DNA from: an uncultured Eubacteriales bacterium
GTDB taxonomy: Bacteria; Bacillota; Clostridia; Oscillospirales; Oscillospiraceae
Direction of reading: 5' to 3'
Assembly (NCBI GenBank): GCA_900316745.1
Contig: ONEB01000001.1
Location: 1-64,000 of the forward strand
DNA length: 64,000 nt
Shown: positions 1 through 64,000 of the stretch, piece after piece
Layout of the letters: every line of letters begins with the position of its first letter
How positions within the stretch are numbered: the stretch's first letter is position 1
The notes under the pieces: model-generated
What the model was told of the DNA's origin: nothing
The model's input: the letters and a program-made list of their open reading frames with translations, nothing else
Database searches by the model: none
Position numbers and translations under genes: made by a program

Positions 1-2610
1 TTCTCGGACTACTTCAACACAGCGAGCCGACCGGCCGCTTACGCCGCACCGCGGCCGTTTAGCTCCGCATCAGCGGCCGTTGGGCACCGCAATATGCACG
101 TAGATAACACACCGAAGGCCAAGGAAGCAATCGCATCCCTGAACCCCTTATGTGTTTTGCGGTACTCTGCGACTCATAGGGAAAAGATCAATTTGCTGTA
201 TCGTCTGACTCCGGTAGATGCCTACCAAATGGGTCTGGTAAAACAGATTTCCGTTTCTTCCAATCAGATTTCCGGCGGTTTCAACCAGCCCTATGTGAAG
301 CTGCTCTCTGTTTCCAATGAGAAAGGCTTCCGGGCAAAGATTGAAATGGATATCCGGAAAAAGGACGGGATCGTCAGCAGAAAGACTGTCACGGTAAAAC
401 CCGGCGATGATCTGTATCTGCTATCCGGTGAAAGAGAGCTTTACGAGGGATACACCGTTGCCGGTATTGATTGCACTCCGGAATACGAACACATTGAATT
501 CGGCAATACCGAAGAGGTATATCTGGGTAAATCTATTGGCGATATCGATGAGAACATGGTAAAGAAGGCACAGATCCGCCGCACCATAGAGGCACACCTG
601 GACAAGGAGCTTCGCTATACTGACAAGGGTATCAAAGTCTTGTCTCTGTTCTTCATCGATAAAGTCGCCAACTATCGGCTGGAGGACGGATCTCCCGGTA
701 TCTATGCCAAAATGTTTGAGGAATGCTACCTGGAGCTGATCGCCCGTCCGAAGTACGCACCAATTCGAGAGCGGTTCTCGGCGGATGTTACCAAAGCACA
801 CAATGGCTACTTCTCTCAGGACAAAAAGGGCCGACTGAAGGACACCAAGGGTGACACAGCGGCAGATGATGATACCTATAATACCATCATGCGTGACAAG
901 GAATGGCTGCTGAGCTTTGCCTGCCCTCTGCGCTTTATCTTCTCCCATTCCGCGCTGAAGGAAGGCTGGGACAACCCCAATGTGTTCCAGGTTTGCACCC
1001 TGATCGAGCAGAAATCCACTTTCACCTGTCGGCAGAAGGTAGGCCGTGGCCTGCGTTTGTGCGTGAACCAAGACGGTGAACGGGTGGAAGACAAGCATAT
1101 CAACATCCTGCATGTTATGGCGAACGAAAGCTTCTCCGAGTTTGCAGAGACGCTGCAGCGGGAGATTGAGGACGATACCGGCATGAAGTTTGGCGTTCTG
1201 CAGCTGGATCTGTTTGCCGGAATGGTATACGAGGAGCAGGTGGAGCGCGAGCATACCATCGATAAAGCGGAAGCACAGGAGTTGGTCCGATACTGGACTG
1301 AGAGCGGCATGCTGGATCAGTGGGCGGAAGACCCGGAAATGATTGCTGCTGAAAGAAAAATATCTGCACAGCTTGAAAGCGGCGAGCTCACCGCACCCCC
1401 AAATCCCGCCACAGAAGTTATGCGGCAAATCAAGATGGGCGCAACGCCGGAGCAGGCAGCTGCCGCCATTGAAGGCATTACCGCCACCATTACCGAAACT
1501 GTCGAACGCAAGGTTTCCTACGAAGAAGCCCAAGAACTGATGACCCACTTTGAAAAGAAGGGTTACATTACCAGCAGCGGCAAGATCAAGGACACGATGA
1601 AAACGGCCTTAAAAACCGGTACATTGGATCTCCCGCAAAAATATGAGGCAGCAAGACAGCGCTTCGAGCAGATCATCTCGAAAGCGGATCGCAGACCTCC
1701 TATCCGGGATGCGTCCAGAGATGTTGTTGTGCGGATCAATAAGCAGGTTATGGTATCTCCCGAATTCTTGGATCTTTGGAAAAGGATCAAGCAGAAGACA
1801 GCATACCGGGTCAGCATCGATACGGACAAGCTGATAGAGAACTGCGTGAAGGCTCTGCAGGAAATGCCTGCAATCCCCAAGGCAAGGATCATTTCCCAAA
1901 CGGCGGACATTCACATTGAAAAGGCCGGTGTGCATCATGTGGAACGGGAAATGCGGACAACGGATATCGCGGATTCCTATCAGTCCCTGCCAGATATTAT
2001 CACAACGATCAGTGATGCAACGCTGCTGACCCCTGCCACAGTTAATACAATTCTGGTTCAGAGTGGGCGCTTAAAGGACTTTCTGAATAACCCGGAAGCT
2101 TTTCTTGAAAAAGCCATTGAGCTGATCAAAAACAACCGCCATGCTTTGGCGATTGACGGTATCCGCTATGTGAAACTGGACGGAAAGGAATACTATGTCC
2201 AGGAGATTTTCGATACTGCCGAGCTGATCGCCAATCTGGATCGTAACGCAGTAAAGGTTGAACACAGTGTTTACGATTACATTGTCTATGACAGCAGCAC
2301 TATAGAGCGCCCCTTTGCCTTGGCACTGGACAATGATCCCGATGTAAAAATGTTCTTCAAAATTCCAGACCGGTTCAAGATCGATACACCTATTGGATCT
2401 TACAATCCCGACTGGGCGGTGTATTTGACCAAGAATGGAGAAGAAAAGCTGTACTTCATTCTGGAAACCAAGGGCAGCGACAGCTTTATGGATCTGCGCA
2501 CACGTGAACAACTGAAGATCCATTGCGGCAAGAAGCATTTTGAAGCACTGGATAACGGAATCGAAATGCAGGTTGCAACCGATTGGCGTGAGATCAAAGC
2601 AAGAGTATAA
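1..2610 (+). CDS. Type III restriction enzyme, Res subunit (5' partial or truncated)
   Basis: ATP-dependent DNA translocase and nuclease subunit of a type III restriction system, seen from just after helicase motif II. The first ATG is at 94, but the frame is open to the window edge. From 94 the protein shows VDNTPKAKEAI and LRYSATH (motifs II-III), ALKEGWDNPNVFQ (motif V, about residue 287), RQKVGRGLR (motif VI, 313-320) and a C-terminal PD-(D/E)xK nuclease (PD at 772-773, ETK at 791-793). No Walker A is present. Codons 1-31 upstream of the ATG read as low-complexity Ala/Pro/Arg and do not resemble the family. No modification (Mod) gene is visible. The gene is AT-richer than the chromosome after 3600, which suggests horizontal origin. 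Function is likely lost unless the N-terminal half lies to the left. Confidence 0.85.
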   Translation, partial: FSDYFNTASRPAAYAAPRPFSSASAAVGHRNMHVDNTPKAKEAIASLNPLCVLRYSATHREKINLLYRLTPVDAYQMGLVKQISVSSNQISGGFNQPYVKLLSVSNEKGFRAKIEMDIRKKDGIVSRKTVTVKPGDDLYLLSGERELYEGYTVAGIDCTPEYEHIEFGNTEEVYLGKSIGDIDENMVKKAQIRRTIEAHLDKELRYTDKGIKVLSLFFIDKVANYRLEDGSPGIYAKMFEECYLELIARPKYAPIRERFSADVTKAHNGYFSQDKKGRLKDTKGDTAADDDTYNTIMRDKEWLLSFACPLRFIFSHSALKEGWDNPNVFQVCTLIEQKSTFTCRQKVGRGLRLCVNQDGERVEDKHINILHVMANESFSEFAETLQREIEDDTGMKFGVLQLDLFAGMVYEEQVEREHTIDKAEAQELVRYWTESGMLDQWAEDPEMIAAERKISAQLESGELTAPPNPATEVMRQIKMGATPEQAAAAIEGITATITETVERKVSYEEAQELMTHFEKKGYITSSGKIKDTMKTALKTGTLDLPQKYEAARQRFEQIISKADRRPPIRDASRDVVVRINKQVMVSPEFLDLWKRIKQKTAYRVSIDTDKLIENCVKALQEMPAIPKARIISQTADIHIEKAGVHHVEREMRTTDIADSYQSLPDIITTISDATLLTPATVNTILVQSGRLKDFLNNPEAFLEKAIELIKNNRHALAIDGIRYVKLDGKEYYVQEIFDTAELIANLDRNAVKVEHSVYDYIVYDSSTIERPFALALDNDPDVKMFFKIPDRFKIDTPIGSYNPDWAVYLTKNGEEKLYFILETKGSDSFMDLRTREQLKIHCGKKHFEALDNGIEMQVATDWREIKARV

Positions 2611-2617
2611 CGAAAAA

Positions 2618-2653
2618 GGAGCTGTTGCAGAATGAAAGTTCTGCAGCAGCTCC
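2618..2653 (+). terminator. Hairpin after the Res gene
   Basis: A 15-bp near-perfect stem (GGAGCTGTTGCAGAA paired with TTCTGCAGCAGCTCC) around a 6-nt loop begins 8 bases after the Res stop. The following T run is weak (TAAATTT), so termination may be inefficient. Confidence 0.6.
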
Positions 2654-2665
2654 TAAATTTGTATT

Positions 2666-2791
2666 TCATAGTTCCGACCGCTGATACATATTGTCGGCAA
2701 TCTCATTCTCTACGGCGATGGTATCAATGGCGATTATGCTGCCATCTGAGAATATCAGCTCCACACAGGCAGTATCCATGTTAAACCTGCA
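2666..2791 (-). pseudogene. DUF6061-like remnant
   Basis: In one - strand frame the translation contains CRFNMDTACVEL, then DGSIIAIDTIAVENE and NMYQRSEL followed by a stop. I recall this as the N-terminal half of a small accessory protein (DUF6061) common in Clostridial mobile elements. The normal start is missing because the frame runs into the DUF6809-like remnant, and the C-terminal part is absent. An internal ATG at 2779 could give 37 residues. It appears to be a fossil produced by deletion. The family name is from memory; the decay is seen directly. Confidence 0.5.
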
Positions 2792-2937
2792 GGAAATCCG
2801 TCATGGTGGACAAAAGCTTTTTTTTCATTCCGGGAAATCAGCTGAAGCAGTTCTTTGTATTCTTTGCAGGGAGAGAATCATACTCCGCTGGCTCGATATT
2901 GCCATACCAAAATTCTTCAAGGATTCTCGTACCGCAT
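2781..2937 (-). pseudogene. DUF6809-like remnant, frameshifted
   Basis: A GGGGGAGG site precedes an ATG at 2937. The family-like peptide (ILEEFWYGNIEPAEYD, then EYKELLQLISRNEKKLLSTMTDFLQV) can only be recovered by changing frame about three times: near the start, before EYKELL, and in an A run. It then stops at 2781 and overlaps the DUF6061-like remnant. These small proteins usually accompany TnpV and conjugative or mobilisable elements. The gene cannot make a normal product. Confidence 0.5.
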
Positions 2938-3305
2938 CCTCCCCCGTAGATCAGTTCCCGGAGGATGATTTCCTCGGCTCGGTTGCGGATACTGTTCATG
3001 GCTCCAACCCATGCCATCTGGTTGGCTGCCTTTATTTCCTCTGTCACGCCCTCAGATGCCTTCATCTGCTCGATGATCAGGGACAAACGCTCCTGTGTCT
3101 GCTCGTTCAGATCGGCGAGGTATGTCCAGAGCTGACCGCTGAGAACAAGGTCATTAAAGAGGATCGGATGGTGCTTTTCGAGATAGTTCCGGTGCAGCCT
3201 GCCCCAGCGACCGATGGGTCTGTTTTCTTCGGGAAGAGCGATGTTGGGGATGTAATAGTCACCCACAAGGGTGTAAGTTAATTCACAAGATAATAACTGG
3301 CTCAC
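2838..3305 (-). CDS. tnpV: TnpV transposon-encoded protein, with read-through tail
   Basis: The first 120 residues match the TnpV family of mobilisable Clostridial transposons (YTLVGDYYIPN, RPIGRWGRLHR, ILFNDLVLSGQLWTYLADLN, MNSIRNRAEEIIL, ELIY). The role of TnpV is not well defined. The GTG start at 3305 is preceded by AAGGAG at 3315-3320 with 9-nt spacing. After ELIY (codon ending at 2946) the normal stop is missing, and translation continues for 35 residues into the neighbouring DUF6809-like remnant. No recombinase lies nearby, so this is a leftover of an element. Confidence 0.75.
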   Translation of the reverse strand: MSQLLSCELTYTLVGDYYIPNIALPEENRPIGRWGRLHRNYLEKHHPILFNDLVLSGQLWTYLADLNEQTQERLSLIIEQMKASEGVTEEIKAANQMAWVGAMNSIRNRAEEIILRELIYGGGCGTRILEEFWYGNIEPAEYDSLPAKNTKNCFS

Positions 3306-3616
3306 GGTGTTAATCTCCTTACAGATTTATTTTAATCTGTCGTGATGAACCCCGTTTCCCGAATGTCGATTCCCATACGCCGCACCAATTCCGCACCAAT
3401 TCGCCATGAAAGTATATGTAGATACATGGATTTATGTAACGGAAAAGTTCGGAAATATGGGTTTTATTGAGGCTTATAGAGGAATATTGAGATATGAAAC
3501 AGGCATTTAACCCACGATACCAAGCTTCATAGCGTTTGACGCTCCTTTTTAGTTCTTTGATCGCAGAATAATATTATAGCAGACAGACCGGCGTTTCGCA
3601 ATAGTCCGTTTTCTCC
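3306..3616. other. AT-rich intergenic junction without a gene
   Basis: About 310 bases between the TnpV gene and the first chromosomal promoter. I see no convincing ORF or RNA gene. It is AT-rich, contains an 11-bp tandem duplication (3381-3402), and marks the change from about half GC on the left to about 60 percent GC on the right. It is a plausible end of an integrated element; no attachment-site duplication could be shown. Confidence 0.45.
3381..3402. repeat. Tandem duplicate of an 11-bp unit
   Basis: CGCACCAATTC occurs twice back to back with no mismatch. It lies in the junction between the mobile-element fringe and the conserved chromosome. Confidence 0.8.
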
Positions 3617-3645
3617 TTGCCTTTTTGAAACAAATCGTTTATGAT
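3617..3645 (+). promoter_or_regulatory. Sigma-A-type promoter of the CCA enzyme gene
   Basis: A -35 TTGCCT (3617-3622), 17-bp spacer and -10 TATGAT (3640-3645) lie 27 bases before the start codon. Confidence 0.6.
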
Positions 3646-3672
3646 AAAGAAAACACTTTGGGAGGTGAGACC

Positions 3673-5037
3673 ATGCATGATCTGGCACACGACAAGGAAA
3701 TCGTCGCCAGACTCGCCCGGCGCGTGTCTGACGCGGGCGGACGGGTCTATTACGTCGGCGGCTGTGTGCGCGACGCGCTGATGGGCAGCGTCAGCAAGGA
3801 TCTCGACGTTGAGGTGCACGGTCTTACCCCCGCCGCGCTGGAGGAGATCCTCGACACGCTGGGCGAACGCGTTTCGATCGGCGAGAGCTTCGGCATCTAC
3901 GCGATCAAGGGCTGCGGCGTGGACATTGCCATGCCGAGAAAGGAGCATCTGCGCGGGCGCGGGCACCGGGATTTTGACGTGATCGTAGACCCCGATCTCG
4001 GCGCTCGCGAGGCGGCACGGCGGCGCGACTTTACCGTGAACGCCATGATGCGCGATGCGCTCACCGGGGAGCTGGTCGATCCGTTTCACGGGCGGCGTGA
4101 CTTAAAACGCGGCGTGCTGCGCCATGTGGACGACGAGACGTTCCCGGAGGATCCGCTGCGGGTGCTCCGAGCGGCACAGTTTGCATCCCGGTTCGGCTTC
4201 CGCGTCGCCAAGGAGACCATGCGGCTGTGCTCGGCCATGGATCTCACGGCGCTCTCTAAAGAGCGCGTGATGCTGGAGCTGGAGAAGGCGCTTTTGCAGG
4301 CAGAGCATCCCTCCGTGTTCTTTGAGACGCTGCGGGAGATGAACCAGCTCCGCCCTTGGTTTTCCGAAGTTGCGGACCTCATCGGCGTGCCGCAGAACCC
4401 GCGCTTTCACACCGAGGGCGACGTCTGGAACCACACCATGCTCGTGCTGGACGCGGCAGCGCAGTACCGCGAGCGTGCCGGGCGTACGCTGGGGCTGATG
4501 CTCGCGGCGCTGACGCACGACTTCGGCAAGCCTGCCACGACGGAACTGGAGAGCGGCGTCTTTCACGCCTACGGACATGAAGAGGCGGGCGCCGCGCTCG
4601 CAGAGCGGTTTCTGCGCCGCCTGACGAACGAGACGGCGCTGATCGAATACGTCTCAAATCTCACGGCGCTGCACATGAAGCCGAATGTCATCGTGGCAAG
4701 CGGCGCCTCGATCAAGACCTCAAACCGCATGTTTGACCGCGCCGTCGACCCCGAGGCGCTGATCTGCCTCTCCATGGCGGACGGACAGGGCACGATCTCG
4801 CGCTACCCTTACGTTTCGTGCGAAGAGAATCTGGAAGGGCGGCTGGACGCGTACCGCGAGACGATGGCACAGCCGCACGTCATGGGGCGCGACCTCATCG
4901 ACGCGGGGCTGGAGCCGGGCGCGGATTTCTCGGACTTTCTCGCGCTGGCGCACAAGCTGCGCCTCGCCGGAATCCCAAAGGACGATGCGCTCAAGCAGGT
5001 CCTCGCCGAGGCGCGCAAAAAGCGCAGAAAGGCGTAG
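3673..5037 (+). CDS. cca: CCA-adding tRNA nucleotidyltransferase with HD domain
   Basis: Adds or repairs the 3' CCA end of tRNA. The class II nucleotidyltransferase core is clear: GGCVRD at 29-34, catalytic DLD at 43-45, then RRRDFTVNAMM and EDPLRVLRAAQFASRFGF for the RNA-binding neck. A C-terminal HD phosphohydrolase domain follows (HDFGKP, H282-D283), as in long bacterial CCA enzymes or poly(A) polymerases. The ATG at 3673 has GGAGGTGAG at 3661-3669; an upstream in-frame ATG at 3625 lies within the promoter and is rejected. The product is 454 residues. dinB begins 2 bases after the stop, so the two are co-transcribed. Confidence 0.9.
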   Translation: MHDLAHDKEIVARLARRVSDAGGRVYYVGGCVRDALMGSVSKDLDVEVHGLTPAALEEILDTLGERVSIGESFGIYAIKGCGVDIAMPRKEHLRGRGHRDFDVIVDPDLGAREAARRRDFTVNAMMRDALTGELVDPFHGRRDLKRGVLRHVDDETFPEDPLRVLRAAQFASRFGFRVAKETMRLCSAMDLTALSKERVMLELEKALLQAEHPSVFFETLREMNQLRPWFSEVADLIGVPQNPRFHTEGDVWNHTMLVLDAAAQYRERAGRTLGLMLAALTHDFGKPATTELESGVFHAYGHEEAGAALAERFLRRLTNETALIEYVSNLTALHMKPNVIVASGASIKTSNRMFDRAVDPEALICLSMADGQGTISRYPYVSCEENLEGRLDAYRETMAQPHVMGRDLIDAGLEPGADFSDFLALAHKLRLAGIPKDDALKQVLAEARKKRRKA

Positions 5038-5039
5038 CC

Positions 5040-6254
5040 ATGGAGCAGATCATCATCCATGTGGATATGGACGCGTTCTACGCCTCGGTGGAGATGCGCG
5101 ACGATCCGACGCTGCGGGGAAAGCCGCTGATCATCGGATCGCTGCCGCACGAGCGCGGCGTGGTCGCAACATGCAGCTACGAGGCGCGGAAGTTTGGCGT
5201 GCACTCGGCAATGAACATCAAGGAGGCGTACCGCCTCTGCCCGAACGGGGTCTATATGCACCCGAACTTTGAAAAATACAGGACCGTCTCTCAGCAGCTC
5301 CACGCGATCTGGGACAGCTATGCCACAGCCTCCGAGACGATCGCGCTGGACGAGGCGTATCTCGACGTGACGGAGCGTGCGGGAGACTTTGAAGGCGCGC
5401 GCAGGATCGCGCACGAGATCAAGCGCCGCACGCGCGAGGAGCTGCACCTCACCTGCTCTGTCGGCGTCGCCTACTCGAAGACCGCTGCCAAGACCGCGAG
5501 CGAGGAGAAAAAGCCCGACGGGTATTATGAGATCCCGACGGCGGAAGATTTCGTGCGCCTGCTCTCCGACCGCGACGTGCGCGTGCTCTACACCGTCGGC
5601 GCAAAGACCGCCGAGAAGCTCCGCAGCGCGGGGATTTCCACCGTGCGGGACATTCAGGAGCATGCCGAAGCGGTCGAGCAGATGTTCGGCAAGCAGGGGC
5701 GCTGGATTGTGCAGATCGCGAACGGCATCGACGACCGCCGCGTCGTCCCCTACCGTCCGGAGGACGCAAAGAGCGTCAGCCGGGAGCTGACGTTTCAGGA
5801 GGATGTGGAAAACTTCGCCTTTTTGCAGGACGTGCTGCTTCTGCTCGCGCTCAGCGTGGAGCGGCGTGCAAAGCGCCACGCTCTGCACGGCAGAGGCGTG
5901 ACGCTCAAGCTCACCTACGCCGACATGAAGAGCATCACGCGCTCGAAGCTGATCGGCGACTGCGACGACGCCGTGACGATCTACGAGACGGCATGCGAGC
6001 TGCTGCGCGAGGTGAAGCACCGTCCCGTCCGGCTCATCGGCGCGGGACTGTACAACCTCTCGGGCGAGGAGGGACGCCAGCTCTCGCTTGACGATTTCAT
6101 GGAGGATGCGCAGCTCCTGCGCGCGAAGAAGCTGCAGCGGGTGCTCTACGCGCTGCAGGCGCACTACGGTCTCGACTTTGCGGGACACCTGGATGAGATC
6201 TTTCAGGGTGAAACGCTCTACAAAACCGTGGAATATATGCGCAGGCACTATTAA
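5040..6254 (+). CDS. dinB: DNA polymerase IV (Y-family translesion polymerase)
   Basis: A 404-residue lesion-bypass polymerase. The N-terminus has HVDMDAFYASVE with metal ligands D9 and D11. The second acidic pair is at D104-E105 (LDEAYLDVTE). The palm, thumb and little-finger regions follow in usual order (SVGVAYSKTAAKTASEEKKPDG, VGAKTAEKL, SRELTFQEDV). The start is 2 bases after the cca stop, so translation is probably coupled. The C-terminus is short and has no obvious clamp-binding peptide that I can name with certainty. Confidence 0.93.
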   Translation: MEQIIIHVDMDAFYASVEMRDDPTLRGKPLIIGSLPHERGVVATCSYEARKFGVHSAMNIKEAYRLCPNGVYMHPNFEKYRTVSQQLHAIWDSYATASETIALDEAYLDVTERAGDFEGARRIAHEIKRRTREELHLTCSVGVAYSKTAAKTASEEKKPDGYYEIPTAEDFVRLLSDRDVRVLYTVGAKTAEKLRSAGISTVRDIQEHAEAVEQMFGKQGRWIVQIANGIDDRRVVPYRPEDAKSVSRELTFQEDVENFAFLQDVLLLLALSVERRAKRHALHGRGVTLKLTYADMKSITRSKLIGDCDDAVTIYETACELLREVKHRPVRLIGAGLYNLSGEEGRQLSLDDFMEDAQLLRAKKLQRVLYALQAHYGLDFAGHLDEIFQGETLYKTVEYMRRHY

Positions 6255-6305
6255 GCAGATCGATTCCGGCGGGGCAGGCAGCCTCGCCGGCGTTGTGATT
6301 GCCGC

Positions 6306-6334
6306 TTTTCAAACGGCAATAACTGTGGTAAAAT
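6306..6334 (+). promoter_or_regulatory. Probable promoter of apbE-recG
   Basis: TTTTCA (6306-6311), 17-bp spacer, TAAAAT (6329-6334), 37 bases before the apbE start. A small inverted repeat (ATTGCCG/CGGCAAT, 6298-6320) overlaps the -35 box. Confidence 0.5.
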
Positions 6335-6371
6335 GTAGAGTAATGATTTTCCGAAAAGGACTGTACGATCT

Positions 6372-7415
6372 ATGAAACGATCCTTTCAGCATATTCTCGC
6401 CCTTGTCCTCTGTCTGGCGCTGTGTCTGCCGCTGTGCGCATGCACCGGCGAGGGCAAGAGCCAGACAAAGCGTGTTTCCGCGCTGGGCGGACTTGCGGAC
6501 ATCACCGCCTACGGCAAAAACGCCGCAGCCGCCCTGCCGGAGGCCGAAGCCGCGCTCACGAGCGTCGACGCGATGGTGAGCACATTCGATGAAAACAGCC
6601 GCATCTACGCCGTGAACCACGCCGACGGCAAGGCCGTGGTTGTGACGGCGCAGGTCGCCTCCATGATCGAGACGGCGCGCACGGTTTCGAAGCAGACCGA
6701 CGGCGCGCTGGATCTCACGGTCTATCCCCTTATGGACGCGTGGGGCTTTCTCTCCGGGAGCTACACCGTGCCGGACGAGGACACGATCGCAGAGCTGCTG
6801 ACGCATATCGGCATGAACCGCGTGAATCTCTCGGCGGATCAGGAGAGCGGCGACTACATGCTGCAGCTGCCCGCAGACGTGCAGATCACGCTCGACTGCG
6901 TGGCGCGCGGCGCGGCGACGAACGCCGCCATCAACGCCATGCGCGCCAAGGGCGTGAAGAGTGCCGTGATCTCCATGGGTGGAAACGTGCAGACGCTGGG
7001 GCTCAAGCCCGACGGCAGCAAGTGGAACATCGCCATCATGGACCCGAACGACCGAAACGCCTACATCGGCTATCTCACGCTGGGCGAGACGGCGGTCGTG
7101 ACCTCCTCCCCCACGGAGCTGAGCTTTACACAGCGCGGCGCGCTGTATCACCACATCATGAACCCTGAGACCGGCATGCCCGCGAGCACCGCCATCCGCA
7201 GCATGACGGTCGTTTGCGCCGATGCGCAGATGGCGGACTGCCTCTCCACGGCGATGTTCGTGCTCGGCGAGCGCAAGGCGCTGCAATACTGGCGCGACCA
7301 TCACGGCTTCGAGATGCTGATGATCACGCAGGACGGCCGCATTGTCTGCACAAACGGGCTCTACGGCACGTTCACGCAGACCGGCGGCGACTACAAGGTG
7401 AGTTATCTGAAATGA
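6372..7415 (+). CDS. apbE: FAD:protein FMN transferase, lipoprotein (ApbE family)
   Basis: Transfers FMN from FAD to threonines of membrane flavoproteins such as Rnf or Nqr subunits; acts outside the membrane. A signal peptide with lipobox LCAC predicts lipidation at Cys24. The body shows family features: SVDAMVSTFDENSRIYAVN, GALDLTVYPLMDAWGF, VARGAATNAAINAM, ISMGGNVQTLG and, near the end, HHIMNPETGMPAS. Length (347) is typical. The stop overlaps the recG start by 4 bases (ATGA), so the two are translationally coupled. No flavoprotein target gene lies in this window. Confidence 0.9.
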   Translation: MKRSFQHILALVLCLALCLPLCACTGEGKSQTKRVSALGGLADITAYGKNAAAALPEAEAALTSVDAMVSTFDENSRIYAVNHADGKAVVVTAQVASMIETARTVSKQTDGALDLTVYPLMDAWGFLSGSYTVPDEDTIAELLTHIGMNRVNLSADQESGDYMLQLPADVQITLDCVARGAATNAAINAMRAKGVKSAVISMGGNVQTLGLKPDGSKWNIAIMDPNDRNAYIGYLTLGETAVVTSSPTELSFTQRGALYHHIMNPETGMPASTAIRSMTVVCADAQMADCLSTAMFVLGERKALQYWRDHHGFEMLMITQDGRIVCTNGLYGTFTQTGGDYKVSYLK

Positions 7416-9481
7416 GCATCTACACACCCGACACGCCCGTCTCCGCGCTGCGGGGCATCGGGCCGAAAAAGGCAGAGGCATTTGAAAAGCTTGGCGTCCG
7501 CACACTCCGCGATCTCGTTTCGCTCTTTCCGCGCCGATATGAGGACCGCACGCATTTTACGCCCATTGCAGCAGCGCTGCCGGATCAGCCGGTGTGCATC
7601 CGCGCGATGGTGGCGCAGGAGCCGCGCTTAAACCGCATCCGCCGCGGCATGGAGATCGTAAAGCTCCGCGCCGTGGATGATTCCGGAGCGATGGACGTAA
7701 GCTACTTCAACCAAAGCTACCGCAAAAACTCGCTCCACAAGGGCGAAACCTATATCTTTTACGGCAAGGTCACCCTGAACGGGCGCTTTCGCGCCATGAC
7801 CAACCCCGTCACCGAGCAGGCGGCGCGCTCCGGCTCCGCCGACAGCGTGACGGGACGCATCATGCCCATTTACCCGCTCGCGGCGGGACTGACGCAGCGC
7901 ATCCTGCTCGACAGCGTAAAGACCGCGCTGGGCGTGTGCCTGCCTGCAATACCGGACATACTGCCGGACTCCGTGGTGCAGGAATACGGCCTCGCGCGGG
8001 CACATTACGCCTACGAAAACATCCATCTCCCCGCCGACCTCGGAAAGCTCGAGCTGGCGCGGCGTCGGCTCATCTTTGAGGAGCTGTTCGTCCTCGCGTG
8101 CGCCATGCGTCGTCTGCGCGCCGACCGCACCGCGCAGACGGGGCAGAAGCTCCGGCGCTTCGACTGTGAGGAATTCTACCGCACGCTCCCGTTCAGTCCC
8201 ACGAACGCCCAGCGGCGCGCGGTACAGGCAGCGGTGGACGATCTCTGCTCGGGCTCTGCCATGAACCGGCTCGTGCAGGGCGACGTCGGATCGGGCAAGA
8301 CGCTCGTCGCGGCGGCCTGCATCTGGTATGCGCACAAAAACGGCTGCCAGAGCGCTTTCATGGCGCCGACGGAAATCCTCGCCGAGCAGCATGAGGCAAC
8401 GCTCAAAGCTTTTCTGGAGCCTCTGCACATCTGCGTCGCGCGGCTGACGGGCTCCATGACCGCAAAGCAGAAGCGCGGCGTCTACGAGGCGCTCTCGGAC
8501 GGCCGCATCGACGTCGTGGTCGGCACGCACGCGCTCATTCAGGACGCGGTGCAGTTTCAAAATCTCGCGCTCGTCGTCACCGACGAGCAGCATCGCTTCG
8601 GCGTGCAGCAGCGCGCGGCGCTCGGCGGCAAGGGCGACAAGGTGCACACGCTCGTCATGAGCGCGACGCCGATTCCCCGCACGCTGGCTCTGATGATCTA
8701 CGGCGACCTCGACGTGTCCGTCATCGACGAGCTGCCGCCGGGACGCCATCCGATTGAAACCTACGTTGTGGACGAGCGCTACCGCGAACGGCTCACGGCG
8801 TTTATCGACAAGCTCATTTCCGAGGGGCGGCAGGCGTTCGTCGTCTGCCCGATGGTCGAGGAAAACGACGAGCTTCCCTCGGAGCTCAAATCCGCCGAGG
8901 AGCACGCCCGCACGCTGCAGGAGCTGCTTCCCCACCGGCGCGTGGCCTGCATCCACGGACGCATGAAGGCGAAGGACAAGGAGGCCGTCATGTCGGCCTT
9001 CGTGCGCGGAGAAACGGATGTACTCGTCGCGACGACCGTCATTGAGGTCGGTGTGGATGTGCCGAACGCGGCGCTCATGATCGTGGAAAACGCTGAGCGC
9101 TTCGGTCTGTCGCAGCTGCACCAGCTGCGCGGACGCATCGGGCGCGGCAGGTTCCAGAGCTACTGCATCCTCGTCTCCGACTCCACGACGGACGAGGCCA
9201 AGGCGCGCCTGAAAGTCATGAAAGAGACCTCCGACGGCTTCAAAATTGCGGAGGCGGATCTGCGCCAGCGCGGTCCCGGCGACTTCTTCGGCAGCCGCCA
9301 GCACGGTCTGCCGGAGATGCACATCGCCGATCTCTGCGCCGACATGAGCGTTCTGGAGGACGCGAGGGACGCCGCCGAGGCGCTCTTAAAGGAGGACCCC
9401 GATCTCTCCGAACCCGAACACGCGGCGCTCAGGGCCAAGTGCGACCGGCTGTTTGCGTTGAACGCCGGGCGTATGAACTGA
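7412..9481 (+). CDS. recG: ATP-dependent DNA helicase RecG
   Basis: Branch-migration helicase that regresses stalled forks and processes recombination intermediates. The N-terminal wedge domain begins with a helix-hairpin-like LRGIGPKKAEAFEKLG. The helicase core has Walker A GDVGSGKT (290-297), DEQH (391-394), MSATPIPRTLALM, and motif VI in QLRGRIGRGRFQSYC. RQRGPGDFFGSRQHGLP is the RecG-specific TRG region. The 689-residue length is standard. The start ATG at 7412 overlaps the apbE stop; the much longer frame opening at 7214 is only apbE read in another frame. Confidence 0.95.
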   Translation: MSIYTPDTPVSALRGIGPKKAEAFEKLGVRTLRDLVSLFPRRYEDRTHFTPIAAALPDQPVCIRAMVAQEPRLNRIRRGMEIVKLRAVDDSGAMDVSYFNQSYRKNSLHKGETYIFYGKVTLNGRFRAMTNPVTEQAARSGSADSVTGRIMPIYPLAAGLTQRILLDSVKTALGVCLPAIPDILPDSVVQEYGLARAHYAYENIHLPADLGKLELARRRLIFEELFVLACAMRRLRADRTAQTGQKLRRFDCEEFYRTLPFSPTNAQRRAVQAAVDDLCSGSAMNRLVQGDVGSGKTLVAAACIWYAHKNGCQSAFMAPTEILAEQHEATLKAFLEPLHICVARLTGSMTAKQKRGVYEALSDGRIDVVVGTHALIQDAVQFQNLALVVTDEQHRFGVQQRAALGGKGDKVHTLVMSATPIPRTLALMIYGDLDVSVIDELPPGRHPIETYVVDERYRERLTAFIDKLISEGRQAFVVCPMVEENDELPSELKSAEEHARTLQELLPHRRVACIHGRMKAKDKEAVMSAFVRGETDVLVATTVIEVGVDVPNAALMIVENAERFGLSQLHQLRGRIGRGRFQSYCILVSDSTTDEAKARLKVMKETSDGFKIAEADLRQRGPGDFFGSRQHGLPEMHIADLCADMSVLEDARDAAEALLKEDPDLSEPEHAALRAKCDRLFALNAGRMN

Positions 9482-9489
9482 AAAAAGAA

Positions 9490-9530
9490 GTGGCTGATGC
9501 AAGTCCTTTGCATCAGCCACATTTTTTATT
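9490..9530. terminator. Bidirectional terminator between recG and ribF
   Basis: GTGGCTGATGCAA pairs with TTTGCATCAGCCAC around GTCC, with ATTTTTTATT on the + side and an A-rich flank (T-rich on the - strand) on the other. It serves convergent recG and ribF. Confidence 0.85.
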
Positions 9531-10420
9531 TAAGCGAAATATGCTCTGGTTGCCTCCGCGTCCCGGAGGATCTGGGCTTTGAGAGCGTCAATGCCGTCGA
9601 AGCGCTGCTCCGGGCGGAGAAACGCGTGGAACTCAATGCGCACCTGCCGGTCGTAGAGGTTGCCGGAGAAGTCAAGGATGTAGCTCTCGACACTCACGCG
9701 GTTTTCCCCGCTCACCGTCGGACGGACGCCGACGTTCGTGACGGCCAGATGCTCGCTGCCGTCCTCCAGAAAGGCCTTGGCGGCATATACGCCGTGGCGC
9801 GGAACGATGACGCCGTCGGGAAAGCGCATGTTGATCGTGGGCGTGCCCATCTTCGTGCCGAGGCGGTAGCCATAGTGCACGGTGTCCACGAGCGTATGCG
9901 GATGACCGAGATAGCGGTTGGCGGTCTCCATCTCGCCGGAGGCGATCAGCTCGCGGATGTAGGTGGAGCTCACGACGCGCCCATCGAGCTTGACGGCGGG
10001 GATGATATCGCAGCCGAGACCGTGCACGGCGCAGTAGTCTTTCAGCCGCTCCGCCGTGCCCTCGCCTTTCCAGCCGAAGCGGAAGTCATGCCCGACGACG
10101 ACCCATGCCGCGTCCATCTCCGTGACCAGCGTCTGGACGAAATCCTGCCACGGCATCTGCATGACGGTCTTGTCAAAGTGGATAAAAATGACGCTCTCGA
10201 TGCCGAACAGCCGCCGGATGAGATCCGCGCGTCCGTTGGCGCTGTTGATGAGCGGCACGTCCTTGCCGAACACGAGCGTATCCGGATGCACGTCAAAGCT
10301 CAGCGCGGACGGCGTGGCGCCGATCTCGGCAGCGCGTTCTTTCGTGCGGCGCAGCAGCGCCGCGTGTCCGATATGGATGCCGTCGAAAAAGCCGAGGGCG
10401 ATCACACGTTTTGTTCCCAT
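9530..10420 (-). CDS. ribF: Bifunctional riboflavin kinase / FAD synthetase
   Basis: Makes FMN and then FAD from riboflavin. The N-terminal FAD synthetase half has the nucleotidyltransferase motif GFFDGIHIGHAALL (10-23) and VGHDFRFGWKGEG with VVSSTYIRELIASGEM. The C-terminal kinase half has HTLVDTVHYGYRLGTKMGTPTINM and HAFLRPEQRFDGIDALKAQI. Length 296 is normal. It is the last gene of the rimP-nusA-infB operon, 15 bases after truB. Gene order truB-ribF is conserved in Firmicutes. Confidence 0.95.
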   Translation of the reverse strand: MGTKRVIALGFFDGIHIGHAALLRRTKERAAEIGATPSALSFDVHPDTLVFGKDVPLINSANGRADLIRRLFGIESVIFIHFDKTVMQMPWQDFVQTLVTEMDAAWVVVGHDFRFGWKGEGTAERLKDYCAVHGLGCDIIPAVKLDGRVVSSTYIRELIASGEMETANRYLGHPHTLVDTVHYGYRLGTKMGTPTINMRFPDGVIVPRHGVYAAKAFLEDGSEHLAVTNVGVRPTVSGENRVSVESYILDFSGNLYDRQVRIEFHAFLRPEQRFDGIDALKAQILRDAEATRAYFA

Positions 10421-10435
10421 AAGCCTGTTGTTCCT

Positions 10436-11296
10436 TTAGTAAAATCGTTTGATGGCGTTCGCGGTGCCGTCTCTCATCTCGCCGAGCATCAGGAAATCGC
10501 CGTTTTGTCCGTAGACGCGATAAACCCCGTCGGGCGCGTCGCAAGAGAAAGCGACGCCGTTGCGGCACAGGCGCTCCTGCGGGGCGCTGAGCGTCACGGC
10601 AGGGTGCGAGCGAAACACGCTGTCAAGCGGCATCAAAAGCGTCTGCGCTTCCTCACGCGGCATTTGGGCGAGCGCCTGCACTGTGTGCGCCTCGCGGACC
10701 GCGTAGTCGCCGACAGAGATGCGCCGCAGCGCCGAGAGCGTGCCGCCGCAGCCGAGCTTTTCGCCGAGATCATGGCACAGCGTGCGGATATAGGTGCCCT
10801 TGGAGCACGTCACGTCGAGCAGCCAGTCGCCGTCGATGCTGCCGATCAGCTCCAGACGGTGGATCGTGACCGGACGGGCGGCGCGCTCCACTTCCCCGCC
10901 GCAGCGGGCAACGTCGTACAGGCGCTTGCCGTCCACCTTGATGGCGGAGTACATGGGCGGCACCTGCAAAATCTCACCCCGGAAGGCGCTGAGCGCGGCT
11001 TCAAGCTCGGAGCGCGTCACATGCTGCTCTCTCTGCGCGAGCACACGTCCGGTGATATCCTGCGTATCCGTCACAACGCCGAGGCGCAGGCGGGCGATAT
11101 AACGCTTTTCACGCGCCTCGGCAAAGGACACCGCCTTGGTCGCGCGGCCGAGAAAGACGACGAGCAGCCCCGTCGCCATCGGGTCGAGCGTTCCGGCATG
11201 CCCGATGCGCTTTTCGCCGAACACGCCGCGGAGCTTTGCCACCACGTCGTGGCTTGTCCAGTCGGCGGGCTTGTCTACAAGCAATACGCCGTTCAT
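10436..11296 (-). CDS. truB: tRNA pseudouridine(55) synthase
   Basis: Converts U55 in the T-loop of tRNA to pseudouridine. Catalytic Asp38 sits in GHAGTLDPMATGLL; further motifs are KRYIARLRLGVVTDTQD, QVPPMYSAIKVDGKRLYDVAR and SKGTYIRTLCHDLG. The ATG at 11296 is chosen because it overlaps the nrnA stop (ATGA) and has GCGGAG 8 bases upstream; an in-frame ATG at 11305 would add three residues. The C-terminal tail (PUA-like segment) is short. Product of 286 residues. Confidence 0.95.
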   Translation of the reverse strand: MNGVLLVDKPADWTSHDVVAKLRGVFGEKRIGHAGTLDPMATGLLVVFLGRATKAVSFAEAREKRYIARLRLGVVTDTQDITGRVLAQREQHVTRSELEAALSAFRGEILQVPPMYSAIKVDGKRLYDVARCGGEVERAARPVTIHRLELIGSIDGDWLLDVTCSKGTYIRTLCHDLGEKLGCGGTLSALRRISVGDYAVREAHTVQALAQMPREEAQTLLMPLDSVFRSHPAVTLSAPQERLCRNGVAFSCDAPDGVYRVYGQNGDFLMLGEMRDGTANAIKRFY

Positions 11297-12231
11297 GCCG
11301 GCCACTCCGCGTCGATGGCCTTCAGCAGACGCTCCACCGCCGTATCGGGATCACAGTCGAGCGTGCAGCCTGCTGCCATCTTGTGGCCGCCGCCGCCGAA
11401 GTGCGCGCAGACGGCGCAGGAATCGACCTCGGGCGTGGAGCGGACGGAGATCTTGCTCTGTCCGTTTTCCTGCTCGCGCACGAGCACGGAAACGATGCTG
11501 CTGTCGATCCTGCCGGGCAGTCCCGCGAGATCCTCGCAATCGTTTTCCTCCGCGCCGCAATCGGCAAGAAGCTGTCTTGTGACGACGGCAACGGTAATTT
11601 TGCCGTCCCGGTAAAAGCGCATGCCGGAGAAGATCGCGCCCTCCAGCAGCACCCGCGCGCGGGAGACCTTGCGGAAGAAGTCATGCACAACATCGTGGTG
11701 CTTTGCGCCGCAGTCGATCAGGTGCGCGGCGGTGCGCAGGGTGTCGGCGTTCGTGTTCATATACTGAAAGCAGCCGCAGTCCGTCGTGACCGCGATATAG
11801 AGAAGCGTCGCCTCCTCGCCCGTGAGACTGCCGGTCATCGTCTCGATGAGCTCCGCCACGATCTCGCCGCAGGACGAGCGCGCGCCGTTTAAGAGCGTGA
11901 GCGGCGCGTAGAGGCTGTTCGACGGATGATGATCGACACAGAAGTCCGGCGTACCCTCGTATCCGAGCGGAAACAGCCCCGGCGTCGCGATATCGACGGC
12001 AACGGTGCACTTCGGCTGAAAGCTCTCCGGCGCCTCATAAGCGCCGACATAGGCTTTCACGCGCGGCACGGTCTGGGGATTCGGGAAGATATATGCCGTC
12101 TTCCCCATGCGTCTGAGCGCACTGCACAGCGCCGCGCCCGAGCCGAGCGTGTCCCCGTCCGGACGGCGGTGGGAGAGGATAAGATAATCATTCTGCTCCA
12201 GCAGCGCCTCGGCAAAGGTCAGCGTGTTCAT
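11293..12231 (-). CDS. nrnA: DHH-family oligoribonuclease / pAp phosphatase
   Basis: Degrades nanoRNAs and 3'-phosphoadenosine 5'-phosphate. The DHH domain carries metal ligands in SHRRPDGDTLGSG (H21, D25, D27), TVAVDIATP and CVDHHPSN; DHHA1 has the GGGGHKMAAG signature near the end. Length 312 fits NrnA of Bacillus. Its start overlaps the rbfA stop by 4 bases and its stop overlaps truB. The position between rbfA and truB is the usual one in Clostridia. Confidence 0.92.
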   Translation of the reverse strand: MNTLTFAEALLEQNDYLILSHRRPDGDTLGSGAALCSALRRMGKTAYIFPNPQTVPRVKAYVGAYEAPESFQPKCTVAVDIATPGLFPLGYEGTPDFCVDHHPSNSLYAPLTLLNGARSSCGEIVAELIETMTGSLTGEEATLLYIAVTTDCGCFQYMNTNADTLRTAAHLIDCGAKHHDVVHDFFRKVSRARVLLEGAIFSGMRFYRDGKITVAVVTRQLLADCGAEENDCEDLAGLPGRIDSSIVSVLVREQENGQSKISVRSTPEVDSCAVCAHFGGGGHKMAAGCTLDCDPDTAVERLLKAIDAEWPA

Positions 12232-12590
12232 GCCTCATCCTCCGAGCTGCCGGTGTCGAGCTTCTCGATCAGGCCCGAGATATACGCGCCCTGCTCGATA
12301 GAGTGGTCGATCTCAAATACGAGCTCCGGCGTATAGCGCAGGTTCAGGCTCGAGCCGAGCTCACGGCGCAGCCAGCCGGACGCGGATTTCAGACCGCGCC
12401 TGAATTCCTTTTCGTTTTCCATCCCCAGCACGGACAGCCACACCTTGGCATAGCGCAGATCGCCCGTGGTCTCCACGCGCGTGACGCTGATCATGCCCTG
12501 CTGCACACGGGGATCCTTCACCTGACCCAGAAGCCGGGACAGGCAGAAGCGGATATCGTCATTCGTTCTTGCAAGCTTGTTGGATGCCAT
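12228..12590 (-). CDS. rbfA: 30S ribosome-binding factor A
   Basis: Late 30S assembly and cold-adaptation factor that binds near helix 1 of 16S rRNA. The 120-residue protein has the single KH-like fold signature: ISVTRVETTGDLRYAKVWLSV, then GWLRRELGSSLNLRYTPELVFEIDHSIEQG. AAAGGAG precedes the ATG. It lies downstream of infB after a hairpin that may reduce read-through. Confidence 0.95.
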   Translation of the reverse strand: MASNKLARTNDDIRFCLSRLLGQVKDPRVQQGMISVTRVETTGDLRYAKVWLSVLGMENEKEFRRGLKSASGWLRRELGSSLNLRYTPELVFEIDHSIEQGAYISGLIEKLDTGSSEDEA

Positions 12591-12608
12591 ATAAGCTCCT
12601 TTCTATCG

Positions 12609-12638
12609 GAAAACGCCGCCTCCTCGCAGGAGGCGGCG
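12609..12638 (-). terminator. Internal hairpin between infB and rbfA
   Basis: On the - strand CGCCGCCTCCT pairs with AGGAGGCGGCG around a 3-nt loop, followed by TTTTCC. The genes on either side belong to one operon, so this is probably a partial terminator or RNA-processing stem that lowers rbfA-nrnA-truB-ribF relative to infB. Confidence 0.6.
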
Positions 12639-12652
12639 CTTTATCGTGTGTG

Positions 12653-14998
12653 TTACTGCTGGATCTGCTCCATGACGAAGACTTCGATGATGTCGCCTTC
12701 CTTGATGTCGTTGAACTTCTCCACCTGCAGGCCGCATTCATAGCCGGAGGCGACCTCCTTGACGTCGTCCTTGAAGCGGCGCAGCGAGGCCAGGTCGCCC
12801 TCGTACACGACGACGTTGTCGCGCAGGACGCGGACCTTGCTGTTGCGGACGATCTTGCCGTCCTGCACATAGCCGCCGCAGACGGTGCCGACCTTGGAGA
12901 CCTTGAAGGTCTGACGGATCTCGACGTGACCGATGACCTTCTCCTCGAACTTCGGCGCGAGCATGCCCTTCATGGCGGCCTCGATCTCGTTGATGCAGTC
13001 GTAGATGACGCGGTACATGCGCATCTCGACGCCCATGCGGGTTGCATGGTCACGGGCGGCATTGTCCGGACGGACGTTGAAGCCCACGATCAGCGCGCCG
13101 GAGGTGGAGGCGAGCATGACGTCGCTCTCGTTGATGGCGCCGACGCCGGAATGGATCACGCGCACGCGCACCTCGTCGTTGGAGAGCTTTTCGAGACTGG
13201 ATTTGACCGCCTCGGCGCTGCCCTGCACGTCGGCCTTGACGATGATGTTGAAATCCTTCATCTCGCCCTGCTGGATGCGGGCAAAGAGATCGTCCAGAGA
13301 GACCTTCTTGTTGCCGGCGTTGGCAGCGTCCTTCTTCTGCTGCTTGCGCTCGGCAACGAGCTCGCGCGCCATGCGCTCGTCATCGACGGCGTTGAACACA
13401 TCGCCCGCGCTCGGGACCTCGGACATGCCGGAGATCTCGACGGGGATGGAGGGGCCGGCCTCGGTGATGCGCTGGCCCTTGTCGTTCACCATCGTGCGGG
13501 CACGGCCGACGCTGGTGCCGGCAATGATGACGTCGCCCTGATGGAGCGTGCCGTTCTGCACGAGGACGGTCATGACAGGGCCGCGGCCCTTGTCCAGACG
13601 CGCCTCGATGACGGTGCCCTTTGCGGCGCGGTTGGGGTTGGCCTTGAGCTCCTGCACCTCGGCGAGGAGGACGAGGTTTTCGAGGAGACTGTCGATGCCC
13701 TCGCCGGTCTTCGCGGAGATCGGACAGATGATCGTCTCGCCGCCCCACTCTTCGGGGACGAGCTCATACTCGGTGAGCTGCTGCTTGATGCGTTCGGGGT
13801 TCGCGCCGTGGACGTCCATCTTGTTGATCGCCACGACGAGCGGGATGCCCGCCGCCTTGGCATGGTTGATGGACTCGACGGTCTGCGGCATGATGCCGTC
13901 GTCCGCCGCGACCACAAGGATCGCAATGTCCGTGACCATCGCGCCGCGGGCGCGCATGGAGGTGAACGCCTCGTGGCCCGGGGTATCGAGGAACGTGACG
14001 GGCTTATCGCCCACCATGACGCGGTAAGCGCCGATATGCTGCGTGATGCCGCCGGCCTCGCCGGAGACGACGTTGGAGCGGCGGATATAGTCCAGAAGGC
14101 TGGTCTTGCCGTGGTCGACGTGACCCATGACGACGACGACGGGCGCGCGCGGAATCAGATCCTCCTCGCGGTCCTCGTGATCGTCGATCAGGCGCTCCTC
14201 GACCGTGACGATGACCTCGTGCTCAACCTTGCAGCCGAGCTCCATCGCGACGAGCGCGGCGGTGTCATAGTCGATCAGATCGGACAGGGACGCCATGACG
14301 CCCAGCTTCATCAGGCGGCGCACGACCTCGGCGCCGGTCTTCTTCATGCGGGTCGCGAGCTCGCCGACGGAGATCTCATCCGGGATCTGCACCTTGAGCT
14401 GCTGCTTGCGCGCGATCTCCAGCTGGAGGCGCTGCATCTTCTCGCGCTCCTCCTGCTTGCGCTTGTTGGAGGCCGCCTGCTGCGCGTTCTGACGGCGCTG
14501 GCGGTCGCGGTTCTGGATCTTCTGCTTGCCGTTGCCGCCCTTCTTCTGCAGATTCTTGGCGCGCTGGTCATCGGCAAGATCGTCCAGATGCTGGTCATAC
14601 TTGGAGAGGTTCGTGGTCGCGCCGCGCGTGTCCACAACGCGCTTTTCAGCGACCTTGCGGGGCACATGGGGCTTTTGCGCCTTCTCCTGCTTCGGCTGCG
14701 GAGCAGGCTGCGCAGCGGCCGCCGGCGCGGCTGCCTTGCCCTCCGCCGGAGCGGCGGCGGGCGCGGTCTCCTTGGGCTTTTCCGCCTTGGGCGGCACCTT
14801 GAAGACCTCCTCCAGACTCTCGATCTGGTTGTGCTGCGTCAGATATTCAAAGATCACGTTCAGCTCCGGATCCTCCAGCACCTGCATGTGGTTTTTGGGG
14901 GTCGTTGCATAGTCGGTAAGGATCTGGGTGATCTCCTTGGAGGTCTTTCCGAAATCCTTGCCCACCTCGTGCACTCTGTATTTGATCATTCCGCTCAT
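12653..14998 (-). CDS. infB: Translation initiation factor IF-2
   Basis: GTPase that places initiator tRNA on the 30S subunit and joins subunits. A variable N-terminal region (about 1-270) is rich in Ala, Lys and Pro. The G domain follows: GHVDHGKT at 292-299, [12 protein letters not shown], then beta-barrel domains and the C-terminal initiator-tRNA domain ending with [23 protein letters not shown]. Length 781. The start ATG overlaps the ylxQ stop by 4 bases. The long + strand frame opposite it is an antisense shadow. Confidence 0.97.
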
Positions 14999-15411
14999 TC
15001 AATCGTCCTCCTCTTGCCAATTCTCGCACCTGCGCCGCCGGAACGTTTCCGGTGAGCCTGCTGCTGCGCTTTGAGCGCATCCGCGAGGGTGCGATCGCTC
15101 GCTTCATACTCGTCTGCAAGGGCTGCGGCAAACGCCGCGGCAAAGCCGAGATCGGTCACTGCCAGCATCGAACAGCCTGCCTTTGAGACGAGATCGGATA
15201 TGGTTTGTTTTTCATACGGAAGCCGTGTCACCGGCACGCTGCGCGCATGGGCAAACGTCTCCGCCCGCTTCTGGGCGTTGGCGGATGCGTCGGCTGCAAG
15301 ACAGATCAAAACCGCTCTGCCGTTTTTGGCGGCGGCTCCGGTATCGGTCTCGCCGATCGCGACGGCGTTGGCTCTGCGCATCAGGCCGAGATAGCCAAGT
15401 GCCTTATCCAT
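14995..15411 (-). CDS. L7Ae/L30e-family ribosomal protein (YlxQ)
   Basis: Small RNA-binding protein (138 residues) of the L7Ae/L30e/S12e fold, the YlxQ position in the Bacillus nusA operon. The core reads [34 protein letters not shown] and [23 protein letters not shown], ending in a basic tail. YlxQ probably binds kink-turn RNA but its target is unsettled. The ATG at 15411 has GGAGG upstream and overlaps the end of ylxR by 8 bases. A longer frame to 15447 would run through ylxR codons and is less likely. Confidence 0.88.
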
Positions 15412-15679
15412 CCGCGCCCGCCTCCATCTGCCGCCGGAGCGCCGCATACACCTCGTCGGGGATGGCGGCGTTGAACGCGCGCTCGAGCGCGCGGCTCTTC
15501 ACGGCTTTTTTCAGGCAGTCCGGATCGGAGCAGACATACGCCCCGCGCCCCGGCGCTTTCCCCTTGAAGTCCAGCGTGATCTCACTGCCGTCGGGCGATT
15601 TCACCACGCGGATCAGGGCGCCTTTCGGCTTCATTTCGCGGCAGCCGAGGCATTGCCGCATCGGGATTTTCTTCGGCAT
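15404..15679 (-). CDS. ylxR: YlxR/RnpM RNA-binding protein
   Basis: A 91-residue YlxR (DUF448) protein; in Bacillus the homologue RnpM binds and modulates RNase P RNA. The family signature RQCLGCREMKPKGALIRVV is near the N-terminus, then KAPGRGAYVCSDPDCLKKAVK. The CxxC and CxxxxC cysteines are kept. AGGAGG precedes the start. It lies between nusA and ylxQ as usual. Confidence 0.92.
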   Translation of the reverse strand: MPKKIPMRQCLGCREMKPKGALIRVVKSPDGSEITLDFKGKAPGRGAYVCSDPDCLKKAVKSRALERAFNAAIPDEVYAALRRQMEAGADG

Positions 15680-15701
15680 CTCGACTACCTCCTTTGATAA
15701 A

Positions 15702-16754
15702 TTAAGCCTCGCTTTCGGGCTTGATATCGATCTTATAGCCCGTGAGCTTGGCGGCGAGGCGGGCGTTCTGGCCCTCCTTGCCGATGGCGAGGGACAGCTG
15801 GCTGTCCGGCACGACGACGCGGCAGCTTCTGCCCTCCTCGAGGAGCGTGACGCTCACGACCTCGGACGGGGCGAGCGCCGCGGCGATGAATTCCTCGGGC
15901 GTCTCGCTGTATTTCACGATGTCGATCTTCTCACCGCCGAGGGCGTCGACGATGCTCGCCACGCGGCCGCCCTTCGGGCCGACGCAGGCGCCGATGGGAT
16001 CGACGGCCGGGTCCTCGGACCAGACGGCCATCTTGGTGCGGCTGCCGGCCTCGCGGGCGATGGATTTGATCTCGACGTCGCCGTCGAAGATCTCGGGCAC
16101 TTCCAGCTCGAACAGGCGCTTGACCAGGCCGGGGTGGGTGCGGCTGATGAGCACCTGCGGACCGCGCGTGGAACGGCGGACCTCCACTACATAGACCTTG
16201 ATGCGGTCGCCCTCGCGCAGCACCTCGCCGCGGATGCATTCCTGCGGAGAGAGCATGGCGTCGGTGTAGTCGGAATTGGAGCTGATCTTGATATAGATGT
16301 TGCCGGTGCGGGGGTCAATCTTGTTGACGACGCCCGTGAGCACCTCGTGCTCCTTGGAGTTGAACTCCTCATAGATCATGCCGCGCTCGGCCTCGCGGAT
16401 GCCCTGGATGATAACCTGCTTGGCTGCCTGCGCCGCAATACGGCCGAACTTCTTGGTCTCGACCGGCACGTTCACCACGTCGCCGAGCTTGGCGCGCTTG
16501 GTGATTTTTTTCGCGGCGTCGAGATTGATCTCGTAGTAGGGATCCGAAACCTCCTCGACGACGGTCTTTTTCACAACCATGTCGATCTTGCGCTTGGCCT
16601 CGTCGAGGATGACCTCGATATTGTCGCCGCAGTCGGGCGTGTCCTTGCGGTAGGCCGTGAGCATGGCCTGGTTGATCTTGTTGTACATATACTCGCGGGG
16701 AATGCCCTTTTCGCGCTCGATGTCTGCGATGGCTTCAAAGAATTCTGCGTTCAT
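15702..16754 (-). CDS. nusA: Transcription termination/antitermination protein NusA
   Basis: Binds RNA polymerase, promotes pausing and stimulates weak intrinsic terminators. Order of domains: N-terminal polymerase-binding domain (1-130), S1 domain (HEVLTGVVNKID onward), KH1 (GACVGPKGGRVASIVDALGGEKIDIV) and KH2 (LAIGKEGQNARLAAKLTGYKIDI). It ends after KH2 at 350 residues, without C-terminal acidic repeats, as is normal in Firmicutes. A terminator hairpin in the operon leader fits autoregulation by NusA. Confidence 0.96.
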   Translation of the reverse strand: MNAEFFEAIADIEREKGIPREYMYNKINQAMLTAYRKDTPDCGDNIEVILDEAKRKIDMVVKKTVVEEVSDPYYEINLDAAKKITKRAKLGDVVNVPVETKKFGRIAAQAAKQVIIQGIREAERGMIYEEFNSKEHEVLTGVVNKIDPRTGNIYIKISSNSDYTDAMLSPQECIRGEVLREGDRIKVYVVEVRRSTRGPQVLISRTHPGLVKRLFELEVPEIFDGDVEIKSIAREAGSRTKMAVWSEDPAVDPIGACVGPKGGRVASIVDALGGEKIDIVKYSETPEEFIAAALAPSEVVSVTLLEEGRSCRVVVPDSQLSLAIGKEGQNARLAAKLTGYKIDIKPESEA

Positions 16755-16772
16755 TGTCGTATGCTTCCTCTC

Positions 16773-17228
16773 TTAAAACGTAACGTGCAGGCGAACCTGC
16801 GCAACGGTGGATTTCGGGAATGTCATGTCGGCGCCGCCCACGGTGGCGATCACGTCGCCGTCGGCATATTCTTTCAGCGCGCCGACAAACGTCTTGCGGC
16901 CGTCGCGGGGCTGGTAGAGCTTGATCTCAACGTCATGTCCCATGAAGCGCGCAAAGTCGCCGGGGCGCTTCAAAACGCGCTCGGCGCCGGCGGAGGACAC
17001 CTCAAACACATAGCTCTCGGGGATGGGGTCGGCCTCGTCCAGCACGGGATCGAGCGCGCGGCTGAAATCCTCGCAGTCCTGAATGGACACCCCGCCCTCT
17101 TTATCGATATAGACACGCAGGAACCGCGTACCCGCCTCTTTGACGAATTCCACGTCCCAGATCTCGCAGCCCAGCTGCTCGGCAACCGGCTGCGCCAACG
17201 CCGTGACGGCGTCTGTAATCTTGCTCAT
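16773..17228 (-). CDS. rimP: Ribosome maturation factor RimP
   Basis: 30S assembly factor. Family features: LGCEIWDVEFVKEAGTRFLRVYIDKEGGVSIQDCEDFSRALDPVLDE and YVFEVSSAGAERVLKRPGDFARFMGHDVEI. The ATG at 17228 has TGGAGA upstream with 7-8 nt spacing; an in-frame ATG at 17270 lies in the leader hairpin region and is rejected. Product of 151 residues. First gene of the rimP-nusA-ylxR-ylxQ-infB-rbfA-nrnA-truB-ribF operon. Confidence 0.93.
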   Translation of the reverse strand: MSKITDAVTALAQPVAEQLGCEIWDVEFVKEAGTRFLRVYIDKEGGVSIQDCEDFSRALDPVLDEADPIPESYVFEVSSAGAERVLKRPGDFARFMGHDVEIKLYQPRDGRKTFVGALKEYADGDVIATVGGADMTFPKSTVAQVRLHVTF

Positions 17229-17271
17229 AAACGAATCTCCATTGGTCGGTGTTTTTCTGTCAATACACACG

Positions 17272-17297
17272 AAAAAGACTGGGCAAACGCCCAGTCT
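17272..17297 (-). promoter_or_regulatory. Intrinsic terminator in the rimP-nusA leader (attenuator)
   Basis: On the - strand AGACTGGGC pairs with GCCCAGTCT around a 4-nt loop and is followed by TTTTTCG. It begins only about 20 bases after the predicted transcription start and ends 44 bases before the rimP start. In Bacillus subtilis, NusA represses its own operon through a leader terminator; the layout here fits the same logic. No alternative antiterminator stem was identified by eye. Confidence 0.7.
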
Positions 17298-17325
17298 GAC
17301 TTACTACCTCTTACTTACGCTGCGT

Positions 17326-17354
17326 ATTATACCATGAACATGCCTGAATTGCAA
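17326..17354 (-). promoter_or_regulatory. Promoter of the rimP-nusA-infB operon
   Basis: On the - strand TTGCAA (17349-17354), 17-bp spacer, TATAAT (17326-17331). The predicted start is near 17319. Confidence 0.8.
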
Positions 17355-17414
17355 GCCTTTTTTCGCACAAAACCGCCCAAAACGGGAGCAAATTCAGGCG
17401 TCTGCGCATAGGCA

Positions 17415-17444
17415 AAAACCCGGAACGGCAGCTGCCGCTCCGGG
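17415..17444 (-). terminator. Terminator of the VanY-like gene
   Basis: An almost perfect inverted repeat (CCCGGAGCGGCAG paired with CTGCCGTTCCGGG on the - strand) is followed by TTTTTGCC, 15 bases after the stop codon. Confidence 0.85.
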
Positions 17445-17459
17445 ATTGGTGCAATCGGG

Positions 17460-18215
17460 TCAGTGATACAGCGTCACAAACTCTTCCAGCGCGAGACCGT
17501 GTTCGGTCATGAACTTAGCAGCTTCCTCGCCGACATAGCGGATATGCCACGGCTCGAAGCGGCCGGTCACGGAGATCTTGTTCTCCGGATAGCGCATGAT
17601 AAAGCCGAACTCCGCGACGTGCGCGTTCAGCCATGCCTCAAAGGCCGGATCCATCTGAAAGTCCGTAAGCGACTCGGTGTAGCGGTCGACAAGGTCGATG
17701 CAGAGCCCCGTCTGATGCTCGCTGGTGCCGGGCTCGGAGGACACCTCCGCCGCCTCGCGCTCGGCGTCGGCCTGCGAATAGCCCTTTTCCACGAGCTTTG
17801 CCACCTGCGCACGGTACTGGTCCGCCTGAATGACATAGGCGCGGTAGCCGACATAGACGTGCGGGTCAAAGCCCGCTTCTTTCGCAGCGTCCAGCAGCGC
17901 ATAGAGCTTATCGATGGCGCGGACCTCAAAATAGGAGCTCGTTCCCTCGATCTGCTCCACATCCGGGGCGTAGACGCCGCAGTTGTGCGCCTGGTTGACC
18001 AGCATGTATTCCCAGGAATCGATGTCGATGTCCGGGAGGTCATCATAAGCGCGGCGCGTCACGGCGCCGTCAATGTACGGCGGGAGGATGATATCCACGT
18101 CCTCGGCAGCAGTCTCGTGCGAAAGCAGCTCCGTCGTGCGCGAGAAGATCAGCAGCGCCAGCACGGTGATCAGCATCGCCAGAATCACGATACGGCGGTT
18201 GAGATATTTGAACAT
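17460..18215 (-). CDS. Membrane-anchored D-alanyl-D-alanine carboxypeptidase (VanY/M15B)
   Basis: Zinc peptidase that trims the terminal D-Ala of peptidoglycan stem peptides, outside the membrane. One N-terminal hydrophobic helix (about 8-26) anchors it. Zinc site: SEHQTGLCIDLVD with H167 and D174 (HxxGxxxD) and EPWHIRY with H224; E221 is the likely general base. Length 251. A single gene with its own terminator. No van regulatory genes lie nearby, so a housekeeping or sporulation wall role is more likely than glycopeptide resistance. Confidence 0.88.
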   Translation of the reverse strand: MFKYLNRRIVILAMLITVLALLIFSRTTELLSHETAAEDVDIILPPYIDGAVTRRAYDDLPDIDIDSWEYMLVNQAHNCGVYAPDVEQIEGTSSYFEVRAIDKLYALLDAAKEAGFDPHVYVGYRAYVIQADQYRAQVAKLVEKGYSQADAEREAAEVSSEPGTSEHQTGLCIDLVDRYTESLTDFQMDPAFEAWLNAHVAEFGFIMRYPENKISVTGRFEPWHIRYVGEEAAKFMTEHGLALEEFVTLYH

Positions 18216-18299
18216 GCGGCGCCTGCGCCTCCCTTCCGGTCATTTTGAACGCTAGTATTCTACCACAGCTTGCACCGTTCGGCAAGATTCGCCCGCAAA

Positions 18300-18328
18300 A
18301 AAAGAGACTTTGCAAACGCAAAGCCTCT
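18300..18328 (-). terminator. Terminator of the small-protein pair
   Basis: GAGGCTTTGC pairs with GCAAAGTCTC around GTTT on the - strand and is followed by a run of seven T residues. Confidence 0.85.
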
Positions 18329-18339
18329 TTTGGATGTGT

Positions 18340-18558
18340 TTATTCGCTGAGCGCGTTGATCTCCGCTTCGATCGCCTGCGCCGCCTCCAGCGGGAGGAGC
18401 TTGGCTTTGACGACCATATCGAAGATCTCATCGCATTTCTTGCGATAAAACAATTTGGTGGGGTACTTGAGCATCTGCGGGGCGTGTTTTTTCACGATGT
18501 CCATGCAGACGTCGCTTTCACACAGCTCACGCAGCGTCATTTCCCGAAGTTTTTTCAT
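18340..18558 (-). CDS. Small protein of unknown function, paralogue A
   Basis: A 72-residue, probably soluble helical protein. I do not recognise a named family. It aligns without gaps to its upstream neighbour over about 45 residues: P-x-x-L-K-aromatic-P-x-K-L-F-Y-(R/K)-K-x-C-x-x-I-F-D, then K, P and A positions. The start is ATG at 18558, overlapping the neighbour's stop by one base (TAATG). The pattern (MTLRELCE, then a P-x-x-L segment and an A-rich terminal helix) loosely recalls a short helical module found at the ends of some Firmicutes glycosidases; this is an impression only. Confidence 0.75.
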   Translation of the reverse strand: MKKLREMTLRELCESDVCMDIVKKHAPQMLKYPTKLFYRKKCDEIFDMVVKAKLLPLEAAQAIEAEINALSE

Positions 18559-18773
18559 TACTGGAACTTCGCCTCGAAAGCGGCCTGCAGGGCGTTGGCC
18601 TGCTCGGGGGTGACATGTTTTTTCTTCAGGCAGAGATCAAAAATGTCGCCGCAGGTCTTCTTGTAGAAGAGCTTCAGAGGGAACTTCAGGAGGTTCGGGG
18701 TGTACTCCTGCATAAGCTCCTTGCCGCCGTAATTCTCGATAAAGTCCTTAACACTGGTGCTTCTGAAATCCAT
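18558..18773 (-). CDS. Small protein of unknown function, paralogue B
   Basis: A 71-residue protein related to the next gene: TPNLLKFPLKLFYKKTCGDIFDLCLKK parallels APQMLKYPTKLFYRKKCDEIFDMVVKA. One Cys is shared at the same place. The ATG at 18773 has AAAGGAG 8-9 bases upstream; a longer frame to 18821 would lie within the leader hairpin. A good promoter lies at 18835-18863. The pair is transcribed away from sigK, sharing the intergenic region. Function unknown. Confidence 0.78.
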   Translation of the reverse strand: MDFRSTSVKDFIENYGGKELMQEYTPNLLKFPLKLFYKKTCGDIFDLCLKKKHVTPEQANALQAAFEAKFQ

Positions 18774-18807
18774 GATAAATCTCCTTTCGTTTTTCCCATT
18801 CTTATCG

Positions 18808-18823
18808 GTGTGCGTTTGCACAC
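18808..18823 (-). promoter_or_regulatory. Leader hairpin of the small-protein pair
   Basis: GTGTGC pairs with GCACAC around a 4-nt loop in the 5' leader, between the promoter and the ribosome binding site. There is no T run directly after it, so it may be an mRNA-stabilising stem. Confidence 0.4.
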
Positions 18824-18834
18824 TTCATGTTGAA

Positions 18835-18863
18835 AGATTAACGCCTTTTTGTGTATTTGTCAA
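18835..18863 (-). promoter_or_regulatory. Promoter of the small-protein pair
   Basis: On the - strand a consensus -35 TTGACA (18858-18863), 17-bp spacer and TAATCT (18835-18840). Confidence 0.6.
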
Positions 18864-18991
18864 GTAGGTGGATGACATTTGACCGAATTTTTGTCTGTTT
18901 TCTCTGATTTGCACCAAATTCACGCTCGCCCGAAAGTGGACGAGAAGCGGCGAATAAACTTGCATCAGCACGACGGAACGGAGGTACCTCT

Positions 18992-19708
18992 ATGCTGTAT
19001 ACAACGTTGATGCTGATGATGAGCAGCGCCTTCCTGATGCTGCGGCTTGCGCCGGGGAGCAATTTTCCCCCGCCGCTGTCCGCCGACGAGGAGCGCGCGG
19101 CGGTCGAAGACTGGATGCGCGGCGACGAGCAGGCGCGCGACAAGCTGATTGCGCACAATCTGCGGCTCGTTGCCCACATCATCAAGAAATACTATGCGCG
19201 CGGCTGCGAGCCGGATGATCTGATCTCCATCGGCACGATCGGTCTGATCAAGGGCGTAAACACCTATCGACCGGACAAGAACGTGCGTCTTGCGACCTAC
19301 GCCAGCCGCTGCATTGAAAACGAAATCCTCATGCATTTTCGCGCCGAACGCAAACGCGCGGGCGACGTCTCGCTCTCTGACGCGCTGGACACAGACCCGG
19401 ACGGGAGCACGCTCTCATGGATGGATCTGCTCTCAGAGGACATGGAGCTCGACACGCGCATGGCGGAGCAGGACGCCGCGATGCGTCTGCACGAATGCAT
19501 CCGCAACGTCCTGACAGAGCGGGAGCGCACCGTGATCGCCATGCGCTATGCGCTCGACCGCGACGAGCCGCTGCCGCAGCGGGTCGTTGCTCAGCACTTC
19601 GGCATCAGCCGCAGCTATGTCTCCCGCATCGAAAAGCGGGCGCTGGAAAAGCTGCGCGCGGCGCTCGGAGATGAAAATGCGCACAGTTCACATCAAAATA
19701 ATCCTTAA
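18992..19708 (+). CDS. sigK: Sporulation sigma factor SigK
   Basis: Late mother-cell sigma factor controlling coat and germination genes. A hydrophobic N-terminal stretch (MLYTTLMLMMSSAFLML) matches the inhibitory pro-peptide of pro-sigma-K, then PPPLSADEE. Region 2 (DKLIAHNLRLVAHIIKKYYARGCEPDDLISIGTIGLIKGVNTY) and region 4 (LTERERTVIAMRYALD, FGISRSYVSRIEKRALEKL) are complete. Length 238. The gene is not split by a skin-type element. The start ATG has GGAGG 7 bases upstream. I found no convincing sigma-E promoter by eye. Confidence 0.93.
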   Translation: MLYTTLMLMMSSAFLMLRLAPGSNFPPPLSADEERAAVEDWMRGDEQARDKLIAHNLRLVAHIIKKYYARGCEPDDLISIGTIGLIKGVNTYRPDKNVRLATYASRCIENEILMHFRAERKRAGDVSLSDALDTDPDGSTLSWMDLLSEDMELDTRMAEQDAAMRLHECIRNVLTERERTVIAMRYALDRDEPLPQRVVAQHFGISRSYVSRIEKRALEKLRAALGDENAHSSHQNNP

Positions 19709-19724
19709 GACACGGCACTTGCGC

Positions 19725-19753
19725 TTGCGCGAAACGGTTTCTGTCGCTATAAT
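19725..19753 (+). promoter_or_regulatory. Promoter of the dicarboxylate transporter gene
   Basis: TTGCGC (19725-19730), 17-bp spacer, TATAAT (19748-19753). The predicted start, near 19760, lies upstream of the ATG at 19799 and rules out the longer frame from 19760. Confidence 0.7.
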
Positions 19754-19798
19754 ATACGATTGAGGAAAAGAAAAGTTCCCGCAGGAGTAGATAGAAAT

Positions 19799-21409
19799 AT
19801 GAAAACATACGAGATTGACCTGCACAACCTCGACGCCGTGAGCGACGCGATCCGCGAGGATCTGCTGCGCGAGCGGGCAACGCCCAAGGAGATTGCCCGG
19901 ACGCTGCTTCTGGTCGAAGAGATCACGATCAAATTCCGGATGTGCATGCCCGGCGCACAGGTGCGGGCACAGGTCGCGCGGCACTGGCGCACGCTGAGCG
20001 TGCGGCTCTTTGCCGAGGGCGACGACCGCAACCCCATTGCCGAGACCGAGGACTGGTCCGCCGGAACGGAGGACTATTACCGCACGCTGATTCTGCGCGC
20101 CAACAAGGCGCTGCTGAACTATCAGCACACGGACGGCAAAAACATCGTCACGATCCTGGTGCGCGCCTCGGAGAAGAAATACGCGCTGTATTCCGTGATC
20201 GGCATGCTCAGCGGCATCGTGCTGGGCGCGATCTTGCACTGGCTCGTGCCGAGCAGCGTTTCGCAATGGATCGACTGGAACATCTTCACCGTGTTTCAGT
20301 CCATCTACTTAAACGCGATCGCGCTGATGGCGGTTCCGGCAGTGTTCTGCTCCGTCGTGAACAGCATCACCAGCCTCTCCAGTCTCTCCGATACCGGCCG
20401 GATGGGCGGGCGCATCATGACGCTTTATACATTCACGACGCTGGCTGCCATCGCGGTGGGCTTTGCCCTTTCGATACCGGCGTTCCAGCACGGTGTCCTG
20501 CACCTCCAGGATCTCGGCAGCACCGGGCTTACGGAGATTGTAAGTCCCAGCTTCCGGGCGAAATTCCTCGATCTTGTGCCGGAAAATCTGATCGCTCCGA
20601 TGATGGACGGGGACATCCTGCAGGTCCTGCTGATCGCGGCGATCACCGGCGCGGCGATCGGCATGCTCGGCAACAAGGTCGAGCCGCTGCGCGTGCTGAT
20701 CGCGGCCTGTGACAGCCTGTTCCAGATGATCATCGCGATTGTGGCGCTGCTCGTGCCGTTTTTGACCTTTGTCTCCATGGCGTCTCTGATACTGCGCTAT
20801 GGCGTGATGACATTCCCGACTGTGTTTCTGCTGGGCGCAGTCGAGCTGGTCGGCTGCGGGATCATGTTTCTGCTGTACGCGCTGCTGGTGCGCACCGTCG
20901 GCGGCGTCAGCGCCCGCCCCTTTTTCCGCAAGGTCTGGAAATTTTTCAGCCACACCAATCCGCAGGCCAGCAGCGGCGAATATCTGCCGAAGGTCGTGGG
21001 GCTGTGCACCAATCAGCTCGGCGTGTCCGAGCGCGTGGCAAGCTTTTCCGCGGCGCTCGGCTCTGCCGTGAACATGGACGGCTCCGCCATCCATCTCGTT
21101 GTTTGCGGCGTGCTGATGGTGCGGCTGTTTGGCGGCGTACTGACGATCCAGATCATCATCCTGATCGCCTTTGTGGCGTTCGTCCTCTCGGCAGGCGCCT
21201 CGGCGGTGCAGAACTCCGGCATGGTCTCGGTGTCCTCGCTCGCGACCTCACTGGGCATTCCGCGCTCCGGAATCGGTCTGCTCTTCGGCGTGGATCAGAT
21301 CCTCGATCTGACGCGCACCGCCTCCAACGCCATCGGCGACGTCGCCGTATGCGTGATCATAGCGCATCAGGAAAACGAGCTGGATCTCACCGCTTATGCC
21401 GACGACTGA
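19799..21409 (+). CDS. Dicarboxylate/amino acid:cation symporter with extra N-terminal domain
   Basis: Residues about 122-536 form a DAACS (SLC1/GltP-like) secondary transporter: several hydrophobic helices, serine-rich SITSLSSLSDTGR, and NMDGSAIH followed by the QNSGMVSVSSLATSLGIP segment that builds the substrate site. Ahead of it are about 120 soluble residues that ordinary GltP proteins lack. Their order resembles an RsbW-type ATPase fold: RTLLLVEEITIKFRM in the N-box position, then RANKALLNYQHTDGKNIVTILV like the last strand, without the glycine-rich ATP lid. RBS GCAGGAG precedes ATG 19799. The gene converges on a partner-switching operon. Substrate cannot be read from sequence. Confidence 0.85.
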   Translation: MKTYEIDLHNLDAVSDAIREDLLRERATPKEIARTLLLVEEITIKFRMCMPGAQVRAQVARHWRTLSVRLFAEGDDRNPIAETEDWSAGTEDYYRTLILRANKALLNYQHTDGKNIVTILVRASEKKYALYSVIGMLSGIVLGAILHWLVPSSVSQWIDWNIFTVFQSIYLNAIALMAVPAVFCSVVNSITSLSSLSDTGRMGGRIMTLYTFTTLAAIAVGFALSIPAFQHGVLHLQDLGSTGLTEIVSPSFRAKFLDLVPENLIAPMMDGDILQVLLIAAITGAAIGMLGNKVEPLRVLIAACDSLFQMIIAIVALLVPFLTFVSMASLILRYGVMTFPTVFLLGAVELVGCGIMFLLYALLVRTVGGVSARPFFRKVWKFFSHTNPQASSGEYLPKVVGLCTNQLGVSERVASFSAALGSAVNMDGSAIHLVVCGVLMVRLFGGVLTIQIIILIAFVAFVLSAGASAVQNSGMVSVSSLATSLGIPRSGIGLLFGVDQILDLTRTASNAIGDVAVCVIIAHQENELDLTAYADD

Positions 21410-21420
21410 CGCGAGACGCA

Positions 21421-21465
21421 AAACGCCGTCTCCCCTGTGTTGGGGAGACGGCGTTTTTTATTTGT
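21421..21465. terminator. Bidirectional terminator
   Basis: AAAACGCCGTCTCCCC pairs with GGGGAGACGGCGTTTT around a 6-nt loop, with T runs on both strands. It separates the convergent transporter and phosphatase genes. Confidence 0.9.
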
Positions 21466-21468
21466 ATC

Positions 21469-23652
21469 TCAGATCTTCTTTCGGATCGTGAGCAGATTCT
21501 GCCCGTCGCGGTATTCGTAGAACATGTCGTCCATGGTCTTTTTCACCATGAAGATGCCCAGGCCGCCGATCTCACGGTCCTCAGCAGAGAGCAGCACATC
21601 GGGGTCCTCCCTTTTGAGCGGGTCATACGGGATGCCGCTGTCGGCAAATGTGATCTCCGCGACGCCGTCTTTCACATCGACGCCGATCACAGCGCTGCCG
21701 CTGCCCGGGGCATAGGCGTAGTTTGCGATGTTCACAAAGAGCTCCTCGACCGCGATGTCAATCTGCATCTGCGCTTTCATGGAGCAGCCCGCCGCCTCCA
21801 GCTCGGTGTCGATGAAGGACTGCACCTGCTGCAGGTTTTCTATTTTTGCGTCTACGGTAATCTTTTTCATCGTGTCCCCCAAATATCTCAGGCAGAGCAT
21901 CGTGATATCGTCAAACTGCGGCGCTTCGCCCACGAAAGCGTCGATCTCGCGCTTCACGGTTTCGAGCACCTCTTTCGGTGCGGCGTCTGCCGCCTGATTC
22001 AGACCGCGGAGCATGCGCTCCGTGCCGAACAGGGTGTATGCCGCGTCCGCGGCCTCGGTGACGCCGTCGGTATACAAAAACAGACTGTCGCCGCTTTTGA
22101 GCAGGATCTCATATTCCTGATAGCGCATGCCGTCCATGCCGCCGAGAACAACGCCGTGCCTGTCCTTGAACAGACGGAACGGGCCGCCCCTGCGCTGAAT
22201 GGCGGGGTATTCATGTCCGGCATTTGCGGCCTTGAGCCGTCCGGTGGAAAGCTCCAGAATGCCAAGCCACGCCGTGACAAACATCTCGGCCTTGTTGTTC
22301 ATGCAGATGTGATGGTTGACCGTCTCCAGGATCTGCGCCGGAGACGTGCGCTCGATGGTCGAGAAGTTGTTGATGAGGATCTTCGACGCCATCATGAACA
22401 GCGCCGCCGGGACGCCCTTGCCGGATACATCCGCCATGACAATGGCAAGATGATCGTCGTCGATCAGGAAGAAATCATAGAAGTCGCCGCCGACCTCCTT
22501 TGCCGTGTGCATCGTGGCATAAACGTCAAATTCCCTGCGCTCCGGGAAAGCCGGGAAGATGCTCGGCAGCATGCCTTCCTGGATCTGGCTCGCGATGCTG
22601 AGCTCCGTGCCGAGACGCTGTTTTTCAGCAGATATCGCTGAAATCTGTCCGAGATAATCATCGATCTCTTTGCTCAGGTTGACAACGTCGTCTGAGAGCT
22701 GACCGATCTCGTTGCGCGAACGGATGAGCGACAGGCTCTCTGTGATTTCTTTGCTGTCCTTTGTGATTTTGTACGTCCGGATGCCCTGCTGAACATGCTT
22801 CAGCGGCCGCAGCACATAGAAGTAGATCAGCAGCAGGCAGAACGCCGCGAGCAAAAGCTCGAGAATGACCGCATTGCCCGTTCCGATCCACGTCTGTGCC
22901 TGGACGTCGGCAAGAAGCCCGGACAGGTTGAACGTCAGGCCGATAAACGCCGCCTTCGTGTCGACATCTCCCAGATAGGCATAGTAATCCACATAATCTC
23001 CGGCTTCCGCCAGATGGGTCGAATGCTCCAGCGCCTGACGCATGGCGTCCTGCTGGCTCTGATTATCCGCAATGGACACGCTGGTGCCGAGCACATAGAC
23101 TTCCTCATAGTTCGTTCCGCGCACAGCGCCCTCATCCGCGGCGCTGAAGAGGAAGCACTGAGACTGATACGCCTCGTCCGCGACCACACAGAACAAATAA
23201 TCCACCTGGTATGCCCGCTTGATCTGATTCACGCGCGTGATCATCCAGGAATACACGATCTCGGCGCACAGCTTCTGGTCTTCCTCCGGCAGCGCCTCCA
23301 GCTCCTGTGCCTCGGCATATTTGAGCGAAAGCTCCGGATGATGACGGCGCACAAGCTGAAGCTTTTCTTCCGTTTTTGTGCCGGCGCTGTAATCCGTATC
23401 ATATTCCACGTCCAGCTCGTCGGCATGCCGGTACCAGTACCGGAGAAACCATTCGTGCGCCGGATACTCCCGAACCGACATGATGACCTCGTTTGCCGTT
23501 TCCTCGGCAAGAAGCTCCGTCTGGTTCCTGACATTGTCGATTGACTGGACTCGCAGCATGAAAAACGTAACGATGCCGATGATCAGAACGGCGATCAGGA
23601 AAAAGGCTGCCACCTGCCGCAGAATGCCGATTTCACGTTTTTTCTTTCCCAA
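21469..23652 (-). CDS. Membrane PP2C (SpoIIE/RsbU-type) phosphatase with C-terminal RsbW-like ATPase
   Basis: Order of domains: transmembrane helix (about 14-34), a long extracytoplasmic sensor region (about 35-265), a second helix (about 270-290), a HAMP-like linker, then a PP2C/SpoIIE phosphatase (AKEVGGDFYDFFLIDDDH, IVMADVSGKGVPAALFM, LFLYTDGVTEA, DDITMLCLRY). The last 130 residues are an HATPase of the anti-sigma type (AVEELFVNIANYAYA, ADSGIPYDPL, GGLGIFMVKKTMD, DGQNLLTI). One protein thus combines phosphatase and possible kinase. A TTG at 23652 with AGGTGAG is preferred; ATGs at 23679 and 23688 lack a good site. Last gene after STAS and STAS-kinase. Confidence 0.85.
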   Translation of the reverse strand: MGKKKREIGILRQVAAFFLIAVLIIGIVTFFMLRVQSIDNVRNQTELLAEETANEVIMSVREYPAHEWFLRYWYRHADELDVEYDTDYSAGTKTEEKLQLVRRHHPELSLKYAEAQELEALPEEDQKLCAEIVYSWMITRVNQIKRAYQVDYLFCVVADEAYQSQCFLFSAADEGAVRGTNYEEVYVLGTSVSIADNQSQQDAMRQALEHSTHLAEAGDYVDYYAYLGDVDTKAAFIGLTFNLSGLLADVQAQTWIGTGNAVILELLLAAFCLLLIYFYVLRPLKHVQQGIRTYKITKDSKEITESLSLIRSRNEIGQLSDDVVNLSKEIDDYLGQISAISAEKQRLGTELSIASQIQEGMLPSIFPAFPERREFDVYATMHTAKEVGGDFYDFFLIDDDHLAIVMADVSGKGVPAALFMMASKILINNFSTIERTSPAQILETVNHHICMNNKAEMFVTAWLGILELSTGRLKAANAGHEYPAIQRRGGPFRLFKDRHGVVLGGMDGMRYQEYEILLKSGDSLFLYTDGVTEAADAAYTLFGTERMLRGLNQAADAAPKEVLETVKREIDAFVGEAPQFDDITMLCLRYLGDTMKKITVDAKIENLQQVQSFIDTELEAAGCSMKAQMQIDIAVEELFVNIANYAYAPGSGSAVIGVDVKDGVAEITFADSGIPYDPLKREDPDVLLSAEDREIGGLGIFMVKKTMDDMFYEYRDGQNLLTIRKKI

Positions 23653-23698
23653 GAATGTCTCACCTGCTTTCCTGCGCATGCAGGGCATTCGCTCTGAT

Positions 23699-24868
23699 TC
23701 ACCAGGTCAGGGAATCTACCCGCTCAAGCAGCTCCAGGATCCGGCTGCGATAATGCGCGATCGCCTCTCTGCCCTCTTCCGTCTCCAGTCCTCTGCGGCG
23801 AATGGTGCGGCGCATCAGGCGCGTGTAGCCGATGAGCATTGCCTGCTCGGCGCGCGCGCGGAGGATCGCTTCGTCCTCGGTGCCGAAGTACAGGCGCAGT
23901 GTCTTGTCCCAGATGGCATTGCAGGTCTCTCTGCTGAAGCCCTGAAACGCCATGGCGACCGAGGGATCGAGCTCCGAAAAGCCGACGAAAGCGTTGAACA
24001 CCGACGCGAGTTCAAACACTGGGTGCCCGGTGCAGAGAGTGTCCATGTCGATGAGAATGACCTCGCCGTTCTGGAGCATGACATTTTTGGTGTGGTAATC
24101 GCCGTGCAGCATGGTAAGCTGCTCCGGCACGCCGGCGATCAGCGCGTGGAGCTTTTCCCATGCTTCACCGGGCAGGTAGTCCTTCAGAAAATCCGCCCAG
24201 TCCAGCGCGACCGCCTTCATCTCCGGCATGACGCCGGGCTTGACTGTCGTGCTGTGGATCAGTTTCATCAGGTCCACAAACTGAGCGACATAGCCGTCGA
24301 GCCCCTCGGGATCGGCAGCTATGAGCTTGGCAAAGCTCTTGGCGTTCAAAAGCTCAAATACCGAGCCGTAGCCGTCGCCAACGCGCACCACATCATAGGG
24401 GATGGCCGTGGGGATGCCCAGCACGAACGCCGTGCGCGCAAGCTCCCGCTCACGTTTGATGTCCGGGAGCGCGTCCGGATTATAATAGACCTTTACGATC
24501 GTATCTGGGTCGATGCGGTAGACCTTGCCGTTCGCGCCCTGTCCGATGACCTCGCAGCCCTCGACGGACACTTTGCGGTAGGCCTTGGAGATGGGCATCA
24601 TCTCGGTAAAGCCCGTCATCTCGAATACCTCATAGACCTCCAGGCAGACATTCACAATCTTCATATCGGAATGCTGTTTGCGCAGACGCAGCAGCACACG
24701 AAGTCCGGCGGAGGAGATATACTCCAGCGTCTCGGCGTCCACCGTAAGTGCGGCGTCGGTATATCCATCCAGCAGGGATGCGATCTCCTGCTCCGTTGCG
24801 GCGGCGTTGGCGGAGTCAATTCGCCCGGAGAGGGCGATGCAGTTTTCGCTTTTTTTCATGACAGACAT
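23699..24868 (-). CDS. STAS domain fused to an APH-like kinase
   Basis: Residues 1-100 are a STAS (anti-sigma-factor antagonist) domain with LEYISSAGLRVLLRLRKQHSDMKIVNV; Ser53 lies where SpoIIAA and RsbV are phosphorylated. Residues about 108-389 are an aminoglycoside-phosphotransferase-like kinase: GCEVIGQGANGKVYRID (phosphate loop), IVKVYY (ATP-binding Lys), MLHGDYHTKNVM (catalytic D257) and LIDMDT (metal D274). I recall a similar kinase half as TIGR02172. The ATG at 24868 has AGGAGG with 8-nt spacing. It sits between a lone STAS gene and the PP2C gene. Substrate unknown; the context suggests signalling rather than drug resistance. Confidence 0.85.
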   Translation of the reverse strand: MSVMKKSENCIALSGRIDSANAAATEQEIASLLDGYTDAALTVDAETLEYISSAGLRVLLRLRKQHSDMKIVNVCLEVYEVFEMTGFTEMMPISKAYRKVSVEGCEVIGQGANGKVYRIDPDTIVKVYYNPDALPDIKRERELARTAFVLGIPTAIPYDVVRVGDGYGSVFELLNAKSFAKLIAADPEGLDGYVAQFVDLMKLIHSTTVKPGVMPEMKAVALDWADFLKDYLPGEAWEKLHALIAGVPEQLTMLHGDYHTKNVMLQNGEVILIDMDTLCTGHPVFELASVFNAFVGFSELDPSVAMAFQGFSRETCNAIWDKTLRLYFGTEDEAILRARAEQAMLIGYTRLMRRTIRRRGLETEEGREAIAHYRSRILELLERVDSLTW

Positions 24869-24886
24869 GGTCAACGCCTCCTCAGA

Positions 24887-25186
24887 TTACTCGATGGTAA
24901 GAATGTCGCAGAAGCCCGTGATCGAGAAGATCTCCATAATCGTTTCATTCACGCCGATGAGCTTCATCGAACCCTGGCGGTTCATCGTTTTCTGCGTCGA
25001 GAGCAGTACGCGCAGGCCGGCGGAAGAGATGTACTCCAGACCGGACAGATCGAACACCAGCGCCTTCACTTCCGAGAGCTCATCGCGCAGTGCGCCCTCG
25101 AGCTCAGGCGCGGTGGTGGTATCGAGACGTCCCTCCAGCTTTACGGTAAGCGCATCGTCCCGGCGCTCTTTTACAATATTCAGCAT
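24887..25186 (-). CDS. STAS-domain anti-sigma factor antagonist
   Basis: A 99-residue single STAS domain (SpoIIAA/RsbV class): GRLDTTTAPELEGAL, VFDLSGLEYISSAGLRVLL with Ser55 as the likely phosphorylation site, and GVNETIMEIFSITGF. It shares ISSAGLRVLL with the next gene's STAS domain, and the two are probably duplicates. AGGAGG precedes the ATG. First gene of a three-gene operon with a promoter at 25231-25259. No sigma factor lies directly next to it. Confidence 0.9.
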   Translation of the reverse strand: MLNIVKERRDDALTVKLEGRLDTTTAPELEGALRDELSEVKALVFDLSGLEYISSAGLRVLLSTQKTMNRQGSMKLIGVNETIMEIFSITGFCDILTIE

Positions 25187-25230
25187 GTCCCGTTTCCTCC
25201 TTCAGACATTGTTTCGAGTCTAATAGCATT

Positions 25231-25259
25231 ATTTTATCAGATTATTCAGTCTGACGCAA
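25231..25259 (-). promoter_or_regulatory. Promoter of the STAS/kinase/phosphatase operon
   Basis: On the - strand TTGCGT (25254-25259), 17-bp spacer, TAAAAT (25231-25236). It resembles a sigma-A promoter. Confidence 0.6.
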
Positions 25260-25287
25260 CAAAACAGTGGTTGTTCCGTTTAAATTC

Positions 25288-27612
25288 TCAGTATCTCAGC
25301 TTCAGCACCAGACGCAGCACGTTCAGAGCCGTCCTCTGGAGCTCCGCGCGGGTGATCCCGTCGGGCTTTCCGAGCGTTTCGAGCAGCGTGGGGTCGGTCT
25401 TGTACTTCTTTGCCGTGCGGTCAAAGTCGCCGGGCATGAGCACATCCACCTGCGCGCGGACGCGGTAGGCATTGTTGCGCAGAGCGGGAAACTCCGGGCT
25501 TTTGGACTTCTGCATCCACCAGTCCGTGAGCGTGACGCCCTGAAAGCCCCACTCACGGCGCAGCACCGTGGTGGCGAGGTCATAGTGGTAATGCGACCAG
25601 ACGCCGTTGATTTTGTTATAGGACATCATCAGCGTCAGCGGCTTTGCCTCCTTGACGCAGATCTCGAAGTTTCGCAGGTAGATCTCGCGCAGCGCGCGCT
25701 CGGAAACGCGTGAATCGTTCACCTTGCGCTTGACCTCCTGGTTGTTGCAGGCGAAGTGCTTCGGGCAGGAGGCATGTCCCGTGCTCTGCACGCCGCGCAC
25801 CATCGCCGCGCCCATCTTGCCGGAGAGCAGCGGATCCTCGGAGAAATACTCGAAGTTGCGTCCGCAGAGCGGGTTGCGGTGGATATTCATGCCGGGGCCG
25901 AGGTGGATATCGACGCCGTAGTGCGTCATTTCCTCTCCCACCTTGGCATAAATCTCGCTGATGAGCGCAGTGTTCCAGGTGCATGCCATAGCCGTGCCGC
26001 AGGGCGCGAGCGAGGCATGGCGCGCAAGACGCAGACCGGCAGGACCGTCCGCCGTGATGAGCGCGGGCACGCCCTTGAACCGCAGAGACGGAACGATGCC
26101 CGCGATCGCCCCTGCGTTGCCGGACACGCCGAGGGAGCTGTTCATCATGCCGTGGCCGCGCGTGAGCGCCTCGAGCTCCTCGTCCGAGAGCATGCGCACA
26201 AAGTCCTCCGGCTCGCGCCGCCCCGCCGCGACCTCCCGCAGATGCAGGGCGCGGTGCTCCGTCCGGACCGGCTGCGGCAGCCGCGCGAGGATGCGCTCGC
26301 GCAGCGCGGCGCTGTCCAGACAGATATCCTCGCACTGCTCGACGAGCACTTCCGTCTCGTACGAGAGAACGCCTGCCTCCGTGTCGTTCACCTTAAAGAC
26401 ATATTCCCCGGCTTCCAGCACAAATGCGTGTTTCTGCTCGTCATACGAGGCATAGTCCTTGTCGAGGCATGTCAGACGCAGCGTTTCGGCTTCGCCCGGC
26501 GCAAGCGTCTTCGTCTTGCCGAACGCGACGAGGATGCGTTTGGCCTTTTCCATACGCCCGTCCGGCTGGCTGCACCAGAGCTGCACAACCTCCTTGCCCG
26601 CGCGATCTCCGGTGTTGCGCACCGTGACGGAGGCCTCCGCGCCATGCTTTGTGCGCAGGACGCCGGGCGTCGAAACATCAAAGGTCGTGTAGCTCAGGCC
26701 GAAGCCGAACGGATAGAGCACCTTTTCCGGCGCAAAGGTTTCAAAATGGCGGTAGCCGACGAAGATGCCCTCGGCATAGTCGTTGAACTCCTTGCCGCCG
26801 AAATTGGCGCTGCTGGGATAGTCCTCATAATGGCGCGCGATCGTATCGGCAAGCCTGCCGGAGGGGCTCACCGCGCCATAGAGCACATCGGCGACGCCGT
26901 TGCCGCTCTCCATGCCGCCGAGCCACGCGAAAAGGAGGGCGGAGAGCTTCTCGCCATAGTCCTCCGTCCACCGGAGATCGAACACGCTGCCCGCGTTCAG
27001 GATCACGACGGTGTGGTCAAACGCCTCCGTGACGGCGTCGAGCATGGCGCGCTCGGTGTCCGTGAGATAGTAGCTGCCGGGCGTAAGGGTGTTTTCCCGG
27101 TCCTCTCCCGCGGCGCGTCCGATGACGACCAGCGCCGTGTCCGCACCGCGGCGCGCAGCATGCACCATGGCGGGCGTGAGCGGCATTTCCGGGTGGCTCA
27201 TCGGCCAGTGGCCCCACCAGCCGTGATCCGCCTTGTGCTCCTTGGAGCTGCACCAGGCGCGATACGTCGTGGCAAGTGTTTTATCATAGGCGGCGCCTGC
27301 GTTTTTAAGGCCGTCGATAAGGTTTACATAATATGGAGCGTGCACGTCTCCCCCGCTGCCGTAGCCGACGTAGAACCAGTCGAGCTGGCAACGTCCGAAC
27401 ACGGCGACAGACTGCGCTTTATTCAGCGGGAGCGTGCCGTCGTTTTTCAGCAGGACGCAGCTCTCCGCCGCACCCTGCCGGATCAGGTTCCCGCTGCCGG
27501 GCGCACAGTAGAGTCTGCCGTCCGCGCTCGTCTCATCCTGCATGAGGCCGCTGCCCGTGACGCTGTCAATCACGCGCTGGGCGAGCTTGCCGATGGGTTT
27601 CGGAATTTTCAT
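25288..27612 (-). CDS. Glycoside hydrolase family 3 (beta-glucosidase type), permuted domain order
   Basis: A 774-residue cytoplasmic GH3 enzyme; no signal peptide. The usual C-terminal sandwich comes first (about 55-280; AAESCVLLKNDGTLPL, VVILNAGS, LFAWLGGMESGNGVADVLYG), then a fibronectin-like domain (TVRNTGDRAGKEVVQLW), and only then the TIM-barrel (440-760; ITADGPAGLRL, GPGMNIHRNPLCGRNFEYFSEDP, KHFACNNQE, VTLTDWW). D697 in TLTDWW is the predicted nucleophile. This reversed order is known in a subset of gut Firmicutes GH3 enzymes. Substrate cannot be told from sequence. The promoter overlaps the divergent csoR promoter. Confidence 0.92.
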   Translation of the reverse strand: MKIPKPIGKLAQRVIDSVTGSGLMQDETSADGRLYCAPGSGNLIRQGAAESCVLLKNDGTLPLNKAQSVAVFGRCQLDWFYVGYGSGGDVHAPYYVNLIDGLKNAGAAYDKTLATTYRAWCSSKEHKADHGWWGHWPMSHPEMPLTPAMVHAARRGADTALVVIGRAAGEDRENTLTPGSYYLTDTERAMLDAVTEAFDHTVVILNAGSVFDLRWTEDYGEKLSALLFAWLGGMESGNGVADVLYGAVSPSGRLADTIARHYEDYPSSANFGGKEFNDYAEGIFVGYRHFETFAPEKVLYPFGFGLSYTTFDVSTPGVLRTKHGAEASVTVRNTGDRAGKEVVQLWCSQPDGRMEKAKRILVAFGKTKTLAPGEAETLRLTCLDKDYASYDEQKHAFVLEAGEYVFKVNDTEAGVLSYETEVLVEQCEDICLDSAALRERILARLPQPVRTEHRALHLREVAAGRREPEDFVRMLSDEELEALTRGHGMMNSSLGVSGNAGAIAGIVPSLRFKGVPALITADGPAGLRLARHASLAPCGTAMACTWNTALISEIYAKVGEEMTHYGVDIHLGPGMNIHRNPLCGRNFEYFSEDPLLSGKMGAAMVRGVQSTGHASCPKHFACNNQEVKRKVNDSRVSERALREIYLRNFEICVKEAKPLTLMMSYNKINGVWSHYHYDLATTVLRREWGFQGVTLTDWWMQKSKSPEFPALRNNAYRVRAQVDVLMPGDFDRTAKKYKTDPTLLETLGKPDGITRAELQRTALNVLRLVLKLRY

Positions 27613-27648
27613 GATTTGGCGTCCTCCTGCCGTTCATTTTCGTCTTCT

Positions 27649-27678
27649 ATTCTAACAGACAGGGCATACGATTGACAA
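27649..27678 (-). promoter_or_regulatory. GH3 promoter sharing its -35 with the csoR promoter
   Basis: On the - strand TTGTCA (27673-27678), 18-bp spacer, TAGAAT (27649-27654). The -35 box lies on top of the opposite-strand TTGACA at 27672-27677. Confidence 0.5.
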
Positions 27679-27700
27679 GCTTCAGAAAAACGATTAAAAT
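27672..27700 (+). promoter_or_regulatory. Promoter of the csoR-like operon
   Basis: TTGACA (27672-27677), 17-bp spacer, TAAAAT (27695-27700), 40 bases before the TTG start. Confidence 0.75.
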
Positions 27701-27739
27701 AATTTTTATTATAGAACAAAAAAGCGGGAGGAATGCCCC

Positions 27740-28126
27740 TTGACCGACCATGAACATCAGCACGACCATCTCCACACACACGCGCACGAGCACACGCATA
27801 CCGACGCCGAGGGCCACGTCTATACGCACAGCCATGGCGACGGCGAAGCGCATCCGCACACCCACAGCCACACCCAGACCAAAGCGGTTCTCAATCGCCT
27901 GAGCCGCGCGATCGGGCATCTGGAGTCCGTCAAGCGCATGGTCGAGGACGGGCGCGACTGCACCGAGGTGCTCATTCAGCTGGCCGCGGTGCGCTCCGCG
28001 CTCAGCAACACGGCGAAGGTGATCCTGAAAGACCACATCGAGCACTGCCTCTCCGACGCCGTAACGACCGGCGATATTGAGTCTATTGAAGAACTCAACA
28101 CCGCGATTGAAAAATTCATGAGTTAA
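27740..28126 (+). CDS. csoR: CsoR-family metal-sensing repressor with His-rich N-terminus
   Basis: DUF156/CsoR-type DNA-binding metal sensor, 128 residues. The C-terminal 80 residues have the Cu(I) fingerprint C74, H99, C103 with the exact 25- and 4-residue spacing of Bacillus CsoR (DCTEVLIQLAAVRSAL ... DHIEHC). The first 44 residues hold 16 histidines, mostly as alternating H-x pairs, which could store or sense Zn, Ni or Cu. The start is TTG at 27740 with GGGAGG 8 bases before; no in-frame ATG fits. No copper exporter gene is adjacent; the downstream genes are a DUF362 ferredoxin and an MBL hydrolase. Confidence 0.88.
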   Translation: MTDHEHQHDHLHTHAHEHTHTDAEGHVYTHSHGDGEAHPHTHSHTQTKAVLNRLSRAIGHLESVKRMVEDGRDCTEVLIQLAAVRSALSNTAKVILKDHIEHCLSDAVTTGDIESIEELNTAIEKFMS

Positions 28127-28138
28127 GGATCATTTACT

Positions 28139-29083
28139 ATGGCTGCAACGATTTACTCTTCACTCTGTCCCGCCGACGGCGCGTGGGATGGTGCCGTTTC
28201 CGCTCTGCTGACAAAGATCGAAGCGGAGAAAACGGTAAAGGACGCAACCGTCGCCGTAAAGCTCGATCTGAGCGCGCAGGACGTGCCGCCTGCGCTGGTC
28301 CGGGCGCTGTGCGACGCGCTGAAAGCGCGCGGCGCCGAGGTCTTCATCACAGACTGCGCTCCGTTCGATGCAGGCGCTCTGACTGCGTTTCACTCTGCGC
28401 GCAGCCTCGGCTTTACGCCCGAGGCCGTGGGCGCTGATTTCGTGCTCGCGGACGGCGTGAAAGGGACGGACTATGATCTCATTCCGATGCGCGGAGGCAA
28501 ATTCCTGCGCTCGACGAAAATCGGCCGCGCCCTCTCCGACGCCGACTGCATCGTGACGCTCTCGCGCGCGGCGCTGGATCAGGAAACCGGCTATCGCGGC
28601 GTGCTGCACGCAGTCGGCTTCGGCTGCGGCGCCCGCCCCGGCAAGGTGGACATGCTCACGACCGGTCAGCCCGTGGTAGACCCCGACAAGTGCATCGGAT
28701 GCGGCAAGTGTACCGGCGTCTGCGAGCACGGCGGCACGCGCATCGACCCCGAGACCGGCAAGGCATTCATCTTCAAGCTCCGGTGCGCCGGGTGCAGCCG
28801 CTGCATGCGCGTCTGTCCCGTGGACGCCATCCATCCCGACTACAACGCCACCGATGAGCGCGTGCGCATGAAGATTGCCGAGGCGGCAAAGAGCGTCTGC
28901 GACCACCGCGCCTGCCTGCATCTCGCCCTCGCGGGCGATGCGCTGCTGGCGGCAGACGATCCCACCGCCCTCGACGCCGGCTGCGCCGATCTGCTGGGCG
29001 CGGACGAGGCGCTTCGCATTTCGATCGACCACGCCGCCGAGATGGGGCTCGGGACAAAGGACTATACCTGCGAGCGCATCTGA
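28139..29083 (+). CDS. DUF362 protein with two 4Fe-4S clusters
   Basis: A 314-residue iron-sulfur protein. The N-terminal half (1-175) has the DUF362 pattern (VKLDLSAQDVPPALVRALCDAL, GAEVFITDC). Then come two ferredoxin motifs, CIGCGKCTGVCEHGG and CAGCSRCMRVCPVDAI. Such proteins are taken to be electron carriers, but no reaction is established. The second cluster is a classic CxxCxxCxxxCP; in the first, CEHGG replaces CP. It starts 12 bases after the csoR stop with AAGGA upstream. Confidence 0.88.
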   Translation: MAATIYSSLCPADGAWDGAVSALLTKIEAEKTVKDATVAVKLDLSAQDVPPALVRALCDALKARGAEVFITDCAPFDAGALTAFHSARSLGFTPEAVGADFVLADGVKGTDYDLIPMRGGKFLRSTKIGRALSDADCIVTLSRAALDQETGYRGVLHAVGFGCGARPGKVDMLTTGQPVVDPDKCIGCGKCTGVCEHGGTRIDPETGKAFIFKLRCAGCSRCMRVCPVDAIHPDYNATDERVRMKIAEAAKSVCDHRACLHLALAGDALLAADDPTALDAGCADLLGADEALRISIDHAAEMGLGTKDYTCERI

Positions 29084-29121
29084 ACGTTTCCCATCCCTGA
29101 CGCCAAAGGAGGCCGGGTGCC

Positions 29122-30000
29122 ATGTATGAACTCGTTCAAGTTTCCGACCGCTGTTATTATATCCAGAGCCCCGCGAAAATCGGGCTCGTCCGTCTCGCGG
29201 GCAGCGACGTCTGTCTGATTGACAGCGGCAACGACAAGGAGGCAGGGCGCAAGGTGCGCCAGCATCTGGATCGAATGGGCTGGCAGCTCACAGCGATCTA
29301 CAACACGCACTCCAACGCCGACCACATCGGCGGCAACCAGTATCTGCAGCGTCAGACCGGCTGCCGCATCTACGCGCCGGGCATCGAGCAGTACTTCACG
29401 CGCCATCCGCTGCTGGAGCCCTCGTTCCTGTACGGCGCAAATCCCCCGAAGGAGCTGCGGCATAAATTCCTGCTCGCGCAGGAAAGCCCCGCCGAGGCGC
29501 TCACGCCCGAGGTCCTGCCGCCGGAGCTGGAGCTGCTTCCCCTCCCCGGCCACTTCTTCGACATGGTCGGCTTTCGCGCGCCGGACGACACGGTGTTTCT
29601 CGCGGACTGTCTCTCCAGCCGCGAGACGCTGGAGAAATACCGCATCGGCTTCATCTATGACGTCGGCGCGTATCTCGAAACGCTGGAGCGGGTCAGGGAG
29701 ATGGACGCCGCCCTGTTTGTTCCTGCGCACGCCGTTCCGACAGACGATATTGCGCCGCTTGCGCAGTACAACATCGACACCGTGCATGAGATCGCCGACC
29801 GCATCGTATCGCTCTGCCGCGAGCCAAAGTGCTTCGAGCAGATCCTGCAGGCGCTCTTTGCGCACTACGGGCTCATAATGAATTTTGAGCAATACGCGCT
29901 CGTGGGCAGCACGGTCAAAAGTTACCTCACATGGCTGAAAGAGACCGGTCGCGTGCAGGCGGCATTTGAAAACAACCTGCTGCTGTGGCGCGCCGGATAA
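29122..30000 (+). CDS. MBL-fold metallo-hydrolase
   Basis: A 292-residue metallo-beta-lactamase-fold protein. The metal motif reads THSNADHIGG (HxxxDH, with Asn in place of the usual His-x-His second position). Later ligands are in PGHFFDMVGF and ADCLSS. It starts about 38 bases after the DUF362 stop with AAAGGAGG upstream, so it belongs to the csoR operon. No close match to RNase J, glyoxalase II or ComEC-type domains is visible; the substrate is unknown. Confidence 0.85.
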   Translation: MYELVQVSDRCYYIQSPAKIGLVRLAGSDVCLIDSGNDKEAGRKVRQHLDRMGWQLTAIYNTHSNADHIGGNQYLQRQTGCRIYAPGIEQYFTRHPLLEPSFLYGANPPKELRHKFLLAQESPAEALTPEVLPPELELLPLPGHFFDMVGFRAPDDTVFLADCLSSRETLEKYRIGFIYDVGAYLETLERVREMDAALFVPAHAVPTDDIAPLAQYNIDTVHEIADRIVSLCREPKCFEQILQALFAHYGLIMNFEQYALVGSTVKSYLTWLKETGRVQAAFENNLLLWRAG

Positions 30001-30013
30001 GCCTTAAGACGAC

Positions 30014-30048
30014 AAAAAACCTGCAAGCTTTTCGCTTGCAGGTTTTTC
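30014..30048. terminator. Bidirectional terminator
   Basis: AAAACCTGCAAGC pairs with GCTTGCAGGTTTTT around TTTTC. It lies between the convergent MBL and Cmk-IspH-S1 genes. Confidence 0.88.
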
Positions 30049-30066
30049 TCTTTTGCGGTTTGTTAA

Positions 30067-32850
30067 TCAGGCCTCGGGCTCTTCGTCTGCCTCGGGGGCG
30101 ATGCCGGTAGCTTCGCCGGTCGCGGAGACTTCATAGACCAGAGCGTCGGCCTCGGGACCAAAGTCCTCGGGCTCGGCCTCGACCGCTTCCTTCACGCGGG
30201 CCGGAGCCGGCTCGGGAGCGGAAAGGGCACGGATGGAGAGGCTGATCTTGTGCTTCTCCTCGTCGATGGCGGTGACCTTCGCATCGACGATATCGCCGAC
30301 GGTGAGAACCTCTTCGGGCTTGCCGATGCGGCGGTTGGCGATCTGGCTGATGTGGATCAGGCCGTCAACGCCGGGCAGAACCTCGGCGAAAGCGCCGAAC
30401 GGCATGAGCTTCACGATGGTGACCTTCGCAACATCGCCCACCTGGAAGGTGTTCATGAACTTGGTCCAGGGGTTGCCGTTGGGATCCTTGTAGCCAAGGG
30501 AGATGCGGCGCTTCTCGGGATCAAAGGCGATGACATAGACGTCGACCTCGTCGCCCACGGAGAGAACCTCGGCGGGGGACTTGATGCGGCTCCAGCTCAG
30601 CTCGGAGACATGGCACATGCCGTCGATGCCGCCGATGTCCACGAACGCACCATAGCTGGTGAGGGACTTGACGGTGCCGTGATAGGTCTTGCCGACCTCG
30701 ATCTCGTTCCAGATCTTCTCGGCGCGCTCACGACGCTCCTTCTGGAGCACGGCGCGGATGGAACCGACGACGCGCTTGCGGCCGCGGTTGACCTCGGTGA
30801 TCTTCAGGCGGACGTTCTGCTTGACGAGCTCGGTCATCGGGCGGTCCTTCGGCAGACCCGACTGGCTCGCGGGCACGAACACGCGCACGCCATTGACGGA
30901 GACAACGATGCCGCCCTTGTTCTCTTCGGTAACGGTGCCTTCCACAACTTCGCCGCTCTCCTGAGCAGCCTCGATGGTGTTCCAGAACTTCTGGGCGTCC
31001 AGACGCTTCTTGGAGAGCATCGCGGTGCCCTCAACGTCATTGACGCGGACAACGATCGCTTCGATCGTATCGCCGACCTTGACGACGTCTTCCAGCTTCT
31101 CGCCGGCGTCGGTGAACTCGCTGGTGGGGATGAAGCCAGAATACTTCGCGCCGATGTCAACGCTGATCTCGGTGCCATTGATGGCCGCCACGATACCGGT
31201 TACCGTCTCTCCGTTATATACAGGCTTCAGAGACTCCTCCAGCATGGCCTCAAAATTTTCCTCGGCCTCCGGGGCCGCCGCCACTGGGGTCTCCTGCAGT
31301 TCTTCTTTCAGGATCTCGTCGCTCATCTTTTGTTTTACCTCCTTAATAATCCATGCAGGGACGGATGCTCCGGCTGTGAGTCCGATGTTCTCCGCATGAT
31401 TGAACGCGCTTGTATCAAGCTGCGCTGCTTTTTCAATGAATTGGACATTGGCACAATGCTGCGCGCAGATCTCGTAAAGATGCTTGCTGTTCGCGCTGTG
31501 CCGCCCGCCGATGACGACCATTGCGTCACAGAAAGTGGCTAATTTTTCAGCTTCTGTCTGGCGGGTAAACGTCGCTCCACATATTGTATCAAAGATTTTA
31601 GCATTTGTACATATTTTTTTTAAGAAATTTTGACATTCTTTCAGATTTGCCGCGGTCTGAGTGGTCTGGATGACCATGGTTAGGGGTTTTGCACAATCGA
31701 TCGTCCCGTCTTCCACACGCGCGCGCAATTCTGTAACATCTTTCACCACGACCGGATGCTCGCACCACCCGCAGATGGCCCGCACCTCGGGGTGATCGGC
31801 AGCGCCCACGATGAGAACCTGGTCTCCCTCCTGCGAGGCGGCGGTGACGATCTCGTGGATGTGCTTGACCTTGGGGCAGGTTGCGTCAATGACCTCTGCG
31901 CCCGTGGCGCACAGCCCCTCGTAAAGCGCCCTGCTGATGCCGTGGGCGCGGACGATCACGGCGTCGCCGGGCTCTAGCCCCTCCGCCGATTCCACAATGC
32001 GAAGGCCCCTGGACTCCAGCTCACGCACCATATCGTCGTTATGGATCAGGTTTCCGAAGCTGTAACAGCTCGGATGGGTACTGAGCATCTCCTCGGCAAG
32101 CTTCACGGACCGGCTCACGCCGAAGCAGAAGCCTGCGGACTTGGCGACATGCAGCTGCTTTCCGCCGGCTGCGGCGGGCATGACGCGCGCGATCTCGCGG
32201 CAGACGGCGTCGATGCTCTGCTGCAGATCCAGCGCGCTCGTATCGACGAGCACGGCGTCCGGCGCGCGGCGCAGGGGCGCTGTCTCGCGGTGCTCATCGG
32301 CGTAATCCCGATTGCGGATGTCCTGAAGCACCTGCTCATAGTCCGTCTCGACGCCCTTTTCGGCAAGCTCCCTGAAGCGGCGCTCGGCGCGGCACTCGGC
32401 GGAGGCGGTGAGGAAAATTTTCAGCGTCGCGTCCGGCAGGACGACCGTGCCGATATCGCGCCCGTCCATGACGACGCTCTGGCGGCGCGCCATGCCGCGC
32501 TGCGTCTCCATGAGAAAATCGCGCACAAAGGGATAGGCCGAGACCTCGGAGGCGCGCACGGAGTTTTCCGGCGTGCGGATCTCCGCGGAGACGTCCTCCC
32601 CGCCGAGCAGCATCCGCTGTACGCCCGCGTCGTCATACGTCAGCTCGATCTGAAGCTCCGGCAGCAGCGCGCGCACGGCGTCGGGGTCCTTGCAGGACGC
32701 GCCGGAGCGCCAGACGGCGTACGCAACCGTGCGGTAAATGGCGCCCGTGTCCACATAGACCAGCCCGAAGTGCCTGGCTGCGGCGCGGGCGATGGTGCTC
32801 TTTCCGGCACCGGAGGGCCCGTCGATGGCGACGGAAATATTGGTTGACAT
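30067..32850 (-). CDS. Fused cytidylate kinase - IspH reductase - ribosomal protein S1
   Basis: One 927-residue frame holds three proteins. Residues 1-225 are CMP kinase (AIDGPSGAGKST, VVMDGRDIGTVVLPDA). Residues about 230-505 are IspH, last step of the MEP isoprenoid pathway, with 4Fe-4S ligands C242, C325 and C424 at the expected spacing. Residues 509-927 are S1 with four S1 RNA-binding repeats and an acidic tail. At the IspH-S1 joint, AAGGAGGT (31337-31344) precedes ATG 31326 by 10 bases, so S1 could also be made alone. The Cmk-IspH joint has no such site. The chosen ATG (32850) has AAAGAGG upstream. IspH-S1 fusions are known in Clostridia. Confidence 0.93.
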   Translation of the reverse strand: MSTNISVAIDGPSGAGKSTIARAAARHFGLVYVDTGAIYRTVAYAVWRSGASCKDPDAVRALLPELQIELTYDDAGVQRMLLGGEDVSAEIRTPENSVRASEVSAYPFVRDFLMETQRGMARRQSVVMDGRDIGTVVLPDATLKIFLTASAECRAERRFRELAEKGVETDYEQVLQDIRNRDYADEHRETAPLRRAPDAVLVDTSALDLQQSIDAVCREIARVMPAAAGGKQLHVAKSAGFCFGVSRSVKLAEEMLSTHPSCYSFGNLIHNDDMVRELESRGLRIVESAEGLEPGDAVIVRAHGISRALYEGLCATGAEVIDATCPKVKHIHEIVTAASQEGDQVLIVGAADHPEVRAICGWCEHPVVVKDVTELRARVEDGTIDCAKPLTMVIQTTQTAANLKECQNFLKKICTNAKIFDTICGATFTRQTEAEKLATFCDAMVVIGGRHSANSKHLYEICAQHCANVQFIEKAAQLDTSAFNHAENIGLTAGASVPAWIIKEVKQKMSDEILKEELQETPVAAAPEAEENFEAMLEESLKPVYNGETVTGIVAAINGTEISVDIGAKYSGFIPTSEFTDAGEKLEDVVKVGDTIEAIVVRVNDVEGTAMLSKKRLDAQKFWNTIEAAQESGEVVEGTVTEENKGGIVVSVNGVRVFVPASQSGLPKDRPMTELVKQNVRLKITEVNRGRKRVVGSIRAVLQKERRERAEKIWNEIEVGKTYHGTVKSLTSYGAFVDIGGIDGMCHVSELSWSRIKSPAEVLSVGDEVDVYVIAFDPEKRRISLGYKDPNGNPWTKFMNTFQVGDVAKVTIVKLMPFGAFAEVLPGVDGLIHISQIANRRIGKPEEVLTVGDIVDAKVTAIDEEKHKISLSIRALSAPEPAPARVKEAVEAEPEDFGPEADALVYEVSATGEATGIAPEADEEPEA
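31337..31344 (-). promoter_or_regulatory. Internal Shine-Dalgarno site before the S1 module
   Basis: AAGGAGGT on the - strand, 10 bases from an in-frame ATG (31324-31326) that encodes MSDEIL at the start of S1. In the fusion it encodes part of a KEVKQKM linker. It allows independent S1 translation; not proven. Confidence 0.6.
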
Positions 32851-32866
32851 AATATTATATCCTCTT

Positions 32867-34111
32867 TCAGTAGAGAGATTCTGCGATTGCCTGTCCTGCG
32901 GCATAGCCGGTGCTCCAGGCGATCTGGAGGTTGAAGCCGCCGGTATAGGCGTCGAGATCGAGCACCTCGCCCGCGAAATACAGCCCGGAGACCAGCTTCG
33001 ACTCCATCGTGCGCGGCGTGATCTCTTTCAGCGCCACGCCGCCAGCCGTGACGATCGCCTCGGAAAAGGGGCGCGTGCCGGTGGCGGTGAGCTTGAAATG
33101 CTTGAACAGCTGCACGAGCGCATGGCGCTGCTCGCGTGTGATCTCGTGCACCTTCTGCGCAGGGTCGATGCCGCTGCGGCGCACGAGCACCGGAATCATC
33201 GACCGTCCGGCGAGGTCATAGAGCGCGTTTTGAAAATCGCGGTTGTGGTATTTCTCGAAATCTCTCAAAATGCGCGCGTCGAGCTTCTTTTCATCGAGCG
33301 CCGGTTTTAAGTCAATTTCCATGGCATAGGATCGCTGTCCGAAGCCTGCACCCGGCATGTGCGCGCTCGCGGACAGCACGAGCGGGCCCGTGACGCCGAA
33401 GTGCGTGAACATCATCTCGCCGAGCTCGGAGTAGATCGGCTTGCCGCTTTCACCAAAGACCGTCAGGCGCACGTTGCGCAGGGAAAAGCCCTGCATCTCG
33501 GCGCAGTCGGGCTCTGAGCATTCAAGCGGCACAAGCGAGGGGCGCGTCGGCGTGACGGTGTGCCCGGCCGCTTTGGCAAAACGCAGACCGTCGCCGGTGG
33601 AGCCCGTCGCGGGATAGCTCAGTCCGCCCGTGCAGACCGCGGCCGCACGGCAGCCGATCCTGCCCGAGGCCGTCTCCACGGCGGTGACAGCGCCGTTTTC
33701 GATCACGATGCGCTTTGCGGCGGTCTGCCTGACCTCGACCCCCGCGCTAATCAGCGCGTCGGCGAGCGCATCGGCAATGTCATGCGCGCGGTCGGAGACC
33801 GGGAACACGCGGTTGCCGCGCTCCACCTTGAGCGGCACGCCGAGCGATTCGAAGAACGCCTGCGTGTCCTGGGAAGAAAAGCGGCTGAGCGCGCTGTACA
33901 AAAACCGTCCCTCGCCGGGGATGTTCTGCAAAAATGTTTTCGTGTCGCAGTCGTTCGTGACGTTGCAGCGTCCCTTGCCCGTGATGCGCACCTTGCGCCC
34001 CAGCTGGCGGTTCGGCTCGAGCAGGACGACCTGCGCGCCGCCGCACGCGGCGGTATAGGCGCACATCATTCCGGCGGCGCCGCCGCCGATGACAACAAGA
34101 TCAGTGTTCAA
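32867..34111 (-). CDS. FAD-binding oxidoreductase of the HI0933/aminoacetone oxidase family
   Basis: A 414-residue flavoprotein with an N-terminal dinucleotide motif VVIGGGAAGMMCAYTAA and the family marks GRKVRITGKGRCNVTND, CTGGLSYPATGSTGDG and TAGGVALKEITPRTMESKLVSGLYFAGEVLDLDAYTGGFNLQIAWSTG in parts. The physiological reaction is unsettled for this family. The start is probably TTG at 34111, overlapping the end of the rpiR gene by 11 bases; the upstream extension to 34297 is rpiR read in another frame. It is 16 bases upstream of the cmk fusion. Confidence 0.9.
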   Translation of the reverse strand: MNTDLVVIGGGAAGMMCAYTAACGGAQVVLLEPNRQLGRKVRITGKGRCNVTNDCDTKTFLQNIPGEGRFLYSALSRFSSQDTQAFFESLGVPLKVERGNRVFPVSDRAHDIADALADALISAGVEVRQTAAKRIVIENGAVTAVETASGRIGCRAAAVCTGGLSYPATGSTGDGLRFAKAAGHTVTPTRPSLVPLECSEPDCAEMQGFSLRNVRLTVFGESGKPIYSELGEMMFTHFGVTGPLVLSASAHMPGAGFGQRSYAMEIDLKPALDEKKLDARILRDFEKYHNRDFQNALYDLAGRSMIPVLVRRSGIDPAQKVHEITREQRHALVQLFKHFKLTATGTRPFSEAIVTAGGVALKEITPRTMESKLVSGLYFAGEVLDLDAYTGGFNLQIAWSTGYAAGQAIAESLY

Positions 34112-34982
34112 TCGTCTGATACACCCCGTATTCCGACCAGATGTCCTCCAGATCCCGGAAGGTCTGGAACGTATGCTCGCGGTCGCGCGTGCCGATGGCG
34201 ACGATGAGGGCGTTAATGAGCCCCATCGGCGCGACAAGCGAATCGAGGAACGAGACCATCTCACTCTTGGCAAAGAGACACACGTCCGCGTAATCATTCA
34301 GCGGCGAGGTCTTCGTATCCGTGATGCCGAGCGTGCCTGCCTTGCGGTCGCGGGCATATTTCATGGCGTTGATCGTGCGGTTGGAGTAGCGCGGGAAGCT
34401 GATGCCGATGACGAGATCGCCCTCGCGCACACGGAGCATCTGCTCATAGACCTCCATCGCCGCCGTGTCCTGCACGACGTGGATATTGTCACGCAGGAGA
34501 TTGAGATAAAACCCGAGGAAATTCGCCAGCGTCGTGGACGTGCGCATGCCGACGATGAAGATGCGCCGCGCCGAGAGAATGCGGTCCACGGCGGTGTTGA
34601 ACGCCGCCTCGTCCGTCTCGTCGAGCGTCGCCTGCAGGTTCGCGATGTCGGCGCGCAAAACCGCGCGGGCCACGTCCTGCGTGTTCATGGTCTGCTCCGC
34701 GACCTCCAGACGCTCGACCGCCGTGAGTCTGCTGCGCACGACCTCCTGCAGCGCCTTCTTCATGCCGGGATAGCCCCGGAAGCCGAGCTCCGCGGCAAAG
34801 CGCACCACGGTGGACTCACTCACGCCCACCGCCGCGCCGAGACGCGACGCGGTCATGAACGCGGCTTTGTCATAATTGTCCAAAACAAAGCGCGCGAGGA
34901 CGCGCTGACCCTTTGAAAATGAGGGTAAGCGCTGCTCCAACGCGCGTAAAATATCTTTCTGTGTCGCTGTTTTCGACTTCAT
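34101..34982 (-). CDS. MurR/RpiR-family transcriptional regulator
   Basis: N-terminal HTH_6 DNA-binding domain (about 1-80; MTASRLGAAVGVSESTVVRFAAELGFRGYPGMKKAL) and C-terminal SIS sugar-phosphate-sensing domain (about 125-260; RIFIVGMRTSTTLANFL, VIGISFPRYSNRTINAMKYAR). Product 293 residues. ATG 34982 has AGGAGG; a start at 35000 is possible but has no site. No sugar genes lie next to it. A 12-bp inverted repeat covering its -35 box is a likely operator, perhaps for its own product. Confidence 0.9.
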   Translation of the reverse strand: MKSKTATQKDILRALEQRLPSFSKGQRVLARFVLDNYDKAAFMTASRLGAAVGVSESTVVRFAAELGFRGYPGMKKALQEVVRSRLTAVERLEVAEQTMNTQDVARAVLRADIANLQATLDETDEAAFNTAVDRILSARRIFIVGMRTSTTLANFLGFYLNLLRDNIHVVQDTAAMEVYEQMLRVREGDLVIGISFPRYSNRTINAMKYARDRKAGTLGITDTKTSPLNDYADVCLFAKSEMVSFLDSLVAPMGLINALIVAIGTRDREHTFQTFRDLEDIWSEYGVYQTIEH

Positions 34983-35033
34983 AGTCTGCCTCCTGTGCAT
35001 CGCGCCGCTGAGGTGCGGTTCAGCACAGGCAAT

Positions 35034-35061
35034 ATTTTATCATAACACTGCCATTTTGCAA
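35034..35061 (-). promoter_or_regulatory. Promoter of the rpiR gene
   Basis: On the - strand TTGCAA (35056-35061), 16-bp spacer, TAAAAT (35034-35039). The -35 lies in one arm of the inverted repeat at 35054-35085. Confidence 0.6.
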
Positions 35062-35085
35062 GTTTAAAATGCAAAACTTGCAAAA
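35054..35085. promoter_or_regulatory. Perfect 12-bp inverted repeat, likely operator
   Basis: TTTTGCAAGTTT (35054-35065) and AAACTTGCAAAA (35074-35085) are exact inverted copies separated by 8 bases, between rluB and the rpiR promoter. It could also fold as a weak terminator for rluB, but there is no T run after it. Confidence 0.6.
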
Positions 35086-35086
35086 T

Positions 35087-35797
35087 TCATTCTTTTCCTG
35101 CCTCGCGCCTGAGCGTCCGGATCTCACTCTCCGTCAGATACCGCCAGGTGCCGCGCTTCAGGTCTCCGAGCTTCAGGCTCCCCTCCTGCACGCGGATAAG
35201 GCGGCGCACCGTGAGCTCCGCGGCGGCGCAGAGCCTGCGCACCTCGCGGTTTTTGCCCTCGTGGATCGTGACCAAGAGGCGGTCTTCTCCCAGCACACGC
35301 ACCTCGGGCGGCGCGATCGGCTCGCCGTCCAGATCCGTCATGGCGCGCATGGTCTCCGCCGCCGTCTCAACGGGCGCGCCGGAGACCGTGACGTGATAGA
35401 CCTTGTTCACGGCGTGGGACGGGTGCATGACGGCGTTTGCGGTCTCTCCGTCGTTCGTCATGAGCAGCAGTCCCTCGCTGTCGAGGTCGAGCCGCCCGAC
35501 AGGATAGACGCGTACGCCGACGGAGCGCACGAGCTCGGCGACGGTTTTTCGCCCCTGCTCGTCGTGCATGGTCGTGACGTAGCCGCGCGGCTTGTGCAGC
35601 ATGATGTACACGCTCTGCTCCCGCCGGGGCAGGAGGCGGCCGTCAATGCGGATCTCATCGACCTCGGGATCTGCCTTCTGTCCCAGCTCGGCGGGAACGC
35701 CGTTTACCGTGACGCGCCCGTCTGAGATCATCTGCTCGGCGGCGCGGCGCGAGGCCACGCCCGCCTCGGAGATGCATTTTTGCAGTCGCTGGAGCAT
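35087..35797 (-). CDS. rluB: Ribosomal large subunit pseudouridine synthase B type
   Basis: A 236-residue RluB/RsuA-family enzyme that modifies 23S rRNA. The N-terminal S4 domain is MLQRLQKCISEAGVASRRAAEQMI; the catalytic domain has VGRLDLDSEGLLLMTNDGE with the active Asp in GRLDLDS, and EGKNREVRRL near the end. It follows ytfJ with almost no gap, in the common scpA-scpB-DUF2953-ytfJ-rluB order. Confidence 0.93.
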   Translation of the reverse strand: MLQRLQKCISEAGVASRRAAEQMISDGRVTVNGVPAELGQKADPEVDEIRIDGRLLPRREQSVYIMLHKPRGYVTTMHDEQGRKTVAELVRSVGVRVYPVGRLDLDSEGLLLMTNDGETANAVMHPSHAVNKVYHVTVSGAPVETAAETMRAMTDLDGEPIAPPEVRVLGEDRLLVTIHEGKNREVRRLCAAAELTVRRLIRVQEGSLKLGDLKRGTWRYLTESEIRTLRREAGKE

Positions 35798-35800
35798 GGC

Positions 35801-36169
35801 TCAGGATTTCCGCTTGTCGAGGAACTGGTCGATGCGGTCCATGACCTGCGGTGCCATGTCGATGAGGCGATCGACCGTTCCGCTCGCGGGCGGCGTGACA
35901 TTCAAAAGGCGGACGCTGCCGTTCTGGATGACGAGAAAGCCAATCGGCTCGACCTTTACGCCCGCGCCGCTGCCGGCGCCGACGCCATTTTTGTCCTTCA
36001 TGGGATACTCCGTGCCGCCGCTGGCAAAGCCGAAGCTGACGCGGGAGAGCGGAATGAGCATCGTATCGTCCGGGGTCAGAATGGGCTTGCCGACAACGGT
36101 GTTCGTATCGACGAGCTCTTTGATTTTGTTCATCGCGTCATTCATGACGTTCGTGATCTCATGTTCCAT
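35801..36169 (-). CDS. ytfJ: Sporulation protein YtfJ/GerW family
   Basis: A 122-residue GerW (YtfJ) protein needed for germination in Bacillus. Family marks: VGKPILTPDDTMLIPLSRVSFGFASGG, a Gly-rich GVGAGSGAGVKVEPIGFLVI, and a C-terminal amphipathic helix. Its start overlaps the end of the DUF2953 gene by 11 bases. Probably spore-associated. Confidence 0.92.
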   Translation of the reverse strand: MEHEITNVMNDAMNKIKELVDTNTVVGKPILTPDDTMLIPLSRVSFGFASGGTEYPMKDKNGVGAGSGAGVKVEPIGFLVIQNGSVRLLNVTPPASGTVDRLIDMAPQVMDRIDQFLDKRKS

Positions 36170-36824
36170 GTTCAGCGTTCCTTTCTTCCGAGGATTCGGT
36201 TGCGTTTTCGCGCTTCTGGGATTTCTTCGGTTTCCCGGTCTTGTCTTTCAGCAGCAGCACGAGCGCCCGGACGGCGAAGACAAGGCCGATGCCGAGCACC
36301 TGTCCGATGCGTATGGTGAGCTTGAGTCTGCCGTTCACGGCGCTTTTGTCCGCCAGGAAGTCCGCGCCGACGCGCACGTCGCGCTCGCGGATGATGAGCG
36401 CGCGTCTCGCGAGCGGATAAAGCCCGTCGAGCGCGGCGCGCACCCTGCCCGTCAGCATGGCGACGTCATAGGGATCAGTCCCGCCCGCTATGAACACCAG
36501 CCGGAACACATCCACATGGAGCTTGCGCCGGAACGTGTTCACCGCCTGCAGGGCGAGCTTTGCGACGCCGACGAGAAACGACAGGCTGAGCTGTTTCTTC
36601 GGCTTGTCCGCGTCCTTTTTTTTCGGCTTTTTCTTCTTTTTTTCCTTTTTGGGCTTCTTCTTTTCGCTCTTCGGCTTTTTGGGCAGCAGCGTGAGCGTGA
36701 CGGGACCCGCGACGATCTTCAGCGTGAAGACGTCGTCTTCATACGCCGCGTCCACGCCGACGCGCAGAAGGCACACAAGCACAATCAGCGCTGCCAGAGC
36801 CAGAAGGATCCACAGGGCAATCAA
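36159..36824 (-). CDS. DUF2953 membrane protein
   Basis: A 221-residue protein with an N-terminal hydrophobic helix (about 3-20), a Lys-rich linker (about 52-85, nearly half Lys) and a body containing FIAGGTDPYDVAMLTGRVRAALDGLYP, typical of DUF2953, a sporulation-linked family of unknown function beside ytfJ. The start is most likely TTG at 36824, just after GGGGGAGTGA; it overlaps the scpB region only at the edge. The longer frame to 37253 is scpB in another frame. Confidence 0.85.
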   Translation of the reverse strand: MIALWILLALAALIVLVCLLRVGVDAAYEDDVFTLKIVAGPVTLTLLPKKPKSEKKKPKKEKKKKKPKKKDADKPKKQLSLSFLVGVAKLALQAVNTFRRKLHVDVFRLVFIAGGTDPYDVAMLTGRVRAALDGLYPLARRALIIRERDVRVGADFLADKSAVNGRLKLTIRIGQVLGIGLVFAVRALVLLLKDKTGKPKKSQKRENATESSEERNAEHGT

Positions 36825-36831
36825 AGCGCCA

Positions 36832-37476
36832 TCACTCCCCCGCCGGTTTCTCCTCCGGCGTATGTGTCGGTTCGACCTCGGGTGCTTCTTCGATCGCGAT
36901 CTGCTCGCCGCGGTTTTGCAGCTGCTCGATCGCGGCCTGCAGCTTTTCCGCGCCCTCGTTCGTGGCGAGGTCGGGCAGCACGGGCAGCTCATCGAGCGTG
37001 ACCATGCCCATCGTGCGCAAAAACAGCGCGCTCGTCTGATAGAGCGTCGGTCTGCCGGGGGCTTCGAGTCTGCCGCAGGGTTCGATGAGCCCGCGCTCTG
37101 TGAGCATGCCGACGGTGTAGGAGCTGTCCACGCCGCGCACCTGGTCGATATAGGCGCGGGTGACGGGCTGGAAATACGCGACGACGGCGAGCACCTCCAG
37201 CGCCGACTGCGAGAGCTTCGGCGGCTTGCGCTGTTCGAGCGCGCGCACCACATAGGTCGCGTACTCCGGCGCGGAGCAGAGCTGGAGGCTGTCGTTCATC
37301 TGCACGAGGCGGATGCCGCTCGCGGATTCGAGATACGCCTCCTGCAGCTCTCTGGCAATGCCGATCACGGTCTGCGTCTCTTCGCCCAGCACCTGTGCGA
37401 TGCGCGAGGCCTTCATCGGGTCGCCGGATGCAAATAGTATCGCCTCAACGGCGGCAAGCAATTCATCATGTTCCAT
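36832..37476 (-). CDS. scpB: Segregation and condensation protein ScpB
   Basis: Winged-helix kleisin-associated subunit of the SMC-ScpA-ScpB complex that compacts and segregates chromosomes. Signatures: VEAILFASGDPM, LEVLAVVAYFQPVTRAYIDQVRGVDS, GRPTLYQTSALFLRTMGM. Length 214. The tail after residue 180 is acidic and not conserved. It lies 11 bases after scpA. Confidence 0.94.
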   Translation of the reverse strand: MEHDELLAAVEAILFASGDPMKASRIAQVLGEETQTVIGIARELQEAYLESASGIRLVQMNDSLQLCSAPEYATYVVRALEQRKPPKLSQSALEVLAVVAYFQPVTRAYIDQVRGVDSSYTVGMLTERGLIEPCGRLEAPGRPTLYQTSALFLRTMGMVTLDELPVLPDLATNEGAEKLQAAIEQLQNRGEQIAIEEAPEVEPTHTPEEKPAGE

Positions 37477-37487
37477 CTTTTCGTTCC

Positions 37488-38294
37488 TTATTCGGTAAAT
37501 TCCATAGATTCAAGGATCTCGGTCGTGTCGGCGTCGCCGGTGAAGCTCGCGACGTATTCGCCGTTTTGCTCGGTGAGCAGGAGGTTTCCCATGCTGCACA
37601 GCTCCAGCAGGCACAGAAACGTCGCTATGATCTCGCTTCGGCTCTCGCAGGAGGCGTAGAGCGAGCGCAGGCTCGTTTCGCCGTCGGTCTTCAGCCGCTC
37701 GATGAGCTCGCGGCTCTTGTCGCGCACGCTGTAAACGATGCGCTGCGGCGCGTGGAACACCATCGGCTCAGGGGCGGAGGCGCCGGAGCGCGTGAACACC
37801 GCCAGAAGCGCACGCAGCAGATCCGCCTGATCGATCGCATAGGGGTATTCGCTGCGCTGCTTTTTCATCGGCTCGGGCGGTTTGGCGTGATAGTCGATGC
37901 CGGTCTGCGACGCCGCCTCCAGAAGCGGCGTCACGGATTTGAGCGCGGTGTAGGTGTCCTTGGCCTTGAGCTGCTCCAGGGATGCAATGAGCTGCTCAAG
38001 CTCCGAGATCTCTTTCTCCTCCTTCAGGAGCATCTGCGTCTTGATATACAGCAGATACGAAGCCATCTGGATAAACTCGCTCGCGATCTCGAGATCAAGC
38101 TCCTCCATCTGACGCAGATAGTCGAGGTACTGATCCAGAATCTCCGCCACGGGAATGTCGCGGATCTCGATCTTGTTCTTGCTCAGCAGCAGGAGGATCA
38201 GGCTCAGCGGCCCCTCAAAATCCACCATGTCGCTTTTTTCATGCACGACGCCCTCCAGAAAGAACGTCGGGTCCGATTTCACCGATGCGCTCAT
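37488..38294 (-). CDS. scpA: Segregation and condensation protein ScpA
   Basis: Kleisin subunit bridging SMC heads. Signatures: FEGPLSLILLLLSKNKIEIRDIPVAEILDQYLDYL near the N-terminus, LEIASEFIQMASYLLYIKTQMLL, and the C-terminal ATFLCLLEL winged-helix. The ATG at 38294 overlaps the stop of the protease gene (ATGA) and is preferred over a GTG at 38309. Product 268 residues. Confidence 0.94.
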   Translation of the reverse strand: MSASVKSDPTFFLEGVVHEKSDMVDFEGPLSLILLLLSKNKIEIRDIPVAEILDQYLDYLRQMEELDLEIASEFIQMASYLLYIKTQMLLKEEKEISELEQLIASLEQLKAKDTYTALKSVTPLLEAASQTGIDYHAKPPEPMKKQRSEYPYAIDQADLLRALLAVFTRSGASAPEPMVFHAPQRIVYSVRDKSRELIERLKTDGETSLRSLYASCESRSEIIATFLCLLELCSMGNLLLTEQNGEYVASFTGDADTTEILESMEFTE

Positions 38295-38950
38295 AGCATG
38301 TATCCCCACTCCGCAAAAATGAACAGTTTGTTGAACGCTGCCTGTGTGACGGTCGAGAGCGGTCTGCCGAGCACGCCTGACGCCACCAGCACCAGCAGCA
38401 GGATCATCCCGTAGCGCTCATAGCGCATGAGCGTGTCATACTGCCGAGCGGGCAGCACCGCGCCGAGCACTTTCGACCCGTCCAGCGGGCTGATCGGGAT
38501 AATATTGAAGATGGCGAACGACAGGCTGAGATACGCCGTGAGATAGACCATCTCCAGCACGAAGCCCTCGCCGTGCAGGGGCTTATAGAGCAGGCCGTAC
38601 AGAAACAGGAACACGACCGCGATGATCACGTTCATGCCCGGCCCCGCAACCGCCGTGACGGCCATGCCGCGCTTGGGATTCCGGAAGCGGTACATGTTCA
38701 CCGGCACGGGCTTTGCCCAGCCGAAATGAAACACCACCATCATCGCAAGCCCCATCAGGTCGAGGTGGCGGATGGGGTTGAGCGTGAGGCGACCCGCGTC
38801 CTTTGCCGTGGAATCGCCGAGCCAGTAGGCAACGACGCCGTGCGCCAGCTCATGCAGCGTGATGCAGATCAGCGCCGGGATCACGCCCAGCAGCATATTT
38901 GTGAGATAGGACCAGTCCAGTCCGTTCCAGATTGTCTGTATCGTGGTCAC
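38291..38950 (-). CDS. Site-2 protease family (M50B) membrane metalloprotease
   Basis: A 219-residue polytopic membrane protein with zinc motif HELAHG (H33-H37) in a hydrophobic helix and the second ligand region NIIPISPLDGSKVL. This short YwhC-like group is conserved next to scpA in Firmicutes; substrates are unknown. The start GTG at 38950 is preceded by AAAGGAGG 8 bases away; the extension to 39031 overlaps the promoter and is rejected. First gene of the scpAB operon. Confidence 0.9.
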   Translation of the reverse strand: MTTIQTIWNGLDWSYLTNMLLGVIPALICITLHELAHGVVAYWLGDSTAKDAGRLTLNPIRHLDLMGLAMMVVFHFGWAKPVPVNMYRFRNPKRGMAVTAVAGPGMNVIIAVVFLFLYGLLYKPLHGEGFVLEMVYLTAYLSLSFAIFNIIPISPLDGSKVLGAVLPARQYDTLMRYERYGMILLLVLVASGVLGRPLSTVTQAAFNKLFIFAEWGYML

Positions 38951-38996
38951 GCGCGCCGCCTCCTTTCCAAATGCGCATAACAATCCATATTGATTT

Positions 38997-39025
38997 ATTA
39001 TAGCAAAACGCATTTGAAAAAACAA
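38997..39025 (-). promoter_or_regulatory. Promoter of the protease-scpAB-DUF2953-ytfJ-rluB operon
   Basis: On the - strand TTGTTT (39020-39025), 17-bp spacer, TATAAT (38997-39002). Confidence 0.65.
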
Positions 39026-39047
39026 CTGCATTTCGGCAATCTGCCTG

Positions 39048-39077
39048 TTGCGCGCGGCCGGATCACGGAAGTATAAT
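39048..39077 (+). promoter_or_regulatory. Promoter of the patatin gene
   Basis: TTGCGC (39048-39053), 18-bp spacer, TATAAT (39072-39077), 29 bases before the start codon. Confidence 0.6.
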
Positions 39078-39106
39078 GAACATGATGTTTAGAAAGGATG
39101 AATTGC

Positions 39107-40021
39107 ATGGATGCAACATTGTTGACAGCGGCAGCCGGGCTGCCGAACGGACGCGCGTCGGACGATGTGACGCCGGGGTGTCTGGTGCTGGAGGGCGGCG
39201 CGTTCCGCGGCGTCTACACCGAGGGCGTCATCGACATACTGATGCTCGCGGGGCTCAACTTCCAGACCGTGATCGGCACCTCCGCCGGCGCTTTGAACGG
39301 CTTAAACTACGTCTCGGGTCAGATCGGGCGCGCCGCGCGCATCAATCTGCTCTACCGCCACGATCAGCGTTACGTCGGCGTGACCGCCATGCGCCGCAAC
39401 AGGGGTGTGATTGGCTTTGACTTCATGTTCTCAGACGAGATGGACGCCGTGGAGCCCTTTGATATGGAGCGCCTGATGCGCGGCGACCGGCGCTTTCTCG
39501 CGTGCGTGTCGAACCTGCGCACCGGCAGGGCAGAATACCACGAGGCGGGCAAGTGCGCAGACATTCTGCAGTCTGCGCGCGCCTCGGCCTCGATGCCGTT
39601 TCTCTCCAAGCCCGTGATGCTGGGCGAGGATCCGTACCTCGACGGCGGATGCTGCTGCAAGGTGCCGTATCAGTGGGCACTGGACGAGGGCTTTTCCAAG
39701 ATCGTCGTCGTGCGCACACGCGACCGCGGCTACCGCAAGGATCTCTCCGGCCACCGCTCGCAGGGCGCGGCGCACGCCGTATACCACGCGTACCCGGAAT
39801 TTGCCGAAGCGCTCTCGAACAGCAGTGCAGACTACAACACGCAGTGTGAGGAACTGCTGGAGCTCGAGCAGAGCGGGCGGATCTTCACCATTGCGCCGTC
39901 GGAGCCGGTGCACATCAGCCGTCTCGAGGGCGACATGGAAAAGCTCCGCGCCCTGTACGATCTCGGCACCAAGGACATGATGAACGCCCTCCCCGCGCTG
40001 AAGGAATACTTAGCGAAATAA
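39107..40021 (+). CDS. Patatin-like phospholipase
   Basis: A 304-residue cytoplasmic lipid acyl hydrolase. Catalytic dyad: Ser59 in GTSAG and Asp179 in DGG. The oxyanion region is LEGGAFRGVYTEGVIDIL. The rest (RDRGYRKDLSG, PEFAEALSNSSADYN) matches the YjjU-type bacterial subgroup. ATG 39107 has AAAGGA with 8-nt spacing; ATG 39098 overlaps that site. A single gene with its own promoter and terminator. Physiological lipid unknown. Confidence 0.92.
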   Translation: MDATLLTAAAGLPNGRASDDVTPGCLVLEGGAFRGVYTEGVIDILMLAGLNFQTVIGTSAGALNGLNYVSGQIGRAARINLLYRHDQRYVGVTAMRRNRGVIGFDFMFSDEMDAVEPFDMERLMRGDRRFLACVSNLRTGRAEYHEAGKCADILQSARASASMPFLSKPVMLGEDPYLDGGCCCKVPYQWALDEGFSKIVVVRTRDRGYRKDLSGHRSQGAAHAVYHAYPEFAEALSNSSADYNTQCEELLELEQSGRIFTIAPSEPVHISRLEGDMEKLRALYDLGTKDMMNALPALKEYLAK

Positions 40022-40025
40022 GGAA

Positions 40026-40062
40026 AGAGCGTCATTCCAAGTCGGAATGACGCTCTGTTTTT
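40026..40062. terminator. Bidirectional terminator between the patatin gene and rnc
   Basis: AGAGCGTCATTCC pairs exactly with GGAATGACGCTCT around AAGTC, followed by GTTTTTTAT on the + strand. Confidence 0.9.
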
Positions 40063-40736
40063 TATGCCTGCTTTTCCAGCGCGGCTTTGGCGGCGGCCTG
40101 CTCGGCCTCCTTTTTCGTCCTGCCGGTGCCGGAGCCGATCTCGGCGCCGTTTAAGAGCACCGCCATCGTGAAGCGCTTGTTGTGGTCGGGACCGGATTCG
40201 CCCGTGAGGCGGTACTCCAGATGCTGATCCGCCTTGCGCTGCACGCGCTCCTGCAGCTCGGTCTTATAGTCGATGACATGGTGCATCACGCCTGCGTCGA
40301 GCCCGGCGAGCACATTCGTGAGGATAAAGCTCCGCGCAACCTCGAGTCCGCCGTCCAAGTACATGGCGGCGATGATCGCCTCGACGGCGTCGGCGAGGAT
40401 GCTCGGGCGCTCACGTCCGCCGGTGTGCGCCTCGCCCTTGCCGAGCAGGAGATAGTCCCCCAGCTGCAGCCCCAGCGCAACGGCATGCAGGCTCTGCTCA
40501 CACACGAGCTCTGCGCGCATGCGGCTTAAGCGCCCCTCCGGCAGGTCGGGAAAGAGCTTATAGAGCTTTTCCGCCGTGACCATGCCCAGGACGGAATCGC
40601 CCAGAAACTCCAGCCGCTCGTTGCTTGTGCAGCCGGCGGCGCGTCGCTCGTTGGCGTAGGAGGAATGCATGAGCGCATTTTCCAGCAGCTTCCGGTCGCG
40701 GAACGTATAGCCGAGATGGGCCTCTAGCTTCTCCAT
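40062..40736 (-). CDS. rnc: Ribonuclease III
   Basis: Double-strand RNA nuclease for rRNA and mRNA processing. The catalytic signature NERLEFLGDSVLGMV and the second acidic site DAVEAIIAAMYLDGG are intact; a C-terminal dsRNA-binding domain ends with GTGRTKKEAEQAAAKAAL. Length 224. Its start overlaps the plsX stop by one base. The usual acpP between plsX and rnc is absent here. Confidence 0.96.
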   Translation of the reverse strand: MEKLEAHLGYTFRDRKLLENALMHSSYANERRAAGCTSNERLEFLGDSVLGMVTAEKLYKLFPDLPEGRLSRMRAELVCEQSLHAVALGLQLGDYLLLGKGEAHTGGRERPSILADAVEAIIAAMYLDGGLEVARSFILTNVLAGLDAGVMHHVIDYKTELQERVQRKADQHLEYRLTGESGPDHNKRFTMAVLLNGAEIGSGTGRTKKEAEQAAAKAALEKQA

Positions 40737-41758
40737 TATGCCTCCTCCTGCGCGGCAACGCGCATTTCGGAAACGTGCTCTGTGATCTCGGCGATGATGC
40801 CGGATTCCGCAAACGCCTTGGCCTGACGGATCGCGGCAAAGAAGCTCTTCGCGTCCGACGAGCCGTGCGCCTTGATGACGGGCTTCGAGATGCCGAGCAG
40901 CGCCGTGCCGCCGACCTCACTGGGGTCGAGCTTGCCCTTGAGCGCGCCGAACTCGCCCTTGATCAGGAGCGCCGAGAACAGATTCTTGACGTTTTTCTTG
41001 AACATGCCCTTCAGAAGGCTCAGCATGTATTTGAGCGTGCCCTCGATGCCTTTGAGCAGGATGTTGCCGGTGAAGCCGTCCGTCACGAGCACGTCGACCT
41101 CGTCCCGAAAGATCTGCGAGGCCTCGACATTGCCGATGAAGCGGATGCGTCCCTGCGCGTCGGCGTCCTTCAGAAGCGCATACGCCTCGTGGCGCAGGGT
41201 GTCGCCCTTGTGCTCCTCGGTGCCGTTGGAGAGCAGGCCCACGCGCGGCACGTTCACGCCGTGCATGCGCTTCATGTAGAAATTGCCCATGAACGCGAAC
41301 TGCAGCAGATATTCCGCCGTGCACTCCACGTTCGCGCCGCAGTCGATGAGCATGCAGCCGCTGCCGCTGTTCGGGAGGACGGGTGCGAGCGCCGCACGGC
41401 GGATGCCGCGCACGCGCTTGACCGTGAGCGTCGCGCCCGTGAGGAGTGCGCCCGTGCTGCCCGCGGAGACGACGGCGTCGCCCTTCCCCTCTTTCAGCAG
41501 GCGCAGCGCCACCGCCATGGAGGAGTCCTTCTTCCGGCGCGTCGCGGTGCTGGGATCGTCGTCCATCGTGATGATCTCGCGCGCATCGACGATCTCGGGC
41601 ATGTCCGCAACCTTTTCCGCGCGCAGGACAGCCTCGATCTCCTCCTGCTTTCCGACGAGCGTGAGCTCCACGCCGAGCTCTTTTTTCGCTTTCAGCGCGC
41701 CCTTTACGATCTCCTGCGGGGCGTTGTCGCCGCCCATCGCGTCAATAATAATTCTCAT
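40736..41758 (-). CDS. plsX: Phosphate acyltransferase PlsX
   Basis: Converts acyl-ACP to acyl-phosphate, the first step of membrane phospholipid synthesis in Gram-positives; peripheral membrane. Signatures: MRIIIDAMGGDNAPQEIVKGAL, AGSTGALLTGATL, IDCGANVECTAEYLLQFAFMG, ALLGISKPVIKAHGSSD. Length 340. The start overlaps the trmFO stop (ATGA). Confidence 0.96.
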   Translation of the reverse strand: MRIIIDAMGGDNAPQEIVKGALKAKKELGVELTLVGKQEEIEAVLRAEKVADMPEIVDAREIITMDDDPSTATRRKKDSSMAVALRLLKEGKGDAVVSAGSTGALLTGATLTVKRVRGIRRAALAPVLPNSGSGCMLIDCGANVECTAEYLLQFAFMGNFYMKRMHGVNVPRVGLLSNGTEEHKGDTLRHEAYALLKDADAQGRIRFIGNVEASQIFRDEVDVLVTDGFTGNILLKGIEGTLKYMLSLLKGMFKKNVKNLFSALLIKGEFGALKGKLDPSEVGGTALLGISKPVIKAHGSSDAKSFFAAIRQAKAFAESGIIAEITEHVSEMRVAAQEEA

Positions 41759-43074
41759 TTCTTCAATACCTCTTTATCTGTCATAAGCCCATCCATGATT
41801 TGCAGCGAGCGCTCGGAGATGGCGGCGTTTTTGTTGCGCTTGCCCTTGACGCGGTAGCCCAGCTCCTTAATAATGCCGAAGTTGATGTTCATCGGCTGGA
41901 AATCTCCGACGCTGCCGCCGGAGACATAGAGCCCCAGCGCGCCGATGGCGGTCTCCTGCGGGAAATCCACAGCCTCCAGCCCCAGAACCTCCGCCGCCGT
42001 CTCGATGCCGACGAGCGCGCCGGACGCACAGGACTCCACATAGCCCTCCACGCCGGTCATCTGTCCGGCAAAGCGGATGCGCGGCTCGCTCTTCAGGCGG
42101 TAATAGCGATCGAGCAGCTTGGGGGAATTCAGATAGGTGTTGCGGTGCATGACGCCGTAGCGCACAAACTCCGCGTTCTTCAGCGCCGGGATCATCGTGA
42201 ACACGCGCTTCTGCTCGCCCCACGTCAGGTGTGTCTGGAAGCCGACGAGGTTATAGAGCGTCCCCTCGGCGTTGTCGCGCCGGAGCTGCACAACGGCGTA
42301 GTTGTCTTTCCCCGTGCGGGGATCGCGCAGTCCGACGGGCTTTAAGGGGCCGTAGCGCAGGGTGTCCTCCCCGCGGCGCGCCATGACCTCCACGGGCATG
42401 CAGCCCTCGAACACGCCGCCGTCATCAAAGCCGTGCACCGGCGCCTCCTTTGCCGCGGCAAGCTCGCGCACAAAGGCGATATACTCGTCCTTGTCCATGG
42501 GACAGTTTACATAATCTGCTGTTCCCTTGTCATAGCGGGAGGCGAAGAACGCGCTTTCCATGTCTACGCTCTCGAGCGTGACGATGGGGGCGACGGCGTC
42601 ATAGAAATGCAGATCGAACTCCGGACAGAGCTTCGCGATCGCGTCCGCCATGGCGTCGGAGGTGAGGGGTCCCGTGGCGAGAATGACGATCCCCTCTGCC
42701 GGGATCTCGGTGGCCTCCATGGAGACGACCTCGATGTTGGGGTGGTTCCGGATCGCCTCGGTGATCGTGCGGGCAAAGCCCTCGCGGTCCACGGCAAGCG
42801 CGCCGCCCGCGGCAACGCGGTTGCGGTCGGCGCTCATCATGATGACGGAATCGAGCTTGCGCAGCTCTGCCTTCAGCAGACCCACGGCGTTCGTGAGCTC
42901 GTCGCTGCGCAGGGAGTTGGAGCACACGAGCTCGCCGAAGTCCGGCGAAACGTGCGCGGGGGTCATCTTATGCGGCTTCATCTCCACGAGACGCACCGGG
43001 ATACCGCGTTTGGCGAGCTGCCATGCGCATTCGCTTCCGGCCAGTCCCGCGCCGATGACGGTCACAGAGGTCAT
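41755..43074 (-). CDS. trmFO: Folate- and FAD-dependent tRNA m5U54 methyltransferase
   Basis: Makes ribothymidine 54 of tRNA using methylenetetrahydrofolate. N-terminal FAD motif TVIGAGLAGSECAWQLA; further marks VEMKPHKMTPAH, LVCSNSLRSDELTNAVGLLKAEL, FAGQMTGVEGYVESCASGALVGI, QPMNINFGI. Length 439 from the second ATG (43074), which sits 8 bases from GAAGGAG; the ATG at 43080 is too close to that site. No promoter is obvious in the short gap after topA, so read-through past the topA hairpin may supply it. Confidence 0.95.
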   Translation of the reverse strand: MTSVTVIGAGLAGSECAWQLAKRGIPVRLVEMKPHKMTPAHVSPDFGELVCSNSLRSDELTNAVGLLKAELRKLDSVIMMSADRNRVAAGGALAVDREGFARTITEAIRNHPNIEVVSMEATEIPAEGIVILATGPLTSDAMADAIAKLCPEFDLHFYDAVAPIVTLESVDMESAFFASRYDKGTADYVNCPMDKDEYIAFVRELAAAKEAPVHGFDDGGVFEGCMPVEVMARRGEDTLRYGPLKPVGLRDPRTGKDNYAVVQLRRDNAEGTLYNLVGFQTHLTWGEQKRVFTMIPALKNAEFVRYGVMHRNTYLNSPKLLDRYYRLKSEPRIRFAGQMTGVEGYVESCASGALVGIETAAEVLGLEAVDFPQETAIGALGLYVSGGSVGDFQPMNINFGIIKELGYRVKGKRNKNAAISERSLQIMDGLMTDKEVLKK

Positions 43075-43094
43075 AATCATTTCTCCTTCTCAGG

Positions 43095-43123
43095 AAAAAG
43101 GGCGACCGTCCTGGTCGCCCTTT
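43095..43123 (-). terminator. Terminator after topA
   Basis: On the - strand AAAGGGCGACC pairs with GGTCGCCCTTT around 5 nt and is followed by TTCC after a T5 run. It lies in the 50-bp gap before trmFO. Confidence 0.8.
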
Positions 43124-43124
43124 G

Positions 43125-45371
43125 TTACTTTGCTTTCGTGGTCTTTTTGGCTGCAGTCTTCTTCGCGGCGGGCTTTTTTGCCGTGGATTTTTTCGCAGCC
43201 GTCTTCTTCTCCGGCACCGGCGGCTCGGCGCCGTCGGCAGGCGTCTCATCCGTCTTCTTTCTGCGGCGGTAACCGCGCTGATCCTCGGGGACAAAGCTCT
43301 TGCAGGCCTCGTTGATGCAAAACGGCTTTTTCTTGCCCTTGCCGGCGGGCTTAAAGAGCGTCTTGCCGCAGTCGGGGCAGAACTCCTTGGTCGGCACCTC
43401 CCAGCTCATGAAGCCGCACTCCTGCCCGCGCTCGCAGGCATAGAACGTGTAGCCCTTGCGGCTGGTACGCTTCAGGATGCGGCTGCCGCAGCGGGGGCAC
43501 TTGCCGGGCATCTCGATGACGAGGGGCTTGGTGAACGTGCAATCCGGGAAGCCGGGGCAGGCAAGGAAGCGGCCGAAGCGCCCGGTCTTGACGACCATCT
43601 GGCGTCCGCAGACGTCGCAGACCTCGTCCGAGAGCTCGTCGGGGACCTTGATGTGCTGCCCCTCCAGCGCCTTTTCCGCGCTCGTGAGCTCGCTGTCGAA
43701 GCCGCCGTAGAACGAGGCGAGCACGTCCTTCCACTTCGCGTCGCCGGACTCGATGTGGTCGAGCTCGTCTTCCATGTGGGCGGTGAACTTCAGGTCAACG
43801 ATGTCCTTGAAGTAATCCTCCATGAGCTGCGTGACGGCCTCGCCGAGGTTCGTCGGGCGCAGGTATTTGCCCTCTTTGATGACATAGTTGCGGCTCGTGA
43901 TCGTGCTGATCGTGGGCGCGTAGGTGCTCGGGCGTCCGATGCCCTTTTCCTCCATGGCGCGGATCAGTGTCGCCTCGGTATAGCGCGTGGGCGGCTGGGT
44001 GAACTGCTGCTCTTTGGTGAGCTTTTCGGGCAGGACCGTGTCGCCGGGCTTGAGCGCGGGCAGCGGACGGCGCACCTCGCTGGTCTCCTCGTCCCTGGCC
44101 TCCTCATACACGGCGGTGTAGCCCGCAAACTTCTGCTCGGAGTAGTTGGCGCGGAACGTATGGCCTGCGCAGCGCGCGTCGACGACGACGTTGTCATAGA
44201 TCGCGTTCGCCATCTGGCACGCCGTGAAGCGGCCCCAGATCAGGCGGTACAGGCGGTACTGCTCCTGCGTGAGATCATGGCGCACGGACTCGGGCGTGAG
44301 CGTCACGTCCGTGGGACGGATCGCCTCGTGGGCGTCCTGCGCGCCGGATTTGGTTTTGAACGTGCGGGTCTTTTCCGGGTAATACTCCGGACCGTAGCGG
44401 CCGATGATGAAGTCCTTTGCCGCGCGCAGCGCCTCGTCGGACAGGCGCAGGGAGTCGGTACGCATATAGGTGATGAGACCCGTGGTGCCGCGCCCCGCGA
44501 GATCGACGCCCTCATAGAGCTGCTGAGCGATGGACATGGTGCGCCGCGGCGTCATGCCGAGACGGCGGCTTGCCTCCTGCTGGAGCGTGGAGGTGATGAA
44601 CGGAGGCGACGGGCTGCGCTGCTTTTCGCCGCGCTTGACATCGTGCATCGTAAAGGGCTGCGCCGTCACGTCACGTATGATCGCGTCGGCTGCCGCCTCG
44701 CTCTTGACGTCCGCTTTCTTGTCGCCCTCGCCGTAATAGCGGGCGGAAAACGTATCGCCGGTGTCGCAGCGAAGCTCCGCATCGATGAGCCAGTACTCCT
44801 CGCTCTTAAAGTCGCGGATCTCGCGCTCGCGGTCGACCACGATGCGCGTGGCGACACTCTGCACGCGGCCGGCGGAGAGACCGGGCTTGACCTTTTTCCA
44901 CAGCAGAGGGCTGAGCTTATAGCCCACGATGCGGTCAAGGATGCGGCGCGCCTGCTGGGCGTCCACCAGATCCTGATCGATCTCGCGCGGCGCCTGGATG
45001 CTCTCGGTGACGACGCGTCTGGTGATCTCGTTGAAGGTCACGCGCTTCGCCTTTTCGTCCGGGAGATTCAAAAGCTCTTTCAAATGCCACGAAATGGCCT
45101 CGCCCTCGCGGTCCGGGTCGGTCGCGAGATAGACGGTGTTCGCGCTCTTGGAGCGCTTTTTCAGATCCGCGATCACGTCCTCGCGGCCCTTGACGGGGAT
45201 ATACTGCGGCTCAAAGCCCGCCTCGATGTCCACGCCGAGCTTGCTCTTCGGCAGGTCGCGCAGGTGGCCCATCGAGGCCACGACCTTATAATTCGTGCCG
45301 AGATATTTTTCAATTGTTCTCGCCTTTGCCGGAGACTCGACGATGACGAGATCCGTCTTTGCCTTTGCCAT
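43125..45371 (-). CDS. topA: DNA topoisomerase I
   Basis: Type IA topoisomerase relaxing negative supercoils. Toprim at the N-terminus (VESPAKARTIEKYLG; DPDREGEAISWHL), catalytic Tyr302 in GLITYMRTDS, and DAHEAIRPTDV. The C-terminus has three zinc-ribbon units (CDVCGRQ...C, CPRCGSR...C, CPDCGKT...C) and a tail of about 27 residues nearly all Lys, Ala and Thr, a histone-like tail also seen in other Clostridia. Length 748. Operon with dprA and an SpoU methyltransferase. Confidence 0.97.
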   Translation of the reverse strand: MAKAKTDLVIVESPAKARTIEKYLGTNYKVVASMGHLRDLPKSKLGVDIEAGFEPQYIPVKGREDVIADLKKRSKSANTVYLATDPDREGEAISWHLKELLNLPDEKAKRVTFNEITRRVVTESIQAPREIDQDLVDAQQARRILDRIVGYKLSPLLWKKVKPGLSAGRVQSVATRIVVDREREIRDFKSEEYWLIDAELRCDTGDTFSARYYGEGDKKADVKSEAAADAIIRDVTAQPFTMHDVKRGEKQRSPSPPFITSTLQQEASRRLGMTPRRTMSIAQQLYEGVDLAGRGTTGLITYMRTDSLRLSDEALRAAKDFIIGRYGPEYYPEKTRTFKTKSGAQDAHEAIRPTDVTLTPESVRHDLTQEQYRLYRLIWGRFTACQMANAIYDNVVVDARCAGHTFRANYSEQKFAGYTAVYEEARDEETSEVRRPLPALKPGDTVLPEKLTKEQQFTQPPTRYTEATLIRAMEEKGIGRPSTYAPTISTITSRNYVIKEGKYLRPTNLGEAVTQLMEDYFKDIVDLKFTAHMEDELDHIESGDAKWKDVLASFYGGFDSELTSAEKALEGQHIKVPDELSDEVCDVCGRQMVVKTGRFGRFLACPGFPDCTFTKPLVIEMPGKCPRCGSRILKRTSRKGYTFYACERGQECGFMSWEVPTKEFCPDCGKTLFKPAGKGKKKPFCINEACKSFVPEDQRGYRRRKKTDETPADGAEPPVPEKKTAAKKSTAKKPAAKKTAAKKTTKAK

Positions 45372-45407
45372 AGAATGGCCTACCTCCTGTAATGGTTGTA
45401 TGCTTGT

Positions 45408-46571
45408 TCACTTTACGGGTGTGATGCTCAGCGCATAGCGCTTGCCGGGCGTCTGGGTCACAATGCCCATGATCTGCAGCATCGTGAGCTCCGCCATGGC
45501 CTCGGCGGAGGCCAGCCCCGTGCGCTCAAGAAGATCATCGAGCAGCAGCTCACCCTGGGTGAGCGCCGCGACGATCAGCGTCTCAGGCTCGTTGAGTCCT
45601 TTTTTGAGCATCTCCATGTCAATATATGCCGGGTCGTTTTCTTTGTCAATCCCTTTTTGCTCCGGCTCCGGCGCGGCGGCCGCCTCTCCGGGCGGGTGCA
45701 GAGCGGGATACTCGCTCTCGAAATCCGCCAGCACATCCCATGCGCAGGCGGCGGGACGCGCGCCGTCCATGAGCAGCGCGTTTGAGCCGGCTGCGCTCTT
45801 TGTGTCCACATTGCCGGGCACGACGAAGACCTCCTTGTTCTGCTCGATGGTCTCGTCGGCAAAGAGAAGCGCGCCGCTTTTCTTCGGCGCCTCCACAACG
45901 ATCGTCGCCATGGCAAGCCCCGCCGTGATGCGGTTGCGCATCCGAAAGCCCTGCATGGCGCGATCCTGCGGGGCAAACTCGCCCACGACTGCGCCGGTGC
46001 GCGCAACGCGCTCGGAAAGCGCGCCGCCAAAGCCGCTGTCGATCGCCGCGCCCGTGACGCCGATGACAATGCCGCCCTGCTCCAGCGCCCCCTCTGCCGC
46101 GGCGCCGTCCACGCCGTCGGTCATGCCGGAGACGAGGATGCAGCCGGAGCGGGCGATGTCAGCGCCGAAGGTCTTCGCCGTTTTAAGCCCGTACTGCGAG
46201 GCGCGGCGCGTGCCGACCACGGCAACGGCAGGGCGGTCATCCACCATCGGCAGTCTGCCCAGTACATAGAGGACGCTCGGCGCGGAATCGAGAAGCCGGA
46301 GCCTGGCGGGATAGCCCGCGTCGCGCAGCGTAATGAGGCTGATCCCCTCGCGCTCGCAGATCTCGAGCGCCCGCCCGGCGGCGTCCAGATTCTTGTCCAG
46401 CAGGTCGCGCTCCTCCGACGGACGCAGCCGCACGCCCAGACCCGCGAGATCCTCCCGCCGGGCAAAGTAGAGCGTGCGCGCCCCGTCGCAATGCTGAAGC
46501 AGCGCGTTTTTCACCTCGGGGCGCACGGCGCTGCGCATCGAGAGCCATACCCAGTATTGCAGTTCAGACAT
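45408..46571 (-). CDS. dprA: DNA processing protein DprA
   Basis: Loads RecA on incoming single-stranded DNA during transformation; widespread even in bacteria not known to be competent. Rossmann-like core: AVVGTRRASQYGLKTA, LVSGMTDGVDGAAAEGALEQGG, FRMRNRITAGLAMATIVVEAPKKSGALLFADE, EVFVVPGNVD. A C-terminal winged-helix follows an Ala/Pro/Glu linker. ATG 46571 has GGGGAG with 8-9 nt spacing. Product 387 residues. The topA gene follows, the standard order. Confidence 0.93.
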   Translation of the reverse strand: MSELQYWVWLSMRSAVRPEVKNALLQHCDGARTLYFARREDLAGLGVRLRPSEERDLLDKNLDAAGRALEICEREGISLITLRDAGYPARLRLLDSAPSVLYVLGRLPMVDDRPAVAVVGTRRASQYGLKTAKTFGADIARSGCILVSGMTDGVDGAAAEGALEQGGIVIGVTGAAIDSGFGGALSERVARTGAVVGEFAPQDRAMQGFRMRNRITAGLAMATIVVEAPKKSGALLFADETIEQNKEVFVVPGNVDTKSAAGSNALLMDGARPAACAWDVLADFESEYPALHPPGEAAAAPEPEQKGIDKENDPAYIDMEMLKKGLNEPETLIVAALTQGELLLDDLLERTGLASAEAMAELTMLQIMGIVTQTPGKRYALSITPVK

Positions 46572-46594
46572 GCGCCGTTCTCCCCTTTCCGGTG

Positions 46595-47347
46595 TTATTG
46601 GTTCCGCACGATCTCCCACATGAGGAGGGAGGCCGCGACGGCTGCGTTCAACGATTCGCTGTCCGGCTGCATGGGGATGATAATCTCCCCGTCGCAGCGA
46701 GCGAGAAGCGCCTCGCTCAGTCCCTGCCCCTCGCTGCCGACGGCGACGGCAGCGAGCGAAAGATTGACTCTGCGCACATCCTGCGCCGCGTCTGTGAGCG
46801 CCGCGCCGTAGAGCGGCAGGACGCTCCGCTTTAAGAGCGCGTCCAGCTGATCCATCGAGCAGGCGAACACGCACTGGCGGAAAATCGCGCCCATCGTGGC
46901 GCGGGCGGTCTTGGGACTGTAAAGATCGGCGCACGCGCCCACGAGCGCCACGGCCTCGAAGCCCAGCGCGTTCGCGGTACGCACGACGGTGCCGACGTTG
47001 CCGGGGTCCTGCACGCCCTCAAGGACGAGCAGGTGATCAACCCGCTCCGGGATCGTTTGCTCCGGCATACGGATCGTAAAGACCGGGCCGGGCGAGTTGG
47101 AAAGCGGCGAAACATACTCCACGAGCGAAGCCGGCGCGGTGATCTGACGCACACCCTCCGGCAGCGAAAACGCCGCCTTCTCCGCCCAGAGGACAGTCTC
47201 CACGCGCGCGGAAAACTGGATTGCCTCGCGCAGGAGCTTCTCACCGTCGAGCACAAAAACGCCCGCCTCCGCACGCGCGCGGCGCGACTGGCCGAGGGCG
47301 CGCAGATTCTGGATCTGTGGATTTTTCCGGGATGTGATGTGCTCCAT
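46595..47347 (-). CDS. TrmH/SpoU-family RNA 2'-O-methyltransferase
   Basis: A 250-residue SPOUT methyltransferase. An N-terminal substrate-binding segment (ITSRKNPQIQNLRALGQSRRARAEAGVFVLDGEKLLREAI) precedes the knotted domain with VLEGVQDPGNVGTVVRTANALG, LSLAAVAVGSEGQGLS and IIIPMQPDSESLNAAVAASLLMWE. The target (23S rRNA or tRNA) cannot be decided. ATG 47347 with CGGAG upstream. First gene of the operon with dprA and topA. Confidence 0.92.
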   Translation of the reverse strand: MEHITSRKNPQIQNLRALGQSRRARAEAGVFVLDGEKLLREAIQFSARVETVLWAEKAAFSLPEGVRQITAPASLVEYVSPLSNSPGPVFTIRMPEQTIPERVDHLLVLEGVQDPGNVGTVVRTANALGFEAVALVGACADLYSPKTARATMGAIFRQCVFACSMDQLDALLKRSVLPLYGAALTDAAQDVRRVNLSLAAVAVGSEGQGLSEALLARCDGEIIIPMQPDSESLNAAVAASLLMWEIVRNQ

Positions 47348-47412
47348 GAACAGGCTCCGATCCGCCCGAAAACCGGGCTGCATACTATATAATAAACGCC
47401 AAATCGATAATT

Positions 47413-47441
47413 ACTATACTACACAGTGTTTTCTCTGTCAA
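47413..47441 (-). promoter_or_regulatory. Promoter of the methyltransferase-dprA-topA operon
   Basis: On the - strand TTGACA (47436-47441), 17-bp spacer, TATAGT (47413-47418). Confidence 0.75.
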
Positions 47442-47474
47442 ATAAAACAAGGCACCGCAGAGCGATGCCTTGTT
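47441..47474 (-). terminator. Terminator of the SulP gene
   Basis: On the - strand AACAAGGCA pairs with TGCCTTGTT around an 11-nt loop, then TTATTT. It directly abuts the -35 box of the next promoter. Confidence 0.75.
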
Positions 47475-47477
47475 GCT

Positions 47478-49586
47478 TTATTCCTTGTCCCAGTGCGCCC
47501 TGATGCGCGCATAGAGCTCGGGCGACTGCGCTTTCATGCGGTTTCTCAGCCGCTCGCGGCGATGGCGCAGGAGTCTTGCGGCAAGCGGATCGCGCTCTGA
47601 GAGGCGCTGCTCCACCAGATGGCGCTGCTGCTCCAGGCGCGCTTCCAGCGCGGCGAGCCGCTCATGGCGCAGCTCCCCTGCCTCCGCCAGCTGCTCCAGA
47701 CGCAGCTCGATGCGGTCGAGGAGCGTATCCTCGTCGAAGATCCCCGGGTGCGCAAAGCCCGCGTGCGCCTCGGCATCCGAGAGCGTGGCGCTTTCAATGG
47801 CGGCGAATTCCTCCGCGATGGAGCGCGCCATCTCGTCGAGCTTCCGATCCGCATCCGCACCGAATAGCCATTCAAACTCGGCAAACTGCTCGCTGCCCGT
47901 CTCATCCGAGGGGACATTGCAGTGGTGCAGCGGATAGGGCGGCTCCAGCCCCGCATCGCGCAGCGCAAGCTCCACGGTCTGCCGCACGCAGCCGCGGCGA
48001 ATGAGATCCCCGGCGCCGTACTGCCGGAGCTGATCATTCACCGCGCCGACGTGCTCCGTGAGATACAGCCGCACGCCGCGCTCGCGCAGGCGCTCTTCCA
48101 GCAGGCGGACGCGGTCGGCAGCGGTGATATCGATATTCGCGATGCCGCGCCCGTCCACGATGACCTGCTTCGTCTCGTCCGTGACGGCACACTCGATATC
48201 GTTTTCAAAGTCTCCGATGTTGGCGAAAAACAGGTTGCCGCTGAAGCGATAGAGCACCGTGCCCGCAATGGGGCACGCGCCGCGCGTGCGGCTCAGATCA
48301 TAAAAGCCCTCGTGTCCGGAGAGCGTGCCGAGCATGGCGCGCGGCGGCACGACGGCGCGCACGACCACGGCAAAGAAGCTCAGGAGTACGCCGACGATCA
48401 CGCCGCCCATCGTACCGAGCAAAAGCACGCCGAAAAACGCGGCTAGGAAGATGAAAAACTCGCGGCGGCTCGCCGTCCAGAGCCCGCGCGCCATTTTGAT
48501 CTCCAGAATGCCGATGAGCGCCGCAATGACGATGCCCGTGAGCACCGGCACCGGGAGATAGCGCAGCAGGGGCGTGCCGAACAGGAGCACCAGCACCATG
48601 ACAAGCGACGCCGTGACGCTCATGAGTTGACTCTTCACGCCGAACTGATCCGCCATGCCGGAGCGCGAGACGCTGCCGTTGACCGGGCAGCAGCCGACGA
48701 GCCCCGCCATGAGCTCCGCGCCGGCATAAGCCAGAAGCTCACGGCGCGTATCGATCTGATAGCGATAACGCAGGGCGTAATTATTGCTGGCAAGGAGCGT
48801 CTGCGCCATGACGACGAGCGCGATCGTGAGACTCGCGGTCGCGGCGTCCCCGGCTCTGCCCTGCAGGAGCGCAAGGCTCGGGATGCGCAGGGGCGGAAGT
48901 CCCCGCTCCACGGTCGGCAGCAGCGCCACGCCGAGGCGGTCCACATGAAACACCGCCGTTAGCACAACGCCCAGCGCGAGCAGCAGCGCCGCCATGGGAA
49001 ACCTCGGCGCAAAGCGCTTGGCGATCAGCATCAGCGCCACGGTCGCGGCGCCGAGCACGCACGACAGCGGATGGAACGCGCCCAGCTGCTCCGCGATGTT
49101 TACAAGCAGCGCCGGCAGCTCCCCGGTGCCGGGTGCGCCGCCGAAGAGCTTCGGCACCTGCATGAGGATAATCGTCGCGCCGACGCCGGAGATAAACCCG
49201 CCCATCACGGGCGAGGAGATGTACTTCACCACGCGGCCAGCTTTCACGAGCCAGAACAGCACGAACCACGCCGCCGTGCACATTGCAAGCACCGCCGCCA
49301 TCTCCATGGCGTCGGGCGTGCCGAGCGTGAGTCCCATGCCGGTGATTGCAGCGCCCGTCATGACGGCTGGCATGGCGTCCACGCCGACAACGAACTGCGG
49401 CGAGGATGTCAGCAGTCCGAACAGCAAAATCGGCAGCACCGAGCCATAGAGCCCATAGACCGGCGGCAATCCCGCGATCTGCGCATAGCCCATTGAGATC
49501 GGGATCGAGACCAGCGCCACGATTACGCCGGAGAGCATATCCGCTTTCCAATGTCGAAAAGAGATCTGCGGCAACACGCGCACCAC
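47478..49586 (-). CDS. SulP-family anion transporter with STAS domain and C-terminal extension
   Basis: About 12 membrane helices (residues 15-410) with SulP marks (GVIVALVSIPISMGYAQIAGLPPVYGLYGSVLP in parts, GCCPVNGSVSRSGM), then a cytoplasmic STAS domain (about 430-540; QVIVDGRGIANIDITAADRVRLLEE). Substrate may be sulfate, bicarbonate or another anion. About 150 further residues follow that SulP proteins usually lack: an acidic stretch and an Arg/Glu/Leu-rich predicted coiled coil (LDRIELRLEQLAEAGELRHERLAALEARL in parts). The start GTG at 49586 has no strong site. A Fur-box-like sequence overlaps the -10 region. Confidence 0.87.
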   Translation of the reverse strand: MVRVLPQISFRHWKADMLSGVIVALVSIPISMGYAQIAGLPPVYGLYGSVLPILLFGLLTSSPQFVVGVDAMPAVMTGAAITGMGLTLGTPDAMEMAAVLAMCTAAWFVLFWLVKAGRVVKYISSPVMGGFISGVGATIILMQVPKLFGGAPGTGELPALLVNIAEQLGAFHPLSCVLGAATVALMLIAKRFAPRFPMAALLLALGVVLTAVFHVDRLGVALLPTVERGLPPLRIPSLALLQGRAGDAATASLTIALVVMAQTLLASNNYALRYRYQIDTRRELLAYAGAELMAGLVGCCPVNGSVSRSGMADQFGVKSQLMSVTASLVMVLVLLFGTPLLRYLPVPVLTGIVIAALIGILEIKMARGLWTASRREFFIFLAAFFGVLLLGTMGGVIVGVLLSFFAVVVRAVVPPRAMLGTLSGHEGFYDLSRTRGACPIAGTVLYRFSGNLFFANIGDFENDIECAVTDETKQVIVDGRGIANIDITAADRVRLLEERLRERGVRLYLTEHVGAVNDQLRQYGAGDLIRRGCVRQTVELALRDAGLEPPYPLHHCNVPSDETGSEQFAEFEWLFGADADRKLDEMARSIAEEFAAIESATLSDAEAHAGFAHPGIFDEDTLLDRIELRLEQLAEAGELRHERLAALEARLEQQRHLVEQRLSERDPLAARLLRHRRERLRNRMKAQSPELYARIRAHWDKE

Positions 49587-49597
49587 ACTTTCAAAAT

Positions 49598-49616
49598 GAT
49601 AATGATATATTATACC
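49598..49616. promoter_or_regulatory. SulP promoter -10 and Fur-box-like sequence
   Basis: TATAAT on the - strand (49609-49614) with a poor -35. Overlapping it, GATAATGATATATTATACC agrees with the 19-bp Fur consensus at 13 positions by my count. Operator function is inferred only. Confidence 0.35.
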
Positions 49617-49636
49617 ATAGCTGGAGCGAAATGAGC

Positions 49637-49663
49637 AAGCCGCCGCGTGGTACGCGGCGGCTT
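49637..49663. terminator. Strong GC hairpin between the flavodoxin and SulP genes
   Basis: AAGCCGCCGCG pairs with CGCGGCGGCTT around 5 nt. Neither strand has a clear T run after it, so it may stabilise mRNA or be a weak terminator for the flavodoxin operon. A purine-only run follows (49664-49694). Confidence 0.5.
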
Positions 49664-49705
49664 AAGGGAAAGGGGGGGAAGAAAGAGAGAGAAAGAATCA
49701 ACGAG

Positions 49706-50128
49706 TCAGGCAAGCGCGGCACCCAGCGCCTTGCACGCGGCAATTGCCTCGTCGTCAGGCGCTTCGTTGCAGATGACGCTCTCATGGGCAAGCGTGATGC
49801 CGGAAGCGGCACAATCGGCCTCCCACGTCTGCATCCACTCGCCGCCGCCCCAGCCGTAGGAGCCGAAGAGCGCGACATTTTTGCCTGAGAGCGCGCCCTT
49901 GACAGCGGAGAACATCGGCTCGAATTCGTCCTCCTCCAGCGTCTCGGCGCTCATGGCGGGGCAGCCGAAGATGAGCGCGTCATACTGCTTGGCCCTGGCG
50001 GCGTCCATCTGTCCGCAGGTGAGCAGATCGCAGGACGCGCCTGCGCCGCGCACGCCCTGTGCGACGGCTTTCGCCATTTCCTCGGTGTTTCCGGTGGAGC
50101 TCCAATAGACGACGGCAACTTTACTCAT
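49706..50128 (-). CDS. Short-chain flavodoxin
   Basis: A 140-residue FMN electron carrier that replaces ferredoxin under iron shortage. The phosphate loop is SSTGNTEEMA (residues 10-19); FGSYGWGGGEWMQTWE is the second FMN loop. ATG at 50128; a longer frame to 50161 lies in the preceding gene's end. Last gene of a DUF2325-DUF3793-flavodoxin operon. Its partner enzymes are not in this window. Confidence 0.92.
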   Translation of the reverse strand: MSKVAVVYWSSTGNTEEMAKAVAQGVRGAGASCDLLTCGQMDAARAKQYDALIFGCPAMSAETLEEDEFEPMFSAVKGALSGKNVALFGSYGWGGGEWMQTWEADCAASGITLAHESVICNEAPDDEAIAACKALGAALA

Positions 50129-50157
50129 AATGATGACCAACCTTTCTAATTCATTTT

Positions 50158-50706
50158 TCACCTTGAAACCGTAAGGCGCTCGATGCTGCTGCCTTCGGAA
50201 AAACTCGTTTTATAAATGCGGGTGCACTTCTCAAACTGCGCAAAGCGCTTGCGCGCGGCTGCCTCGTCGCCGTAGACCTTCCATGCGCCGACGCACTTGC
50301 AGCCGTCTCTGCGGTTTTCAATGAAGCCGCGCACGTCCTCGGCGGGATAGCCGAGAAAGAGGCCAATCTCATGCGGAAAGCTCGCCTCGCCCGCCAGACG
50401 CGAGCAGAGCTGCGCAATGCAGGCATCCGCATCGTCCACCGTGTAGCCATACTGCCGCAGAAGCATGGCGACCTCCGCCGTGGCAAAGTCGCGGCGCAGA
50501 CTGCTGGGGCGGTAGAGATACAGCAGCGCACGCTTGCGGATGCGCAGAATGCGCACATTCACGCCCTTCGGCGCAAGGCGGCGGTTGAGCGCCGCAATAT
50601 CCGCGCGCAGCTCCTCCTCGGTGCGAAACGGACATGTAAAGAGGCTCCCGGTCTTGAGCCCGGCGAGCGTGGGCGAGCATTGCTGCACGATGAGATCTTC
50701 AGACAT
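50158..50706 (-). CDS. DUF3793 family protein
   Basis: A 182-residue protein matching DUF3793: CSPTLAGLKTGSLFTCPF, then LNRRLAPKGVNVRILRIRKRALLYLYRP, HEIGLFLGYPAEDVRGFIENR and CVGAWKVYGDEAAARKRFAQFEKCTRIY. Five or so cysteines are spread through it. The family is usually found beside iron transport genes or flavodoxin in Clostridia; its activity is unknown. AGGAGG precedes the ATG. Confidence 0.88.
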   Translation of the reverse strand: MSEDLIVQQCSPTLAGLKTGSLFTCPFRTEEELRADIAALNRRLAPKGVNVRILRIRKRALLYLYRPSSLRRDFATAEVAMLLRQYGYTVDDADACIAQLCSRLAGEASFPHEIGLFLGYPAEDVRGFIENRRDGCKCVGAWKVYGDEAAARKRFAQFEKCTRIYKTSFSEGSSIERLTVSR

Positions 50707-50719
50707 GTGGACTTCCTCC

Positions 50720-51004
50720 TCAGGAAACGGCGTGTTCTTCTAAAATACTGCGCAGCGCGGCCTTGGAGCTCGCGTGCGAATAGACGATGCGGATGTTCTT
50801 CTGCCCTTTCATTTCGTTCATGGCACAGCGCACCATCTTGTGCGACATTGTGTTCGTAAACATGACGAGCAAATCGGGACTGCCGAGCTTCTTCATGGCG
50901 CCGGACATCTTCGGATAGACCTTCGCCTTACATTGGTATTCCCGGCACAGATCCTTATATTCGCGGACCATACATTCATTTCCGCCCAAAATGACAACAC
51001 TCAT
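50720..51004 (-). CDS. DUF2325 family protein
   Basis: A 94-residue DUF2325 protein: MSVVILGGNECM at the N-terminus (a Rossmann-like first strand), then Lys-rich KAKVYPKMSGAMKKLGSPDLLVMFTNTMSHKMV. Such proteins occur near metal-transport genes and carry a conserved Ser/His region; function unknown. First gene of the operon, downstream of two palindromes that may bind a DtxR-type repressor. Confidence 0.88.
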   Translation of the reverse strand: MSVVILGGNECMVREYKDLCREYQCKAKVYPKMSGAMKKLGSPDLLVMFTNTMSHKMVRCAMNEMKGQKNIRIVYSHASSKAALRSILEEHAVS

Positions 51005-51019
51005 GGTACATTCCTTTCT

Positions 51020-51035
51020 GTTAGCATTCGCTAAC
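51020..51035. promoter_or_regulatory. Palindrome 1 upstream of DUF2325 (likely operator)
   Basis: GTTAGC ATTC GCTAAC: a perfect 6-bp inverted repeat with 4-bp spacer, 16 bases before the DUF2325 start. Similar to the second copy at 51078-51093. Confidence 0.55.
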
Positions 51036-51077
51036 TAAAGAGGGAGAAAAACGCGCCCTATGTGCGGCGCCTTATAA

Positions 51078-51093
51078 GTTACCTAATGCTAAC
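51078..51093. promoter_or_regulatory. Palindrome 2 upstream of DUF2325 (likely operator)
   Basis: GTTACC TAAT GCTAAC: five of six arm pairs match; it is a variant of palindrome 1, 58 bases away. The TTAG..CTAA form recalls DtxR/IdeR-type boxes. Confidence 0.5.
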
Positions 51094-51124
51094 TGCATTC
51101 TACCGGTTTTTCTCGCTTCGGTCT

Positions 51125-51161
51125 GCTCCATTCGGACAAAACAGCGCTCCATTCGGACAAA
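51125..51161. repeat. Two direct repeats of 16 bp with a 21-bp period
   Basis: GCTCCATTCGGACAAA occurs at 51125-51140 and 51146-51161 without mismatch, upstream of the DUF2325 operon. The period equals two helical turns, as for tandem regulator sites. Confidence 0.7.
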
Positions 51162-51186
51162 TAAAAAGCAGTCCTGCGTCAAAGGG

Positions 51187-52110
51187 TCAGGACTGCTTGA
51201 TATCTTGCGTTGTTTCCGGCTGCGGCTCGGGCTCTGAGAGCAGCGTCTCCTCTTCTGCCGTCGGCTCCGGATCGGCCGCCGCGGGCGGTTTTCGCGTCAG
51301 CTCCAGCGCCTCGTTGAACGCGCAGCCGAGCGTCATGAGCAGGCCGAGCGAGTCAAACCACAGCAGCAGGATGATGACCGATGCGAGCGAGCCGTAGACG
51401 ATCGGGTAGCGCGACGAATGACCGAAGAGCCACGAAAACGCAATCGAGAGCGCCGCCATGCCGAGGGCTGCAAAGATCGCGCCGGGGAGCTGCCGCCTCT
51501 TGCGGTCACGCGAGACCGTGAGACGATAGAGCATCCACAGCAGGATGAGCAGCATCACGAACAGCAGCACGAAGCGCAGCCACGACCACCACTCGCCGAC
51601 GCTGAACCACGGGACGAACTGGTCGATCCAGTGCAGGGCGCGGCGGCTGGCAAGCACGAGGATGATGGAGCCGAACACGAGCGGCAAAAACGCGAACGCG
51701 AACAGAAAGCTCACGACCGTGCCGGAGACCATGCCGAAGCGGCGCGCGCCGGTGATGTCCTCCGTGATGGCAAGGAACGTGCGGAAAACGCCGCTCGCGG
51801 GCATCAGCATGACGGAAAACGCGATGAAAAAGACCGTCCAGTTGGCGTTGCCCGCCACATAACGCAGGAAGTCTTCAATAATATTCGTCGTCTCGCGCGG
51901 CAGGACAAGCGACTCAATGACCGACATGACGGGCGCGGGATTCGTCATCACGAGCGCGAGCAGGTCATACAGACAGATGAGCATCGGGAAGAGCGTGAGC
52001 ACCATGACATAGGCCAGAGCCCCCGCCGTGCGCGGGATCCGATACTGGGTGAAAATGCGCACGATCTCCCGGAAAAAGCGCACAAAGCGCCACTGTTTCC
52101 AATTCTTCAC
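51187..52110 (-). CDS. YihY/BrkB-family membrane protein
   Basis: A 307-residue polytopic membrane protein with about six helices (AGALAYVMVLTLFPMLICLYDLLAL, WTVFFIAFSVMLMPASGVFRTFL, LVFGSIILVLASRRALHWIDQF and others). The family was once called RNase BN by mistake; its real role is unknown. The last 40 residues are a charged Glu/Pro-rich tail. It stands alone on the - strand downstream of ftsZ. Confidence 0.88.
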   Translation of the reverse strand: MKNWKQWRFVRFFREIVRIFTQYRIPRTAGALAYVMVLTLFPMLICLYDLLALVMTNPAPVMSVIESLVLPRETTNIIEDFLRYVAGNANWTVFFIAFSVMLMPASGVFRTFLAITEDITGARRFGMVSGTVVSFLFAFAFLPLVFGSIILVLASRRALHWIDQFVPWFSVGEWWSWLRFVLLFVMLLILLWMLYRLTVSRDRKRRQLPGAIFAALGMAALSIAFSWLFGHSSRYPIVYGSLASVIILLLWFDSLGLLMTLGCAFNEALELTRKPPAAADPEPTAEEETLLSEPEPQPETTQDIKQS

Positions 52111-52177
52111 GGCGGAGCCTCCTTTCTGTGCAGGCTATGCGGGTATTTCGAACGATATGCTCGAAAACGCAAACGGA

Positions 52178-52216
52178 AAACTGCCGCCTTCGTCAAGGTT
52201 CGAGGCGAAGGCGGCA
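52178..52216 (-). terminator. Terminator after ftsZ
   Basis: On the - strand TGCCGCCTTCG pairs with CGAAGGCGGCA around a 13-nt loop and is followed by GTTTTCC. Confidence 0.8.
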
Positions 52217-52233
52217 GAATGAAATCTGAGCGC

Positions 52234-53424
52234 TTACTTGGAGTTGAAGATCTTGAAGATGCTGTCGAACGGATCCTCCTCAGCCGGGGCGGCAGGCTGC
52301 GCCGGAGCGGCGGGCGCTGCGGGGGCAGCGGTCTGCGCGGGAGCGGCAGGCTGTGCCGGAGCGGCGGGAGCGGAAGCGCGCATGTCGGTCGCGGCGGAAT
52401 AGAAGCCGGACTGCGGACGCGGAGCGCTCTGCTGCTGCACGGCGGGAGCGGGCTCTTCGACCTTGGCGGGATCCTCGAAGCCGGTCGCAATGACGGTCAC
52501 GCGGATCTCATCATCGAGCGAGGGATCAAAGCTCGCGCCGAAGATGATGTTGGCGTCGGGATGCGCAGCCTCCTGCACGAGGTTGGCAGCGGTCTCGACA
52601 TCCTCAAGGCCCATATCCTCGGAGCCGGTGATGTTGATGAGCACGCCGCGCGCGCCGTTGATGGAGGTCTCCATGAGCGGGCTTGCGACTGCCATGCGGG
52701 CGGCGTCCTCCGCCTTGCCCTTGCCGGCGGCATGTCCGACGCCCATGTGGGCGAAGCCCGCGTCCTTCATGATGCAGGTGACGTCGGCGAAGTCAAGATT
52801 GATGAAGCCGGTGTTCTTGATGAGGTCGGAGATGCTGGTGACGGCCTGACGCAGAACGTCGTCCGCGATCTCGAAGGCGTTCGCGAGCGTGACCTTCTGG
52901 TCGGTCGCGTATTTCAGACGATCGTTGGGGATGATGAGCAGAGAGTCGACCTTGCCGAGCAGCTCATTGATGCCGACCATGGCCTGATCCATGCGGCGCT
53001 TGCCCTCGAACTTGAAGGGCTTGGTGACGACTGCGACGGTGAGAATGCCGGCCTCGCGCGCGATATCGGCGATGGTCGGAGCAGCGCCCGTGCCGGTGCC
53101 GCCGCCCATACCGGCGGTGATGAACACCATGTCGGCGTTCTCCAGGCTCTTGGCGATGTTGTTGCGACTCTCTTCGGCGCTGCGCTTGCCCATTTCGGGA
53201 TCGCTGCCGGCGCCCTGACCGTGGGTCAGCTTCTCGCCGATCTGGATTTTCTGGTCGGCGCTGGAGACTGCCAGAGCCTGCTTATCCGTATTGATGGCGA
53301 CATATTCGATTCCCTGCGTGCCGGATTTGACCATGCGGTTCACGACATTGTTGCCGGCGCCGCCGACGCCGACGACTTTCAGAGTGACGACATTTTCCGG
53401 TCCGGATTCGGGTGTGTAGGGCAT
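52234..53424 (-). CDS. ftsZ: Cell division protein FtsZ
   Basis: Tubulin-like GTPase forming the division ring. VKVVGVGGAGNNVVNRM-type start, GGGTGTGAAPTIADIAREAGILTVAVVTKPF (tubulin signature), and NLDFADVTCIM. An Ala/Pro-rich linker (about 325-380) ends in DPFDSIFKIFNSK, the C-terminal interaction peptide. ATG 53424 has GGAGG with 8-nt spacing; 396 residues. The frame continues upstream to an ATG at 53604, which would add 60 residues (Lys-rich, then Pro/Glu-rich), but that ATG overlaps a promoter -10 box. Confidence 0.96.
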   Translation of the reverse strand: MPYTPESGPENVVTLKVVGVGGAGNNVVNRMVKSGTQGIEYVAINTDKQALAVSSADQKIQIGEKLTHGQGAGSDPEMGKRSAEESRNNIAKSLENADMVFITAGMGGGTGTGAAPTIADIAREAGILTVAVVTKPFKFEGKRRMDQAMVGINELLGKVDSLLIIPNDRLKYATDQKVTLANAFEIADDVLRQAVTSISDLIKNTGFINLDFADVTCIMKDAGFAHMGVGHAAGKGKAEDAARMAVASPLMETSINGARGVLINITGSEDMGLEDVETAANLVQEAAHPDANIIFGASFDPSLDDEIRVTVIATGFEDPAKVEEPAPAVQQQSAPRPQSGFYSAATDMRASAPAAPAQPAAPAQTAAPAAPAAPAQPAAPAEEDPFDSIFKIFNSK

Positions 53425-53602
53425 TGTTGGTTCCTCCCTGTTCGTTTTGTTCTCTTGTATCTGTGCAATGTGCGGTGTTTCGTTTTCGGAAACGGGCGCC
53501 TGAGGCGCCTGAGGCTGCTCCGGTAAAACGGACTCGACCGAAGCCGATGGCTTCGGTGCGGGATACCGCTGCTGAGAGCGCCTTTTTTTCTTATTCTTTC
53601 CC

Positions 53603-53631
53603 ATTTTATATCGTTTTCCTTATCAGGTCAA
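53603..53631 (-). promoter_or_regulatory. Promoter of ftsZ
   Basis: On the - strand TTGACC (53626-53631), 17-bp spacer, TAAAAT (53603-53608). Its -10 overlaps the upstream ATG at 53604, which favours translation from 53424. Confidence 0.55.
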
Positions 53632-53692
53632 TGTTTTTTTTCATTTTGTTTCTTTTTGCGGACTACATAAACAACACGGGATCGATTATTGT

Positions 53693-54433
53693 TCAGTTCG
53701 GACTGAAGTAGGCGCGTTTGTCATCGACCGAGAGGTCGATCGTACCGGATTCATAGTCGTTGAGCTGCTCGACGGCGCTCATGAGCATGCCGAGCTTATA
53801 GCCGATGTTTTCGTTTTCGCCGATACGCACGGTAAAGCGGTCGAGATAGGTAAAGGACGGATTCATCGCATCGGAGAGGTCAATGTCCTGCACGTCCTCG
53901 ATGATGGAGCGCGCAGACATCTCCTGCATGAGGGCGATGAGCGTCTCGAGCTTGCCGGCGTCGGCCTTGTCGGCAGCAAGCTGCCCGCCGGGCTCCGGCT
54001 TTTTAAGCTCGATGCCCGTGACACGGATGAGCGCCTCAGCTTCATTTTCGTCCACGGCGGAGATGACCTTGCCGTTGTGGTTCACGGCAAAGCGCTCGCC
54101 CTCACAGTCCACGCAGGCGACGGCCTTGCTCTCCGTGACCGTGATGAGAATGTGGTTCGGCAGCTGCCGCGTGACTGTTACGTTGTCGATATAAGGTAGC
54201 TCGGCAAAGATGTGGCTCGCCGCGCCGAAGCGATCGACAAAGAAGAGGTTTTCGCCGATCTCGATGCCGGAGGCATCGATGATCTCTTCGGCGGAGTACG
54301 ACTCAGCGCCGGCGACATCGATGCGCGAGATCTTGAAGAATACGCTCATGGCAAGCAGGATCGCAACCGCCGTGATGAGCACGGCGAGTACCTTGAACAG
54401 CGCTCCGCTGCGGCGCTGTCGGGATCTTTTCAT
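53693..54433 (-). CDS. ftsQ: Cell division protein FtsQ/DivIB
   Basis: A 246-residue single-pass division protein. A basic start (MKRSRQRRSG), one membrane helix (about 13-34), then a POTRA domain (FFKISRIDVAGAESYSAEEIIDASGIEIGENLFFVD) and the beta domain (RQLPNHILITVTESKAVACVD). ATG 54433; the extension to 54559 lies in murA codons. It sits between murA and ftsZ, a reduced division-wall cluster without ftsA. Confidence 0.9.
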   Translation of the reverse strand: MKRSRQRRSGALFKVLAVLITAVAILLAMSVFFKISRIDVAGAESYSAEEIIDASGIEIGENLFFVDRFGAASHIFAELPYIDNVTVTRQLPNHILITVTESKAVACVDCEGERFAVNHNGKVISAVDENEAEALIRVTGIELKKPEPGGQLAADKADAGKLETLIALMQEMSARSIIEDVQDIDLSDAMNPSFTYLDRFTVRIGENENIGYKLGMLMSAVEQLNDYESGTIDLSVDDKRAYFSPN

Positions 54434-54467
54434 AGAGGAGCATTCTCCTTTCCGTAAGTGTTTTCCG

Positions 54468-55727
54468 TCACGCGCGGCGCTCAAAGCGCACCGACGCGCC
54501 GAGCGCGCCCAGCGCGCGGTCGAGATGGTCATAGCCGCGCTCGATGAGCTGCTCGTCATAGATGACGGATTCGCCCTCGGCTGCCAATGCCGCGATGATC
54601 AGGGCTGCGCCGCCGCGCAGGTCGCCCGCCGTGAGCACGGCGCCCGTGAGCGTCTCCACGCCGGAGATATACGCCACGCGTCCGGCGATCGTCACGTCCG
54701 CGCCGAGACGGCGCAGCTCTTCCACATGGCGATAGCGCCCGGTGAAGATGTTCTCCGTGAAGACCGTGGTGCCCCGCGCCTTCAGGCAGGCCGCCATCAG
54801 CGGCGGCTGCGCGTCCGTCGGGAAGCCCGGATAGGGTCGCGTCACGATCGGGCGCGGCGCAATCAGGCTGCCGTCAGACCGCAGGCGAACGGCATTGGAT
54901 TGTGTTATTATATCACACCCCGCCTCAGAAAGCGAGTCTAAAACCGTTAAAAAATGTGATGGGTGTACATTTTCGAGCAAAATATCCCCTCCCGACGCCG
55001 CACAGGCGCACAGAAGCGTCGAAGCGGCGATCCGGTCGGGCAGGATCGTATGATGAACATGCGCACGGGGCCGCATACCCGACACCGTGATGGTCGATGT
55101 GCCCGCGCCGGAGACCTGTGCGCCGAGCGCGCGCAGATAGGTCTGCAGATCCACGATCTCGGGCTCGCGCGCAGCATTGTGGATCACGGTCTCCCCCTCT
55201 GCGACGAGGGCGCAGAGCATGGCGTTTTCCGTCGCGCCGACGCTCGGAAACGGCAGAACAATCGGCGCGCCGCGCAGCGCGCCCGCCTTGCAGACGATGT
55301 CTCCCCCGCGCTCCGTGACACGCGCGCCGAGCGTGCGCAGCGCCTCCAGATGCAGATCCACCGGGCGGGGTCCCAACTCGCAGCCGCCCGGAAGCGAGAG
55401 GCTCGCCTCGCCGCAGCGCGCAAGGATCGCGCCGAGAAAGATGACCGACGAGCGCAGCTCGCGCATGAGCGTGTGCGGAACGTCGCAGCGGCAAATGTCG
55501 CGGCTGTCGATATACACATGCGTGCCCGTGCGCTCTGCCGTGCAGCCGAGGTGCCGCAGGATGCGCAGCGTCGCCTCCACGTCGCGCAGATCCGGCACAC
55601 CATCGAGCTCCGTTTCCGCGCCTGTTGCGACCGAGGCCGCCATAATGGGCAAAACGGCGTTTTTCGCGCCCTGTACGCTGATCGCGCCCTCAAGCCTGTT
55701 GCCGCCGGTAATGTGCCAGATATTCAT
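54468..55727 (-). CDS. murA: UDP-N-acetylglucosamine 1-carboxyvinyltransferase
   Basis: First committed step of peptidoglycan synthesis (enolpyruvyl transfer). Signatures: GGNRLEGAISVQGAKNAVLPIMAA, RSSVIFLGAILARCGEASLSLPGGCELGPRPVDLHLEAL in parts; the loop Cys of PGGC, the fosfomycin target, is present. The end has RGGAALIIAALAAEG. Product 419 residues from ATG 55727 (GGAGGGG upstream). Confidence 0.95.
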   Translation of the reverse strand: MNIWHITGGNRLEGAISVQGAKNAVLPIMAASVATGAETELDGVPDLRDVEATLRILRHLGCTAERTGTHVYIDSRDICRCDVPHTLMRELRSSVIFLGAILARCGEASLSLPGGCELGPRPVDLHLEALRTLGARVTERGGDIVCKAGALRGAPIVLPFPSVGATENAMLCALVAEGETVIHNAAREPEIVDLQTYLRALGAQVSGAGTSTITVSGMRPRAHVHHTILPDRIAASTLLCACAASGGDILLENVHPSHFLTVLDSLSEAGCDIITQSNAVRLRSDGSLIAPRPIVTRPYPGFPTDAQPPLMAACLKARGTTVFTENIFTGRYRHVEELRRLGADVTIAGRVAYISGVETLTGAVLTAGDLRGGAALIIAALAAEGESVIYDEQLIERGYDHLDRALGALGASVRFERRA

Positions 55728-55769
55728 ATCCTGCCCCTCCTGATGCTCTTTGCTGTTCAAAGTCAGAGT

Positions 55770-55798
55770 ATCCTATGCCGGGCGGCGCGCAGACGCAA
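55770..55798 (-). promoter_or_regulatory. Probable promoter of murA-ftsQ
   Basis: On the - strand TTGCGT (55793-55798), 17-bp spacer, TAGGAT (55770-55775). It is back to back with the promoter on the other strand. Confidence 0.45.
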
Positions 55799-55806
55799 CC
55801 GCGTGT

Positions 55807-55835
55807 TTGACCCCGCCCGGGAAAGATGGTATAGT
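55807..55835 (+). promoter_or_regulatory. Promoter of the LtrA-like gene
   Basis: TTGACC (55807-55812), 17-bp spacer, TATAGT (55830-55835). Confidence 0.7.
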
Positions 55836-55865
55836 GGGAAAAACAACCTTTCCGGAGGTCTTGCC

Positions 55866-56996
55866 ATGGATCTGAGAGAAGAAAAAAAGGTCGAGTATCT
55901 GGAGCTGATCTACGATCTGATCTTTGTCTATATCATCGGGCGCAACAACTCCCTGCTGCACAACGTCGAAAACGGATTCGTCGGCGGCTCGATGTTTCTG
56001 GTGTATGTCGTGTGCACCCTCGCCATCATTCAGATCTGGAATTTCTCCACGTTTTACATCAACATGCACGGCCGCAACGGTCTGCGCGATCACATTGCCC
56101 TGTTCGTGAACATGTATCTGCTCTACTACATCGGAGAGGGCACCCGGCTGCACTGGGAGAGCTTTCAGAACCAGTATTCCGCCGCGTGGGCGCTGATTCT
56201 GCTCAACATCGGCGTGCAGTACGCCATCGAGCTCAGAAATCACAGGGGTCGTCCTGCCGAGGAGCAGTCCATAAAGCGCATGATGATCGTCCTCTTCGGC
56301 GAGGCGCTGCTGGTGCTCGTCTCGATCCCGATCTATAACCGGACGGGCATGGCGCTCGCCGCGGTCCCGATCGTGTTCGGCATGGTGATGACGCGCCTTT
56401 TCTCAGACGAGACCAAGGCGGAGATGATCGACTTCACGCACCTTTCCGAGCGCGCGATGCTGTATGTGGTTTTCACGTTCGGCGAGATGATCATCTCGGT
56501 TGCATCCTACTTTGACGGGGACTTTTCGCTCAATTCCGTCTACTTCTCCTCCATGTGCTTCCTGATCGTGGCGGGACTGTTCCTCTGCTATGAGGTGCTG
56601 TATGACCACATCATCGACCGCGAGATGCGCACGACGGGCATCACCTATATGATTATCCACATTTTCCTGATCTTCGGAATGAATCTGATCACGACCTCGC
56701 TGGAGTTCATGCGCGACGAGCAGGTGCTGCTCTGGCCGAAGACGCTGCTTCTGATCGGCGCGTTCCTGCTTTATTACTTCTGCCTGTTCGCGCTGCAGCG
56801 CTTTGCAAAGCCCGAGCTGAAGCTCTGCCGCCGCTTCGTCGTGCCGATTGCGGGCATGACGGCGGCGTTTGTCGCATCGATGCTCCTGCTGCGCGAGCAC
56901 ATGCGCCTGAACATCCTGATCTCGGTGGTGTATGCATTCGCCGTATTTCTGAAGATTTATCTGTTCAGCAGGCAGAACGAGCGAAAGAAAGCATAA
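55866..56996 (+). CDS. Low temperature requirement protein A (LtrA)-like membrane protein
   Basis: A 376-residue protein with about ten hydrophobic helices. The N-terminal KKVEYLELIYDLIFVYIIGRN matches the E-L-x-x-D-L-x-F-V-Y signature of LtrA. FGEALLVLVSIP and FGEMIISVASYFD form the two F-G-E repeats of the family. Its role in membrane physiology is not known. ATG 55866 has CGGAGG upstream. Transcribed alone, divergent from murA. Confidence 0.82.
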   Translation: MDLREEKKVEYLELIYDLIFVYIIGRNNSLLHNVENGFVGGSMFLVYVVCTLAIIQIWNFSTFYINMHGRNGLRDHIALFVNMYLLYYIGEGTRLHWESFQNQYSAAWALILLNIGVQYAIELRNHRGRPAEEQSIKRMMIVLFGEALLVLVSIPIYNRTGMALAAVPIVFGMVMTRLFSDETKAEMIDFTHLSERAMLYVVFTFGEMIISVASYFDGDFSLNSVYFSSMCFLIVAGLFLCYEVLYDHIIDREMRTTGITYMIIHIFLIFGMNLITTSLEFMRDEQVLLWPKTLLLIGAFLLYYFCLFALQRFAKPELKLCRRFVVPIAGMTAAFVASMLLLREHMRLNILISVVYAFAVFLKIYLFSRQNERKKA

Positions 56997-57003
56997 CAAA
57001 CAA

Positions 57004-57032
57004 ATCGGGGCGCACCGTTGGTGCGTCCCGAT
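57004..57032. terminator. Hairpin between the LtrA-like and DUF4956 genes
   Basis: ATCGGGGCGCACC pairs with GGTGCGTCCCGAT around 3 nt, then CTGTTTA on the + strand. The T run is weak. Confidence 0.65.
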
Positions 57033-57076
57033 CTGTTTATGGAAAGGAAAACGGAGGAAAGAAAGGAAGTCGTGTG

Positions 57077-57769
57077 TTACAGCTCCGCCTGCAGGGTCTC
57101 CTGTCTGGAGACGAGGATCTCCAGATTGCCGTTGCGGCAGCGGAGGTCATCGATGAGCGCCTTTTCGGCGTCTGCGGAGGTCAGGGTGACATGATAGGTC
57201 AGGCGGAACATGCTGCCCATGTTCGTGGTTTTGACCTGCATAAGCTCGTGCTCGGCGGTGTATTTCTCAAACGGCTCGTCGAAGGCGCTGGTGTAGTTGA
57301 GATCCTCGGGGATCGTGATGCGCACGGAGCGCTGAAGCGCGCCTCTGCCGCTGCCGAGACCGATCCTGCCGTAGAGGAGCAGCACGCAGCACAGCAGCAC
57401 CGTAAACAGCACCGCGTAGGCGAGATATCCCATGCCGCAGACGAGCCCAGCGCCCATGGCGAGAAACAGCACGCCGATCTCGCGCGCCGTGCCCGGCACG
57501 GAGCGGAAGCGGACCAGACTGAACGCGCCTGCCACGGCGACGCCCGCGCCGATGTTGCCGTTGACCATCATGATCACGACGCAGACCACAGCGGGCAAAA
57601 CCGCGAGCGTGGTGACGAAGCTTCTGGTATACCGCGAGCGGTACATATAGGCCGCGGCGAGGATCAGCCCGATGAAGAGCGCGACGCCCACGCAGAGCAG
57701 AAACTGTCCGACCGGGATCACGGAGACGGCCGCGCTGTCAAATATTCCGGAAAACAAACTGTCAAGCAT
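57077..57769 (-). CDS. DUF4956 membrane protein
   Basis: A 230-residue protein with about four helices in the first 135 residues, the motif AGAFSLVRFRSVPGTAREIGVLFLAMGAGL (typical of DUF4956), and a soluble C-terminal domain. DUF4956 genes are regularly next to VTC-domain genes, as here, where the start overlaps the VTC stop by 8 bases. It probably works with the polyphosphate polymerase; exact role unknown. Confidence 0.88.
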   Translation of the reverse strand: MLDSLFSGIFDSAAVSVIPVGQFLLCVGVALFIGLILAAAYMYRSRYTRSFVTTLAVLPAVVCVVIMMVNGNIGAGVAVAGAFSLVRFRSVPGTAREIGVLFLAMGAGLVCGMGYLAYAVLFTVLLCCVLLLYGRIGLGSGRGALQRSVRITIPEDLNYTSAFDEPFEKYTAEHELMQVKTTNMGSMFRLTYHVTLTSADAEKALIDDLRCRNGNLEILVSRQETLQAEL

Positions 57770-58481
57770 ATTTTTTTACTCCTTCCTGCTGTGGAAAAAT
57801 GACGTTCTGATACGCCGTGCCGTACTTGGAAAACGAGGTTTTGTAAATGTGGTTTTCGGTGAGAAACCGCGTCATCCAAAGCGGGATGCCGCCGGGGGTC
57901 TTCAGCTCCATGAGCACCGTGCCATGCGGCAGCAGGGGCGTCCCCCAGGGTGAGGTTTTGAGACTCAGCGCCGCGCGCCTCGTGAGGATGTTTTCATCAA
58001 ACGTGACACGGAAGTCCCCGCCGCCGCGCTCGAAGTAAGCCTCGCGCTCGTAGGACAGGAACACCTGCGGCCTGAGATCGCGGTAAAACGTGCAGAAGTA
58101 ATCAATCTCACGTCCGATCTGGCTGTCGGGAGCGGCACTCTTATCGCCCGCGAGCCAGGCCATCGCGTCCGGCTCGGGAAGCGTCAGGCGGCGTTTATAC
58201 ACGACGTGGTCGTATTTCTTCTTCAGCTCCACGAAGACCCTGCCGCCCTCCCGCGCCGTGCCGTAGCTGCGCACGCGGAGCTTTTCTTTATACTCCGGCC
58301 GCTCCATCGAGCGGCGGACGAGGCGGAAGCTGTCGGTATCATAATAGAGATTCTGGATCGTCGTGCGCCCGTACTGATCGAGCGCCATGTACGGCTCCAT
58401 CACCTGTAAAAGCGCCTGCTTCTGGGATTGCGTGAGCATGAATTTCAGCTCATAGCGCTTGAAGGTCATCTGGCAACCCAT
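57762..58481 (-). CDS. VTC-domain polyphosphate polymerase
   Basis: A 239-residue VTC-domain protein related to yeast Vtc4, which makes polyphosphate from ATP. Basic and acidic tunnel residues are visible: FKRYELKFMLT, LYYDTD, KEKLRVRSYG, VFVELKKKYDHVVYKRR, SYEREAYF, RVTFDEN, LMELKTPGG. ATG 58481 has a GGGGGG tract 7 bases upstream. Upstream, on the opposite strand, is a two-component system, a plausible regulator. Confidence 0.88.
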   Translation of the reverse strand: MGCQMTFKRYELKFMLTQSQKQALLQVMEPYMALDQYGRTTIQNLYYDTDSFRLVRRSMERPEYKEKLRVRSYGTAREGGRVFVELKKKYDHVVYKRRLTLPEPDAMAWLAGDKSAAPDSQIGREIDYFCTFYRDLRPQVFLSYEREAYFERGGGDFRVTFDENILTRRAALSLKTSPWGTPLLPHGTVLMELKTPGGIPLWMTRFLTENHIYKTSFSKYGTAYQNVIFPQQEGVKKYA

Positions 58482-58588
58482 ATCGGGTCCCCCCCTTTTG
58501 CTCTTGCTGGCTAAAGCTTAAACCGCGAACCGTAAATGAACCTTAAAGCGTGACAAAAAGTTTTTCGCATGGTAGAATCATGTTGTTT

Positions 58589-58618
58589 TTAAGTTGGTTT
58601 AGGGTTTCTCATTATAAT
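58589..58618 (+). promoter_or_regulatory. Probable promoter of the two-component system
   Basis: TATAAT at 58613-58618 with a weak TTAAGT 18 bp upstream. The poor -35 would fit activation by a regulator. The region 58482-58644 is shared with the divergent VTC gene; I see no clear direct repeats. Confidence 0.4.
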
Positions 58619-58653
58619 AGAAAGCAATTCGTCACAACGAAAGGATGATTGCA

Positions 58654-59331
58654 ATGCGGCTGTTGTTTGCCGAAGACGAAAAGAGCCTGTCCCGCGCGGT
58701 GACGGCGATTCTGGAAAAGAGCAATTTCTCCGTGGACGCGGTGTATGACGGGCAGGACGCGCTCGATTACCTGCGCGCGGGCAACTACGACGGCGCGATT
58801 CTCGATATCATGATGCCGAAGCTGGACGGCATCGAGGTTCTGAAAACGATCCGCGCCGAGGGCAGCCGCATCCCTGTGCTGATGCTGACGGCAAAGGCCG
58901 AAGTGGACGACAAGGTCCTGGGCTTAGATCTCGGCGCAAACGACTATCTCACGAAGCCCTTCAGCACGAAAGAGCTTCTGGCGCGCATCCGCGCCATGAC
59001 GCGCGCGCAGACCGCGCAGCAGAGCAGCGTGCTCTCCTTCGGGAACATCACGCTCGACCAGAGCACTTATCTGCTCGCCGGTCCCGGCGGCAGCTTCCGG
59101 CTGGCGAACAAGGAGTTTCAGATGCTCGAAACGCTCATGGCAAACCCGCACCACCTCATCTCCTCCGAGCGCTTCCTCGAGAAGATCTGGGGCTATGACA
59201 GCGACGCGGAGATCAACGTGGTCTGGGTGTACATCTCCTATCTGCGCAAAAAGCTCGCCGCCCTGAACGCAAATGTGCAGATCAAGGCGACGCGCAACAC
59301 GGGCTATTCGCTGGAGGAAAAGGATGTTTAA
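58654..59331 (+). CDS. OmpR-family response regulator
   Basis: A 225-residue receiver plus winged-helix regulator. The phosphorylation site is D51 (ILDIMMPKLDG); acidic D8 and the Lys in YLTKPFS complete the pocket. DNA-binding domain from about 130 (LANKEFQMLETLMANP, INVVWVYISYLRKKL, GYSLEE). ATG 58654 is 9 bases from AAAGG; the ATG at 58645 touches that site. It overlaps the kinase gene by 8 bases. Confidence 0.93.
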   Translation: MRLLFAEDEKSLSRAVTAILEKSNFSVDAVYDGQDALDYLRAGNYDGAILDIMMPKLDGIEVLKTIRAEGSRIPVLMLTAKAEVDDKVLGLDLGANDYLTKPFSTKELLARIRAMTRAQTAQQSSVLSFGNITLDQSTYLLAGPGGSFRLANKEFQMLETLMANPHHLISSERFLEKIWGYDSDAEINVVWVYISYLRKKLAALNANVQIKATRNTGYSLEEKDV

Positions 59332-60670
59332 AAAGCTTCGGATCAAATTCATCGCGCTCTCCATGGCGTCGCTGCTGGCGGTGCTGGTCGTGATCATGGG
59401 CGCGATCAACGTGATGAACTACCGCCACGTCGTTTTGCGCGCGGATGAGACGCTCGCCCTGCTCGCGGAAAACGGCGGCAGCTTCTTTATGGGTGACATG
59501 AGACCGCCCGCGCCGCCCGAGGACGACGAATCGGACGGCGATGACGACGATTTGGACGATGACCTCGACGATGAGCTGGACGACGATTTTCAGCCTTGGC
59601 AGTTTGACAGAGCCCGGATGGCCGCGCACAGGGATTTCTCCGCCGAGACGCCGTATGAGTCGCGCTATTTTTCCGTGCTGCTGGACGCAGACGGCGCCGA
59701 GCAGATCGTAGACACCGGGCGCATCGCCGCCGTGGACAGTCTCACCGCCGTGGAGTATGCGCAGTCTGTTTTTGAAAGCGGCAAAACGCAGGGCTTTCTG
59801 GACGACTACCGCTACACCGTCGTACCGGAGGACGCCGGCGCGCGCGTGATCTTTTTGGATTGCGGACGCGATCTGGAAACGTTCCGCTCCTTCCTGCTTG
59901 CGAGCGCGGGCGTTTCGCTGCTGGGCCTTCTCGCCGTGGGCGCGCTGATCGTGGCGTTCTCCGGGCGGATCGTCCGCCCCGTGGCGGAGAGCTATGAAAA
60001 GCAAAAGCGCTTTATCACCGACGCGGGTCACGAGATCAAGACCCCGCTCGCCATCATCAACGCCGACGCCGAGGTGCTTCAGCTCGACCTCGGCGAGGAC
60101 AACGAGTGGCTGCAGGACATCCAGAAGCAGACACAGCGGCTCGCGGGGCTGACGAACGATCTGGTCTACCTCTCCCGTATGGAGGAGGCGCAGAGCAGCA
60201 TAGCGCACGTGGAGTTTCCGGTCTCAGACGTCGTTCAAGAGCAGGCGCAGTCGTTCCGCTCCCTCGCAAAGACGCAGGGCAAGACGTTCACGGAGACCAT
60301 TTCCCCGATGCTCACGCTCTGCGGCGACGAAAAGGCCGTGCGGCAGCTGACGTCCATTCTGCTCGACAACGCCGTGAAATACACGCCCGAGGGCGGCGAG
60401 ATCCGGCTCACGCTCGAAAAGCAGGGGCGCAGCGTCGCGCTCACGGTGTTCAACGACGCCGCCGTGCCTGTGCCGCGCGCAGAGCTCACAAAGCTCTTTG
60501 ACCGCTTCTACCGCACCGACCCCTCCCGCAGCTCCGAGACGGGCGGTCACGGCATCGGGCTCTCGATCGCAAAGGCCATCGTCACGGCGCACAAAGGAAA
60601 GATCACCGCCTCCACTGAGGACGAAAAGTCCCTCACGATCACGGCGCTCTTTCCCGTCACGGCAAAATAA
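59324..60670 (+). CDS. Sensor histidine kinase with Asp-rich sensor segment
   Basis: A 448-residue membrane kinase. Helix 1 is at about 9-29 and helix 2 at about 188-212. The extracytoplasmic part contains residues 66-88 with 15 Asp and 3 Glu out of 23. The cytoplasmic part has the H-box FITDAGHEIKTPLAII (H236), N-box TSILLDNAVKYTPEGG, and G-box GGHGIGLSIAKAIV. HAMP is short or absent. Start ATG 59324 with GGAGG upstream, overlapping the regulator. The acidic loop suggests a cation or cationic peptide ligand; not proven. Confidence 0.92.
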   Translation: MFKKLRIKFIALSMASLLAVLVVIMGAINVMNYRHVVLRADETLALLAENGGSFFMGDMRPPAPPEDDESDGDDDDLDDDLDDELDDDFQPWQFDRARMAAHRDFSAETPYESRYFSVLLDADGAEQIVDTGRIAAVDSLTAVEYAQSVFESGKTQGFLDDYRYTVVPEDAGARVIFLDCGRDLETFRSFLLASAGVSLLGLLAVGALIVAFSGRIVRPVAESYEKQKRFITDAGHEIKTPLAIINADAEVLQLDLGEDNEWLQDIQKQTQRLAGLTNDLVYLSRMEEAQSSIAHVEFPVSDVVQEQAQSFRSLAKTQGKTFTETISPMLTLCGDEKAVRQLTSILLDNAVKYTPEGGEIRLTLEKQGRSVALTVFNDAAVPVPRAELTKLFDRFYRTDPSRSSETGGHGIGLSIAKAIVTAHKGKITASTEDEKSLTITALFPVTAK

Positions 60671-60671
60671 A

Positions 60672-60711
60672 AGCAGGCATACCGAGGTTTACATAACTCG
60701 GTATGCCTGCT
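60672..60711. terminator. Terminator between the kinase and gtrA genes
   Basis: AGCAGGCATACCGAG pairs exactly with CTCGGTATGCCTGCT around 10 nt. T-poor tails on both strands, but a very stable stem between convergent genes. Confidence 0.75.
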
Positions 60712-60725
60712 CTGTATGGATCAGT

Positions 60726-61136
60726 TCATTTCGCCGGCTTCACGGCGGTGTCCACGCGATTGCGGTAGACGACGAAGCGCTGGAAGAGAAATTCCGTCAC
60801 GAAATTGATGACCATATTGATCGCCGTGACGAGGTACTCGTTCCAGCCGAGGCCGGTGAGGAAGTGCTCGTTGTAGGTGGACGCCGGCGTGAACACGCAG
60901 TAGTACAGCGCCACGAGCGTCATGGCGCGGGCGATATTGGCGTCGGACTTGAACGTGTACTTGCGGTTGAACGTGAAGTTCCACACCACGCTCAGCACGA
61001 GCGCCACAAGATAGCTCACCCAGTACGGCAGGTGCAGCAGCTCGTTTAACAGCGCAAACGTCCCCATCTGGATGATGCCCGCCGAGATGGAAAACAGCAG
61101 GAATTTCAGGCTCCGCAGGAGCTCCTTTTTGTTCAT
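60726..61136 (-). CDS. GtrA-family membrane protein
   Basis: A 136-residue protein with four helices (FLLFSISAGIIQMGTFALLNEL, PYWVSYLVALVLSVVWNFTFNRKYTF with the family's W-N-F-x-x-N-R-x-x-T/V-F signature, and two more). GtrA proteins are thought to move lipid-linked sugars for cell-surface glycosylation. ATG 61136; a TTG at 61160 is less likely. No glycosyltransferase is adjacent. Confidence 0.9.
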   Translation of the reverse strand: MNKKELLRSLKFLLFSISAGIIQMGTFALLNELLHLPYWVSYLVALVLSVVWNFTFNRKYTFKSDANIARAMTLVALYYCVFTPASTYNEHFLTGLGWNEYLVTAINMVINFVTEFLFQRFVVYRNRVDTAVKPAK

Positions 61137-61171
61137 GGAGGCATGCCTCAATTCGTTCAATTTTTTTAACT

Positions 61172-61199
61172 ATCATATCACAATCGCGCAAAATGTCAA
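61172..61199 (-). promoter_or_regulatory. Promoter of gtrA
   Basis: On the - strand TTGACA (61194-61199), 16-bp spacer, TATGAT (61172-61177). Back to back with the greA promoter. Confidence 0.65.
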
Positions 61200-61209
61200 G
61201 CTTGCGGGG

Positions 61210-61238
61210 TTTTCATTTGCAGGCATTGGTGGTATAAT
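61210..61238 (+). promoter_or_regulatory. Promoter of greA
   Basis: TTTTCA (61210-61215), 17-bp spacer, TATAAT (61233-61238), 28 bases before the GTG start. Confidence 0.6.
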
Positions 61239-61266
61239 ACGCTCCGCAAAAGGAGTTGACCCAATC

Positions 61267-61776
61267 GTGTATGACGAGCTGACCAAGGTAGACATTGAAA
61301 AATTACAGGCTGAGCTGGATCACCGCGTCCGCGAGCTGCGCCCGCAGCTGATCGAGGAAGTGAAGGTCGCGCGCGGCTTCGGGGACTTAAGCGAGAACTT
61401 TGAATACAAGGCTGCCAAGCGCGAAAAAAACCGCAACGAAAGCCGCATCCGGTACCTGGAGCGCATGATCAGGACCGCCAAGGTCATCCCCGCAAAAAAT
61501 GCCAGGCAGGGTGACGGGATCGGGCTCTTTGACAAGGTTGTAATCTATATCGAGGAGGACGATGAGGAGCAGGAGATCCGCCTCGTGACCACGCTGCGGC
61601 AGAACGCGCTCAAGGGACTCATCAGCAAGGAGTCCCCTGTCGGCAAGGCCGTGATGGGGCACCACGCCGGCGACCGCGTGACCGTGACGGTCAGCGATGA
61701 TTACAGCTATGATATCGTCATCCGCTCGGTCGAAAAGGGCGAGGACGATGATTCTCTGCCAATTAGTAATTATTGA
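61267..61776 (+). CDS. greA: Transcription elongation factor GreA family
   Basis: A 169-residue factor that rescues backtracked RNA polymerase by stimulating transcript cleavage. The N-terminal coiled coil carries the catalytic tip GDLSENFEYKAAK (D40, E43). The C-terminal FKBP-like domain has ISKESPVGKAVMGHHAGDRVTV. The start is GTG at 61267 with AAAGGAG 11 bases upstream; the frame to 61072 runs through the gtrA gene. The end is extended by an acidic EKGEDDDSLP segment. Confidence 0.92.
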   Translation: MYDELTKVDIEKLQAELDHRVRELRPQLIEEVKVARGFGDLSENFEYKAAKREKNRNESRIRYLERMIRTAKVIPAKNARQGDGIGLFDKVVIYIEEDDEEQEIRLVTTLRQNALKGLISKESPVGKAVMGHHAGDRVTVTVSDDYSYDIVIRSVEKGEDDDSLPISNY

Positions 61777-61815
61777 AAAAGAGGTGTAAAGCGCTTTGCT
61801 TTACACCTCTTTTTT
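61777..61815. terminator. Bidirectional terminator between greA and the MATE gene
   Basis: AAAAAGAGGTGTAAAGC pairs with GCTTTACACCTCTTTTTT around a short loop. It overlaps the last codons of the MATE gene. Confidence 0.9.
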
Positions 61816-63165
61816 GGCCCACTGCCGCATGTAGCGGAAGATCACAGCAAATGAGATCCCGACCGTGATCACATCCGAGACGACCTGCGCCCAGACGAGA
61901 CCGTACATGCCGAAAACGGCATTGAACAGATACAGCATCGGGATGTTCAGCACCGCCCAGCGGATAATCGCAAGCGCCGTGGAGCGCCTGCCGTCGCCGA
62001 AGCCCTGAAACAGGAACACGGCGAAAAAGCAGAAGAACATGATCGCCGCCGCGAGCGCGCGCACGCGCAGGAAGCCCGTACCGATCATAAGGGTCTCAGC
62101 GTCCGCAATAAACAGGCGCACGATCTGGTGCGTGAAGAGCTCATACACCGAAATGCTCACAAGTGCGACCGTGACGCCGATCTTCAGCACGTATGCCATG
62201 ATCTCCCTTATGCGCTCCCGGTCATGCAGCGCGTAGCTGTATGCCACGAGCGGCACCATGCCCTGGCACAGACCGATGCCGATCTGCTGCGGGAAGCGCT
62301 CGGCTTTCAGGACGATGCCGATCGCGGCGAGCGCCGCCTCGCCATATCCCGCGACGAGCTTATCCAGCACCATGTAGTCAATATCGAACAGGAGCGTCCC
62401 CAGCGTGCCGGGAACGCCGACCGTGAACACGGCGGCGATGCTCTCCCGTCTCGGCGCGGGCGCGAAAAAGCGCGGCGTGATCTCCCTCTGCCGCCGCAGG
62501 AACACGGCGAGACAATAGACACAGGCGATTACGTTGGAGATGAGCGTCGCGATGCCGACGCCGAGCACCTCGCTCCCTTTCGGCAGCAGCACGAACATGA
62601 AGAGCGGATCGAGCCCGATGTTCAGCGCGCCGCCGAGCGCCACGCCGACGCCCGCCTCGCGCGAAAGGCCGAGACTGCGCAGGAGATTGGACAGCACATT
62701 GGAAAAGATCGTCGGCACGCCGCCGAGCACCAGCACCATCCGCACATAGGTGCTCGCGTGCGAGAGGGTATTCTCGCTCGCGCCGAGCAGCAGCAGGATC
62801 GGCCGCATGAAGATCAGAAGCCCCGCCGAAAACAAAAGTGCCACCGCCACGGAAAACCGCAGGCAGTACGCCGCCGCGCGCGACGCCTCCTCCCGGTCGC
62901 CCATTGCCAGAAGCTTCGGCAGCAGCGCGCCGCCGCCGATGCCGAACAGGCCGCCGAGACACAGCGTGAGATTGAACACCGGCAGAATGAGCGACACGCC
63001 CGCCACCATATAGGGGCTGTTCGTCTGCCCGATGAAATAGGTATCCGCAAGGTTATAGATGAGCACGATGAGCTGGCTCACCACGGCGGGCACCGCCATG
63101 GTCCGAACGGCCTGCGGCACGGTCATCTCTCTGAAGATCTCCTCGCTCGTGCGCTGTCTGGCCAT
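61801..63165 (-). CDS. MATE-family efflux transporter
   Basis: A 454-residue, 12-helix multidrug/toxin extrusion protein. N-terminal MTVPQAVRTMAVPAVVSQLIVLIYNLADTYFIGQ in parts and the repeated P-x-x-x-S pattern typical of NorM/DinF-type carriers; GLDPLFMFVLLPKG and FNAVFGMYGLVWAQ are family marks. Drug or metabolite unknown. ATG 63165 has GGGGGAG 7 bases away; the longer frame to 63264 lacks a site. Confidence 0.92.
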   Translation of the reverse strand: MARQRTSEEIFREMTVPQAVRTMAVPAVVSQLIVLIYNLADTYFIGQTNSPYMVAGVSLILPVFNLTLCLGGLFGIGGGALLPKLLAMGDREEASRAAAYCLRFSVAVALLFSAGLLIFMRPILLLLGASENTLSHASTYVRMVLVLGGVPTIFSNVLSNLLRSLGLSREAGVGVALGGALNIGLDPLFMFVLLPKGSEVLGVGIATLISNVIACVYCLAVFLRRQREITPRFFAPAPRRESIAAVFTVGVPGTLGTLLFDIDYMVLDKLVAGYGEAALAAIGIVLKAERFPQQIGIGLCQGMVPLVAYSYALHDRERIREIMAYVLKIGVTVALVSISVYELFTHQIVRLFIADAETLMIGTGFLRVRALAAAIMFFCFFAVFLFQGFGDGRRSTALAIIRWAVLNIPMLYLFNAVFGMYGLVWAQVVSDVITVGISFAVIFRYMRQWAKKEV

Positions 63166-63224
63166 GGCGCTCTCCCCCCTTTTGGCAGCTTTTATGATGT
63201 GATGATAGCACGAACGCGCGGGAT

Positions 63225-63253
63225 TTGCAACGGCGCGGAATGTGTAGTATACT
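63225..63253 (+). promoter_or_regulatory. Promoter of the 118-residue protein gene
   Basis: TTGCAA (63225-63230), 17-bp spacer, TATACT (63248-63253). Confidence 0.6.
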
Positions 63254-63281
63254 ACGGTCAGCACACGCAGGAGGGATGACG

Positions 63282-63638
63282 ATGAAAGACGCTCCGTTCA
63301 CAACGCCGCCGATCGTGGCAAAGCAAGCGGATTCCGGCGCGCTCCGGCGCATGCTGTTCGGGCACGCCGCCTCGGACGCCTATTACGAGGCGCTCGACGC
63401 CGCGGGGCGCTATCTGCTCTGGATGGAATTTTCCCGCTTCGGCTCCGTACGCGCCTATCCCTGCGTAATGACCGACGGCGACGAAACGCTGGTCTATCGC
63501 CCCTACGGAGACGGCAACGACGTGCTTTTAGAGCGCTGGCAGGCGGTTGTGACCGAGGACGCCGTACACAAGCTGCAGATCACGGAGCTCACGAAAGCGG
63601 ACTTTAAGAGGATCTATCAAAGCTATCGAGAGGCATGA
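63282..63638 (+). CDS. Small protein of unknown function (118 residues)
   Basis: Not recognised. A soluble, mixed-charge protein with many aromatic residues (SDAYYEALDAAGRYLLWMEFSRF, YRPYGDGNDVLLERW). The last 30 residues (VHKLQITELTKADFKRIYQSYREA in part) look helical. ATG 63282 is 7 bases after GGAGG; ATG 63276 is too close to it. Own promoter and terminator, so it is expressed alone. Confidence 0.75.
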   Translation: MKDAPFTTPPIVAKQADSGALRRMLFGHAASDAYYEALDAAGRYLLWMEFSRFGSVRAYPCVMTDGDETLVYRPYGDGNDVLLERWQAVVTEDAVHKLQITELTKADFKRIYQSYREA

Positions 63639-63672
63639 CAAAAGCCGGACACGTTCTGTGTCCGGCTTTTCC
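63639..63672. terminator. Bidirectional terminator
   Basis: AAAAGCCGGACAC pairs with GTGTCCGGCTTTT around GTTCT, between the convergent small gene and ABC ATPase gene. Confidence 0.88.
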
Positions 63673-63674
63673 TT

Positions 63675-64000
63675 TTATTTCTCACCCGCCCTGTGGCAGG
63701 CGACGCGGTGTCCGGGCGCGACTTCGCGCATCTCGGGGCACTCGGCGGCGCAGCGCTCGGTCGCATGGGGGCAGCGGGTGTGGAACACGCAGCCCGACGG
63801 CGGGTCGAGCGGCGACGGGAGGTCGCCCTCGAGCACGACGCGCTCATGCTTCGTGTGCGGGTCGGGCGTCGGCACGGCGCTCAGCAGCACCTGCGTGTAC
63901 GGGTGCAGCGGCTGCCGGAAGATCGTATCCGTCCCGGCCTCCTCCACGAGGTGGCCGAGATACATGACGCCGACGCGGTCCGCCATATAGCGCACAACGG
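63675..64000 (-). CDS. Oligopeptide/dipeptide ABC transporter ATP-binding protein (C-terminal part)
   Basis: Runs off the right edge. The visible 108 residues are the end of an OppF/DppF-type ATPase: [20 protein letters not shown] follows the H-loop, then the oligopeptide C-terminal domain ([16 protein letters not shown]) with the cluster of cysteines [19 protein letters not shown], which in some family members binds an Fe-S cluster. The other transporter genes should lie to the right. Confidence 0.92.

Follow-up and report, generated by a model that had tools for sequence, protein, structure and literature searches.

Evidence for a partner-switching module centred on a STAS-APH kinase fusion

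Results

A tight minus-strand operon of three genes (21469-25186) was found in the window, by which we mean the whole 64,000-nucleotide stretch of DNA analysed, and its sequence supports a partner-switching module built around a STAS domain fused to an aminoglycoside-phosphotransferase (APH)-like kinase. This proposal, first made in a sequence-only reading, was supported by conserved gene linkage; the motifs are intact, and no SigB/SigF-type gene is present among six genes scanned. We consider it likely that the operon encodes a non-sigma partner switch which includes STAS-APH, and we lean towards a switch whose targets are a metabolite kinase and, in part of the genomes, also a transporter, with outputs that are probably not transcriptional. 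The operon and its flanking signals are as follows.

24887..25186, minus strand: lone STAS protein (RsbV/SpoIIAA-like), 99 aa
23699..24868 (ATG start) or 23699-24874 (TTG start), minus strand: STAS-APH fusion, 389 aa from the ATG and 391 aa from the TTG; STAS at about residues 5-96, APH-fold kinase at about residues 97-385
21469..23688, minus strand: membrane sensor-PP2C (SpoIIE type)-RsbW-type HATPase protein; PP2C domain 21883-22461, HATPase 21478-21849
25231..25259, minus strand: weak promoter-like TTGCGT-17-TAAAAT, 5' of the operon
21420..21457, no strand assigned: strong stem-loop between the convergent operon and symporter gene

The gene coordinates and the Pfam matches agree with the earlier description of three co-directional genes. 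All matches were above cut-off: STAS (PF01740, 67.5 bits; also TIGR00377, 75.7 bits) in the lone STAS protein, STAS (41.8 bits) and APH (64.0 bits) in the fusion, and SpoIIE (163.6 bits) and HATPase_c_2 (71.5 bits) in the membrane protein. Between the lone STAS gene and STAS-APH lie 12 bases, or 18 if the ATG start is taken, and between STAS-APH and the PP2C gene 10 bases. With regard to the starts, the ATG of STAS-APH at 24868, lying behind GGAGG, is better placed than the TTG at 24874, and the start of the PP2C-HATPase protein is uncertain, the ATG at 23688 having no clear ribosome site and the TTG at 23652 having one. That one promoter serves all three genes is plausible, but the TTGCGT-17-TAAAAT candidate is weak and falls under the threshold of the promoter scan. 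The stem-loop has 16 pairs and a T tail on the plus strand, and the AAAA opening its stem reads as TTTT on the minus strand; it is probably a bidirectional terminator.

The sequence hallmarks of partner switching are present, namely the STAS phosphoacceptor serine, an RsbW/SpoIIAB-type HATPase with intact boxes and the SpoIIE-type PP2C aspartates; both the catalytic aspartates of the PP2C and the N/G boxes of the HATPase are intact in the membrane protein of the window. Numbered from the ATG, D257 of STAS-APH is the HGD aspartate and D274 the first D of IDMD, and the second serine of ISSAGL is Ser53 in STAS-APH and Ser55 in the lone STAS protein, so that the four residues quoted in the sequence-only reading were confirmed as intact. 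We take this serine to align with Ser58 of SpoIIAA.

To follow these motifs in relatives, 480 DNA stretches matching any of six short STAS-APH peptide patterns were collected and verified with tblastn; retaining the 80 best gave a set that leans to close relatives. In the 80-locus set, where the window is counted twice, both STAS serines were kept in all but one row of STAS-APH (82 of 83) and all but one of lone STAS (57 of 58), and HGDxxxxN, IDxD and Lys in 82 of 83 STAS-APH rows, the remaining row being gapped each time; no ungapped row departed from the STAS serines or from the APH HGD, N and IDxD. The N-box E and N, the G1 Asp and GGxG of the HATPase were present in every PP2C-fused (30/30), lone (21/21) and APH-fused (22/22) row, the window serving as an additional reference sequence in each set. 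The catalytic aspartates of PP2C were found in 44-46 of 46 rows per aspartate, the exceptions being one Asn and otherwise gaps. A 61-locus set drawn from order and family samples is fairer; it comprises the window and 60 further loci and covers 61 of the 63 genomes with a match, with two fragments (G814, G850) and further copies in two genomes (G846, G612) left out. The two sets overlap in genomes and their counts are not additive. Genes in relatives were called from their domains, because long antisense ORFs make ORF length a poor guide in this GC-rich DNA, and gene overlaps in relatives are overstated because gaps were measured on stop-to-stop open frames.

STAS-APH is a recurrent gene of gut Clostridia, present in 34 of 295 genomes of the order, the window's own among them. 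Lack of conserved linkage had been named beforehand as one of the observations that would refute the module. Linkage proved to be conserved, as a co-directional STAS, PP2C or HATPase gene lies near STAS-APH in 30 of the 36 loci with full 6-kb flanks; for PP2C the figure is 22 of 36, against a background of about 3 PP2C genes per 2-Mb genome (30 genomes, the window's among them). A chance neighbourhood or an assembly artefact was ruled out by similar linkage in many MAG records and by comparable linked genes in Erysipelotrichaceae bacterium NK3D112 (L079), the record title of which is not marked MAG or uncultured.

The kinase part belongs to PF01636, scoring 64.0 bits against a cut-off of 23.2 with the kinase motifs kept. 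Its best NCBIfam match was the APH-like family TIGR02172, membership of which was ruled out (105.6 bits, cut-off 228.2); this cut-off was reached in none of 199 genomes of the phylum. Among the matches listed, the fold neighbours of the STAS-APH kinase were small-molecule kinases almost throughout, the top Foldseek match being APH(3')-Ia; these matches mostly cover residues 96-385, and the STAS part was assessed by Pfam instead of by fold search. As modelled, the APH part thus resembles small-molecule kinases, and a small-molecule substrate is the reading we favour, with moderate confidence.

The APH(3')-Ia match, together with the MATE transporters of related loci, could also be taken to mean that the genes form a loose stress or antibiotic-tolerance island in which APH acts as a drug-inactivating enzyme and its fusion to STAS is fortuitous. 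This is very improbable, as the resistance models scored far under their cut-offs (APH(6), 18.0 against 325 bits; APH(3')-I, 15.9 against 400) and no ungapped row varies at the STAS phosphosites. Nor did region 19700-25300 match any of 72,556 plasmid records (megablast), or the STAS-APH protein any of 50,697 phage records (tblastn), and a mobile or phage origin was rejected on these grounds.

Two roles had been suggested for the fusion, either that APH phosphorylates the STAS serines or that STAS controls a small-molecule kinase. Under the former, APH would be a protein kinase of a second fold, directed in cis at its own STAS or at the lone STAS protein. In 42 of 61 loci, however, STAS-APH occurs together with a canonical RsbW-type HATPase (fused to it in 28, on PP2C in 11 and lone in 3), and an ordinary STAS kinase is therefore usually at hand. 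The HATPase is carried either by PP2C or by STAS-APH and in no case by both (0/19 versus 11/13), a pattern that is essentially one event on the tree and left the independent-pairs test too few pairs (2) to carry weight. Moreover, a hydrolase gene of the nucleotide-acting type lies beside the kinase gene in 38 of 61 loci, HD_4 in 14 and PHP in 24, with both together in none; the ED motif is missing in one of 10 HD_4 rows. No HD_4 or PHP gene lies beside STAS-APH in the window. These hydrolases point to a small phosphorylated product, and the top fold neighbours likewise speak against a protein kinase. We therefore regard APH as unlikely to be the STAS kinase; control of a small-molecule kinase by STAS fits better because of the HATPase in 42/61 loci, the small-molecule-kinase fold neighbours and the hydrolases found in relatives.

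Beyond the stem-loop lie two plus-strand genes.

18992..19708, plus strand: SigK-type sporulation sigma factor (NF004471, 255.5 bits, cut-off 252; TIGR02846, 246 bits, cut-off 298.65)
19760..21409, plus strand: sodium:dicarboxylate-family (SDF) symporter (PF00375, 220.9 bits), convergent with the operon
19799..20215, plus strand: N-terminal domain of the symporter, predicted RsbW/SpoIIAB fold, degenerate

The N-terminal domain of the symporter has a predicted fold like those of UsfX, RsbW and SpoIIAB and lacks the ATP motifs: as judged by eye in the window and in relatives, a Lys occupies the position of the N-box Asn, and the G1 Asp and the GG motif are missing. It gave no match to Pfam HATPase_c_2 at E 0.1. 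Similar domains are fused to MATE transporters in relatives, at the C-terminus instead of the N-terminus, and the two that were scanned pass HATPase_c_2 (38.1 and 45.6 bits, cut-off 27.4). Switch genes, counted on either strand, lie near such MATE transporters in 23 of 30 loci (31 rows resembling fused transporters or pieces were fetched, of which 30 were anchored and L238 was excluded). They lie near symporters with the RsbW-like domain in 6 of 13 regions, which hold 14 rows resembling the symporter or a piece of it besides the window's own and include two short contigs (L214, 4.1 kb; L219, 3.1 kb); the profile for this domain (sHATP) was built from 8 relatives with the window sequence excluded. 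In the nearest relative (L007) an SDF symporter family member is located within the operon. Fold and gene linkage suggest that the RsbW-like domain of the symporter may bind STAS. The adjoining transporter, which lies outside the segment first described, narrows an output that had been left open, and whether it is a client of the switch in this window appears to us close to an even question.

The earlier statement that no sigma factor is adjacent holds for SigB/SigF-type genes, none of which turned up in the scan of six genes at 18992-27612, but not for the SigK-type gene, which lies 1.8 kb past the operon and directly upstream of the symporter gene. We know of no role for SigK as a partner-switch client; this candidate was considered and judged unlikely, and the factor probably stands outside the switch. 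A conventional sigma/anti-sigma output could still be encoded elsewhere, through SpoIIAB/SigF or the nearby SigK, with STAS-APH as an accessory. The genome indeed has one other RsbW-type HATPase well above the family cut-off, on contig C30, where it adjoins a STAS gene as a SpoIIAA/AB-like pair. Set against this pair and the proximity of SigK are the scan of the six genes, the enzymes and transporters that make up the recurring neighbours among those annotated, and the lack of a SigK precedent, and we hold such an output to be quite improbable.

Discussion

In the non-sigma switch that we favour, an extracellular signal would be sensed by the outer portion of the membrane phosphatase, which would thereby set how strongly the HATPase (kinase) and PP2C (phosphatase) act on the STAS serines relative to each other. 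Depending on its phosphorylation, the APH-fused STAS would then dock to the HATPase or be released from it and in this way gate the kinase, and the APH part would phosphorylate a small metabolite, probably nucleotide-like or sugar-like. The HD or PHP hydrolase encoded next to the kinase in relatives may take the phosphate off the APH product. The lone STAS might also bind the pseudo-RsbW domain of the transporter, an SDF symporter in the window and a MATE protein in relatives, and switch transport by doing so.

The operon resembles RsbU/RsbV/RsbW and SpoIIE/SpoIIAA/SpoIIAB in its phosphoserine STAS, RsbW-type HATPase and SpoIIE-type PP2C, all with intact motifs. It differs from them in joining PP2C and HATPase in one polypeptide, in having a further STAS joined to an APH kinase, and in lying next to a transporter with a pseudo-RsbW domain, with no SigB/SigF-type client among the six genes scanned. 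One protein with both phosphatase and RsbW-type kinase for a STAS partner is found in HsbR/HsbA. SypE of Vibrio fischeri is likewise a dual kinase/phosphatase for its STAS partner SypA, according to an excerpt of PMC8256260, and Rv1364c carries RsbU and RsbW domains, according to part of the record for 3ke6. The window shares this union of activities, but its protein is a membrane sensor and its second STAS is built into an enzyme. In the SiaABCD pathway of Pseudomonas aeruginosa, the STAS-like SiaC of a phosphatase/kinase pathway acts directly on the diguanylate cyclase SiaD (PMC8457831, in excerpt); there the enzyme is a cyclase bound in trans, whereas here it is an APH-fold kinase fused to STAS. 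The PP2C-HATPase protein gave a match to SiaA across residues 272-601, below the cut-off (NF038263; 66.3 against 700 bits).

Partner switching is the textbook form of sigma-factor control. The non-sigma exceptions end in unknown targets, secretion or post-transcriptional control, as far as the excerpt of PMC8256260 goes. A STAS built into a kinase and an RsbW fold built into transporters would carry this logic over to metabolism and transport, controlled post-translationally, in gut bacteria that are common but little studied, and would give a testable function to families annotated just as STAS, APH or HATPase proteins. Among the matches listed from open-licence PubMed Central full text, a body with subscription journals and preprints largely outside it, we found no description of a STAS-APH or transporter-RsbW fusion, which is weak evidence of absence.

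A more far-reaching possibility, which we put forward as speculative and on balance doubtful, is that gut Clostridia possess a class of partner switches in direct control of membrane transport and metabolite phosphorylation. The unrelated SDF and MATE transporters would each have gained a degenerate RsbW domain that docks STAS, and STAS-APH, under the same switch, would make a phosphorylated nucleotide-like signal or metabolite that is erased by the neighbouring SpoT-like HD or PHP hydrolase. If so, an extracellular cue could set both transport and a small-molecule pool without a transcription step.

A link between STAS biology and transport is also provided by SulP/SLC26 transporters with a STAS tail (PMC8256260, in excerpt). 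In these the transporter carries the STAS, whereas the SDF symporter of the window and the MATE transporters of relatives carry the RsbW-like side and would bind STAS. A transporter of the STAS-tailed SulP/SLC26 type is probably encoded elsewhere in the window, at 47970-48263.

Organisation of the STAS-APH operon

Judged by its sequence and by that of its relatives, the STAS-APH module is real and conserved, and it is probably a partner switch of a non-sigma kind. Two features set it apart, namely the STAS-APH kinase itself and the RsbW-like domains carried by transporters. The features of the locus are as follows:

24887-25186, minus strand: lone STAS gene, Pfam STAS above cut-off
23699-24874 (ATG at 24868 the preferable start), minus strand: STAS-APH gene, Pfam STAS and APH above cut-off
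21469-23688 (start uncertain), minus strand: membrane PP2C-HATPase gene, Pfam domains above cut-off
21420-21457: strong stem-loop between the operon and the convergent gene at 19760-21409

The three-gene operon of STAS, STAS-APH and membrane PP2C-HATPase claimed in the sequence-only reading was thus recovered, with all genes on the minus strand and each domain exceeding its Pfam cut-off. The intergenic gaps are 12 bases between STAS and STAS-APH (18 when counted from the ATG) and 10 bases between STAS-APH and PP2C-HATPase. With the ATG start, the residues quoted in that reading are also correct: D257 is the aspartate of HGD and D274 the first aspartate of IDMD, while Ser53 and Ser55 each correspond to the second serine of ISSAGL. 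A shared promoter for the three genes, as proposed there, is plausible, yet weak. Its statement that no sigma factor is adjacent needs amending, since a SigK-type gene is located at 18992-19708; SigK is not known to act as a client in partner switches of this sort.

Distribution and conservation of STAS-APH

Relatives were found by a pattern search of one-genome-per-species contigs, in which 480 stretches were confirmed and the best 80 kept (the 80-locus set). The closest STAS-APH relative among these 80 was 74% identical and came from an Oscillospiraceae MAG from goat ileum. Counting the genome of the window in each case, STAS-APH was present in 2/398 genomes of the phylum sample (E up to 1e-60), 34/295 of the order sample and 32/200 of the family sample (both E up to 1e-40), and these counts indicate that it is recurrent but patchy. 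Two genomes of the same genus as the window's in the family sample had no STAS-APH at E up to 1e-40. Paralogues also occur, with five matches in one sampled genome (G846, contigs C59, C1 and C69) and a tandem pair in another (G674, contig C11, locus L168).

Within the 80-locus set, both STAS serines were kept in 82/83 STAS-APH rows and 57/58 lone STAS rows. In the APH part, 82/83 STAS-APH rows likewise kept the glycines, the lysine, HGDxxxxN and IDxD; the remaining row was gapped in every case, and the window sequence was entered twice in these row counts. Of 46 PP2C rows, 44-46 retained the respective catalytic aspartates. Canonical HATPases (the RsbW-type kinase domain) had conserved N- and G-boxes in 30/30, 21/21 and 22/22 rows, each set including the window sequence as an added reference.

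Linkage to switch genes

Linkage was assessed in a 61-locus set, composed of the window plus 60 loci, each from a different genome; besides the window's own, 62 genomes of the order and family samples had a match. At 45 of the 61 loci, a gene for STAS, for PP2C or for a separate HATPase runs in the same direction as STAS-APH within 6 kb of it. Where the full 6-kb flanks were available (n=36), 30 had such a gene (28 a STAS gene, 22 a PP2C gene). The 80-locus set, which overlaps the 61-locus set, had a switch gene inside its flanks in 65 cases. SpoIIE-type PP2C matches numbered 1 to 6 per genome, with a mean of 3.1 per ~2 Mb (30 genomes, linked matches included), and by our estimate ~2% of such stretches would therefore be expected to contain one by chance. 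Speaking against linkage, a switch partner within 6 kb was missing at 14/61 loci (5/36 with full flanks), even when a fused HATPase was counted.

Placement of the HATPase and the putative switch mechanism

The HATPase was fused onto STAS-APH itself at 28 of the 61 loci. Among the PP2C-containing loci of this set, the PP2C carried an HATPase in 0/19 with the triple fusion versus 11/13 without it, the corresponding figures for the 80-locus set being 0/12 and 29/33. Much of this pattern is accounted for by shared ancestry: on the tree, PP2C-HATPase requires a single change and STAS-APH-HATPase five. Even so, the phosphatase and STAS-APH are directly linked by a domain that has shifted from one to the other.

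A canonical STAS kinase, that is an HATPase which is fused, on the PP2C or lone, was present at 42/61 loci. The five full-flank loci without switch partners would fit a different arrangement in which the APH domain is the kinase of STAS, a role that we consider less likely. The core follows what is established for SpoIIAA/AB and RsbVW (review PMC8256260), where the phosphorylation of STAS, set by kinase and phosphatase, determines its partner. In the partner switch favoured here, one partner of STAS would be the APH kinase to which it is fused, and the other would be a transporter, whose degenerate RsbW domain may bind STAS without being able to phosphorylate it. Direct control of an enzyme has precedent in SiaC, which acts on SiaD (PMC8457831).

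Other genes in the window and at related loci

A second symporter with an RsbW-like N-domain is found in the window's own genome (L224, C21:67366-67767); no switch genes were detected across the 19 kb fetched around it. On the minus strand of the window, a STAS domain at 47970-48263 lies within an open frame of 727 aa, probably encoding a transporter of the SulP type with this domain as its tail, and the MATE transporter at 61804-63297 had no tail detectable with HATPase profiles. The gene at 25288-27612, also on the minus strand, encodes a GH3-family glycosidase whose two domains stand in reversed order, the C-terminal domain family preceding the N-terminal one.

Five related loci (L020, L024, L039, L044 and L075) have three extra genes in constant order between STAS and PP2C-HATPase, encoding formyltransferase-like, phosphatidylglycerol lysyltransferase-C-like and MATE-type proteins, the last with an HATPase-like tail (Pfam run for L020 only). 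Finally, a gene for a DUF218 membrane protein, assigned with Pfam for L016 only, lies downstream of STAS-APH in 11/80 loci (L016, L017, L022, L030 and others) and is present in 13/61 loci.
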